The position numbers were made by a program, and so were the translations under genes. A DNA stretch of 64,000 bases from Nautilus pompilius (lineage: Eukaryota; Mollusca; Cephalopoda; Nautilida; Nautilidae), in assembly GCA_018389105.1 (NCBI GenBank), contig JACATO010001443.1:124001-188000 (forward strand), in the 5' to 3' direction. Position 1 is the stretch's first letter; each line of letters starts with the position of its first letter. The notes beneath the pieces are model-generated. The model searched no databases. It saw only the letters and a program-made list of their open reading frames with translations, and was not told where the DNA came from. Shown here in pieces: positions 1 through 64,000 of this stretch.

Positions 1-303
1 AGCACTACACTTTTTCCACCAGGGTTCTCCCCCTTGTTAAGGAGTTATTATCTCCACATTGGTAGTCAGTGTATTCAAAGAAAGAAACAAAGATATAATA
101 ACACTTCCGGATAGGATGGATTATTGCTTGGTGAAGGCTGTTTACAGGAATGTTATGTGTAGACCTACATTGTTTACTAGCACACCTACAGTTGTAAAGT
201 ATAGAAAACATTACCCAGATTGTGAATATGCACCAAACTATTTGTAAGTTATGCATATTTATGCATGTTTCTTTCTTTCTTTAAAAAAATTTTTCTTTTT
301 TAG
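1..303. other. intronic or upstream sequence of the KIAA0513-like gene
   Basis: No exon is recognised here. Short open frames exist on both strands (5-256 and 59-247) but resemble nothing I know. The polypyrimidine tract at about 269-303, ending in TAG, is the splice acceptor for the first visible exon of the KIAA0513-like gene, so this stretch is most likely the end of an intron whose upstream exon is outside the window. Confidence 0.5.
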
Positions 304-3300
304 TCAAAGAGAGGAAATTACCCAGATGGAAAAAGCAAAATTTGGCGAATTATGCCAGGTAAGCACCATGAAATGCCAAATTTTTTTCTTCTACTAGCTA
401 ATACACTGCCTTGCCATTATAATTTGGAAACCCCCATAATGAATGCATATGATCAAAATTTTCTAACTGTGTGTGTGTACGTACTTTCACCATGCTAAGT
501 TCTACGATGTTTCTTCATTTACCTATGGTCTTTATGCAACTATATTATTATGAAGTTCACTAATGACACCACAATAAGAAAGCACCATTACTTACCATAT
601 CCATGTTCCCCACCAAGATTATATGACATCTTTCTCACAGCAGAAATAGTCAAACAATGGTTTACGGACATCATCTCCAATTTGGCTATAGAAGATATGT
701 AGTGTGTAAGAAACCCCTTTTGTCCATTAGGAATAAAACAGTTAAAAGGGCTTGGTCAGAGGGGGGAGGGGGACTTGTGTATTAGCAGAATGCACTCTTT
801 TCTGATGAGTCTAGATTTCAGCAATTCACATCTGGAGATTATACCTGAACTTGGAAACCTATTGATGGCCTTCAACCCCAATGTCTTTAGCCCCCAGGGG
901 TATGGGAGTGACATGGTATAGGCTGGTATTGGGAATGTTGGAAGAAAGGGAATTGCCATTGTCAAAGAGTCACCACCTACCAGTGTACCAACAAGGCGCA
1001 TTAAGATTACAAGCTCTTGTGTGACCAGAGTCTGGAAGAGGAATGACGACAACCAACTTCTTTCTTGGGCTCAAAAGGCTGTGATATAAAGCCTTCTGCA
1101 TGTGTATAGGAGTATTTAGATCCTTAGTTAAGAGTAACTTTCCACATCCTACCAATATGATGGAATTATAAGAAGTTCTCTCTTCATACATGTTAAATTA
1201 ATTTATAAATAATAAAACCAGCAGTTTTACTTGCAGAGCAGTCAAATATCAGTTAAATCTCTTTTAGGTTATGCCACTGAGTCTACATAATGCAAAGAAT
1301 AAAAATATCTTGGAAAATGGTTAGAGAAGGTAGTTTCCTAGTTAATGAGGGACTAATACCTCTATAATTGCAATTTTTATTGCTACATGTCAGGAAGTTT
1401 ATTCTCTTGCTGTCTCTGGGTGTATCTTTAGTGTCCATTAATGATCCTTTATTCAGGTTATGTTACTGGTGAGGGTTTGAACCAAAGACTGTCATTGGTT
1501 GAAATAGCTCAGTTGGTAGCGCAGCAGAATCACAATCAAGAGTTGTCATGTTTGAATTCCAGCAACATACAAAGTAGTGTTATCAATTTACACTAAAAAT
1601 TCACCTGAAGCTGCCAGGAAAATAAATTTCCTGAAACACAGCAATGATTAATAGTCCATCATTAACTAGGTTACAATCTTCATCAAACCAAACCTTTCAT
1701 ATAATAGAGGTAGGTTTATTGTAACATTTAGTAAAGTGTAAGGTCAGTTATCAAGAATGGGAAGGGAGTTTTGAGATTCTATAGTGTGTGTGTTTTGCAA
1801 TGACATTGAATATTCAATATTTTTTAAAGAATAAATGTAATGTTCTTTAGAATTTATAGTAATTATTGAGCATCAGGTCTCTCTCTTCTTGAATTCTCAT
1901 CCAAAATAAACGTTATGACTATATGCACTTGCAAACTAATTATAGTATGTATGTTTTTTTTTAAATATAAAGTATCAGTTTTTGTAAAGTCAAAGCTTAA
2001 AAAATTTAGAACATCTTAATAAATACCTATTTAATAGCTCTGAATTTCTGTTTTCAGTATGTGCCTGGCAGATTGTGGTTTTCAAGATATGTCAACTCCC
2101 AGGTAAGGGCTGCTGAATTAAGCCATTTTTGTTTGTCTAGACACAGATGGATTTTTAAAACAAGAGTCTGGGGACAGCTGAGCTGACTTAAAGATGTACT
2201 GTAGTTGTTTATGTATTACTAAAAATTATAAATAAGAAGTACATGTAGTGATAGGCATATGTAGTGATGTGAGACTCCATCAAGCTTCATAGGCTTGCAC
2301 ATTTGTGATTTTTCTTGACAGGAGAGCTGGAGCATCACCCATGTTTGCAAACTATCAAAAGCTCCATTTTATTGCATGTGGAAATTAATGATATGGATAC
2401 ATTTTTTTTTTATTCCAATAAAATTAAGTCTGCTGATAGTGACTTTAGCATTATAACCAGTACATAGCTGCCATAGTCTTTATACGTGGTAATCATTATT
2501 GCATTAGGAGTATATGATCAAATTCTGCTTTTCTTTTCTTTTCTTCTAAATGACTGATCAGTAATTTTGATCAACTAAAAATACATTTCTATTTTTATTT
2601 AATTGATAGGTCATCCATACCTTGAATGGGCTGTGCAGGTGTGGAGTCCAGATATGATATAACACCATGATTTTTGTGCTTACAAACTAAAACAGATCAG
2701 AATAGGGCTAGATTCATTTTGTCTGGATGAAAACTATTATGGAGAACAATTCAACTGGAAATAGTTCTGGGAAATTGTGTGTGTGTTGCACTCATTTTGC
2801 CCCTGCCCAATGCCCATGCTGTCAGGTGTTGTTTGCATTTTAAACCCTCTTTCCATAATTATTTCCAGTACTGTTTATAGTCACAAGGCACTTTAATTAT
2901 ATACATATGATAATCGTAGAACAGTTTCTTCACAATGTAAGCAGATATATTTTTCAGCCAAATTTGATTTGTTTCTATTAATGCTGCAGCTGTCTGTACA
3001 ATTGCAAGCTCTGGTGCGTGTAAATTTCGGCTTTTTGCAGGTGTAATTGTGTGATGTGCAACTCTTTGCGAATCCGCATGAGACAGTATCCTCACACAAG
3101 TTGGAAATTGGAGCAAGTGATACAAGTTTTGGTGACAGCTGTCCATCCTTTATTTTTTAGCCCATGACAGGTGAGGGTAGGACAGGCTCTAGATTGGTGG
3201 TCTGTTTCCACACCATGCTTTGGTAGTGCACTCATTCAACATGAAATTGTAGCACATCAGTTGTTGGAGACATTGCTTCTGATAATTTACACTTGCAAAA

Positions 3301-6300
3301 CACTTTAACACAGGCCTTGGTACAACTGCTTGGTTGCTGGTAAACTATAACTTGCATACAAATTTCCACGTATCCCTCATTTTTTATAGTTGTCAGTTCT
3401 CCTTTCCGAAGGTCTTGGAGAGCAAGGTGGTTGTCGTCTTTATTATGTGCAGCAATTTAAGATGCAGACCTCATCCTGTTATTTGCATGGGAAGGGAGAA
3501 GGGCTTCAAAGGCTGGCTTAGTGAAGGAAACCTTTTGCCTGATTTCATGCACTGGAATATATTTAATGACATTTGGATGTGCCTGGCTTCATCCACATCT
3601 TTTTGCATTTCATTTTGTGGAAATAGAATAACAGTATCACCAAAATGTGTCGTGCTGATACAACAGCATTCTTGGCACTGGTGTGCATACAATGCAGGAT
3701 GAGCCTTGTTTTTTCCACCTCATGGTTTGCTTGTAGCTGATATCCTTGGATGTCTTTGCTTCATCCTCTTTCCTATAAATCTACCAGCACCTGCTAGTGT
3801 TTTGTCTTGAAGACCATTTATGATCAGATGGTTTGAGAAGCATGCTAGGTCTGACTAGATTTCAAATTATGTCATAAGGTCATCAAAAAAAATTTTGTCT
3901 TGGGGGAGTGGTTATACCTGGCTCATGGACTATGAAGTAGTTGCTGCTGTTATAGAATCATGACCTTATGATGTGCCATAAAGGAGTCCATCGCATTTAG
4001 ATTGTTAGTAAATGATGCAGAGATTAGAGGATACCAGGGTTGACCATTTTAGATTTATGACTGGATCCATAATTGCATTGTTCTAAGTATGGAACAAGAA
4101 CATGCATTGTAGTATATTATTATATTATATACATTAGAATTTGTTGTTCCGCATACTCAAAAATTTCAAAAGTTGGCAAACCACTTTTTCCAAAGGATTT
4201 GCATAGCTAGGTATTTTGTTTCAGATGTATTGAAAATAGTCCTATTCTGATGTGTTCAGTGTGTTTGTGGCATCAGAAACACAGTACTGGGTACAAAGAT
4301 CATGGTTTTTATCCTCCTCCTGTTTAGAAGTTATGAGCATTTGAGATTTCACAAGATAGTCAATTTGTTTTCTTTTCGCCACCTTAAAACATTGAAAGTG
4401 TGGCAAACAAAATATTAATTTTTAGCATGCCAAAATCCTTTGGAAAAAGAGGCCTGCCAGCTTTTCCTTAAAAAGTCCTCCTAAATTCACATTTCTGACA
4501 TTCCGAGTCTAAGATCATATGTGATATTTATGGACAATATCAACAAAAAAGCAAAGATAATAGATTTTGCCTTGCCCCATAGTCTGTAGTGTTGGAGGAG
4601 AAAAAATGACTAACTCATACAGGTGCATCTCAAAAAATTTAGAATATCATCGAAGAGTTCAATATTTTCTGTCAGTTATTTCAGAAAGTGAAAATTGTAT
4701 ATATTCTAGACTAATTACATGTAAACTAAAATGGTTCAAGCATTTTTTAATTTTAATTTTGATAATTACGCCTACAGCTAAAAAAAAAATAGAAAAAACA
4801 TATCTCAAAATATTAGAATATTCCATTTTGAGTTTAAGTAAATCACTATTTATTCAGTATAAATACCATGAATATCTCAGTCTGGTTCAGTGTACACAAC
4901 CACAATCATGGGGAAGACTGCTGACTTGACAGTTGTCCAGAAGACACTCATTGACACCCTCCAAAAGGAGGGTAAACCACAGAAGGTCATTGCTAAAAGG
5001 CTGGCTGTTCGCAGAGTGCTGTATCAAAGCATATTCATGGAAAGTTGACTGGAAGGGAAAAGTGTGGTAGGAAAAGGTGCACAAGCGAGAGGGATGACCG
5101 CAGCCTTGAGAGGATTGTCAAGCAAAGCCGATTCAATAACTTGGGGGAGTTTCACAAGGAGTGGACTGAGACTGGAGTCTGTGCATCAAGAGCCACCACG
5201 CACAGACGTGTCCAGGAAATGGGCTACAAGTGTCACATTCCTAGTGTCAAGTGACTCCTGAACCAGAGACACTGCCAGAAGCATCTTACTTGGGCCAAGG
5301 AGTAAAAGAATTGGACTGTTGCTCAGTGGTCCAAAGTTCTCTTTTCAGATGAAAGTAAATTTTGCATTTCATTTGGAAATCAAGGTCCCACAGTCTGGAG
5401 GAAGAGTGGAGAGGCACAGAATCCAAGTTGCTTGAAGTCCAGTGTGAAGTTTCCACAGTCATTGATGATTTGAGATGCCATGTTGTCTGCTGTTGTTGGT
5501 CCACTGTTTTATCAAGTCCAAAGTCAATGCAGCCATCTACCAGGAGATTTTAGAGCACTTCATGCTTCCGTGTGCTGACAAGCTTTATGGAGATGCGGAT
5601 TTCCTTTTCCAGCAGGACTTGGCTCCTGCCCAGTGCCAAAACTACTAGTAATTGGTTTGCTGACCATGGTATTACTGTGCTTGATTGGCCAGCCAACTTG
5701 CCTGACCTGAACCCCATAGATTCTCTATCGGGTATTATCAAGAGTAAGATGAGAAACACCAGACCCAACAATACAGACGAGCTTAAGGCCGCTATCAAAG
5801 CAACCTGGGCTTCCATAACACCTCAGCAGTGCCACAGGCTGATCACCTCCATGCCATGCCGCATTGATGCAGTGATTCGTGCAAAAGAAGCCCAACCAAG
5901 TATTGAGTGCATAAATTAACATACTTTTCAGAAGTTCAACATTTCTATATTATAAATAATTTTTTTTTAAATTGATCTTATGAAATATTCTAATATTTTG
6001 AGATAGTGGATTTTTGATTTTCATGAGCTGTAAGCCGTAATCATCAAAATTAAAACAAAAGGCTTGAAATATTTCACTTTGTGTAATGAATCTAGAATAT
6101 ATGAAAGTTTCACTGTTTGAATTAAATTACAGAAGAAAATTAACTCTTCCACGATAGACTAATTTTTTGAGATGCACGTGTAGACCTGAAGATGGGAAAT
6201 GGAAAATTATGGGAGTGATAGCAGTTGTGATCAGCATCTTGTGGCCACTGGTTATGCAACTTGAAGATAAATGAGACTTTCTGGCTAGATCTACAGAAAG

Positions 6301-9300
6301 TGCCCTTGTAACTCCATAATCCTTGGTAGAGGGTTTGAGTTGTATGCCACAATAGACTACCCTTTTGGAGATGTGTGAAAGAAGGCTAATAATACACACT
6401 TTAAAATGAATATCTTTACTCTTTATATATAATCTTTTTATTTTATTTTAACCATTGGATTTATCAAAATTGTCATTACAATAAAAGCTTTACATGTGTA
6501 GCCTGGAAGCTCATCAAATCTAGAATCACCTGATAGTTTCATTAACTGACTTATCAGGCGATGTTAGGTGTCCTTACAACATAAGTCTGTTTGTTACAAG
6601 GAAATTACTTTGCATATGCCAGCTGCTGTGTGCACTGTGTGAGGATAGTTTGACGGTGAGGGGAAAAATTGGGATGCTCTGCAAGGGAATGCATTATACA
6701 TTGCAAAGAAAGTTAATTGCTGAAATGAACTATGATAGTAAGCAAACAAGATGGAAGCCTACACTGGTGAGAGAGGCTTTGGATTACCTGGCTAAATGGC
6801 TAAGTATCTGTTAGAAATAAAAGGATTTGGTGAACAAAGTTAGATGTGTTATAAACACAAGTCTGTGGTTAAGCTTTGTTAGACAATAAATTGGTCAGCA
6901 TTTGCTGAATTAGTCTCTTGTTCCCACAGAAAAGCACTAGGATGAGACCATCAGTTTCAGTGGAGATTTCTGTCCAAATTTAACTAAAAATATTTACAGA
7001 TTTAAAGGTATAAGAAATATTCAACAAAGATATACTGAACTTTTTGGTTTTCAGCTTACTGATCAACAAGAGTTAAGCAGCCAGGGTTAATCCCAGGCAA
7101 GCATCTAAATTATGAGTGCACATTAAAGATTTTCTTCATAAAATGGAGTAGCTATCAGCATAGGATGAAACTGACAGAAGTTGAGACATCAGTGATGGCA
7201 AGTGATACAGTGGGTTTGATGTGGAATGCATTTGTTTATTTTAGAATTAATTTACTTACAACTGAATACTACAGAATATCCTAAATTTGCAAGGCTGATA
7301 TTGAGAGACTTAAAATAGCTGTTCTGGCAAATTTAGATAAGCAAAATTATAAAGATCCAGTTTGTTTTAGACTATCAAACTATGCAGCTTGTGGTATTAT
7401 ACTTTTGCATTACTTTTAATAAAATGCAGATGTATGCATCAGTTTATCTGTAGGTGTCTATCTTCTTCCAGAGATTTAGCAGTAGTGTACCATTGAAAAA
7501 CAGTTTATAAAGAAGAAAACAACTTTATCTCAACCCACAGGTTGATTGATGAACTTTAATTACAAGTAAAGGTTACTGCTGTATCCCTCATTTTCTTCAG
7601 CCAGACTTTAACTGACTAAATGTTACAGAAAGTCCTGGTATAGAATAAAAAAAATGTTAACTTAATTTCATACCAATGCATGAATAGGACCTTAATGCTC
7701 CTTTATCAGTAGGCAGCATGAAATGGGTTAACTTGGGAATATTTTTCTGCTGGTGTCTTTTTTTCCTGTTTACTCACCAGTTATACAGTGGTAGTTGAGC
7801 CACAGGTATGGCTGATCAGTATCAATATGTTGTTACTCCAGTGTACAAAGGTCACTGCTGTAAATCTCTCAAAAAATATTAAGGGGAAAAGCTTTTTTTT
7901 GAATATTCATTTGTCAGCCAAAGAAAAGTGTTTTTTTTACAGAGCTGGATATATATTTTGCCAATGTGTGTGTGTGTGTGTTATGTCTAGAATGAAATTT
8001 GAAAATTTTAGTGTTGTATCATGGGAAATTCGAGCCTCTATGATATTGGAAATATATTGAAAGATCAAGAAGAAAGTGTGAAAGAATGGATAATGGACAG
8101 CTGGCTAAAATGTTTCAAGAGTTTTACAGCTATTATCTGCATGACCTCCTCATTGGAAATAGTATTAATTTTATCTGACAAAAACAACAAATGCATGTAG
8201 GCTACATTTTTGAGAGACTTGAGTATTGACTAGATGCTTATAGGTGGTGGTAGAAGTTCTGGCTGAGCTGGATGACACTGTCTCACCAGGCAATCTCATT
8301 GAAGTAATCTCTGTCAATCTTCTAATTAGACTTGATATTCCATTCATGGAATCATCAGTTTGCAAGTCCCATCCATCCATACACCAAAACAGAGATCTGT
8401 GCATTTACTAAAAATCCAACAGACTAATAAAATAAATTCTAATTTACACGATTGTTTCCTATGAAATACCTCTCAGCACATATCCGATTGCACACCTCAT
8501 GCACTGGCATGGGAAGAGAATTTTTTTAACCTTTGGTTACTCTCTCGCAGCATCTTTGTTTATTTACTGTATTTGTTCTTTTGAGTGTCTTAGAGATAAC
8601 AACCTTCACCCCTCTCATTACTGCTGTCCTGGTCAACTTGGTACTTTGATATCTAGCTGTATGAAAAAGGAAATCTTTGTTGATTGGTCTAAAGTCTTGA
8701 CAAGGGCTCTAGAAGTAGTGATGTATACCGCATCAGGACCAGAGGAACGATGTGATATACCTAGAGCGAGGACAACTACACCTTTCAAGAATATTCAAAT
8801 GAAAATCCTTAGTTGGGCCTATGGAAATTTTCATGCTGATTCAGTGGAAGTGCACAAAGGTTTGTTTGGGATCAACCATCTCTGTCTAGGCACCAAAAAA
8901 AACGTCATTTCTTCCCCCAATAGATTTATAGTTGTTTACCAGTTACAATTCTTATGAATAATTAAAAATCAAAATATTACGTTTCCATATAATTGGTATC
9001 CATATAAGTTATAAGTGCTTTTCAGATTAGACTTGTAACATTATATTTTAAGTAAACGTAATAAATCTCGCTGTGTTAATGCCAAAACAATTTGATATGT
9101 ATTGAAGTGGCATAGACTCCTGATATTTGTCTGGATTGGATCTGTTTAGTTTCTTTTCCCCAGAGAACATCTCCAAATACATTAGTGTGTGATGTGAAAC
9201 CCCTGACCTTTCTCAGGTGCACTTTCCCTATTTTGCAATTAATTCCATATTTCCAAAAAGCTTAGTCCCTCAAAAGTGAATTCTGAGAAGCTGCTGCTAT

Positions 9301-12300
9301 CCGATGATGCTCTCACCAGAACTAGCTTCAGTCAGATTTGTTTCCCCACAGGAAGTGTGTGTTTTTTCTGCTGTCAGCATCGATTACCCAACACATTTTA
9401 TTGTTCCAGTAAATTGTATAGCCTCTATAGAATGCTTTTTCTGCTTGTGTTTTTTTTTTTAAATTCTAAAGCAAATTCTACCAAACAGTACTTTGCATAT
9501 TTGTTAGCAAAATTAAAATAGTCAAATTTCTCTGACCAGATAGCAGAGTTGCATCCCTTGTATCGTGTAGCCATCTTAATATACTACACAAATCAAAAAT
9601 ATAGAGATATTGTGATATAAATTCTGAGTTAAAATTTGCACACAATTTAAAATTGTCCATACAATTTGACATTTTGCTTTATATGTAAGCTTTGTTTGAT
9701 GTATTTAGTAATCTAATGTGAATAGTTGCTACCTGCTCACTTTAAAGTCACATGACCTTTAGTAACATGCATGACTGCCTTTGGTTTGCATTGCACCTGC
9801 ATCTCATGGTGCTCACCAGATGCCTAATGCAGTATTGTGGCATTGCATTCCATCCTGTCAAGGCTTGATGTAGTTCTGAAATTGTCTCTGGGGCATATGG
9901 TCAGTCACTGTACCTAGAGATCTCATCCCAGATGAGGAAATGAATGGGTTATGGATGACATTAGATATTTTCCTTACAAAGGTGCTTTATGACAATTCTT
10001 GTATGATGGGCTTTTGCAATATCATCCACAAAGGTGAATTGATTAGTGACTTTGTGCAAATGGTATAACAGCCAGTCTGCTGCTGATATCCAAATAGCAC
10101 TGGCCTGCAATTGTTCCATTAAAGAGAATGTCCACATTTTTGATCATGTGACACAGCATCTTAGATTAGAGCATTCCACACACTTTTTTTTAGTCAGCTC
10201 CACAACTAAGTGAAAGCTGAATGTATTTGTATCAGAGAAGAAAACTTGATTCCATTTTTTCAAAGTTCAGTGAAGAAAATTCCTGGCCCATTCCAACTTG
10301 CTTTAAGGTATCCTGGTGTTAGTGTGCTATGAAATACTAGACATCTAACTTATGGATTAAGTGTATCCAATTTTACACAGTCTGGTCAGAGGTATGGATC
10401 CCATGGATCTGCTTCATTTCTTTCTGGATAGATAGTGCAGTTATGTCTAGCCATAGAGGCAATGCAGTTGTTGCTATGCTGGCCAGTACAATTTCTGTGG
10501 CACCCCCCCTCCAAGGCTTTTCACAACTGAGGCAGTCTCCCTGTACATCTGCTGAAATTGACTGATGGCGCTTAGATGCAGCTGCTGACTCAGTGTAACA
10601 ATATCTGTTTCTGGTTTGTAGCCCAGCTATGCATAGGTAAGTAACACTGTTCATCCATCACTGCTGAAGTGCCATGCCGGGTTTTATGCTCACTGATCGT
10701 TCTTATGCACGCATGAAATAACCTGACTAGGTGGGATGGACTCTCAAAAGTCGCATCAGTGACAGCCTTGTGTAGCATCAGAATTGTTCCATGACCCAAG
10801 CCTCTGAGTGACACAGTTGTAGGATTGAAGGTCACCTAACAGGGCCAAAGAGACTAGTCATATTGGAGGTCTCATACACACAGTAAAAATTCTGTTACAT
10901 GAAAAGAAGAGAGAGATGAGTTGGTTGCATAAAACAGAGTAACTGAGGCTAGAAAGTTCACCAAATGGCAGAACACCAACTACCTACAAGCTAAGAGAAA
11001 GACTAGTGGATTTCTAAAGGGCTCGGTTTTGCCTGCAAATTGTTAAATTCTGCAATACAAAGGATTGTGGATGCAATAAAATTATCTTTATACAGTAGTG
11101 ACAAGCTTGAGAAATTGGTGCTGAATCCCCAGATAAGTAGCCCTAAGGTAAGCCAGTATTTCTTGTTACTGTTATGTGATTTATAAGGTATACCGAAATC
11201 CATGGTCATCTTACTGTCTGAAAACAAGTAGTAAAACCAGAAAAGAAAATTAAGCCGAAATAGGCCAGAGTTCGCAAAGCCTGGTTCATTGATGATGATA
11301 AAGCATTTCTTTGGATAGACAGCAATTTCCATTTGAGCAGAATGGTTCCAACCAAAGATCGGTGTGCCTGGTGTTGAGAATGAAGCATGATGGAGGAAAG
11401 GTTGTGGTGTAGAAATGTTTCAAAGGGAATGCCATTGAAGATAACCTCAAGGAAGATGGAATTATAAACGAAAGATTACCTTGACTCCATGCTATGCGGA
11501 CTATTTTTGTGGCTGATAATTCGCCTTTAAAAAAAAACAATCTGTGCATGAACTGTTTGCAGCACAAACAGCTAAGGAGTTTAGAATACATGGACTGTTC
11601 ACTGCAGTTTCCACCCCCACCCCACTGTTGAACTTGTCTAAGACTCATTAAAACAGTGAAGATGGTGAATCCCGTAGGCATTCGTTCAGTCATCACTTTT
11701 CCCACACTCCCAACTAATGGGGCGGATTAAGAAAACTTCTACAGGAATTACAATTAAAATTTCCTAATTGAAATGATAAAGCTTAAAGATTTCTGTTAAA
11801 CTAATCAACATATTTTTTTGTGATCACAAGCTGCATCTTTTTACCTGTAGGTCTACCTCAGGGCTTATGTGAGTATGAAAATAAACAAACAAACCAAGTG
11901 GGGCAGAAATTTTTTATGTTTTTACGTTGCAAATTCAATTGTCGCCAGCTCAAATTTACTGGCTGAAAAACTGCCAAACATTTCTCAGTTGCTTTGAAGT
12001 GTTAATATAACCTGAACACGTTCGTACAAAGCTGACATACAAACATTATTATTATAACTGTTTTAATTCTCTTTAATGTAGTTCCCCACCATCAGGGAAT
12101 GAGCTGACAGTAATAAATGTGAGTGGCAAAGAATCAGTGTAATAAACGTGTTACAGCAATAGCTGAAGTTTACATTGGACTGTTGCAACCTGGAACGTAT
12201 AGGTTAGAGGATCATGAAGGGTTAATTTTAAAAAATCAATCTTTGACAATAACATCACATTTATCATTATATATTTTTATATTTATTAATTTTTACTTTG

Positions 12301-15300
12301 TTGTTTTTTATATTTTTGATGTTTCACTCAAATGCACTCAATCTCTGCAGCTGCCATCCTCAATGAAACCTTCAAAATCTTTATCTTGTGTGTCTGAATG
12401 GAACAGAGCAGCTAACTCTAGTGGAATGGAGCTGTCATCAGCATCACCAGCAGCTGGTTCAGAAGCGGGTTCCGCGATTTCTGCTGCTTTATCAAACCTA
12501 TTGGTGATGCACAATGGAGAAACAAGTATTTTCTCAGGACTCCAAGATCCAGTAAATAATATCAGTCAGGTTGGCCAACCCTTCCAAAGTAGCTGAATGC
12601 CTGTCTTGAAGATCCTGTTCAAGCTGATGTCAAATGACCAAGCTACTGCATCCTTTCTTCCTAGGGTGATTGGGTGGAAGGGTGTTAATCTTCAATTCTT
12701 CTGTGATGTGTGCTCACGCTGAATCAAATAACAGCATTGATTTCTGGATGTTGAAAAAGCCGCTTGGTCATTGTTTGTAACAATGGTCGTCTTCATCTCA
12801 TTGTCCGTTCATCCATCCCTTGGGGTTGACTGTGACACCTTTCAAAACAACTCTATAGGAATGGTTTCTGTTTCTGAAGCTCACCATGGCTGGTAGTTTC
12901 TTGCCAGATGACATAAACACATTTGATGTATGTTGGTTCCTTTGCTCCCTATGGTCCTGTACATAGGCACTTCAACACAAAGTGGTTCTTCATCCATTTT
13001 GAGGACTTGTTCCTTGTGATGCCACATTCACCTGTCTTTGTTTGAGTGAACTACCTGAAACTGGACAGCTTCTCTTTAAAATCTGCTGTTAACTTATGTA
13101 ATACTTCTGTGTAGCTACAAATAGTCATCTTTTACTTCCTCGTGATGCAAAGGCACCAGGGGTGTGGGGTCCACCTTTTAATTCTGCTTTTTTAAATTTT
13201 TTTTCTCTCTTTGACAATGGCCTGTGTTTTCCGGCAAATCTGAATGCTGCTGACACCATGGCAGACTGATCTCTGCTGCACAAGATCTTCCAGCTCCACT
13301 CCCCCTAGTACACATGGCATCCTTCATTGGCCGCCTTAGTTTTCTTCATCAGGGGCAGCTTCTCATTAAATGAGAATTGGTGTCCAGCAACCTGGTTACC
13401 ATTCTCCTTGGCATATGTCAACACCTCCAGCCTGAAGGCAGCAGCAGTACACCTTTTCCTAGCCTGCACATTCAAGGATTATAGATTTGTCGGTCTTGTC
13501 AGCCTGACCGAATACACCGTTAATTAGACCTACAATACCGCATCTACGTTTTGATAAAAATTACCACCACAGTGCTAAGCCCTTGTTCGTATTTTCTCCA
13601 CTCTTCTCTTTAATATCAGCACATCCAACCAGAAAGTACAATAACTCGCAAACTTAACGCACTATTGTTTTCAAGTTATTAGCTGGAAATTAATGGAGTC
13701 TTTCTAAGGGCTAATACAAAGTATTATAGAAAGATAAAAAGAAATTATTGGTAAGAATTTAGCTGGTATAAATTGAAATGGCCATACACAGTACTATAAA
13801 TAGTGAAGGATGTATCTCTCTCTCTCTCACTCTTGAAAATTTACTTATGGAAGCCCCACACAGGAGACCTGTTCAGAGTGATTAGCAAGCACATGGTAGG
13901 CAGCATTTTGTTCACTAAAATTTCACTTAAACAATTTTTCTAACATTAAAGTTAAAAACCTGTAAAATACATGTTTTGTCATTGTAAATGTATACATTGA
14001 GAAGGGGAATTCCAAGTCTGCCATCCTTGTTTTGTTGAAGCAGGATACCGGGCTATGATCTATAAAAAGTGTGGCTCATATACTGGTGCAGTGTATCTGT
14101 TGTCAAATTCCAGAAAAATCTTTAAAAACCAGCTCTGCAGCTTTATATACAGATGACACTTTTTAAACCCAGAAAATGAGGTAGTTACACATTAATCTGG
14201 ATTTTGAAATAGTTATATGAAAATCAAAGTGCTTTAAAAATGATTATGAATCTGTCAAAAGTACAACTTCAAATTTAAAGTTAAAAGCTCTTAAATTATA
14301 ATGCAGAAACAAACTTACCATCACCTGGATTGAGGCAGTTTCTTCTTGGCTTGTCTATGTGTCCACGGAAGATAACTTTTGAAGTGGAGATCATTTTTTT
14401 TCCCCACCATAAAAAGGTATCTTCATGTCTGGATAGTATGGGCAAGTTAAGATGTTCTCCATAACTGCAGTCTCTTTTTTCCTGTTGCTATTTCCTCTTT
14501 TTTTTTATTTTTGTTTGTTTTTGTTATGGCAGATGCTTATGAACAGCCATCCCAAAATCTGGAAACTGTCACTGTTGACTTTTCATCTTGTATTCTTTCA
14601 ACCGATGTCTTATTCTCTCCATAATGTCTTTATTTTGAAACTTCTGTTTGAAGTGAGGGTTTCATGTGTGGAAATACAGGGTTTACTTATGTAAATGTCT
14701 TTGCACAGTTGTTAAGATTCCTTCAAAAGTAGTATTAGCTATGTCTAGGAAGAGTTCCACAGCTAAAATTGATAGAATTATAACAGAATTTGCTAGTCAG
14801 AATAATGTGGCAACTTCTGTGATCTCTTTAAAAGGCAGACAAGTTTTTCAACTGGGCTCCAATGATATGGAGTTAGATTTGGAATATTGTGGTCTACTGC
14901 ATTCACCAGGATTGGGTGGATGTATCCTGTGGAAGCCTGTTTTTGGCAATTTTCAGTTATCCTTGAAGGCCATTTAGCTTTTGAGGTACAGAAGAGTGGC
15001 GGAAATGGCTAACCATCTCTCAATCAATGTGAAAGAAATCCTGTACTACCCATTGACTAATTATGGCATCATTAATGCATGGTTGTAGAGTATGGATAAA
15101 ACAAGATAGTGATGGTAATCTGGATTTGTGAAGTCCAGCAGCCATGTTAGCACCACTGTCTCTAAGGACAGAGACTTTATCCAGAGGCATTTCAGCTTTC
15201 ATCAAACTGGCCGAAATTAGCTTGTGTGGTTGTGGAGATGGAACCACCTATATGATGGTTCCACACCTTCAAATTCAGCTGTTAGCCAATGACCAGTCTT

Positions 15301-18300
15301 GACAAGAAATAGTGGTCCAGCAGTACTGGCTGTTCATGTTTGTTGTCAATGCTATGCTTGTCATCTGTCCGAGTGGGGGAAAGAGGGGCTGACCCTTTCA
15401 ACCTACTTATTTTCCCCCCCTGGTGACAATGCACTGTGTTCGTAAATAAATGGCTTCCAAGTAGGAGCAGGCCAAAAATTATTCTATGAATTTTACTAAT
15501 CAGCTGATTAACCAGTGACTGGAACAGCCCTAGAAATTTGTGTTTTAGTAGCTTATTTTTCTTTAAGAAATTGGTTTGCATTAGTTAAATTTTCACCTGA
15601 AAAGTGTATATATTTTTTTTATGTACATAAGAGGTTGATAGAATTTACAGAGGGAAAATAATAATGATAACGGCAGAGTAAAATTCGAATGAAAATCAAC
15701 ATGGTCAAGTGATATTTAAGGAACTGCCTAGTGGCATCCCTATTTAAAACTGTCTGTCTTACTGTCTCCACAGAAGCCCTATTTCTGTTTGGCTTCATAA
15801 ACACATTTCTGAGTACCTTGTATCTCTAGAATGTTTGACCAGCCCCCTTTATCTCCTGGGACTCAGTAGGAAGTTGTCTTAGTAACCCACTTAGGAAAAA
15901 AAAAACAAAACAAAATCAAGTAGATTACTTCGCATTCTGTTTTCTCATCAAACGGTTTTTGCCCATTTCTCTCTTCCCAGCGGGTTCACAACAAGAAAGT
16001 GGATGAGCAGATATTCTTCCGTCTGGTGCAGTACTTCGCTGTTGTTCTGTTCGAGTGCCACGAAGCTGAAGACTTTTCACCGGCTAAAAGTCTCATGAAC
16101 ATGTGCTTCACCTTCTTCTATGAAAGTAAGCCCAGTTTTAAATCTGGTTTGCTCCACAGCCCTTTCTCCAAGTTGGGTGGGGCACAGCTACATCTTTTAG
16201 CTCAGGATGTGGGAAGAAGGCAAAATTAAAACAAAAGCAATTCTTCTCCTTTTGAAACAAGTAGGTAACTAAATTAACTTAATCCACAATTTCCTTTGTT
16301 GTTCTGTCTGAATTTTAGGCTGATGGTAATGGAGCCATCACAGGTGTGATTTTATTTTTTAAAAATATACAAGTAAACCGCACTCAGCTTGATTGAGTAC
16401 ACCTATACAGCAGTCTCTGTTCATCATGTGATGAGAAGTATAACTTTACTTATGGGAAATTTATTTACCTAATTCACGTACATTCCTTGGTTATTGTATT
16501 ATGAAGTTTAACTCTCCTCCTTGATGAACATGAAGTGAGCATTTTCTCTAGGTGTTTTCACACCTGTGTTGGAAAGGCCAGCTCGCACATTTCAGACAGT
16601 TACGAGTTTAAAACCACCTTAGTCTTCCTCTTCATCCCATTACATAGATTCACCAAGCTGGTGGATGTTTGCTTAATCCTAACTCTCTTTACCACTTGAG
16701 ATGAAGTCAGTCAAAAAATCGCTATTGACGAGGTTTGTTTTATTTGATATTGCTCAGAGAAATTCAGTTACGTTAATGACAGCCTATTAGAAATGTCTGA
16801 TATGGCCACGCAGCATTTGGTGGGACTCGTTGCCATGTCAATCTGTCGTGATGTTGACATTACCACGGAGAACTGAACTTTTAAACAAAGTATCTCACAT
16901 GTCTGTTTAGCCATTAGTCATTTGCCTTTAATTTAAACAACCTTTAGGTTCCAAAAGAGATTACTGAGAGCGGGGTAAGTGAATAATGGAAAATTTTCTT
17001 CAGAAAGAGAGAAACAAGAAGGAATTTACAACTTGTTCTTCTAAAAAAAAAAAAAATATTAACACTATCTCAGAAGTGCTGCTGCAATTTTTCAAATTCA
17101 TTTAGTGAGTAAAAAATAATAATAAAAAAATACATTTAAATTTCCCATGAAATATTGAAGAATAAGCAAATTGCCATTTTGGAAAATCAAGCTTTCCACA
17201 ACCTGGATAATTTGCTTTATTTGCTGCTTCATCAGATTATCCAATAGAATATTGATTTTCCTACCCTCTTTCTCTTGACTCTGTGTAATAACCGAAATGT
17301 TAAGAGTCCTTTGCCTTGTTTGTGTTTCTTCAAGTTACTTGCTTTATGTGACATGATGACATTTTAACACAATATTGTAGTTTGTGTTGGAAGCGATAAT
17401 TAATTCTGGATGATTTAATCTGTGAGTTGGCTGCGTGTTGAGAGACACTAAATATCTGAGCGTAGTGTTGGTAATTGGCTGTGATCTGAAGCTGCATAAA
17501 TTGCTTCATCCAAACTAATCAATCCTAGTCTGTTCAGTTTTGCTTTTTCCTTTCTAGCAGGTTTGCACTTGAAATATGTTTGACAGACAAAAAAGATAGA
17601 ATTGATGGTGTCTCTAGCCTGTTTTTCATAGACACTGAATTTCTAGAACAGTAACTGTTGGCCATTTTCATAAAATCCGAAGGACCTTGGTGTTATACTT
17701 GGTGGTAGCCGATCTTGAAATAAAAATACACTGAAGTGTTTAGTCAGCCCCTTTATTGTGATGTGAGGAGCGCGGGGTACCCTCTTCTTCCTGAATTTAT
17801 GCTAGCGCCTAGAATAAAACCAGAGAGGCAACATTAAGCGCAAAGGAAAATAATGTAACCTATAAATCAGATTACTGTACACATCACTCAATTCCTGTTC
17901 ACTGATGCTTTCCGTGCCAGCAACCAGACACAATTTATCAGCTTAGAGTGGTGCCTACCATCTCGGGATCAGCACGCTAAGGTTTAAAATCTTCTGTTAT
18001 CCTGAGAGGAAGCAAGCCACCTTAGTCAAAATTAATCCATTCAATCTTCTCTGTTCGGAGGGTCATTAACCAGTCCATTTTTGGCCGCAGCACCTAAGAG
18101 TTTGATGTGTTCGTTCTGTTGTTGTTTGTAGCCCAACAAGCTGGTAAGAATTCATGCAAGCACTTCCTGTACAACTTTCTGAAGGAGCAGCCAATATGGC
18201 ACTCTCTGCGTTTCTGGAATGCAGCATTCTTTGATGCTGTCCAGTGTGAACGGGCCAGACGACCTGTGTGTACAAGGTAAGCTTTGGTTTCATCACCTTT

Positions 18301-20911
18301 TGTGACCTTGATTTAATTTATTTATATGGATCAATGCCTATTGGAAGCATACACTTTCAGGTAAAATAATTTTTAAACCCCCCCCCAAAAAAAAACAATG
18401 TTTTACTCCGCTTTAAAATAGCATTTTCAATTATTATGAAATCTGGGACTCACTTTTGGACACTTCAGTAAACCATGTCAGCCTTTCCCTCATATTGGTG
18501 GGTAATGCAGAACAAGTGAAGTGACATTGTACCATGTTTTCAGTATAAAAATGGACAAATTAAATTAGTGTATATAATAAATGGATTTGAAAGGGGGGTC
18601 AGTGATGGCTTCATTAGTCTCATAAGAAAAGGGGCAACTTGTCCAAACTTACTGTAGATGCTATGACCTCTAGTTCAGACCATAGGTTATTCAAACAGTT
18701 ATTTTATTTTTCCACAATCAGAATGGAGATATTAATTTTTAATGAGATTATTAAAAATATTTATTCCAGCAGCCATTGACTTCAGAATTCATAATTTATT
18801 TTCATCCTATTTTTCACTGTGAAAATGTTAGACACTGACTCTATACTTAGTAGTTGATCAGTCCTTTATTTTAGACTGGAGGGGTTGGAACCTGTATTAT
18901 TCATTGGCTTATGACAGTCTCATGCCACTGAATCTGATTTACAATTTAAACATATTTCAGTAAATCTGTATCTTAATCTGGCTTGATAGTGATTCACCAC
19001 TTTATATTCTAAGCTGTAATTTCTAAAATATGGCAGACAAAAGAAGGAACTTTCATAAGAGCATTAATTTGGTGTGAATATGAAGTGGGTTTGTTCAGAA
19101 AACTACAGATATCTACGGCAAAATAATAACTTGGTAACATTTTTGATTGATTGGATTGTGAAAATAAATATTTGGGTATAATTTAAAATAGGCCCATGTA
19201 TTTCTTGTATTCTAAAAGTGACACAACAGACAGATGGTACTTACCTTGGAAAAAATGCAGTCTAAATTCTCCAAATGCGCTACAGTCCACTAAAGATCCA
19301 GTTTATAGTGGCATATATATGATGAGGCAGAATTTGTAAATGAAACTGTTTGCTCAAATACAGAAATGGGAACATTGTAATATAACTTGTAGAATGAAGA
19401 ATGTCAGTGTTGTGCACCCAAAGTATTACATAAATCTGCCCTTACTGCATGCCTAAATATGGGAACCAAGAGGCTGGTTAGAAAAACAATCGCCATATAC
19501 AATTAAAAATAACATTTGTTAACATCCCCTTCTCTCTTTCAGTGAGGATGGAAGTGATGAGAAGTCTGACGACAGTGAGTTCCAAGAAAATATAACTTTT
19601 GGACAACTGGGGTAAGTCAGTTTATACTTTGTATGTACAGTCAGCCAACAAATTTCCATGTATAAGATATTGTTTAAAAAGGGGGGGATAATTAGGAGAT
19701 GGTATAATTGGTTAAATTTCTGTTAGATAAGACTGCCCCTTTTCTATCAGCTGATGCCATGTGGCTGAAAATTCTTAAATCACATAGCTAACTTTAAATG
19801 AAATATTCAGTCTAGCGAATTCTTAAGAATAGAGGGCAGATTGTTGATCGTTAACTATTACAGGAAATAGGAAATTAAAAACTTATTTTTTTCTCCTTTA
19901 TTAATCTGTGTTAATCTTTGGGGAATCACACTTCAAATGATCGTTTAAGGATTGAATCAAGATTAAAAAGAAAACAAAAAGCTTAAGAAATTATGATGGT
20001 AATGTACTAATTTTTTTCTGTTAATAGTTGTCATCTTGAAAAATGCAATCAAAATTAGAAATGCTGACAAAGAGGAACAACTCAATGCATTAGTTTCCAT
20101 GGTGGCAGGTTGGCTCATCATTCCTACTCCCACCCCTGATTCTTGCAACAAAAAGTATAATCTATCTATAGCAGCGACACATCTACAGCTTTTTTTTTCT
20201 TTCTTGTTATAGAACTATTATTAATTAATTAAATTACTGGTATAAATTGTGTAGAAAACCATTTCTTTATAAGCTGTGCATTGGTAACTTGTAGTGAAAT
20301 TCTTGTAGATTGGCAACGCTTCATCAAAAAAAAAAAACTTAGCTTTTCTATTTATTGTGTTAATTAACCCTTAAAATGCCGAAAGCAGGTATGTGCACTT
20401 TGACATTTATAGTCATTTGTTGCTGGAAGCAGATTTGCCCCATGGCTTCAAAAAACCCTCTCTATAGTGATAAGTGGGAATACCCTCACATTCTTGAAAG
20501 CCCCCGCAACTTCTCTGATCAAATTCCTAATTTCATTTTTTTTTTTGTGGATAATCGAAACTTTCCAGCCCAAAATTTAATTAAGCACTGAAATGGTTAA
20601 GGGTGGGGGGAGGAGGGTCAATAAGCTAGTGCTGAAATTGTAGGCAATTTTTTAGAATAATTTTGTTCCTTGTAAGAATAGTTAGGACAGTTTGAGAATG
20701 AGAGGCCTTCTGACCATCTCATGAGAGACATTTATTAACTGCTTTGATTGATAGACTCATCAAGGTTAACCTTTCTGTTTTCATTTGCAGGACATTTACA
20801 TGCAATATGAGGGCATTTGGCTTAGGCAAAGAACTCTGTTTGGAGTTTTTGCGGAAGCAGTCGACTATTGCAGACCTAAAGACTGGCAAGTTTAAAAGGA
20901 ATTATTACTAG
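304..20911 (+). CDS. KIAA0513: KIAA0513-like protein (SBF2-domain family), C-terminal part, six exons
   Basis: Coding exons: 304-358, 2058-2102, 15981-16125, 18132-18276, 19543-19611, 20791-20911 (TAG stop at 20909-20911). All have AG/GT borders, and the phases join without a break. Segments match the vertebrate family as I remember it: [66 protein letters not shown] and [20 protein letters not shown]. The gene is partial: exons for the N-terminal part lie before position 1. The vertebrate protein is about 400 residues, cytoplasmic and of poorly defined function, reported to bind scaffold proteins such as KIBRA. Odd points: two very small exons (55 and 45 bp), a 13.9 kb intron, and a linker of only about 11 residues between the FFYE and [12 protein letters not shown] blocks, where I recall a much longer linker in the human protein. 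The 3' end converges on the TMEM143-like gene. The family call is firm; the short linker could instead reflect a missed alternative exon. Confidence 0.88.
756..1100 (+). mobile_element. decayed Tc1/mariner transposase fragment
   Basis: Around 788-830 the + strand reads as a short block like the Tc1 motif F-S-D-E-S-R-F that carries the first catalytic Asp. It is followed by stop-riddled sequence with a degenerate GGxxVWGGI-like region near 890-935. No long open frame and no clear terminal repeats were found. This is probably an old Tc1-like fossil in the KIAA0513 intron; a chance match cannot be excluded. Confidence 0.4.
1497..1680 (+). mobile_element. tRNA-derived SINE
   Basis: The head contains an A-box-like TAGCTCAGTTGGTA (about 1505-1518) and, some 35 bases further on, a B-box-like GTTTGAATTCC (about 1550-1560), the internal RNA polymerase III promoter layout of a tRNA gene. 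The sequence between them does not fold into a proper tRNA cloverleaf, and no acceptor stem closes the ends. A non-tRNA body of about 120 bases follows. This fits a tRNA-headed SINE inserted in the intron. Family and exact ends are unknown. Confidence 0.6.
4620..6180 (+). mobile_element. complete but inactive Tc1-like DNA transposon
   Basis: The element is 1561 bp, flanked on both sides by TA (4618-4619 and 6181-6182), the Tc1/mariner target-site duplication. The ends are inverted repeats: the left starts CAGGTGCATCTCAAAAAATT and the right ends with its near complement (AATTTTTTGAGATGCACGTG). Inner repeats (ATCTCAAAATATTAGAATAT near 4801-4820 and its complement near 5985-6006) show terminal repeats of about 200 bp with paired end motifs. 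It lies in the KIAA0513 intron in the same orientation as the gene. Closely similar Tc1 elements are widespread in fish and frogs, so horizontal spread is plausible. Confidence 0.93.
4909..5919 (+). pseudogene. Tc1 transposase, frameshifted
   Basis: Reading starts at ATG 4909 ([12 protein letters not shown]) and continues in shifting frames. The second helix-turn-helix linker region ([20 protein letters not shown]) is at 5045-5250. The first DDE segment (LFSDESKF) is near 5340-5360, the second (FQQDLAPAQ) near 5605-5630, and the third ([12 protein letters not shown]) near 5684-5722. C-terminal [20 protein letters not shown] follows to 5919. The normal third acidic residue of this DD34E enzyme is Glu in NPIE; here it is Asp (NPID). 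That change, at least two frameshifts and a premature stop near 5046 mean no working cut-and-paste transposase is made. Confidence 0.9.
9740..10840 (-). mobile_element. decayed Tc1/mariner-like element, minus strand
   Basis: On the minus strand the region near 9775-9965 reads as a transposase C-terminus: an NPIEHLWDEI-like block (third catalytic Glu), then [16 protein letters not shown] and [14 protein letters not shown]. This is the usual tail of Tc1 enzymes that end RRLVxSMxRRCxAVI. Upstream, at 10373-10835 on the minus strand, decayed frames include a segment ending [13 protein letters not shown], like the N-terminal DNA-binding part. Stops and frameshifts break the frame throughout. Terminal repeats were not located. 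It sits antisense to the KIAA0513 gene. Confidence 0.7.
12340..13560 (-). mobile_element. decayed pogo/Tigger-like (CENPB-related) transposon
   Basis: Minus-strand frames show an N-terminal block [20 protein letters not shown] (13380-13440) resembling the DNA-binding start of pogo-like proteins (AxKENGNRxAARxF). DDE-region pieces [22 protein letters not shown] (about 12810-12890) and MLLFDSA followed by HITEEL (about 12690-12750) match the pogo pattern in which a Gly-Trp-Met and an LLLxDxxxxH motif recur. A weak acidic tail lies near 12360-12480. Many stops and frameshifts are present. TIRs were not resolved. Confidence 0.65.
14690..15260 (-). mobile_element. hAT (ZBED-type) transposase fossil
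   Basis: The minus-strand frame 15020-15247 carries [15 protein letters not shown] followed by [16 protein letters not shown]. This is the hAT/ZBED signature around the second catalytic Asp (DxGxNM) and the CxxHxLNL-like motif. Lower coordinates continue with [20 protein letters not shown] and [14 protein letters not shown], like the helical insertion region. The frame is interrupted by stops. No terminal repeats or 8-bp duplication were identified, so the extent is approximate. Confidence 0.65.
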
Positions 20912-23900
20912 AGCAGCTTGATATCCTGCCACTACTTACCCATCTTCCTATTGCAATTGTTCTTCCTGCTCCCCATGACACTCACTCTTTGCACGCCTTC
21001 TCCTTTACTCTGAATCTCTCTTATTCTGATAGTCAGTCATCCACCTCTCGGGTTTCTTCTGTTTGTTTTGCTTTGGGAACCACAATTCTTTCTATCACAG
21101 TTAATGAAAAATCCTGAAAGACTGGGCAGACCCATATTTTGGAAATCCACATACTTCACTTGTTTTAATGCTCCTTGTCTGCAGCTAAACTTAGTTAGCT
21201 GCTTACTACCTTAGTAATTAATAAGGGCATCTGAATAAAGTAATGGTTTCCCATCTTCTAAAACCTCATTGCCACACATTACGAGAGAAAAGAGGTATAT
21301 GGTGCTCATACTAGGCAGAATATTCCATCATCATCTAGCCTTTTTTTTTTTTTTTTCCAGAACAAGTGCAACTCCTGAGGAATAATGTAGAAAAATGAGA
21401 CAATTACCGACCAGAGTTATCGCTTGTGGATTACTCAGCAAGATCTCCATTATCCCAGCATCAGTGGCAAGGTGTTTTGTTTTCGTTTTTGTTTTTTTTT
21501 TTTTTTTTAAAAAAATTCTGATCAGACTCGTCGCCCTGTACAGTATCTACCCGAATTTTCAGATTGCGCTTCAGCATATGAGACTTCCCCAGGGTGATCT
21601 CCCTTGGCCCGTGTGGAAGTCTGACGGCCAACTCTGCATGCTGCCAAAGCGCATAAACAATTTTAGTTTAGAGTTTAGGATGATAGCAACAGACTGTTGT
21701 TGAGGTAGTTAAAATAATGAATAAACAAGCTTTCCTATGTGGAGAAATTAGCGATATTGAAAGACTCGTCATCAGACCAGTCTAGAATTACATAAACTAA
21801 ATTCAGTTTTATAGAAGAAAAGTTAATTGCTGTGATATCTTACATTTTAGCTATTGTCTGTTGGTTGGTTTTAATAATTCTGAAACACAAGATAGCTGTG
21901 ATGTTTTGAAGTAAATAAATAGTAAGTGAAATGGGAAAGTTTTGCATACATGTATTATAAAGCAAGAGTTGTAGATAGAAATTACCACTAATAATTGTCT
22001 TTCAACATGAGACTTTTTATATATATACACATAGAGACAAAAAAAAATCATTATATTAGTTAGTTTCTCCCAGCTTTTCATAGTTTGTGATGGTTGCATA
22101 AGGGCTACTCCACTTGCAGTACGGAAAATCTCCTTTGTATGTTTTCTGACTGTTCACATGTACACATACTCAGCAAATGCAGTTGTTTTGTAGCTGTTTA
22201 GATTGACTGCTGAGTTGCACGTGAAAAGGGACCATTTCTAGGGAGCAAACTGTTGTTTTTAGAATTGTTTTGTTACTGTTATAGCTTGTAATAGCTCCTG
22301 TAGCACAATAAATATTCTAACTATAGAAATGACTTTGTTGGTAAGACCTATGGCTTATGAAATCAAATTTTCTGCCACATTTTAGTAGCAAACTGGTCTA
22401 CATTTTGCTTGTAAAATCTGCGTGTATTTTTTAATTGTGGTTTTTGAAGCCATATACCCCTTTTCTGAGAGCATCCATCCACCTGGTTCAGGCAGAATGT
22501 AATTCATCTTTTGTAACTGTTACTACATTCTCTGACAGTATACAAGGTGAGAGTTTAGTATAAATATGAGGCAAAAGAATTAGGTGCCATTAGTAATTTA
22601 GCAAACAAACTCATCCTCCTCAAAAATCTCAGAACACCTAGTAACAAAATCTATATCTAATAAATATTTCAAACTGCAAATCACCAAGGTTAATTTAACT
22701 TGACAAAAGTCTTGTCAGCACTTTAAGACAAACATTTGTTTCTTTCAATAATGTTATCTAACCCAGTGACATCAACGTATAGAACTGGTCCTCCGACATT
22801 ATGCAAGTTAGCCAAATTTGTAGAATGAATTGAATGCAATCCTAGCACGCTAGCTCTATCTGAAAATTTTTCAGTATATGCATGCCCTTTTTTCATGTCT
22901 TTAATACTAATATCTGTACCAGTTTTTGAATACCTGTTTATGGTTGCTCGCTGTTGCCAATCTCAATATCTGAAACACTAAACGGTGCAGAGATTAACTT
23001 TAAAAAAAAAGTTGCAACTAAAATTGATTAATTTCAGGATAAAGAAATCTTTAAAAAAGAATTTCTCTCTCTCTCAAAATCTGCAGTCTTCTATTCAGAT
23101 GGAATAATGTCTTTGCTTTCTGTCCTCTCCACAAGCATGGCACAGCCTGCTCAGTCCACGAGATCGTTTTTGACTGTAGAAAACTAACTCACAGGTGAAC
23201 AGGATGATGGTGATTTTTGGTTTCATAATAAAATGTCAAAAGACTGCAGGTAATTCAGTGTGCACCTGTCAAAAACACTCCTATAAATCAAACATTTCGA
23301 ATAATGATGATAACCAAAAAAAGAATTTTTGAAAAATGGTTTTCCTCTATATGAGTCCTCACTACTATGCTAAAATTCAGACATGGTTCTTGGAGCCTAT
23401 TTTTCAAGTTTACTATAGTAACACATTCCACAGTGAGTGGATATTTATCTTGCTCTCTGGTTATACTCATTTTAATATGGGACAAAGTGTATAAATATAC
23501 CAAACTGCAGCCTCGGAGGTTTTGAAAATACTCAATCTGACAAATTGCTCCTGGTATGTAATGAGGATTGTCACTTTGTTTTGAGATCTAACTAAACCGA
23601 AAGAATGTAATAAATATATTCATTTACAGATAACTTTAATCCGCAACTCCAGATCACAGAATGTCGCATACAGTTTCGCTAACAAAGCTTTAATGTAAAC
23701 TAGAAATGAGACCTGGCCCTACTTTCTTTCAGTCAATGCTTGATGTGGTGCATCCATCTTTTATACCACTAAATCAAAAACCTCGCAATAAATATGCCTT
23801 TAATCTGCAGCCCAGTAAATAAATGTGGACTAAGTAAACAGCTGATATGTAGCCTATATTATTAGGAGAAATGAGGGGCAGGTAATGGCACTGAAGGAAT

Positions 23901-25609
23901 GTGTTTAGAAACTCTGCACATTCACGTTCATTTCTTAAAACATCACAACTCTGTTGTTAGACTGAATGGTAGCTAGTTTTTCAGTTACCTCCAGAAAGTG
24001 TCAGGCCTCAATAGACAGATGCTGCTATTGCTACAGCAAAACTATGGGTTTTCTATTGAGTAATACTGCACAAAAAATATGCCCCCCCAACTTCTGTAAG
24101 TTAGTGAGTGAATAAATAAACTTTCCAAAGCCTTGTCTTGTGCTTTAAATGACATAAAAAAAAAAAAAAATTTAATAAATCTAACTTTGCTCTAAGCCTG
24201 ATTTAGATGTTGGCAACCAAAGTTACATCCCTTATGTCAAAATTTCTACCATACTGATTAAAATGTCATAGTTAAAACAAAAATTGTCAGTCTTTCAGCA
24301 AAATTTTTCTTTTAAGGTTTCTGCTTGTTTTCAAACTTGTAGACATCACAGCTGACCAGCCCCCAGACAGACAAACTGATGCATACATTTGTACTCCAGT
24401 TCTTTTTCATCCAGTAGAGCTGCTGACCACCTAGGTCTCCGCTGGTCATGGAAAGAGACAGACAGCATCATTGTGTACTCTCATCCAGACTCTTAAAATA
24501 AAAGGCACTTTTCAGAGAACACAAAATAACAACATAAATTATACTCTTTTTTTTTTTTTTATTATAGAATCAGTGCATTGTTTTAGCAGCTACAACCAGT
24601 AACCAGATAAGATGAAAGCTATTTGCTACCCAACAACCTCAAGGGCTAGAGTAAGGAATGTCAGTTTAAATATACAGGTCATGGGTTGTGTACTAAAGGA
24701 CAGCTTTGCTTTGATTAGAGTTGATGCAAAATAGATCTTTTTAGCTACTGGTTACTAACTTTGTCCATATTTACACTCATACTCAGCAGGGAACAAACAG
24801 TGAATGTTCAGAAGACGGACATGACAGCAAATCTGCTTAACAGGCAGTGCACTGTGCTGCGTGTGAATTTTTAGCTAGTTATGCGCATAACTCTCCTGAA
24901 GTTGTCTTACCAAACCAGTGTTACATTTGCTAAAGTTATTAACTTTATAAGTGTCTGAAAAACAATTGGGCAAAAGTAGCATACTAAGCTAGAATACTTT
25001 CCGACAAAGGATCTGACATCACATCTAGTGTATTATATTTAATCAATTTTATAACCTGTTTATTTTTCTGAGATTAATACTTCTTAGAAAAATGTACTAG
25101 CATTATCCCATGCATAACTGCTGCACTCTAACTGTGACTGAAAAAGGTATATTTTAATAAGATAGAATGATACACTGGTAAAGGTTTTCAATATTCAATA
25201 AATGAACATTCTCGGACTGTATTTTTAAAAGCTGTAACTTAATAATTAACAGTCAAACTGACCACCATGACAGGTAGTAGTACCCTTTCTTATTATTCTA
25301 CTGTGCACTGCTTTTTTCCTTCTCAGAAATCACTGATTTCATAGACAAATGTACATCTGAACCTAGAACAATTCGCAAGGGAATTAACTCTGCTCTGAGG
25401 AAAATGTACTGCATTATTTTGGTAATGGCAGGGAAAAGACATCTTAATGATGGATTTAGTCACCACCACCAGCATCCTTTTAGGAATTCTTCAGACACAC
25501 TCGGTAACTGTTAATAACTATTTAAGAATTCTAGCCTGCTGCGACATGCTCAGCACCCACTAACCACAGAAATGCCTCTAGCCAGGCTGCTGGGCCTTGT
25601 TTTACCCGA
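20912..25609. other. 3' region between the convergent KIAA0513-like and TMEM143-like genes
   Basis: The KIAA0513 stop is at 20911 and the TMEM143-like stop at 25610 on the other strand. The stretch probably contains both 3' UTRs. AATAAA signals on the + strand occur near 21234 and 22308, the latter a plausible end for KIAA0513. TTTATT (AATAAA on the minus strand) near 25068 could serve the TMEM143-like gene. No other gene or recognisable transposon is seen; ORFs here are short and AT-rich. Confidence 0.55.
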
Positions 25610-28600
25610 CTAGTGCCAGCCATATTTCTTTGCCTTCCTATCCTCTTCTTTGAACTCCTCTTCTGTCTCCAGATACTCATCTCTATCGTATCCCTCAGCG
25701 AGATCCACGGGTTCAGCACGAGCCACAAGGGAATGTGGCTGCTGTGGGAGGTGATGCAGGGCTGTTCTGAGGTTCAGCACATGATGCTTGTCATTTACCA
25801 GGCTTAGAATGCCAAAATTCTTCAAAAGTTCCACAGCTTCTCCTGAGTCTATCTCCACTTTTACTCCAGTAATTTTCTTAATGAACTGCTCAATAGTTTG
25901 TTCCAGTTTTTCCTGAGAGATGCCCCCTAAAAGAAAAGATCAGCAGACTTCAATTAATTTAAGCCACGCCACTTTTATAAGGGTGTGTCTCTTCACAAGC
26001 ATGGTAAAGGGGCCCCCCTTGAGTTAAACATGCAACAGTTCATCTGCAAGGTCCTCCTCCCCAATAAAACGTGTGCTGCTTGAGTAAGCCAATTGCTCCT
26101 TTAAAAATAGCATCTTTAAAGCTTAACACCGCTTTCCTAAAGTTCTTCAGATGTGAGCAGCACTTATAAAATCTGGTCTGGCCTGCTGGTCCATTCTGGT
26201 TCTGTGGCTCCCACAAGGATCTGAAAGCCAGTCTCTCATCGCCCGTCACTTTCTCGCACTTCCCCGACTTGGTCCCACATGCGCTATAGAGCAGCTCATA
26301 TAGTATATCCCTGCACTTCAGAAACTTATTGCAGATTGAAAATTATGCCAAGTATTGTACCTTCCTCAATATCCAGGTGGAACATAACTTGTTCATGTAC
26401 AAACAGAAGAAACCAGTTCCTCTTTAATTGCCCAAAAGAAAAGCTGTAATGCTGTACAAAATCTGTGGCTTTTCATATAAACTTTTTCTTCTTTTTCCAA
26501 AAATGACACATTCAAGGGAGATAAGCAAAGTCACTGAAGAGCCAAGAAAACTAACTGGAGGAAAAGAGCAGCAGCAGCTGCTGACCAGATCATGACAAAG
26601 AAACTTGGTAAGTGGAGCTAGTCTCGCTCTACCACTGATGTTGTGAAGATTTCCAAAATTGGAAAGCAAAAACTCTAAGGTTCCTGATATGGTAAAACAA
26701 TGCAATGTGTTTGGATGAAGATAAAAGTGTCATCCACCTCACCAGTGTCTAGCACGTAGTGTTCTATGTAAGAGCCTGATATTAACCACACCAGAACGTC
26801 TGATGGGGCATCAACCTTGGTGACCAAGCAAGTCAGGGAGGGCCTCTTGAGTGGTGGTCAGAACCTCTGCCAGAACCCTTCTGTTTAGCACTGTGAGAAG
26901 ACAGACTGGTACAGAAAAGTGAGTGAGAGGTCACCAAGGGAATCATGCGCAAGGCCTTCCAAGTCTCTCTTTTTTTAAATTTCTCATTATATAGGTATGC
27001 TCAAGCTAAGATAAAACAGCTCTGAAAATTATAATAGATTTCTAGATATACAGAGAAGGTTAATGGCAATGTCCATAAGAAAACCATGGTGGATAACATC
27101 TGTATAGATGATAAAGTTAGAAAAGGCCAAAGTTGGAGGTTTAGTTCCTAAATCAACTAAACTAAGGTCAATGATCAGCCCTGACACAATCAGAACAAAC
27201 TTGGGCTGCATCCAATAAAGAACTTGAGATTATTAGCTATAAATTATACTGGAAAAAAAAAAAAAAAGAGAGAAGAGGAAAAGCTGGAAGTGCTGTTGCG
27301 TTATATTTAAACACAACCTTTCACTCCACAAGTTCTACTCCTAAGAATGGATTTGATAGAAAAGTCTGGGTCAAACTGGATCCCAGCAAAAAATAATGTA
27401 ATGACTATAGGCATCATGTGTGTGTTGTAGTGCTAACTGTAACGATGGAATTAGTAAAAACTGTGATGCGTTGGACAATTTAAATGGAAGACATCATCTG
27501 ATAAGGGTCAAGTTTCAGCAGTTCTACATTTGTTAACTCAATTCATAATAGAGATTATTTCTGGCCCTAGAAATGGGGGGGGGGGAGTGCGGACTGCGAG
27601 ATTTAGCATTTATTTCTGACCTCGAATCAGCTGGGTGCTAAAATTTGACACATTTCTATTCAGAACAGTGATAACAAGGACACACAGACTTAAAGGCAAC
27701 AGTGCAGATTTAAATCAATACCTCAATGACATTAACCGATAAGTTACTCTAGATCTCAATAACGCTGACAGTTGATAACCGGAAGTCCTTTCATCAGTAA
27801 TAGTTGAAGGGACTATAAACTTTTTTTTTAAAAGCCAAAAGATGACAACTTTTGAAACAAACAAACAAGTTTTACAGCACACACACACAAAAAAGGTAAT
27901 TACTACAAAAAATGATTGGATACCTAATAAAACTATAATATCAAAATTGAATCTGTCCAACCACCTCGGAAAATTCATAGACAGAAGGTTAAAGAAAGCA
28001 ACAACACAATCCTCACATAAGAGAAAAATGTGATTTTGAATAAACTGAAGTCATTTAAATGCACTACGGCTGCAGGAACTGATGCTAATTTTCCCCAAGA
28101 ATACTAAAAGGAACTGTACTTCAGCTGCTTCCTTTTTCCTCAATGAATGGAAAGCTGTAAATGTTACACTTATTTATAAAAAAGATAATTAAAAGTAATC
28201 CAGTCTATTATAAGTCACTCAGTTCGACATTACGCAGAGTTCAGAATTCTTTATTAAAAACTGTTTTAAATTAGATGATTTTATAAACTAACAACAACAT
28301 TTTAAGAGATTCTCAGCATTGGCTTCAAACTAAAACATCCTGCTAAGAAATCTAAGTTAAAGAACTAGATGTAGAGTAAATGTTTAACAGAGAACTTCTT
28401 AGTAAACAGTAATATTATAGGAAGTATTTTTGTCTTGTCAGTGGTGTGTCACAGGGTTTAGTTTTGGGCCCTGTATTGCTTTTGATAGATGTATGTAAAA
28501 GATATTGATAGACACTATTATCAAAAACAATTAGCAGATGACACTTAAAATATACACTAGTGTGAACATCAAGAAGGATAGAAATAATTTTCAGGAAGAT

Positions 28601-31600
28601 TTGAATTATTTATTAAAATGGAGTGACACTAAATGGGAAAATGTAGTTTCAGAAAATAATCTGGAGGTAATTATTAACAAAAATATCAAACAAAGATGTA
28701 CTTCAGCTGCAAACATAGCAAATAGAATGTCAGCAGTAATTAACTAGATCAAATAAAAAAGTAGAGAGCTTCTGTTTGTGACACACCTTGTTGTGCTGTC
28801 CAGGTACAGAGTCTTTATTTGAAAAACAACATGGATTTATTAGATAGAGTTCAGCAAATCTTAAGCATTTGGAATGCATTAAATAACTTTAAAGTATTAG
28901 ATCTGTGAACTTTAAACTGTGGACATTTAAGAGGAAGCCTAGCTGAAATTTTCAGAATGATTAAGGGTTTTGAATGTGTGGACAGGGGAAAAGTTTTCCT
29001 GGCTATCTACAGTTAATAGGGTTCATAATTACATATTAACTAAGATTGGAGTACAGTTAGATATCAGAAAATATTTTTTTCCTTTTAGTTAGAGAATAAG
29101 TTACCAGTGAATGCAGTTAATGATAGAATTAGTCTATTTAAGAACCATTCTGATGGATGATGATGATGATGATGATGAGGATGATGATGATGATGAGAGA
29201 GAAGGGTGCATTTGGGGATTTAAAAAAAAATTTTTTTTTCTGCCTACTAATTTCTTAAGGAAGAAAAGAAAGGAAACTTATCCATGCTATTTTATTATAC
29301 AGCACACTAATTGTATACACACATGAGGTTAGTGTACCAAAATTAACAAAAGCAAAGTAAATTAAATCAAAAAAATAAAGTGAAAAGAAAAGAGGAGACT
29401 TAAAAATTAAAACGAAGCCTTCCTCCATTCTTATAAGATAAGTTGGTTGCCTGGTGACCTTGTCACTTGATGTACTTTTTGCAATCCTGGGTGCATCAGC
29501 CAAAATGGCTCCTTGCTGCCTCGTTTTTTTTAACTGTTAAAGTTAATCTGCCAATAATTTTCAATCACATGGCAACATTTCTTAAATAAAGTGATCTCTC
29601 TCTCTCATCCTGGCTGTGAGATCTTCTAGGGTACAAAGCAACATTGTAGTCACTTAAAAGACTATGCATTTATTATACCTCAGTCAATAGGCAGTCATCA
29701 CATTGAAGGGAGAGAGAGGGGAAGCATAAGATATTCAAGCACATAACTAACTCAGCACTAAGGGTCTTCACTGTTTCTTGGGTGAAATTTCTGTGTGGGG
29801 AATTTCCTTTTTATTATGGCAAAGAGTTTCTTATAAACATTGTATCTTCACCTGTTAGTCCACAAAAATCAAAGCAACCAATAAGTCAGACGATTTAGAC
29901 ATTTGTGACTGTAGTTTATGCACTCTCCACCTTTTCCTTTATCAAAAAGGTTATCCCCAGACATGGCCATCTGCAGGACTTTTCCAGGGAGAGGTAAATG
30001 ACCAAAAGAATGTCTGCAGGATAGATAGAGGGGTAAAGGAGGAATTGATAGAATAAGATCAAGTGCAGAGAAATGTGCCTAGCAGTGAAAGTATGTTTTT
30101 ACTTAGAAATATTTCTTGTGATTTATTTAGAATTTCTTAAAATTTATTTTTTGAGTTTAGTATATTTCCTTTGCTATCGTGCTACTCCATCATTGCTCAA
30201 AATAACGAAACAAAGGAAAAAAAAGCCATTTTTATTCAACATTACACTTTCACCCTTAACATTCTAGGGGGGGGGGGTGGCCTCCTATTGCCCCACACCA
30301 CTTGTTGATGCCCATGCCAGAGCAGTTTGAGGCTTCTGTAAAGAACACTAATTACACTTTGATACCGATACTGTTGTCTACTGCACTTTATGAAATTCTG
30401 TAATTTGGAAAGACTGAATCTGACTTACCAAGTTCACCTGGAGTAAGCTGGCTGCTGCTTTTATAGATGGTGGCTGGAGATCGATTTGTGAGAAGAAAAG
30501 AGTAGACCAATAACGCTTCCTTGAAGCTCTCATCCTCAGCACGATCGACCAGCAAGGACAGAACTCCCCTGTTGTTAGCAACATTTTTGAAGTACAGGAT
30601 TCTTGAGAGCTGCATGAGATAAGTGTTTCGTTGATTTTTGTACACAGTCCACGCTCGTATCCCAATCAGACCTGTCACACCTGTTATCAGCAACATCCAA
30701 TCAAATGTTATGTGGGCGAGCACAGTAACCAGCTTTGCTATGATGCCAGCTAATGCAATGCTGACTGATGTTGCCAGGATTCCTTTGTCAAGCGGCTTCA
30801 TCTTAATCTTGCCATCTGGCAGCATCATTTCTAGAGCTTCCACTGGCACTTCTTTGAAAGCTTTCAGCATCAACTTAGAGTCCTTCTTCAGTCTGATAGC
30901 AACTACTACGCGTTTGTAGTACTGCACTGCCTTAGGGAGCGGAGTTTTCTGAATTCGGTTGAGTAGATAGTGGTACCAATGGATGTTTGCAGCAGGTGTT
31001 TCCTTACCTAGTGCCCAAAACTGCAAAACATCATAGTTGTCAATATTGACACTAACCTGAAAAAAAAAAAGATGATAAAAAATGCTGTTGGCTAAGTATT
31101 AGCTTAGTAATTACAAAGTGGCAGGAAGACAATACTATACCTTCAAAAGCAATCCTTTGGCATGCAACTGACACATTGATGATAGCATGACAGCGTATTT
31201 AAGTGATGCATGCTGATTGTCTCAGATCTCATTTGCTGTTTTAATTGTGTAAGGTCTTTCTACAACAGCAATTCTTTCCCATGGGAAATTATTATTAAAA
31301 CAAAGGAAAACCTTGATATGTGTTCAAATGAAATGCTTCATAATATAGTCATGTGATGATATAGTACATTGTGATTGGTTGTCAAGTAAGCAATCAGAAA
31401 GTGCCACACCTGCACAAGTCTAAGCAGTGATATCATTGTAGTGTGGTGAATGTGTGGTAAATACTATGGCTCCTAGAAAGGAAATGCCACCTAAGCATAT
31501 AGAAATCAGTCTTAGCTAGTGAAAGTTACTCTGTCTGGCAGATTGCAGCCAAGCTTAGTGTTTTAAAAGCTCTATGCAACACTCTGAGAAGGATAGGCAA

Positions 31601-34600
31601 AAGTGTTATTGTTGACAACAGCAACAGATGCAGTCAAGGAAAAAAACCTAGACTCTCCAAAAGTGATGTTAAGTACCTCAGAACATGTTCTCTATGTGAC
31701 AGTGGATGACCAAATCAAGATAATCTTCACGGATGAGTTGTTTGGCAATAATCAAAGGGAATTTGTTTAAAGGCTGACTGGGGGAGCTATATAAAAAGTC
31801 AGTGTACAACAGCTACAGTGAAGCATGCGGATGGATCAACACAAATAGGGGGTCTGTATATCAGCCAAGAGTGTTGGAGATTTGAATACAATTGAAAGTA
31901 TATTGACTGCCAATAGGTATAGGCAGGTTCACATCCATCATGCCTTACCATCGGGAAGACATCTCATCAGGTGGTGATTCATCTTTCAATATGACAGTGA
32001 CCGCAAGCATGCAGTCAATATGATGAAAAACTATCTAGAACATAAAGGTGGTGATGGAATGTTCACAAAGATGATTTTGCCTGCACAGAGTCCTGATCTG
32101 AACATCAATAAAGCTACATGGGCTATAGGGTTACATGATTAATGAGACAGTAAAAAGGCAACCAGACACCTTGGATAAATTGTGGAAAGTGCTACAGGAT
32201 ATTTACAACAATATTCCATAGTCATACATTCATAATCTGCACTGGTGCATAAAAACAAGGTGTCATGCTCTACCAGCAAAGGATTTGCATACCAATACAC
32301 TGTATAACATATTCTTTCTCTTTTGCATATTTCATGTAATAATGGTGTATGTATTGTATCCATCTCTGAGTTGTGATTACCTATTATTTGTATGAAATAA
32401 TTATGGAAAAACATGGTATAACACTATTTTGTTTTTTAAAAGAGAGAATGACACACATCCCACTGCCATAGCAACTACTCACATTTAATATCACCAGTTA
32501 CACAATGAAGATTGTCACACCTTGTTTTTTTCTTAATCATCATACCACATTAACGTGAGATACTTTACAAACAATGCAGAAATTCTTGCTGACTAACTCG
32601 TACATGATGGACATAAAATTAGTAAGCAGAAAAGCAGTTTGGCAATGGAGACCTCAAAAACTGCTTGGTGTTGGTGGGCTCTGCTCATAGTTCTGAGGTG
32701 AAACACTTACCCGCACCCCTTCAGTGACTGTGTGCTCAGTGAGTGCCCTCTTGACTACGGAGTCAGGGAGCCTGTGGAAGTTTGCTTTCTCCAGGATGTC
32801 GTCCAGTCGCTGCAGCAGCCAGAACTCATTGTCCAATCGTTCTCTGCGAGTCCACTTGCGGGTTATTACTGTATCTTTGTCTGGGTTGATAGGATCAAAG
32901 AGAGACTACAAAAAAAACAAAGTATTAATTTCAGTGCTAAAATAAACAAATACATAAATTTTAAATGGATTCAGTTATATAAATAAGGGAAAAATAAAAC
33001 ATTAAAAATAGATAGAAAAAAAAGCAAAAAACAACTGATTACTGAATTTTTGAAAGAACATCAGAATTTGTTTTGACCTTTAGTTTTACATAATTCCTAA
33101 AGGGAGATAACAGTCTAATTTCATTTAGTTTAAATCATTTGCTGAAGCAGCAAATCCCTTGATATTTACAACTCATAAACTCCGATCTCTGTATTTCCAA
33201 TAACTTTTCAATTAATATAAAATACTTAAAGATTCTTGAACTTTAAAAAAAAAAAAACAAAGCAAAAAAAAAAAAAAGACTGACTTATCTTCAATTATTT
33301 CTTAGATTGTAAACAATATTTATGGGGAGATGTTACAACAGAGACAACAAAAAATCCAAAGGAACAAAGAGATAAAAGGATTTTGTTATTTTCTAAGAAA
33401 AATATTTGATATTTTTTAATAGTAAAGATTTTACAGACTTTCCAAAAGATATTTTTCTAACCCTAAATTAACTATTTTACTTTATTTCAATTTCTTAAAA
33501 AGTTTAGACTTTACCATTTGAATATACAAAACTTCTGATTTGGTATGCTTTCAATCTTGTCTCAAATAAACTTTTTCTTTCTTTCTTAAGCTTGAAAAAA
33601 AAAAACAAGTACTTGTTAATAATATAAGTAAAGAGCACAGGTACAATCATGTATATCTGAACAAAGGGAGAATTCATTGACAGGTCATGTTTGGAAAACT
33701 GCAAATGTGAAAATTTTGAAGCATTTCAACAAAGTGAAGGAAAGAACACAAGAATCTAATGTTCTGAGAGTGGGAAAAAGGGGTAGTACCTTCACTTCTT
33801 GTAAGACCCTATGATACTTGTTAACGATAGCACTATCCAAAGCTAAGGCAAACTCGTCAAACATTTGCTTCTCATCATCTCTAAGGAAGTTCTCCCTGCT
33901 CATCAGGAGCCGAATGATAGAAGTACGTGTAATTGGAATATACCGCTCTCTGGAATAAAAACATATACAAAAAAAAAATCAACCAATCAATCAATCAATC
34001 AAAAACAAGAACAAAACCAACAACATACAGCCATAGACAAAAGTTTTGCATCACTCTAGAAATAATAACAGAATCTATCTACAAACTAAGCTTGTAGAGC
34101 TTGACGCTGTACCATTGACCACTTCTAAATGTCTGCTTCTGAATGCTTCTAGTCGAGTCACCTATAATTGTTGTCCTGATTTATAAGTCTTTTTGGGAAT
34201 CATATATTTGCATGTTACATGTCAAACTTTCACATTTTTCAATTTTGTTTTTATTCCATTAAGCATGTAGAAAAATACAAAGCGGTATGAATTTCCGTAA
34301 GTTAACACAACATTATTATGCAAATTGAGTGAATTTAATTCAACCATATGCAAAACTTTTGGCTGGATGGCTCTAGTGTCATGACATTTGTTATTGGAAA
34401 TATAGATTGGTGTATTACAGACATAAATCATAGTACAGTTAAATCTAATAAAAATATAAATTACTACTTATCCACAAATGTAGCACAGTCACAAAAATGT
34501 TGCTGGTTTTGAAAAACATAAGTCTGTAAACAGATCACCATCACTTGGATTAGGAATCAACAAGAGCTAACATGGTCAGCAACACTAGATAAGAATATAT

Positions 34601-37600
34601 AATCAAAAATAACCATGTTGTCAATAGTTAATGTCTGTCTGTTCACTAACAAAATCAGCAATTCCTCCCCTGTCATCCCGACAGCAGATTATTCATCTTG
34701 TTTACCATTACCGTTAAACTCAAATGACCAATGTCTTGGAACAGCCTACCAATTCTCTTGGTCATTGTGCTACCTGCTAGATGTGCATCTGCTATCATGC
34801 CTCTTTTGAACGCTGTTATGTCTTTGCCTTTATCAGTCAGATTGACTGCAAATATGCTTGTCCAAGTCATATACAACACTGCAGGACTCACCTTTCACAT
34901 CGAGTTGCCATTCACAGAAAGCGAAGAATTTATTCAGGCTATTCCAAACACTTCAGTATTAGAATTAATTTTTACAACTGTGCTGCAGAAAACATTTCCC
35001 ATTTGACAAAAAAAGAAAGTAAGGAGACTTGGCAGTGACAATTTTAAATTACTTGCACATGAATGGATGAATTAAAGAAACTTTCCTAAAACTTCTATTT
35101 TGATAGCTGGTAAGCATGCCAGTGATAGTTCTTTTGCATAGACACAGAGTATTATAACAACACTTCCATTTCCCAAAGTACATTTTAAAAAAATGAATCA
35201 AAGAATACATGCACAGAACAAAGTAACATTTTTTTTTACAATTTCCGTAGATCTAAGGAATTAATAATTTAAGAGAAGCTCATTCACCGATAGACATCTT
35301 TATCTTCTTCCAACACCTTGAGCTGTTTATTGGTGCTGGTGGCTGCTGAATACCTCAATATATGTGATGTCCTACTGGCACTGATCAAGGTTCTACAAAT
35401 TCTTTTATACAAGGGGTGACTACAGCTCCGGCCATAACAACATACCTGGGCCATCTGCCAACAGAAACCCTGAAATGAGGAGGGTGAGAGAGAAAAAAAA
35501 AACATGGAATGACAACAAAAAAGCTGCCTGAATACTTCAAGTGCCTAAACAAAGCACAAGCAGATACAAATACAGAAACTAGAATAAAACAATATAAAGT
35601 TGAAAAGGGCTGCTGAAGCTTTAAGGAAGGGAACAGAATGTATCTGCTAGGTAGCATATTTACAAAATAATTTTAAATATCTAGCACTGATAACCGAGTT
35701 ACTCATTTCATAGACACACTTCCTCAGATTATGACTTTGACATTATCTTTAGGGGTCTTGCTGATCCTCTCTCTTTGCAATGTGTACACCTCATTTGCAA
35801 CTGTGGTTCTTGTTGATAATTAAATTTGAATGGGTTAACTGTTTGTTTAATACTATACCAGATTGTGAGTTAAACAAAACCTTGCAGGGTTCACTTTATT
35901 AAGAAATTTATTTTCAAAAAGGTTTATTGTTATAACATTATTTTCTTAGAAACTATTTGCCAAACTTTAAACAGCTGTTACACTGATAACACTGGTCAAC
36001 AAATTTTTATTTTTTTTCTTTGGCAGACCATCTAGGAGTGTTTTCTGGGGTTTTGAAGGTCGCTGATTACGAATATAACATTGGTTTTGTCTGATTGGCT
36101 CTAGTTTAGAAGATATTGATAGCCTCAAATAAGCCTAAACTGCTAAAATTCTCCCTGAAATATTCTTCAATAGAGCAGCAGTAAATAATAATTTTCTGAT
36201 ATTATTGAATCATTATAATGATTATAATCATTATAATGATTCAATAATATCAGAAAATACATAATAATTATTATGTATGTAGTGTTTTTAAAAACAGTAT
36301 TTAAGAATTTTCTTTTTAATTCTTTTCTTTTTTATTCCAGAGTTGAAAATGAGTTCTTCTAAAAGACGTTGTAGATATGAACCGGATGTCTTTTGTTACA
36401 TCTGTGGACAGTATATGATGGCACAACAAAAGAGGAATATTACAGACTTTGTCAAGAGGGCGTACAAAGCATACTTCGATATGAAACTAGGTGACCAAGA
36501 TAAGTCTTGGGCCCCACATATGGTGTGCAAAACCTGTGTAGAAAGTCTCCGCGGTTGGACCAATGGTAAGCTGAAGTTGAAGTTTTGCTGTACCATGGTG
36601 TGGAGAGAGCCCAAGAATCATTTTGATGACTGCTACTTCTGTATCAATGACATGACGGGGTTTAACAAGCACAAGAAAGCAAATTGGCAGTATCCGAGCC
36701 TGGATTCTGCTATCCGTCCTGTTGCGCACTCTGAGGATCTACCTGTGCCTGTTTTCACCAGTCTGCCTGAAATCGATGAAACCGAAGAGATTCCAGCTGA
36801 TCTTTCAATATCAAGTGGTGATAGCTGTAGTGACTATGAGAGAACCCTCAAATGGCCCTCAGCTTTTCAATCAATCTGAACTTAATGACCTAGTGCGAGA
36901 CCTTTGTTTGTCGAAGGAGCAGTCTGAAGTTCTTGCATCACGACTCCAAGAGAAAAACATTCTTGATTCTGGCACAAAAAGTAACATACTATAGGACAAG
37001 GGAAGGCAGCTTGCTTCGTTTCTTTTCTAAAGAAGATGACCTGATCTTTTGTAATGACGTTTCTGCACTTCTTAACTGCATGGGGATCTCGTCATATGAC
37101 CCAGCAGATTGGCGTCTCTTTATAGATAGCTCGAAAGCAAGTCTAAAAGTTGTACTTTTGCATAATGGCAATAAGTTTGCTCCTGTACCACTTGGCCATT
37201 CTACCAAGATGAAAGAAGAGTATGATGGTATCCAATTTGTTCTTGAAAAGCTAAATTACAACACTCATAAATGGCTGATTTGTGTGGACTTGAAAATGGT
37301 GAATTTTCTGCTTGGTCAGCAAAGTGGGTACACAAAGTATCCCTGCTTTCTTTGTTTGTGGGATAGCAGAGCAAGAATCCAGCACTGGAGAAGGGAGAAC
37401 TGGCCAGAACGAGAAAGTCTCGAAGTCGGCACAGCCAACGTCATCAATGAGCCTTTGGTACCCAGGGATAGAATCATCTTCCCTCCATTGCACATAAAAC
37501 TAGGGCTCATGAAGCAGTTTGTTAAGGCGTTGAACAAAGATGGGGATTGCTTCAAGTACATATGCAGGCAATTTCCAGGTCTTTCCATCGAAAAAGCTAA

Positions 37601-40579
37601 AGGTGGCATCTTCGATGGACCTCAGATTCGAACGCTCATGAGGGATTCTGACTTCACTAATCATATGAACATGGTTGAGTTAAATGCTTGGGTGTCCTTC
37701 ACAGATGTAGTGACAAACTTTTTGGGAAATCACAAAGCTGACAATTACAAGCAATTGGTCCGTAAGATGCTTACTGCATACGAAAAACTAGGGGCAAATG
37801 TGAGCATCAAAGTTCATTTCTTGTTTAGCCACCTCGACAGATTTCCTGGTAATCTTGGTGATTACAGTGAGGAGCAAGGAGAGAGATTCCATCAAGACAT
37901 CAAAACAATGGAAGAGAGGTATCAAGGCAAATGGGATGAGCACATGATGGCAGACTACTGCTGGAACCTTTGAGAGAGACTGCCCGAAAGTTGCTCACAA
38001 GCGAAAATCGTATAAACGTCAATTTCACTTTTGTGAATAAAATATTGTTTTGTGTGTTCATTGTAACTAAGAATCTAGTGTATAATAATGCTTTGCATTA
38101 ATTTATGATATATAACTGATTATGTAAATGTTTTTTTCCCTTGGAGAATTAAAATTCAGCAAATTTTTAGCAAATTTTTTGTATATTCTCGAAATATATG
38201 AAAAGTGTTCATTTATTAATAAATGAAATGATGTGTTATATCTAACTTAACTTGTTAGATTGAGATTTTACACTGTCTTTGTGGTTTGGATTATCATAAA
38301 AATCAATATCTGACATTTTTGCACTATTTAGCCGTTTTTTGTACGTTTAGTTATGGTCGCGAATGGGTGATTTCAGACGAACGACCCCCCTGTGATATCT
38401 CCAAAACTAGAGCCAACTTGAAAAAACAAATGTCAGATTCGGATTCAGCGCCCTTGAAAACCCCAGAAACCAGTCTCACTTTTCCTGCCAAAAATATTGT
38501 GTTGACCAGTGTAATATACACAAGAATTTTCAAACAAAAGAAATAAAGGCTAAGTCAACTGCAATCAGTATGGGTTTAGGTGGACTAACTAGTCAAAGTT
38601 TCTAAATGACACGAATGCTTTAGTTCTAGATTTTACTGGAGCTTTCAGAAATATTTTTTTGAATAAGATATTGGTAAAAAATAAGATCTCAGCCATTTGA
38701 TCTAGATTATGAGATATTTAACTAACAAATCAGTCTGTCTGTCTGCAAATTGCATAGCTCATTATGAGCTGTCGCTGACCAAAGAGACAATTATTCTTAG
38801 TGTTGCATCTTCTTGGGCTGAGAAATATAGGTAATGATACTAAAATGCATAAAGCCAACAACTGGAATTATGTAATGCATTTATAATCAGATTTGTAGAC
38901 TCATCAGACTGTTCATTTAAATAACAGACAGTTGACAACACAAGTGACTTTTCATCAATGATGATTTGAGCAATTAGTTAGTTATAATTATACAAAAATA
39001 TGGCATGGTTATAAATAGCAGTGTGTAATGCATATTGCAAAGCTGTGCTTGGCTCATTTAAATAAGAAAAAAGAATATAGTTTAATAAATATAAGCATCT
39101 AATAAAGACATTAGTCATTGTATATTAGATAATGTATAATCTCCATTAATCATCCCTCTGTATTTTTTTTCACTACACAAATACAAACCAAGTTTCTATT
39201 ATTTTTAATTTAAAAATAACAGTATATTATACAAAATATATTCATATTAATAATAACTGTTTGATGAACCTGGATTGCATGTCTACTTCAGTATTAATGT
39301 TTAACCACTTAAGAATCATGTGACAAATGTCATTAGGATCTGGAGTAAGTTCATTGATTTATTTCATATCTAAATTGTGGATTTAAAAACATCTTCAAAC
39401 CATTTTCTTAAGTTTTAACTGTCAACAACACATACCATAGAGAATGTCTGAAATCACAGTTTAGCTTATTTTGAAATGGCACAGTGCTTCATCGGAGATA
39501 ATTGCTTTTATTTCATGGGGAAAAGGCTAGTTAACTCAGACCACCCAATGCTAACCCTAATTCATTTGAAAGAAAATATCTTCCAAAAGCCACTTTGAAC
39601 CAAACCCTGGCAAAATCTTCAAAATTAGAAAACAGAAAATGTGCTTAGAGAGACCAGTAATAACACCATAAACAATAGAAACTGGGCACCAGCTTGAAAC
39701 TTTAATGAACTAGGCCACAATCTTTCCATAGATATTCCACTACTTTGGACACAGAAAAAGGGAGAGATCAATGACAGTCATTCAAATCTAGAAACAAATG
39801 TATTTCTCACCAAAAACTATAGAGTTTATTGGCGACAATCCTTCAACAGGACTCGGTCCATTGGGGGGGGGGGCTAGGCTTCAGTTCTGAAAAGTCGTAT
39901 TAGGGTCCTGTTAGAAACGGCGCACATGTAACCCTGGAATTATTTGCTGAACTGATATTGATATCTGTAGAAGCTTTGGAGTTATTCACGTCCCTATTTC
40001 GAGCGCTCACTTCACCGAGCATCACGCTTCAGTGCACGGGTCCACTCTCTCTCTCTCGGTTTTCAAGATGAATTAAAGCACATTTTAAATTCATTAATTC
40101 ACTTACTGCAGTCAGGTGAACAAAAAGGCTGGTTATGTTACAGGAAGGTCGGGACAATGTCATTCGAGAAACACGGGTGGGTATTCAGGCGCAATTAGTG
40201 TTGTTTTTATTTTTGTTTTTTTTTTCCTTTTCTTTTTAAAAAAAAAAGACATACAGGTTCGGGTGAGATCCCCCCCCCTGAAAGGATGTCAGTCCCGTTT
40301 CAGTTCTCCAGCCTACAATAATCAAACAAAGGGGGAAGAGGTCCGCCGCCCTGGCTACTACCTGTAGCAGGAAGAACCCGGCTATCATCTCCTTATTGCT
40401 TCAGCATTCAAAAACCTAAAAAAATAATTAACAACAACAACAACAAAAGCATTCGGCTGCATTATAAATCCTTAAACAACTCATCGCAAGTAAACACGGT
40501 CGTGTACCTGGCAGGTTTTCACGCGAAAAGAACAGTTTTTAACAATTCCCGAGTAATTCCAACGCAAGGGAGCCGCCAT
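25610..40579 (-). CDS. TMEM143: TMEM143-like protein (DUF3754), complete, six exons
   Basis: Exons in transcript order: 40508-40579, 35288-35469, 33790-33949, 32711-32905, 30429-31056, 25610-25926. All borders fit GT-AG and phases agree, giving 1554 bp (517 residues plus stop); human TMEM143 is about 459. The start is ATG at 40579 (MAAPLRWNY), followed by a basic, mitochondrial-type N-terminus. The DUF3754 core is in the fifth exon (PLPKAVQYYKRVVVAIR, SKLMLKAFKEVPVEALEMML, KMKPLDKGIL). It is followed by two hydrophobic segments (about ILATSVSIALAGIIAKLVTV and FDWMLLITGVTGLIG). The C-terminus is acidic/basic (EEEFKEEDRKAKK). In mammals the protein is mitochondrial and its biochemical role is not established. 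It shares its start region head-to-head with GINS2. Introns host a LINE fragment, a Tc1 fossil and the 35990-38511 transposon. Confidence 0.87.
27950..29200 (+). mobile_element. CR1/L2-like non-LTR retrotransposon, 3' part, decayed
   Basis: Fragments appear in the order of a reverse transcriptase: AAGTDANFPQEY (like GPDGIPPRLLK) near 28070; EWKAVNVTLIYKK near 28145 (like EWKxANVTPIFKK); a decayed S-V-P-Q-G-S-V-L-G-P motif near 28440; QLADDT near 28530 (the FADDT catalytic region, Phe lost); ENNLEVIINKN near 28660; LLDRVQQ near 28835; and LRGSLAEIFRMIKGFECVD near 28930-28980. The element ends in a GAT repeat at about 29154-29196, like the simple-repeat tails of this clade. The 5' part is missing, as expected from truncated reverse transcription. 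Multiple stops are present. Confidence 0.8.
29154..29196 (+). repeat. (GAT)n microsatellite, LINE tail
   Basis: About 13 GAT/GAG units lie directly downstream of the decayed CR1/L2-like coding region. The position suggests it is the element's 3' tail and not an independent microsatellite. Confidence 0.85.
31250..32560 (+). mobile_element. decayed Tc1-like transposon
   Basis: The + strand has a putative start near 31465 (MAPRKEMPPK). IKIIFTDE with FGNNQREFV follows near 31715-31765 (first Asp), then FQYDSDRKHAVNMMKNYLEH near 31986-32045 (second Asp), and LPAQSPDLN near 32078-32105, where the following Pro-Ile-Glu is lost. The outer flanks look like diverged inverted repeats (TGATATCAT... near 31427 versus the complement of sequence near 32465-32500), but exact ends could not be set. 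Stops and frameshifts abound. It lies antisense in TMEM143-like intron 4. Confidence 0.75.
36191..36258. repeat. perfect 68-bp palindrome inside the transposon
   Basis: The 34 bases on each side of the centre (36224/36225) are exact reverse complements. The arms contain the smaller palindrome CATTATAATG twice. It is AT-rich and could form a cruciform or hairpin. It lies between the left terminal repeat and the start codon of the element's gene. Confidence 0.95.
36349..38039 (+). pseudogene. orphan transposon-borne protein with Cys-rich N-terminus, frameshifted
   Basis: Reading starts at ATG 36349 (MSSSKRRCRYEPDVFCYICG). Three frames follow one another: 36349 to about 36850, about 36845 to 36985, and about 36975 to 37973. 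A further shift near 37965 restores a Lys/Arg-rich tail ending at a TAA at 38037-38039. The N-terminus carries paired cysteines (CYICG, CKTC and CYFC), probably zinc-binding. The central part has RLFIDSSKASLKVVLLHNGN, WLICVDLKMVNFLLGQQSG, the CFLCLWDSR pair and PPLHIKLGLMKQF. The end has HFLFSHLDRFP and EEQGERFHQDIKTMEERY. I recall many arthropod and hydra proteins annotated as uncharacterized with this architecture. Spaced Asp, Cys-Cys, His and Glu blocks would suit an RNase-H-like transposase, but that is inference. An acceptor-like pyrimidine tract ending CAG directly precedes the start. Confidence 0.75.
38515..40507 (-). other. rest of TMEM143-like intron 1
   Basis: No coding feature was recognised. 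The stretch is AT-rich with a G run at about 39863-39871, a CTCT run near 40047, a poly-T/poly-A pair near 40210-40248 and a C run near 40271. The open frames at 40116-40367 and 38286-38546 show no family resemblance. Confidence 0.6.
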
Positions 40580-40763
40580 CTTTGGAGGTACAAAACAGGA
40601 AACGGAAACGGAAACGAATAACGTGTGTGTGTGTGTGTGTGTGTGTGGGGGGGGGACAACAGTAAAAAGCCCGCGCAAAAAAAACCGATGTTGTTTTTTT
40701 TTTTCTTTCCTTTAAATCCGTTTTGAAAATAAGGGACGGATTTTAGGGGGGCCTCGAGCCAAT
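40580..40763. promoter_or_regulatory. bidirectional promoter of TMEM143-like and GINS2
   Basis: Only 184 bp separate the minus-strand ATG (40579) from the plus-strand ATG (40764). The interval contains a GGAAAC motif repeated at 6-bp spacing (40598-40618), a (TG)n tract (40623-40647) followed by nine G residues, poly-T near 40693, and a CCAAT directly before the GINS2 start (about 40758-40763). No TATA box is evident. Head-to-head housekeeping genes sharing one promoter is a common animal arrangement; actual transcription starts are not visible here. Confidence 0.75.
40623..40655 (+). repeat. (TG)n followed by a G9 tract
   Basis: About 12 TG units run straight into nine G residues, inside the divergent promoter interval. 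Such tracts are length-variable and could alter spacing between the two start regions. Confidence 0.9.
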
Positions 40764-43419
40764 ATGATGTCATCTTCTGAAGTTGAGTTTCTGGCGGAAA
40801 AGGAAATTGTGCAATTTGAGCCGAATTTTACATACAGCCGAATTTACTTGATTGAAGTAAGTACCGCCAGCAACGGATAATCGATTATTGATTATTGATT
40901 ATTGTCCTCGCTGGTGACGGTGTGTGTGTGTGTGTGAATATACAGCTAGTCAGCGGTGAGAACAGTTGCTTTCGTTCCTGCTGTAAACCCGAGGGACCTG
41001 TCTAGCCTGATAGCACGTGTTCACTGCCACTCCCCCTTCCCCCCGGAGGGACGACTCTTTGTCCTCCATCCACCGACCCGCCCAACTGATGAAGAAGGAG
41101 AGCCACTTCATTCAGACTACATTATAGGAACCCCCCCCCCCATTCTACTCCTATGTTTAAATAACTGTTAATGTCTGCCATTTCAGGGCCACAGACTATA
41201 AGGGAATACAAGCTCCGGCTCTGTGATAGTAATGGAGTAGCCTTCCTTGTAGAATTATTAAAGTTGGTGCCCAATATACCTTGCATGCCTCTCTTCGGAT
41301 GACTGCGATCTTGAGTACTGGTTATTTATTTATTTTTTAACTTTTAAAGAGAGACATTGGCCCCTTTGAAGCAGGTTTTCCGACACCAGTACCTTTGTGG
41401 CTGGCAGTGAACCTGAAGCAGCGACGAAGAGGTCGCATTATAGCCCCCGAATGGATGGATGTTGGTAAGTCATTTTACTTTTTAAATTGAAATTAGGTAA
41501 AAAAGTAAAAAAAGAAGACCTCTTTACTGATTGTAATAGTATTCCTTTATTATACCAAATTTATTGCTCTAAAATGGTGTTTTCTTTTTCATTGCAGAAG
41601 AGCTGCAGCAAAAGAAACAAGAGGAGATGGACAGTAAACTTTTTGCTGAGATGCCCTGCAAACACTACATGGAGGTGGCGCAGATATTACTCAAATGGTC
41701 AGTGACTGAACACTGCCAGATTGTGTTCTTATGAAGAGCTAAAACATTCTTAAAAAAAAAAATTTTGTTTTTACATTTATTTGGGCAGCAGATGACTAAT
41801 AATAAATAGCATGCTGACCTGCTGTGGCTGAGGTGCCCATTACTCAGTCTGACAAACCATCTATACCATGTTCTCTTCTCACTTTACTGCCCATCAGTCT
41901 GGGTGCTCCTGTTTCCTGCCATAGTTAAACAAAGGTGGTTCCATTAACAAAATTGGTAGTTTGGGGATACATCTGTTAGCCTCCCCAGCAATTATAAAGG
42001 CACTCAGCAATCTTCGTGCTTGAAGATGCGGACAGACAGACTGATACAGTTGTTTAAAAAAGATTTCAGAGTGGCCACTTGACATCATAATCATTGGGAA
42101 CAAAATACATTGATGGATAGTGAAATCTAATGACAATGATCATAATACATACACTATTTGTGAATATTAAAAAGAAATACAATTTTTTTAGAATTGGAGG
42201 ATCAACACTTGTTAGATCTCTCAGAAAAATAACTGTCTTTACATTTTAGTACTAAATTTGAAATTGCAGCCTATTTATTGTGCCCACCTTCCTGCCTGGA
42301 AAAAATTGTCCATACATTTAGCATTGGACATGCCCTTCAAATGTTTTTGCATATTCATTCACACAGCAGACAGGCTAATCTAATAAATATTACAAATTTT
42401 TTGTTAAATGGATATCTTCAATGAAAAAAAAAAAAAGTAGCCTGTATTAAACATTCAGCATTTTTTAAATTAATTTTTTATTGATTTTGTATAGTGCTGC
42501 TGAGGATATTCCCAGAGCAGATGAAGTTCGAATGCTGATCAAGGACATATGGGATCTGCGGATTGCAAAGCTTCGGAGCAGTATTGATTCCTTTGTTAAG
42601 AGTGATGGTTCACATGCCATGGTGAGGTTCTCTTAAAGCAGATAAAAAATTTCTAAAATTAAGAAATTTAGCACTACAGCTTGCTCATACTCCCATATTT
42701 TGTGGTGCCTTTTCATTTTGAATGGAAAATTTTTTTACAAGGGAGACAATCAGGTTCTAGGAGGTATGGTTGGGGAAACATGATATGTGGATGCAATAGT
42801 ATGTCTTCAGCTATATTTACTACATAGTATTTCAAAAGAAAAAGTGCGCCGCTTAAAATCAACATTTTCAAAAGGCTGAGAAAACAGTAAAAAGTTTATT
42901 CCCCTGCGCAAACCATAATAGGTTCCTGACTCCTGAAAACTAAGCTTAGCTGAAAACTTCTTCATTGCATGAAATTAAGAATGAGGCTGTCAGTGACAGT
43001 AAAAATTCACATTTACCTAGTTTTATCACAAATCTGTAGACCATAACTAAAGCAACTTTGCTTTTGACTTAACAATCGTAGTCTCTAAACCGGTTGAATG
43101 CATACTGATTTTATATGTTATACATAAAAATTATTTCAATCTCTCAGCATTGTGTACATGTCTGTCACTTTGTAAATACATAGAAAGAGGATACAGTATA
43201 GATGTACAACTGAAGTTAAACTAAAACAAGGTTGTTTATAAACTTTATATTGTATATTCTGTTTTTTCTCCCTTTATTTTTCTGTAGATAAATCACCTGA
43301 CATTACTTGAGATCAATACAGTACGTCCAGTTCTAATCACAGCGATGGACCAGATATATCATCTCAGACATTCGTTATCAGGACCAGCAGACACAGCTAA
43401 TTCCCAAGATGACTGGTGA
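40764..43419 (+). CDS. GINS2: GINS2 / PSF2, DNA replication complex GINS subunit, complete
   Basis: Exons: 40764-40856, 41350-41464, 41598-41697, 42495-42621, 43288-43419 (stop TGA 43417-43419). All borders are GT-AG and phases match, giving 188 residues; human GINS2 is about 185. The N-terminus ([20 protein letters not shown]) is the GINS B-domain start. Then come [20 protein letters not shown] and IIAPEWMDV. The A-domain helices follow, with [20 protein letters not shown] and the C-terminal LTLLEIN. GINS (Sld5, Psf1-3) binds Cdc45 and MCM2-7 to form the CMG replicative helicase in the nucleus. Two adjacent ATGs exist (40764, 40767). The second would give an N-terminus one residue shorter, closer to the vertebrate form. 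A polyadenylation signal AATAAA is at 43946-43951. Confidence 0.96.
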
Positions 43420-44855
43420 AAGAAATGTCTGGAAAAATTTTTCTTCACTTTCTATCTCTCATTTTATACTGTCTTGTACAGCATAAGGGGTCTTCAAGGA
43501 TTTTGGACTGGTCCCCATCTTTTACAGAATTTGTTGGCAGCATTCTCTTTGATTTACAGCTCTTCATTGAACACCGCATTGTGGTGGAACAGAAACTTTC
43601 TTTAGTGTTCTCTTGGCAAGAATCTGCAGTCCCCAGTTACAATCTGTCTCGATGTAACTTCAAGTAGGGGAGCCCCTTCCAAACTAGCACATCAGAAGTC
43701 TGAAAGTCCTGGTGGTAACTCTTAAGGAAAAAAAAAGGATATTTTAAATGAAACTTACTTCCCATAGCAAGTACTATTCAAATTATTTGTCACCAAATTA
43801 GTTTAGAATTTTTTCTACTTGTATTTAAACATTAATATTTATAAACACATTCAGTTTAATCAGTTCTATTCGATTACTGTAAACAATTTTTTTTCTCCTA
43901 ATCTAGCCTGAGGCCTTTTGTTTTTTTGTATATAAATCTCATTAAAATAAAAACTATCAGTTATTTTTATTTATGTTTTTCTAGAGCTGAAATCTTTTAG
44001 AGATACTGAGAGATGCTGCATTTGAGGGTGGTGTCTAATCCGGTAGAATCTCCAGAAAGAATTTTCAAAAATGATACATTATTAAGAATGTGAACTGATG
44101 ACTAATCAAGAGCATGATGTCAGCACATGACATCATCAACTGTAACAGGCGTGAGAATCTGTGACGCCTGTCTATGGTTTAAGAGAAAGGGTAAAAACAT
44201 CTTTGGCAGAACCTCCTTTTATACTATTCTGTATTTTCAGATTATTTTAATTTTCTAAAAAGAAATTTAAAAAAATGATGATGATAATAATAATAACCAA
44301 TGGTAATTATCTCCCCCTGTTCTGCTCTGGTGTTGGTGGTAACTTTTCCTATTAACTTAGCTTCACTTACACCAGAGGAGAAAACATCTTTTACATAGCA
44401 TTCACCTGGATTTTCTTCCGACTGGTGGGTTATTTCCTACTGCTATTATTAGAGAATTTCAAATGACACCTGGCTGGAAATAGAAACACTGTAATCTGTC
44501 CGGCTCTTGTAGTAGTAGTAGTACAGCAATTCAAATGGATGGCGGATAACACAGGTGTCATTGTGGAGGAATTACCGAAAACAAAGGTGTTTCGGAAAGT
44601 CTGATCTTGCTGCAAGTATAAACTTGAAATAATCTGCTGAAGAAATAAGAAAAGGTTGTCTCTCGAATTTTGAAACACGAAACTGAATGGTCTGGCATCA
44701 GTAATTAGGGGATTTCGTTCGGTTTGTTTGTTATACCAGAGAGAGGCTCCCAACAGGTGAAGGGGGTCGTCGTCGAGGTTCATAACAAAACGATTCAACA
44801 AACCTCTGGCAGTCAATGTCATTTTATAATTAAGCTACTAGAAATACACGGGAGG
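43420..44855 (+). other. GINS2 3' UTR and intergenic spacer
   Basis: The 3' UTR of GINS2 probably runs to just past AATAAA at 43946-43951. The minus-strand open frame 44430-44822 (130 codons) has no recognisable family, no exon context and low-complexity stretches, so it is not called as a gene. No transposon was recognised. Confidence 0.55.
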
Positions 44856-45310
44856 GTATCGTATTCCCCGACTGGGATCCGTACAGGTGGATAACGATGT
44901 AGTTATCGTATTCCCTGACTGGGATCCGTACAGGTGGATAACGATGTAGTTATCGTATTCCCTGACTGGGATCCGTACAGGTGGATAACGATGTAGTTAT
45001 CGTATTCCCTAACTCGGATCCGTACAGGTGGATAACGATGTAGTTATCGTATTCCCTGACTGGGATCCGTACAGGTGGATAACGATGTAGTTATCGTATT
45101 CCCTGACTGGGATCCGTACAGGTGGATAACGATGTAGTTATCGTATTCCCTGACTGGGATCCGTACAGGTGGATAACGATGTAGTTATCGTATTCCCTGA
45201 CTGGGATCCGTACAGGTGGATAACGATGTAGTTATCGTATTCCCCGACTGGGATCCGTACAGGTGGATAACGATGTAGTTATCGTATTCCCCGACTGGGA
45301 TCCGTACAGG
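44856..45310. repeat. 47-bp minisatellite, about nine and a half copies
   Basis: GGGATCCGTACAGG recurs exactly every 47 bases from 44874 to 45297 (nine full periods, ten starts). Copies are nearly identical. Changes are CCCCGACT versus CCCTGACT, and one copy near 45009-45015 reads CCCTAACTCGG. Each unit contains GATAAC and GTTATC spaced by six bases, a potential small hairpin. The array ends 50 bp before the CpG-dense region that precedes the first TspO-like gene. Confidence 0.97.
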
Positions 45311-45349
45311 TTACACTGAGATGGGCCTGGGGGGAGGGGGGGTTGGAAT

Positions 45350-46100
45350 TCATGGCGCATTAAGTAGGCGAGTAATTTATTCTGGAATCACAAAGAAATT
45401 CCGTGAGATAATCTGCTGCTGTCGGGGGCAGCGCCATTATCTCGATCTTGGTGCGGGTTCAGACCAGCTGCAACACGCGGACAGACAAAAGCGCATTTTG
45501 AAGTAGACGAGTGGAGCCAGACCCTGCAGCGACCTGTTCGCCACCTTTATGCAAATGAGCCGGTTGCGGGGGGGGGGGGTGGGGTGGGATAAAGCGGCGA
45601 CCAATGAGTAATCGCAGCCGAGTCGTCTGCTCGGCGGCGGACAATCGCGCCACCTTCGCGCGAATGAGACTGGGCCTGCGCGAGCGAGCCAGCCAATCAG
45701 CGAGCGTCAAAACGGCAGCTGGGGCGCGCGCGGACGGCGTCGTCTGCTTCTGTCAGGCCAGCCGCCGCTGGGAACGAGGGCCCCCCCCCACCTCCCTAAC
45801 CTCAAGCCCTCGACCAATCAGAACCCAGAACAGCGGCAGCTGCGCGCCCTCGCTATTTATAGCCCTGGTTCCAGCAGTTCTTCAGCCCTGTCCCCTACAC
45901 TCCGCGTTTCCTTTATCCCCTCCCGGTTCCGCTGGCGGCGGCGGCGGCAGCAGCTGGAGCGGCGGCGGTTCTCTCCACAGCCGGTAAGTGCCCCATCCCC
46001 TCACCGCGCCCGCCATCGCTGTAATTTCGAAAAGATGGACCAACGGCTGAGCGCGAACGCTGCCCCCTGACCCCCGTGAGGAGGCGGCAGGTTATTGACA
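45350..46100 (+). promoter_or_regulatory. CpG-dense promoter with TATA and CCAAT boxes
   Basis: GC content and CpG density rise sharply compared with the flanks. From 5' to 3' there is an octamer-like ATGCAAAT (45549-45556), CCAAT motifs near 45601, 45692 and 45814, and a TATA-like CTATTTATAG (45853-45862). A consensus donor GTAAGT follows at 45984. This predicts transcription from about 45885-45895 and a non-coding first exon ending at 45983, spliced to the acceptor at 50548-50549 of the first TspO-like gene. The linkage to that gene is inferred from order and strand. Confidence 0.7.
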
Positions 46101-47425
46101 GCAGCAGCAACAACGACCCCCCCCGGCCAAACCCCGATCGTCGTGACTCTCTCTCTTAAACGCAGCGACAGATGCCCCCTCCCCCCCCCGGGACTCGTTT
46201 TTGTTGTTGTTGTTGTTTTCCTTCCAGTGGTGTCTAATTCCATCGCCCCCTCCCCCACCAGACACAGCTCACAGTCGGTCTCCCCCTTGTTCGTCCCCAC
46301 CCCCACCAGACAAACGGCTCACAGTCGGTCTCCCCCCTCCCCCACCCCCACCGGACAAACGGCTCACAGTCGGTCTCCCCCCTCCCCCCTTGCCTGTTTG
46401 CTGTTTACTTTTCGATGTCGACCGGTGTTGGAACCGCATCGGGTTAGAATCATCCCCTCAGCAGACAAAGGACGGACCCCCGCTCTCTGTCCGAACCACA
46501 GCCTGACGTTGATCTTCTGATGGTCGTCTGTTTTATGCAAAAACAGATAAACAACAACAACAACAACAACAACATTCCAAGATCATAATGGTTTTTGTTT
46601 GTTTTTAAAAGTCTTTGTGGGCTGGGATTTGCGGTTCGAATCGCTCTGTCGCCGCGGGGTTAAGTCAGGCTTGGGCCAGTCCGGTTATCGAGGGCTGCTT
46701 ATCTCTTAAGTGTCCCACCCGGAGCCGTCGATATTGGGGCTCACGGCACTTCTCCCCCCCCTCCAGCTTACTAAAGTAGATAAGGAGGGGCTATTATTAT
46801 TCCTTCCTCGCTTTCTCCCCCCCCCCTGCCTCTCTGCAGGCCCCCATCTCTCAGAAAGGCGATCAATCATGGAGACTTTTCCTTCCCAGCATCCGAATAT
46901 ACGAAGGAGGGTTCCGCGTATAGACCCCGGAACAGTAGTAGGCGGCGGCTGCTGTCAGACCCTAGGGTAGGTCTGCCGAGGAAAAGCTTGTCCAGAGACG
47001 GAACCCTTCCCGATGTACTAACGCTGTTCACTAACTACAACAACTGACTCCAGGGTGCCCTAGGAATTAACCCCCCCCCCCCACATCAAGCCAATGAATG
47101 TGCGATTTATTTTCCGGCAAACTGAAATAATTAAAAAAAAAAAATAGTCTGACTAAATTTGAAGGTGGGGAGGGGTCTAATCTGCACGGACCCCACCCTC
47201 CAACGTATACCACCCCCCCCCCAGTGGGAGAGTGAAAAGCATTGAGTTGTCATTTCTCCCCATCCATGAAAAAGCCCCGATCATGTGTGGTAATCCTCGT
47301 CCGGCCAACTTTGCTGGGGCCTTCTGTTGTCTGATCACCCAACAGGGTACAGAATTAGTTCAGGTTTTTAAATGTTCGGTTGTTGTTACCTTCTTCACCC
47401 GGAAGGAAAACATTTCTTTCTTTCT

Positions 47426-48528
47426 TTGTGTGTTGTGTGTTGTGTATGTGTGTCTGTCTGTGTGTGTGTTGTATGTCTGTCTGTGTGTGTGTGTGTGTTG
47501 TATTTTGGTGTGTGTGTGCACGTGTGTGTCTATCTGTATGTGTGTGTGTTGCACGTGTGTTTGTCTGTTTGTGTGTGTGTGTTTGTGTGTTGTGTTTGTA
47601 TGTTTGTGTGTGTGTGTGCACGTGTGTCTGTCTGTATGTGTGTGTGTGTGCACGTGGTTTGTCTGTTTGTGTGTGTGGTTTGTATGTTTGTGTGTGTGTT
47701 TGTATGTTTGTGTGTGTGTGTGCACGTGTGTTTGTATGTTTGTGTGTGTGTGTTTTTGTGTGTGTGTGTTTGTATGTTTGGTGTGTGTGTGCACGTGTGT
47801 TGTCTGTATGTGTGTGTGTGTAACGTGTGTTTGTCTGTTGTGTGTGTGTGTTTGTGTGTGTGTTTTTGTATGTTTGTGTGTGTGTGTGTGTCTGTCTGTA
47901 TGTGTGTGTGTGTGCACGTGTGTCTGTATGTTTGTGTGTGTTGTTTTTGTATGTGTGCAGTGTGTCTGTCTGTTGTATGTGTGTGTTTGTATGTTTGTGT
48001 GTGTGTGTGTGCACGTGTGTCTGTCTGTCTGTTTGTATGTGTGTGTTGTTTTTGTATGTGTGTGTGTGCACGTGTGTCTGTCTGTTTGTATGTGTGTGTT
48101 TGTGTGTGTGTTTTTGTATGTGTGTATGTGCACGTGTGTCTGTCTGTTTGTATGTGTGTGTTTGTATGTTTGTTTGTGTGTGTGTTTTTGTATGTGTGTG
48201 TGTGCACGTGTGTCTGTCTGCTTGTATGTGTGTGTTTGTGTGTGTGTTTTTGTATGTGTGTGTGTGCACGTGTGTCTGTCTGTTTGCACGTGTGTTGTCT
48301 GTTTGTCTGTGCACGTGTGTGTCTGTCTGTTGTGTGTGTGTGTGTGTGTCTGTCTGTTTGTGTGTGTGTTTGTCGTGTGTGTGCATGTGTGTCTGTCTGT
48401 TTGTATGTGTTGTGTTTGTCTGTCTGTTTGTGTGTGTTTATTCTGTCTGTTTGTATGTGTATCTGTGTTTGTCTGTCTGTTTGTGTGTGTGTGTGTCTTG
48501 TTTGTATGTTGACGTGTGTGTGTGTTTA
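47426..48528. repeat. 1.1 kb compound TG repeat with regularly embedded CACGTG
   Basis: Almost pure alternating TG/TCTG/TTTG sequence. A higher-order motif recurs: a GTGTGTGCACGTGTGT core followed by CTGTCTGTTTGTATG. The palindromic E-box CACGTG occurs at least a dozen times. All long open frames here (Cys/Val-rich on +, His/Thr-rich on -) result from lack of stop codons in the repeat and are not genes. Confidence 0.97.
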
Positions 48529-48935
48529 CCAGGTGAAAAAAAAAATAAAAACTGAATCAAGTAAACTATTGAGAATCTATAATGGCTAAAAGATATAATA
48601 TTTGAATGGAAATAAGTTTTAGGCTATGAATGCTTCAAGGAGAATGGCCAAACTTATCCATTATCTTGTTAATACATTAAGAAATGTTTCTTCTGCAGGC
48701 TAACTTCTCTTGGTGTTGGGTTTAGAGGCCATGCTGAGTAACAAGACTTACTTAGTGCATTGTTGTAAACTTCAGTGTGTGTGTGTGTGTGTGTTAATTG
48801 AGGATCCTCATCTGATCATATTTAGTTTATAAGGCAAATATCAGATTAATATTTTACCACATATCATCCATTTTGATAATTATAAATAATACTTGATTTT
48901 AAAAGAAAAAATTTTGCTTTTTTAGTCATGTTTTC

Positions 48936-48986
48936 TATTATTATTATTATTATATTATTATTATTATTATTATTATATTATATTAT
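48936..48986 (+). repeat. (TTA)n microsatellite
   Basis: A run of ATT/TTA units with two single-base interruptions in the putative first intron of the TspO-like gene. Confidence 0.9.
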
Positions 48987-50569
48987 TTTGTCCAGAAATG
49001 GCAAAGTTAGCCTTCAACCCACTAGTTCACAAATCTCTCCTTGCCTTGCCTACTGTCTTCCCCTCCAAGAAAAATGTAAAAGGAGGGCACTGGCTAATAC
49101 ATAAGTGGTGAATATAATGAGAACAAGAACAGAACACCACTCCTGGCTCTGTCAGCTTCCTCATGCTCTGCCAAGCACCAAGGATGGGTGTCCAATTACA
49201 TTGAAGAATGGATGTACTAGTTTTTTTTTTCTTATAAACAGTAGCCTTGGTCAGATACAGAATGACTCTATGTAGATTTGGATTTCATATAAAGCATGAA
49301 GCAAATAACTAAACAAAATGTATTTTTAGACATCTTCACTTATGACAGTTTCAGCAATAGTGTTTTTCATTTAAGTGAGTTGAGAAATTCAGTAGTCAAA
49401 TAAGATGCTGAAGTTTGAGTGTGCTGTACATGCTACTGACAATCCTTATTACTAGAATGCTTTTTCTTTTATGTGGTGATGCTAATTGTCACTTCATAAA
49501 TAGTTTTAACAAATTAAATTTATCTGTCTGTCCCGTTTGGATATATTCTTATAAACTATTCTGTATTTAAATTGCCCAAGGAGAGTCATGATCTGAAGAA
49601 AATTATGATGGCTACAGTTAAAACTTTTTCTCTTTGAAAGGAAGGAAGGAAGGAGAGTGAGTGTCAAATTTATAATAATTAAGCCTTTTGAACTGCTGAT
49701 GGAGCAGCTGGCTGAGTGCATAGTATACCAGCCTGAGTTAGGTCTGTTCTGTTGTAGGAGACTACTTGTTTTGTAGCACCAATAAATTGCAGGATTTTTC
49801 TTTTGTGCCAGTCTGTTGCTAGGGGTAGTCTGTCTGCTTTCCTGCCACAGCTAAACATAAGACTGTCCTTTTCCTGCTGTACTGCCTTAGTGCTAGATGT
49901 CACAAGAAACAAGAAGAATGGCAACATTTGTTAACAGTAACCATGGCATTACACAGCCTCATTGTGAAAGAATTACTGTTTGTTTTTTTTAAATGCCCAC
50001 CTAGTCTATGGGGGAGAATTTTGTAAAAAAAAAAAAAAAAAAACTGACATTTACCCACTTTTTAATCAAGTATGGGCTTCCTACAGCTTGCAAAACATTG
50101 GAAATGTGCATATTTCTTGGTTTGTGGGAGGAGAGTTACTCCATCAGGGTCAGTACTCACCCACTGTAGATATACAGGAATACTCCACAAAAGGTTAAGT
50201 GAATTACCTTACTGAAGAAGAATTTTTTGCAATACAAAGTTCAGATTTATTCAGCAGCACTTTATAATGTTCCCCAGTCTACTTTTTAAATTTGATGCAA
50301 GAAAAAAAAAAAAACGGAAATTTATGTATACAAATTTTAAATTGGTTAATAATATCACTAACAATTTCTACAGGTGGGTGACACATACCAATGTACACAT
50401 CTTAAATCAATTGCACCTTATTGCTAACTACAAATACAGTAAACATAATGCATAATTTTTGTACAAAAATATTTTAAAAATTCAGGATGAGCTATTTCAG
50501 CTTGCATTGTCAACAGTAAAAGAATTAACAGTTAAAATTCTTTTTTTAGGTTAATACATTAGAACAAAA

Positions 50570-53500
50570 ATGGGATTTCACAGCCCTGTGAAGATTGCAC
50601 TGATCATAGGAACAGTAATTGTGTTTGGCATTATGCAAGTGTTTAGCTACCTTGGCCAACATCCAGCAGCAAGCTCAGGTGAGTTATGTTTCATGTTTAC
50701 CCTTATTTATAACAAATTTTTACCAACATATTAAAGAGAACAACTTTAAAACTAAGTTTATTAACTTGTTGCTGAAAAACTAATTAGTGTGTTTCATTAA
50801 AATAGCAAACACCATAGCTACTATGCATCATTTTGTACAGTGTTTAGATAATAAATTTATGAAAGAAGGGAGACAACTATTTTTTGTTTTTGTTTGCTGG
50901 AAAGCTGGCGATAGTTAGACAATTGCAGTGCAGAATGTGCAAACTTTAACTTAATGATTCCAAGAGAATATGAATGGAAGACTCGTTTTATTGTAAAAAA
51001 AAAAAAAATAATTGCTGACCACTGCAAAGTAACAATTTCAACAAGTAAGATTTATATCTTTCTATTATCAATACTATGCACATTTTGGTTTTGTAAAGTA
51101 ATGTGTATTTTTAGCTAATGCACACCAAGGTCATAATAAAAAAAAGAAACTTGACAGTTATATTTGGGAGGCAGCAGCCATGGGCAGACAACCCTGTATC
51201 CGTATTCACAAGTAATGGACTTAGTCATTCAACATGTAAAGAATCCTCTTTGGCTCCCAGCTATCAGAAGTTTTTTAACATAAATTAACAATTATAATCT
51301 AAGAGGCAGAATATTTCACCCATTTACTATTCCAGAAATAATCATTTGGTCATCCTATTAGGGCAAGGTTGGCCAAACCTGGTAAGAGCCACATACGATA
51401 AACTTCAGATGTTTGAGAACCCCAAGACATGAAAAAATGTTACATAAATATTAAGAAATACATGTGCGTAATAATATTTATTCATGTATGCAGTTTTAAA
51501 CTGCTAATTTGTATTAGTTTCAATAATCAAAAAGTACACATATACATACCAAATATTTTCAAAATCCTGACTGATTATTGAGAGTCTATCATATCCGGCT
51601 GATATGTTGTCAGGGCTGTACGAATTAGCTCCGTCAGGTGTTGATTTGTAAGGATTGCATGATGCTTCGACTTCACAAACTTCATAACAGTACAATGATT
51701 CACAGCCGTATATTGTGCTGAAAATCGAGATGAGTCGCACACTGGTCTTCTTTAGTTCAGGATATTTTATTTCTGGAACTTGCTTCCAGAACTCAATTGT
51801 AGACTGGGATTTATGGATCATCTTTAGACCCAGGTCCTCCTGTAATTCCATTAGTTCCATTTCCACAGCAGATGAATCTGTAACCAGAGGGCCAATAATT
51901 GGACAACCATCATTGATCACATCAACCATGAATGGATTTACAAGAAAGGCGAAGCAGGGATTCAGCTTCTGCAAGTCCTCAAACCCGGCTAGGAAATTAT
52001 CAAGCAGTCCTTGTAATTTATTTTTGTATTCTTCCAGTTTGTGATCTTTTATTTCAATATCAGGGAGTGTATTTACTCTCCTTTGGAGATTGGGAAAGTG
52101 GCTAAAGTTTCTTGACAATATGTCTCTTTGAAAAACTCTTATTCTATTCTGAAAGCTGAAAATTGTCTGAGTAAGATCAGAAACAATCCTATCTTTCCCT
52201 TGAGTGCCAAGTTGAGAGTTTGTAGATGATTCATTATATCAGTAAGGAACATTAGATCTTGCATCCATCCCTCATTTTCCAGTTGAGGATAGAATCTTTC
52301 CTTTTCTTCAAGAAAAGTAATAATATGCTCCAACCGATCCACAAACCTACTCAAGACATTGCTGGTTGACAGCCACCTCACACTGCAGTAGAAAGAGACA
52401 CCACTGGGTTTATCTTCAAGCTTCAGTTCTTCAATAAAATTTTTGAACTGTTGGTGGGTCAAGCGTATGTAATTGACAATTTCAAGGACAGATTTCATAA
52501 CATCTTCATACTTAAAGTATCTGGCTGCCTGGTGCTCACAATGAGTAATGCAATGAACAGGGAGAAACTCTGGAAAGCAGGGATCACTTTTCATTAATGC
52601 AATTAATCCTGCATTTTTCCCACCATTGCAGGTGCTCCATCTGTTGCAACACTGACGAGTTTATCCAGTGGAACGTCAGCATTTGTTAAGGCTCTTTCAA
52701 GTGCATTTTTAATGTAAACAACACGAGTTGTTTCTTTTAGTGCGACTAAGTCCAACATCTCTTCTTTCACAGTTACATCAGAGGAAACATAATGAACAAA
52801 TAACACCAGTTGTGGGTTGTCTTGTATTCTGTAGATTCGTCAAGAGCTAAGCTGAATGCAAGTGAATGCTTTAAATCTTTTTGTATTTTGCCAGCAACAT
52901 CAGCACTGATCTGGGAAATATGCCTCTCTGTAATGTGGTGTGAAACTGGTGTTTGTGCTATTAGTTGCTGAAATTTTGTGTTATTTAGATCTAACACTGC
53001 AACAACTTCAGCTGTATTCTTCTTAACAAATTTGCCATCAGAATATGGGTGCTTAGCACAAGCATCATTCCACAATATAACGAAACTAGCTTCAGTCATT
53101 GTATTGTTTTCCTTACTGAACGTTGTCAACAGTGTCTGCTGGCTATTTAGTGATGATTTTAACAGTTAACTTGTTTTTCTGTAATTCTGATTTAGTTGGG
53201 TAATCAGATATAAAGTTCTTGTGATTTGTTTCATAGTGGCATTTCAAGTTACTGGCTTTGTAATGACTCAGTGACACATTGTAGATAAGACACACAGGTT
53301 TACCTCCCTTAACAGTGAATGCAAAATCTTCCTCCCACTCTGGCTTAAAATTTCTGTTTTCATCTTCATACTTTCACTTCTTACAATTTGATGATGCCAT
53401 CTTCCCTCAAAATTTTCACAGACACTTTTAATAAAATTGTGAAAAGAAACAATAAGTTCAAACACGTGGAACACGACCAAACTCTACAGTGCCCAGAATT

Positions 53501-54960
53501 ACATTAGCACCCCGCTAATTTGACTGCCTACAACACAACCACACACGCCACAGTCACACGAGCAAGCCACACCCACTAAAACTACCATTGTGAGCACTGG
53601 CTCCTACGATTCCTGTCTCAACCAACATATTTCCGCGAGCCGCACATTATTATGTCAAAGACCCGCGGTTTGGCCACCCCTGTACTAGGGTGTTTAAAGA
53701 GTCAGCTAATAACACCTAGTAGTCTGGAAGCCTGAGATGATAGAAAACAAGATAAATTAATTTACACGTTCCTTTTAATATTTTTAATATCTAAGTTAAA
53801 TCTTCTTGAACTCAACAGTTTGCTAGACTAGGTAGTTAGTCTTAATTGCTCAGTATGGTCATCATTGTAAAACCTCTGCACTCCCTTCAATCTGCCAATA
53901 GTTTCAGAAAGATAAGGGCACCAAGATTTGAATGCATGTTTTAAATGAAGTCAAGGCAAAACTTTTGAATATGGAGAAGGTTGATTGGTGTCTATGTTCT
54001 AATAGTTAATTTTCTAACAAACCTATCCTACCTACCACTTAATTATGATGTTTACGAACATTTAGATACTAGAATAATACAGCTACAATAATCACATCTT
54101 TCAGGATGTTTTTATTTATTTTATAAAAATATTTTACAGGTTTATTTAACCAAACAATTGGAGAAGTGTCCAGAAAGTACTACACAGAGATCACGCCATC
54201 CAGCTGGACTTTTACAATCTGGGCAGTATTTATCTACATCTGGCAAGCTGTGTGGCTCTTGTATGGTATTTCCACAATCTGTAAGAAGACAAAAGATGGA
54301 TATTTGTACCAGACACCATCCGTCATGCCTCCAGTCATTTACCTGGTCTTCTCCTTTAACTGTGTTTCCACAGTTATCTGGACTGTTTTGTGGACCCGTG
54401 AACATCTGTGGCCAGCACTGCTGGTAATTTTTCTACAAACCATATCTTTGTGCATCTCTCTTGCTGCTTCCTTCAAAGAGCTGCACAATGACTTGCTGGT
54501 GATGTATATAGAAGGCTTGAAAAGGGATGTATGGTTCATCCGCATCCTGGTACAAAACGGGCTGGCTTTATTCACTACTTGGTCTACCATAGTGACACTG
54601 GTCAACTTCAACATAATGATAACATATGACTGTGATGTTCCACAGGACATTTCAAGCACAGTCTCTCTCTGCATCCTGTTTGGCCTGATTGTCACTTGGT
54701 TTGTGCTGGACATTGGTGTGTTGGACAAGTACGTGCGCTACACATTCACCCCCTATGCAGGCCTCATGGTGGGTTTCACAGGGATTGTGGCCAAGAACTT
54801 CAACTTGAACACAGCTCCAAGGAACTCCATATTTTCTGCAGTTCTGTTGACCATTATTTGTGTAGCAGTTGTGGTGAAGACAATACTGATGGTATACCGC
54901 TACATTTTTCGACCAATCAAGCCACAACCAAAGTATTATGAACCAACCATTCTGGCATAG
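50570..54960 (+). CDS. multi-pass membrane protein, TspO/MBR-like, paralogue A
   Basis: Coding exons 50570-50678 and 54140-54960 (TAG). They join in phase 1 to give 309 residues. The start ATG 50570 is firm: an in-frame TAA lies 18 bases upstream, just inside the acceptor. About eight hydrophobic segments are visible: residues 8-30 (IALIIGTVIVFGIMQVF), then SWTFTIWAVFIYIWQAVWLL, VMPPVIYLVFSFNCVST, LLVIFLQTISLCISLAA, ILVQNGLALFTTWSTIVTL, VSLCILFGLIVTWFVLD, YAGLMVGFTGIVAKNF and SAVLLTIICVAVVVKTILMV. The SSWTFTIWAVFIYIWQAVWL segment recalls the Trp-rich second helix of TspO/MBR proteins, which bind porphyrins and cholesterol. The similarity is short, so function is not assigned. I recall related uncharacterised proteins in invertebrates and fish (zebrafish si:ch211-161h7.5 type). 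A hAT element lies in the intron. A polyadenylation signal AATAAA is at 56508-56513. Confidence 0.82.
51356..53690 (-). mobile_element. hAT transposon (BED/FAM200-like), complete ends, broken gene
   Basis: The element runs from 51364 to 53682. It is bordered by an 8-bp duplication, TATTAGGG (51356-51363) and TACTAGGG (53683-53690), matching at 7 of 8 positions. The termini are inverted: the left starts CAAGGTTGGCCAAACC and the right, read inward, starts CAGGGGTGGCCAAACC. Eight-base duplications and CAGGGGTGG-like ends are typical of hAT/Charlie elements. It is inserted in the intron between the two coding exons of TspO-like paralogue A, in antisense orientation. Confidence 0.93.
51504..53480 (-). 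pseudogene. hAT transposase, frameshifted into five blocks
   Basis: In transcript order: a BED-like zinc-finger region (53200-53480, CVLSTMC plus a C-x-H frame-shifted portion); 52773-53129 (FVILWNDACAKHPYSDGKFV, HSLAFSLALDEST, the first Asp block); 52603-52806 (DKLVSVATDGAPAMVGK, the second Asp); 52139-52594 (HCITHCEHQAARYFKY, then QFKNFIEELKLEDKPS); and 51504-52118 with the C-terminal dimerisation part (NPFMVDVI, VEMELMELQEDLGLK, EFWKQVPEIKYPELKK, LISIFSTIYGCESLY). This order matches FAM200/ZBED5-type hAT proteins. Frame changes between blocks and a degenerate end mean it encodes no active transposase. Confidence 0.9.
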
Positions 54961-57900
54961 ATATCACCTGATAGAAAGACTGTATACTAGGTCTAAGGGA
55001 AGTTCATGGACTGCACCATACAAGCTTCCTGATGATCTTCTCTGAGAAGATGCACTGTTGGACATAGCAAGCATATTATTTGTGGAAGATGCTGAAATAC
55101 TCATGAAAAGAAGGAAAGACCAAAGAAATTGGATTGTCACTATCTGATCACAAGTGCTTTTTATAGTCATTTCTATGGATAGTTCAGTCGAACTGTTTTG
55201 CTTATTTACATATTTTTGTCAATATGATGCTATGTTCGGTGTAGTACCATTTTTTACTTTTTAACATTCAATCACCATCAGATGATTTAAAAAAAATACT
55301 ATGTATGAACACCCCCACAATACATTGTTGAACAACAGAAAGAAGTTACATGTCCAACTTTTTTCTTTCTATGCAGTATGTTGTATGTGCATTATTATCT
55401 CATGTGGCTAAAGCAACAGGTTTGCTTTTGCAAAGAAATCCTTACATTAATAGCACTGTAATGTTACAGCAGTGGCAGCTTGCTCTTAATGAATCAGATT
55501 TCTGCTGATGTAAAACAGCTTTATGAGTTGTCGGTTAAAATTTTGTCAAAAAGAAAATTTTACACGTATTTAATTTTTAAAAATTGACACAATTAAAGAT
55601 GAAGCAATTTGGGGGAATGCAGATCGTAGTATCAGAAAACAAAATGAATGAGTTATGCAGCATTTACATCATACAAATTGAAACAATTGGATCAGATAAA
55701 GAATTAAAACAGGGGTTCAACAGACCTCTCCATCCTCTGGAAGTGAAGAAAACCACCATCACATGACCAGCTTGTTTTTATATTTATATATGATATCCAT
55801 GTATGTAATTGGATAATCCATTTTTCAAAGATTTCGTTTTATTCCTTTGCCATTTTTTTTGAGTACCAAGTTCTTATTTTTATTAGGTATTTGGGATCAG
55901 AGTTAAGGAAAGTTAATTTATTTAATTTTGAAACTATTAACATCTGAAGACTAAATTATTTGAAAAGCTCTGTGTTAGTAGGCATTGATTTGCTTAATTC
56001 GTTATAAACTTGCAAAATTTGTTGTTTTAAAAACAAAAACAGATACTCTTTTTTTTAATGGGATAACCTAAGAGGTAAAGATAAATGTAGAGAAAGAAGA
56101 GAACTAAAATTTGTTTTTATTTTGATTTTGCATATATTTATATATATATATATATATATATTCATGTATTAGTACATTCTTCCTGACTTAGTGTTTTGGA
56201 TGACAGGGAGGTTGAGTGGCTACACACCTCTAACCCTAGCAAGATACTTGTTTTCATCTAAACCAAGCTCACTGTTTTAAAACAGATGCTGTGCATTTAA
56301 TTTTGAAAGCTGGATGCTTTTCATGTTTATTATAGGCAACTGATTATAAGACAGCCTGTTTTCACTGGGAATCCCAACCAATCTTGGGTGTGTGTTTAAC
56401 CTTTCTATTTATTAATCTAATTTTTCTTGCTCATATGATAAACACTACATAATTATTAGTGTGTTTAAAAACAAAATATATTACTAATATACAATGAAAG
56501 ATTTTATAATAAATTTATTTAAACTCACTGTTTTTTGTTATTTAATTTAATTTGCGAAAGACTTTAAAAAACATCCAGTGTAATATATCCCCACCCCATA
56601 CAGAAAGAGTAGACAATATCCATGCACTATAAAACTAAATATTTGTCCAGTTTAGTGGATACTAATATTTTTTTTTCTTTTCTTTTTTTTTTGGAAAATT
56701 AAAAACAAACTTTTGTAACAAGACAAATGTATAAGAATGCAGGCCTACATAAACTGCCAGCCATAAACTATAGAGAAATACAACGTATGAAGTCTTGAAC
56801 TGAATGCAGATTGCCTCCCCTTTTCCATCTTAGTCTGCTGATTTATGCTTTAAAGAAAATTTGCATACTCTCTTTCTGATCATGGTGGCTGCTACATTGG
56901 TGAGAATCCCAGCAGGCCTGTAGGCAGAATAAGATTCTCAAGGGAGGTTGGCCACATGTAGTATAACATCACGAACAATGTAAACTTAATAATAATTAAA
57001 AAAAAACAAATTACAACCACAGGTCTAGCTAGAGAACTAAGTTTTCCTTTTAATATTAATGATATACAAAAGAACTGATGAGGTATTTAACACCTGATTG
57101 TGTTGCTAGAAAAGAATTAACTGTAACAAAAGCCATGAGCATCCACCAAATGTTTTAAGACGACTTCAGCATGCAACCCATTCACTTTAGTAGGCGTCCG
57201 ATGAAAATCAACAGTTGTTTTCTAGGTTTATGTCACTGAGCCCTCCAAGCCCTGACTACAGGCCTGGATTCCAGTCAATGCCAAGCTTCTTTTAAAGGTC
57301 TTAGTGCTATGGTTTCTTTGTACTACTAATCAGAGTTCTATGCACCCCCTACACACATACAAGAGTACTGTTTGACACCTCAAATAGGATACTGTGTTTC
57401 TGTCAAAACATTTTTTGGCTAATTTCACACATTCCCCATTTCTAAGAAAAAATTTTAATGGCATCAGGTATTTTGGTACTGGCATTTAGGGTCAGAGATT
57501 ACATCATCATTAAATTAAAAAAATTGTTAACCATCACATCTATATTTCACTTTGTTAGTATTAAAAAAAATCTAAAAATCCTGATAGCCAGTCAGTAAAT
57601 GATGAAATCTGACCCTTGCAGAGAAACTAATACAGTGGAATTTTCTACATTCCCAAAGGCAGACATTAATTAACATCCATTCAATGGACAGCTCTTCGAA
57701 GGCTACCTCCCTATACATCACTTGCCAGTGGTCAAATCTCAGAACCAGTCTTCCAACACCAAATCATATCCTTAATTACAAATTACAAACTGCAGCTTTT
57801 TCCCTTGTGTTGGGGTTCATTGAAAAACAAAATCAGTTGAATTATAAGGATATTTATTATGCAGATAAGAGTACAAAAATAAAATTGCTTGTTATTTTGT

Positions 57901-58839
57901 TCTACTGATGTTTTGAAAATTATAGCAAAAATACTTGCAGCATACAAATGTGCACACACTGTCAGAATGACAATACCTTCTGGTTAAACAGAATCAATGT
58001 AACCTCACCTCATTTATAGCCAAATCAAATCCATTAAGTGACAGGGAGCCTTTATCTCTCTGTTCTCCCTAAACTTTTTTTTTTTTTTTAAATGAGTAAA
58101 AAATTAACTCTTTAACCGCCATTCACTACAGATTCAGCTATTCTAACATGTACAGTGACTGCAAGGGACAAGTAGAATGAAAAAAAACTGCATAAAAAAT
58201 ATCAAATAAAATTATTGAAAATAAGTTTTTTTTACTACACAATTAGTATGAGGAAGATAACTTCTACTTAGCTGAAGATAAACACTTCTCAAACTTAATT
58301 TAAAAAAATTACTACCTATTTAGTGTACACTTAAAATGAGTTTTGGCTCTGTGAAATATGACTGGAAATCTGAATGCTGTTTAAAAAATAAAAGACTAAA
58401 CTAAGTAGCAGATGGCCCCATGAACAAAGGTCAGATTACTGCATTTTGGTGTTAATTAGGAGAGATATTGGAGGTTTCTTGAGTGAATTGGCTGTATGAG
58501 TTTTAGTGTTACAAAAGTACACACTGGATGGCCACTATTATGACTTAAGTACATTTTAGGACTTGGGCCTGACCAGGATTATATATACAAATTAGGTTGA
58601 CTACATGTGACAGGTGTCCCTGCAGCACTAATTACAACTTGGAAGTCCATATGCAGTCAGTCTAACAAATAAAGGAAAAGACAGACATTACAAAATTTTA
58701 AAAAGGCATAATAGTGGGTGCGTGTCAAGCAAGAGGCAGTTTTGCTCGTAAGCTACTTCATTAAATTAAGCAAAAATTCAGACGTGACAAAGCCTATTCT
58801 GATATCTCATGGAAAAATGTCATTCACATATCAGTACAT
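54961..58839. other. shared 3' space between the two TspO-like paralogues
   Basis: The region contains the 3' UTRs of the two convergent genes: + strand AATAAA at 56508-56513, and TTTATT near 57853 as one possible minus-strand signal. An AT dinucleotide run lies at about 56132-56162. Short open frames at 55584-55766 and 57684-57908 look like nothing known. No gene or recognisable transposon was seen. Confidence 0.6.
56132..56162. repeat. (TA)n microsatellite
   Basis: An uninterrupted TA run of about 10 units with a short imperfect flank, in the 3' space of the first TspO-like gene. Confidence 0.9.
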
Positions 58840-60848
58840 TCACATGAGATTTTTTTTTTTTCCTGGCCAAAAGTTCATAGGCTCAGGTTGGATAGGGCAG
58901 TAGAGGTAACGGTAGACCATTAGGACAAATTTGGTCACAGTGAAAGCACTAGAAATAACCAGCAATCCCACGGAGAAGATAGAGTTTCTTGGTGCTGTAA
59001 TGATGTTAAAGTTTTTTGACACAACTCCAACAAATGCCACAATTAACACCATGTACGGAGTGACTGTGTAGCGCACGTATTTGTCCAGCAACACATTGTC
59101 CAGTACAAACCAGGCAATGATTTCCACAAACAAAATGGACAGAGAGATGGTGCTGGAAATGTCCTGACGCACATGGAAAACGTAGGTAAGCATGATGGAG
59201 AGGCAAAGAAGTGATGCTATAGATGCCCAGGTAGCAAAGAATGCAAGGCCATTCTGAACAAGGATGCGGATCAGAAAAATATCTGTCCTCAGACCTTGAT
59301 CATTCATTACTGCAAGGTAGCTGTACAATCTCTTAAAGGAAAAGTACAGGGCAACACAGAGTGTGAGTGGGGATATTGCAAGAGAGACAAAGGAAAGGCC
59401 TAGAAGTTCTCGGTCCCAAACCAACAGCCAAATGATGACAGAAATACAATTTAAAATAAACATTAAATAAATGACAGGTGGCATCACAGGTGGAGTGAAA
59501 TACAAATAGCCACAATTTGTTTTCTTACAAATGGTGGATAATCCATACAGCAACCATGCTACCTGCCATGCAAAGATGAATCCCCAGATTCCAAAAGTCC
59601 AGTCTGCTGGGGTGATTTCAATGTAATATTTGTAGGAAAGATTAGCAATTGTGTGGTTAAATAGGCCTGGAAAAAAAAAAGGAGGATAAGAAAAGTAAAT
59701 AATGACTTTACTCATACTTGATAATAAAGGTAAGTGTTTATTAATTACTGTGACACCACCAAAAATGTGAGGTAAGAGAGTTTAGTAGGTGGTATTGACG
59801 TTTAGAAACATTCTGGTTTTCATTTCTTCATTACGAACCCAGAGTTATCCCCCCCTCCCTCTTGAAATAAGGCAGGGTAAAAGAAAACTCAACAAATGAC
59901 TGTCACTGTACTGTTCCAAAAAAAAAATAAAAAAATTTTTTTCTTTTCATAACATTATCAAGTGCTTTTCAAAAAAAAATAAAACAAAAGTTAATCAAAG
60001 CAGTGATGAAATCATCCTGAATGACCTACCTAGACCGATTCGTCGAAAGAGATTTTATTATGAATGTGGAGATAACTCCTACAAAATTATCTCCCCTTCT
60101 TCTTACTGTTATTATTGTTATTATTATCATTATTATTATTGTTATTATTATTATTATTATTGTTGTTGTTATAATTTTATTATTATTGTTGTTGTTTTAT
60201 TATTATTATTATTATTATTAAACCGCTACGGATTAGAAAGTCAATTCAGGCTTGAATGACCTATCAAGATCATCATCTGGTTTACTCCCTCTCCAGGTGT
60301 GTGTGTGTGTGTGTGTGTCCCCGTCCCTCCTTTTGTATCATTAGTTTTCTGTCCACCTTCACCGCGCATTTTTTATTAGACTTTCTCTTCTAATGGAAGA
60401 GGAGCCGATCCGCAGTATTTTCAATTATTGTTTAATAAAAGTAGATACCGGTGATAGAAAGGGTGGGGGGGGCTGGTCCACACAGTCTACCAGGTGCGAG
60501 ACTTGTCCAACTTACCCCCGCTCGCTGCCGGGTTCGCTGCGAAGTAGTTGAACACCAGGGTGATCCCGTAGACGACAGCGGCCCCGACGATGAGGGAGAT
60601 TCTCGAAATATAGAAGCAGGAGTTGAGCATCTCCGGAAATCTCCTCCCTGGTAACGTAAATAGGGGGGGGGGAGAGAGAGAAAGAGAGAGACGGTTACAA
60701 CATGACAACAATGGGTGGTAGGAGGGAAGTAATATGACGGCCCGCGATGCGTTTCGTTTGCGAGATAAAGGAAAGCGGTTAAGCTGCCCGCCTCACGGTT
60801 CCATAGGGGAGAGACTTCCTTACCGAGAGTGGAGACAAAGCCGAGCAT
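58840..60848 (-). CDS. multi-pass membrane protein, TspO/MBR-like, paralogue B
   Basis: Exons in transcript order: 60824-60848 (if the upstream start is used), 60516-60647, 58840-59666. Starting at ATG 60848 gives 327 residues; starting at ATG 60630 in the second exon gives 313. The downstream start (MLNSCFYISRISLIVGAAVV) aligns with the start of paralogue A. Shared signatures in the same order include ITPADWTFGIWG, VAWLLYGLSTICKK, YFTPPVMPPVIYLMF, FLIRILVQNGLAFFATWASI, VRQDISSTIS, LDKYVRYTVTPY and NFNIITAPRNSIFSVGLL. Both genes have a phase-1 intron just before LFN-x-TI, so they arose by duplication. About eight membrane segments are visible. Function is unknown; the TspO resemblance is limited to the Trp-rich second segment. 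The C-terminus (GKKKNLM) is basic, unlike paralogue A. Confidence 0.82.
60107..60221. repeat. (TTA/TTG)n microsatellite
   Basis: TTATTA and TTGTTG units with interruptions over about 115 bases, within the intron of TspO-like paralogue B. It makes a spurious Ile/Leu/Tyr-rich frame. Confidence 0.93.
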
Positions 60849-61861
60849 CTTTCCAGGGTAATAGGACGGTCCGCACGAGTCCTGGCGGGCAGGGCGGAAA
60901 CCAGGAGCAGACAACCTGCCCAGAAATTCCTCTTCTGATCGTTAAGCCTGCAATGCCTGTTGGGGGGACTGCTACCTGGACCGGAGAAGATTCGAACTTA
61001 TAGTTCTAAACTTATAAACTTTACAGTAAACAAAAAAATACCCGACATATTGTGAATTCTACTGGATTTCGTCAAACTTGTTTTGACAATCCTGATGCAG
61101 CACAATGTCTATTGAATATCAGTACTGCTGTCGAGGGGATGGGATGGAATCCCTACATGCTGGATTTATTGAAAAGATCTCCCACTAAACGTTTCTCTTC
61201 GAGTTTACAAGTATAATGCTTATTATTTTTAGCTTGTTCTGCTTCTGCTAAAATCCTAGCTTTGTCCTTTTACTGTTTCCTTCTACATAACCTACAGTAG
61301 ATATGCTACAGATGTTCAGAGAACGTACAGCACTTGTACTATATTAGACTTATAACTTAATTTTACATCATACCTGTCTGAATTGTTTTCTACAATGCAT
61401 GCATTCACTACCTTGGTACATTTTGTGTATCGTTCTCAACTTTTCTTTGTTTGCTTATTACTCTTAAGAAGGGCACATACTTAAGACGTTGACTAATTCC
61501 CATTAGTTTGTCATTTTACCACCACATTTTTCCCTATTTGTTCGGAAAATGGAATTGGTATTATTGAGTGCACCATACTGGTCATGGGAAACAAAAAAAA
61601 CTTAACATAGATTAAACTTTTAGTCTTTATTTTACCATTAAAAAATATCTCATACCATCAGCACAAATCTGGTGCTGAAAAGTGGCACAAAAAGTTACAG
61701 CAAGATACTCGTGCACTTTTTGATGTGAATTTGACAAAATCAAACTCTGACAGAATGTTGAAGCTGGTAGTTCACTACAATCAATGAAAATCTGCAACAT
61801 TTGTCTTTTCAAAGTAGCATTGTAAAGATCAGAACACATGAATAGGATGAGTCTACGGTTG
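60849..61861. other. upstream region of paralogue B, no gene seen
   Basis: The first few hundred bases above 60849 should hold the promoter of TspO-like paralogue B on the minus strand. GC content is moderately raised up to about 61000, but no TATA or clear motif cluster was found. The remainder to 61861 contains no recognisable gene. Confidence 0.45.
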
Positions 61862-63480
61862 AGATGGATGTAATCCAACAAGAGGTCAATACTGAGTGTG
61901 GCATCAGACCTGGGCGCACTGTTTTTGATATTGGAATGTGCCCTGAGGTTTCTTTGGCAAAAGAGATTAAAAAACTGGTTAGAGAAGGATATATGCAACA
62001 TCCAAAAGAGTTTCCATGCAATGTTGATGCCAAATGTTTCCTTATCTCTATTATTTATTCTAAAAAACAAAATGGCAAATTGAATTATAGAAGATGGCTT
62101 GTTTTCAGCTCTGCAAAAAATGCGTTATAGTGCTTGCCATGTAGAATGTAGACTTTTCACCCGTATCACTGACCACCATCCAAAACAACAGTCAATATTA
62201 GCTTGTCTAATGGCTGGAGAAAGCTTTTTGGTAAGATCCCTGAACATAAGCAAGGTGTATCACATAAATGGTGCTACTTGGCATGGTGAAAATTAGAGAG
62301 ATGAACAGAAAAAAATTCAGAAATGGATCACCTAGAGGCATTTTATCCAAATGGAAAATGAAAAAATCTAACAAGATTCTTCGAGGTCATTATTTTTCTT
62401 GGGGAGAGGGGATTGGCTCTAGCTTTCTGCAGATCTCACAGAATTGGAGATGTCCACATGGAAATTTCCTTGGATTATTTGAACTCTTGCCACAATATGA
62501 TCAGAGCATGCAACAAAAATTCAAATGGTCTCAACAAAAGGATAAACATTTGCTAACCCACTCTCTGCAGAGTCACAATATTACTTTATTGGCATTTGTG
62601 CTGAATATGTCGGATCTTGTATTTTGACTGAAATAGAGAACCAAGTACTTCTCAATAATGGTAATGCAACTCCAGATGCAAGTTACACTGAGCAAAAACC
62701 CTCATTTCTGGTATCTTGCTTAGAAACAGACATTTTCACTATTTAAGAATGGTTCATGACATTTATTGGTTGCTGTTTAAAAAAATGTGCTGCCATAATA
62801 TTTCTAAAAATCAGAGAGAGTTTAAGATCCCAGTTACTGATTTCTGAGTCAGGAGTATGATAATGTGCCAAGTACAATGGTGCCAAGAAACTTTGTAGCC
62901 TTAAACAAATTATAATTGTTCTGTGGTTGTCATTCCCTGAATTTATATCAAGCAGACTCAGCAGTGAGCTGTACAGACGAACATTCTTTGGAATGATGAA
63001 GCAGTTTATAACCTCTTTCCAGCAACCGCTCAAGGTGCTGGAGCATATATGAAGAAAATATTGGTTCCTCCATGGGTTGTCAGGAACATGCTGGACAGGT
63101 CATGTAGCTAGTGTGCAACCGTCTGTAACTCACCCTCCAGGAATAACTGCACTAAAACAACTTCTCTCAATCTCAACCCCAAAACAACTACTAAAATAAA
63201 AAAGTGCCATAAAGTATGCATCTTCTTTCGTTGGCATGACCATGTCTGCCATGCGGTTACAGATACTCATTGCAATTGACCAAAGGAATCAAGCCAAACA
63301 AGCCAGAAAGGCCGTTGTGGATGTAGAGGATTCCAATTTGGAAACTCTTATTGATTATACAGTATATATCATTCATTTCCATATTGCTATTCATTTTCTC
63401 TTTTATCAAAGGGATTTGAAATACACTGGTGATCTGCTTAGTTTTCGCTGCCATTCTCCATGCTATGACACTTAAAGCAG
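61862..63480 (+). mobile_element. decayed hAT element, TTF/DUF4371 (ZMYM-like) type
   Basis: The + strand frame from 61864 reads IRPGRTVFDIGMCPEVSLAK and then NGKLNYRRWLVFSSAKNALY-C-x-x-C. This is the TTF-type zinc finger pattern that starts many hAT proteins (NGExxxRxWLxYSxSKxAVFCFxCKLF). Later pieces include FELLPQYDQSMQQKFKWSQQ near 62475-62530. In 63236-63345 a segment SAMRLQILIAIDQRNQAKQA resembles the TRWSARxxAVxALxxxI region. Many stops and frameshifts are present. Terminal repeats and an 8-bp duplication were not found, so the ends are approximate. Confidence 0.65.
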
Positions 63481-64000
63481 CTAAATTTAGCATTACTATT
63501 CATCAACTCTGTATATCCTTTTGGTTGTTTGGTTAATCAGAGATGACTTTAGATTACTGGGGCCATTAAAATTACCTCTGAACACATCAAGTGGTAGGTT
63601 CAATAAAAGGAATCCTGGTTAAGCCAGTGAAAGAAACTAGAGAACAAAAGATGACCTGATTTCTCTTAGTTGCATTCATTGATACAGCAAAACTGATGAC
63701 TCATGTTCTCAACATTAAAAAATTTACTTACTTTGGCCAAATCAACTTAATCCTTAATGAGGTCTGAAACTTGAGAAGAAAACTGGTAAAATTCTACCTT
63801 TAAAGATAAATCAATTTGGAAAGAACATTGCAGACTTTTTTTCATGCAAATTAACTGTGCAGATCAGTGAACACTGATTCAAGCTCTAAGTTTCAGCATA
63901 AAAATTACCTCACAGACAAACTATAAAACTAAATAAAAACTATTTAGAACAGATGGAAAGTCCAAAGAAGCATCAAAGCAAGAAATAACTTGGCTCCAAT
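63481..64000. other. no recognisable feature
   Basis: AT-rich sequence without exon-like borders, family matches or repeats that I can name. It may include the 3' end of the decayed hAT element. Confidence 0.4.

Follow-up and report, generated by a model that had tools for sequence, protein, structure and literature searches.

A very recently active DNA transposon family in Nautilus pompilius with TWA target duplications and a probable transposase with a CACTA-like motif order

The element in the window

The window, i.e. the whole 64-kb stretch of Nautilus pompilius DNA analysed here, harbours one copy of a DNA transposon with a single, broken gene (Table 1). The 12-mer CACTGGTCAACA is found once per orientation within these 64 kb, beginning at 35990 and, as its inverse, finishing at 38511. 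An imperfect inverted repeat of about 120 bp extends inwards from these ends (94 identities, 22 mismatches and 13 gap positions), and TAA is present on both flanks. An earlier, sequence-only reading had described the same inverted ends, the imperfect repeat and the TAA duplication, and all three could be confirmed in the sequence. A repeat that arose by chance was considered and ruled out: the terminal repeat reaches a local score of 61.5, none of 1,000 mononucleotide shuffles scored above 24.0, and TWA followed by CACTGGTCAACA occurs 2,346 times genome-wide compared to one occurrence of the reversed pattern, which served as control.

Aligned to the intact copies L003 and L004, the window copy shows 2,510 identities, 3 mismatches and 10 indels, eight of one base and two of two bases. 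Its reading frame is broken; these indels can be assembly errors.

Further features were noticed elsewhere in the window. A decayed fragment of a DDE_3 (Tc1/mariner-type) transposase lies at 5554-5916 (+; E 3.3e-5, below the curated cut-off), and an exon with a DUF3754 domain, which probably belongs to a host gene, at 30388-31095 (-; E 1.4e-19). A long TG/CA-type microsatellite (47181-48589) gives rise to spurious long Cys/Val and Thr/His frames. Two hydrophobic frames in opposite directions (54127-54960, +; 58840-59781, -) look alike by eye and probably encode multi-pass membrane proteins; neither has a Pfam match at 1e-3.

Table 1. Features of the transposon copy in the window. Residue numbers refer to the 562-aa protein; fractions give the loci in which a residue is present.
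Feature	Position	Strand	Remarks
Left target-site duplication TAA	35987..35989	.	single TWA at the empty sites of two sister insertions
Whole DNA transposon copy	35990..38511	+	2,522 bp; ends common to 30 cut-out copies
Left terminal inverted repeat	35990..36116	+	starts with CACTGGTCAACA
68-bp perfect palindrome	36191..36258	.	upstream of the gene; also in intact copies
N-terminal part of transposase frame	36349..36879	+	C16-x2-C19 ... C60-x2-C63, C95-x2-C98; frame broken in the window copy
Catalytic core of predicted transposase	36978..37970	+	residues from K210 of the 562-aa protein
First conserved Asp codon (D259)	37125..37127	+	14/14 loci
Second conserved Asp codon (D313)	37287..37289	+	13/14 loci
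CFLC (C332-x2-C335), presumed zinc ligands	37344..37355	+	11/14 and 13/14 loci
H381 codon in PPLHIKLG	37491..37493	+	13/13 loci covered
HFLFSH (H489-x4-H494), presumed zinc ligands	37815..37832	+	14/14 and 13/14 loci
E508 / E511 in S-E-E-Q-G-E-R-F, candidate catalytic Glu	37872..37883	+	13/14 and 14/14 loci
Right terminal inverted repeat	38395..38511	-	starts with CACTGGTCAACA on the - strand
Right target-site duplication TAA	38512..38514	.	

Copies in the genome and their target sites

The genome used is a 727.6-Mb assembly of 2,558 contigs. A search with the 359-aa frame as query gave 113 scored matches among 7,147 first-look candidates, and 30 loci, located by the protein match alone, were cut out. 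The same two ends are found in all 30 loci; they are exact in 29, and the right end of L023 has two mismatches. TWA flanks all 30 on both sides and is identical on the two sides in 29 of them (17 TTA, 12 TAA), L017 having TAA and TTA. The target is mostly A-TWA-T, with the preceding A in 27/30 and the following T in 24/30 loci, a count in which L022 is mis-paired with a chance site of two mismatches.

For an empty-site test 50 insertions were compared with 87 sequences. Of the four hits that spanned an insertion point, L015 and L072 were self-matches and were left out. Uninterrupted relatives exist for two insertions: L022 matches window positions 53084-53320 (reverse strand) and L027 matches positions 720-922 of L009. 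At both paralogous empty sites TTA or TAA is present once, at the occupied sites twice, and the exact ends as well as the 3-bp duplication are therefore established. The L022 insertion sits in a paralogue of a window repeat (51504-53320, -) with frames that look hAT-like by eye and have no Pfam match at 1e-3.

The sequence-only reading had taken the window element for a DNA transposon bordered by these repeats and had proposed the comparison with an empty site in a related individual or species; the empty sites compared here are paralogues within the same genome. It had also named two observations that would speak against it, namely copies of the protein family lacking these ends, and copies which end at different points or have no 3-bp duplication. 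Both were looked for among the cut-out copies. The ends and end points are shared by all 30 (with two mismatches in L023), and the duplication is identical on the two sides in all but L017; to this extent the interpretation is supported.

Recent movement and deletion forms

Several copies are identical letter for letter. The full-length copies L003 and L004 agree over 2,516 bp and have an open 562-aa frame, four copies (L007-L010) represent one 1,740-bp deletion form, and seven (L021, L022, L025, L026, L027, L029, L030) represent a second one of 1,752 bp. In each of these 13 copies the TTA or TAA on one side agrees with that on the other, and the 300-bp flanks of identical copies are unrelated in 28 of 28 pairs (56 comparisons of 300 x 300 bases, best local score 15). 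Because letter-identical copies are found in unrelated flanks, the movement was very recent. That they are assembly or haplotype duplicates instead of recent insertions is barely conceivable in view of these flanks and duplications, even if all data come from one assembly in many contigs and many differences between copies are small indels, maybe read errors.

By its sequence, the element belongs to a cut-and-paste DNA transposon that was active very recently, with the fixed inverted ends, the duplication and the non-autonomous deletion forms of such elements. The short forms are internal deletions in which the N-terminal domain is removed and both ends are kept. Three deletion forms, of 1,752, 1,740 and 1,570 bp, have their left breakpoint inside the 68-bp palindrome, and two others, of 1,997 and 1,323 bp, have it outside. 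Microhomology (TAA) is seen at the breakpoint of the 1,752-bp form but not at that of the 1,740-bp form. That three out of five deletion forms break there suggests that a hairpin formed by the palindrome promotes internal deletion. The recent deletion forms of 1,752 bp and 1,740 bp (L021-L030) lack the N-terminal Cys domain, and their frame of about 354 aa is open and comprises the whole catalytic core; this core-only protein could be a regulator, or its frame could be open merely through youth.

The encoded protein

Residue conservation was scored over 14 loci, counting a residue as present if any aligned piece of the locus shows it and leaving out loci which do not cover the position. A key residue is missing in some of the 14 loci, several of which are broken copies. 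Besides the residues of the core (Table 1), the N-terminal cysteines are conserved (C60 in 12/12, C63 in 13/13, C95 in 12/13 and C98 in 13/13 loci), and the N-terminal Cys clusters presumably form a zinc-binding DNA-recognition domain.

Searches of Pfam, NCBIfam and PHROGs gave no match above threshold; zf-AD appears below the Pfam threshold in four of the seven members scanned (best E 0.01). The sequence-only reading had proposed profile and structure searches for an RNase-H fold with D, D, E and C-C-H positions. Residues of these kinds are conserved in sequence over the 14 loci, and the profile searches yielded no match above threshold. Among PDB chains neither sequence nor profile search found a match, the best hits (E 0.29 and 1.4) being unrelated, and two single-sequence AlphaFold2 models are of low confidence (pLDDT 34.4 and 51.2). 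Scans of viral and prokaryote contigs returned 5, 74, 51, 211 and 96 stretches that matched a search pattern, none of which was confirmed by tblastn.

Four unambiguous peptide words from the protein had no match in the literature searched. For words from the ends, no transposon paper was evident by title among the 20 best of 187 matching papers, nor did we recognise a paper on such a transposon family among the literature matches listed. The protein may belong to a family which recurs, uncharacterized, in invertebrate genomes, as the sequence-only reading had also supposed.

Related families and the association of the protein with the ends

Among the first 100 sites listed for TWA followed by CACTGGTCAACA there are 31 head-to-head pairs within 4 kb. 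The letters of the target-site duplication are concordant in 25 of the 31 and discordant in six, which are L017 and five members of an older second family. Twenty of these pairs were fetched; both ends are present in all 20, and the duplication agrees in 15. Judged by its ends, the second family accounts for 15 of the 20 fetched pairs. Its inverted repeats diverge beyond the first 12 bases, and its protein is about 49% identical (L082). A third family (L081, L088) has the ends CACTGGGGAACA and CACAGGGGAACA with TAA on both sides, and the L081 protein shows 57% identity over 572 aligned residues.

Single ends were found at several other loci: L089 (CACTGGACAACA), L083 (CACTGGGTAACA), L086 (CACAGCACAACA), L085 (one mismatch to the end of the first family, adjoining TAA) and L084 (the exact end of the first family, without TWA). 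The ends of L091 (CACTGGTCGACA) and L092 (CACTGTACAACA) both adjoin TTA. The diverged relatives range from 36 to 72% identity in aligned pieces and have variant ends. At L087 and L090 recognisable ends were looked for and none was seen; their proteins, about 36-64% identical in aligned pieces, may come from decayed copies, from copies with other ends or possibly from domesticated genes.

For the looser pattern TWA-CACWG-nnn-AACA there are 5,468 occurrences compared to 814 in the control, and the peptide GERFHQD is coded 1,851 times in the genome compared to 0 in the control. Of the latter places 100 were listed, and the sample consists of the 37 up to C29:1409400, present in both listings. Before the association with ends was counted, 11 'TAA' places (CACTGTAAAACA and the like), taken as internal sequence of the second family, were dropped. 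An end lies within 2.6 kb of 31 of the 37 sampled places, on both sides in 18, where chance would give about 4% per place. No end of the pattern scanned for lies within that distance of the other six, one of which is L091, whose end is one base off the pattern.

Because the ends are present in 30 of 30 copies found by their protein, and 31 of 37 places with the motif lie near an end, the only protein of the element is very probably its transposase. The claim of the sequence-only reading that this protein family belongs to the transposon is thereby supported, though some relatives have no recognisable ends, and we are highly confident that a transposon and its own transposase are present here. 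The protein could instead be a passenger or a captured host gene, with another transposase moving the element. Such a reading might refer to the N-terminal domain and the catalysis, both of which were deduced from sequence, and to the commonest match range in the 359-aa genome search, which corresponds to the deletion forms without the N-terminal domain. However, the intact copies L003 and L004 have no other frame of at least 100 aa on the strand of the gene, diverged proteins accompany ends of the same pattern, and the acidic and Zn-ligand residues are conserved, so that we regard a passenger as very improbable.

Proposed mechanism and significance

The 562-aa protein would bind the ends through its N-terminal Cys clusters, pair them, and then cut and join the DNA. 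Its active site would consist of D259, D313 and E508 in an RNase-H-like core which, like that of CACTA, Chapaev, Transib and RAG1, includes a C2C/H4H region that binds Zn. The TWA duplication would result from joining with a stagger of 3 bp, and the deletion forms, having kept both ends, may be moved in trans by full-length copies. We only infer the RNase-H mechanism, because the statistics of the comparison with RAG1 given below are negative and both structure models are poor.

This one animal genome contains 1,851 codings of one motif of a transposase family which the Pfam copy used does not recognise. If the family recurs elsewhere, as we suppose, mobile DNA is being listed among the host genes in gene sets. 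A transposition assay could be set up directly with the intact letter-identical copies, and the C2C/H4H pattern is relevant to the relation among CACTA, Transib and RAG1.

Comparison with known transposons

In its passages on the CMCT group, Kojima 2025 (PMC12730594) describes C(2)C and H(3-4)H between the second D and the E, and a third conserved H whose place in the chain is unspecified there. According to the same passages the ends are CA..TG in most cases, the duplications comprise 2-5 bp, and CAC..GTG ends with 3-bp duplications are taken as consistent with EnSpm (PMC12730594). The Nautilus element agrees in its ends (CACTG...CAGTG in 30/30 copies, CAC[TA]G in the variant families), in its duplication of 3 bp (29/30 copies, two empty sites) and, at the level of motifs only, in the order D-D-C2C-H-H(4)H-E with CFLC, H381 and HFLFSH. 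It differs from CACTA-EnSpm in several respects: none of the seven members scanned with Pfam matches Transposase_21, a TWA duplication lies on both sides of all 30 copies and is identical in 29, the element is short (about 2.5 kb) with one long frame, the ends are CAC[TA]G-nnn-AACA, and the two Asp are 54 residues apart. Pfam, the PDB profile search, the pairwise comparison with RAG1 and hhalign gave no significant similarity to a known CMCT member (Transposase_21, RAG1/Transib).

The statement of the sequence-only reading that the protein looks like neither CACTA nor PIF/Harbinger has to be divided. It holds for Pfam similarity, of which none was found, but the residue order and the CAC...GTG ends fit CACTA/CMCT. 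By its motifs and ends the element appears to resemble CMCT in its working and is likely a member. We consider it rather probable that it represents a CACTA-like (CMCT) lineage that has diverged and duplicates 3 bp (TWA) of its target, and the family may already be contained in Repbase or Dfam, e.g. as EnSpm.

Mouse RAG1 shows D600, D708, C727, C730, H795, H937, H942 and E962 at the expected places. For D600, D708, C727, C730, H937, H942 and E962 we assume the roles generally given to them, and H795 is described as an active-site residue in the relevant passage of PMC7204232. In both proteins the first Cys follows the second Asp at a spacing of 19 (D708-C727 in mouse RAG1), Hx4H and LH-xx-[IL]-G are common to both, and E508 (E-Q-G-E-R-F) fits RAG1 E962 (E-S-G-N-K-L) by eye. 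In contrast, the two Asp are 54 residues apart here and 108 in RAG1. The Smith-Waterman score against the RAG1 core is 41.0 and not significant (shuffles: mean 34.9, maximum 55.0). With hhalign the probability is 0.3% versus 0.1% for each of three shuffles, at a Neff of only 2.4, and a segment other than the motif is aligned. Searches of the Nautilus genome itself for RAG1 and Transposase_21 gave 0 matches; the controls gave nothing either, and the result is therefore no evidence of absence. Transib target duplications are 5 bp long, unlike the 3 bp seen here at two empty sites.

It is possible, but in our view doubtful, that the protein represents a transposase lineage of its own with superfamily rank, in which CxxC and HxxxxH resemble CMCT by convergence. 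Consistent with this are the lack of significant RAG1 similarity, the short spacing between the two Asp, and the seven members scanned, which have no match to Transposase_21 or the RAG1 catalytic Pfam profile (RAG1_imp_bd reaches E 0.16 in one, which is not significant). However, the order of the eight conserved residues, the exact spacing from the second Asp to the Cys, LH-x2-[IL]-G and the CA..TG ends all agree with CMCT, and the profile used with hhalign is shallow (Neff 2.4). We would likewise only tentatively speak of an undescribed superfamily-level lineage, still moving in Nautilus pompilius, in which a TWA target of Harbinger type goes together with ends and a Zn-ligand pattern of CACTA type; its transposase would have escaped the family libraries and may explain many 'uncharacterized' animal genes.

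A TWA target duplication is classical for PIF/Harbinger, and its presence in 29 of 30 copies is the only likeness to that group (PHIS). A PIF/Harbinger element with a diverged Harbinger transposase is nevertheless improbable, as neither DDE_Tnp_4 nor another Harbinger profile of Pfam matches the fragments and members scanned, the intact copies have one long frame, no Myb/SANT match and no second Myb/SANT protein were found, and the ends are CAC...GTG. The protein differs as well: C2C and H4H motifs are, to our knowledge, foreign to Harbinger.

The CACTA-like (CMCT) placement preferred here also invites comparison with SmTRC1 and the animal TRC elements, which are of CACTA type. As described in the passages of PMC1636069 concerned with them, these elements differ in a 2-bp duplication, a Transposase_21 domain, CCC ends and alternative splicing (PMC1636069). 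Points of likeness are a CXXC motif, which lies in the same domain as the second Asp, a motif L/M-H-x3-L-G, one residue longer than L-H-x2-L-G here, and an Aedes element with the ends CCCAGTCAAC (PMC1636069).
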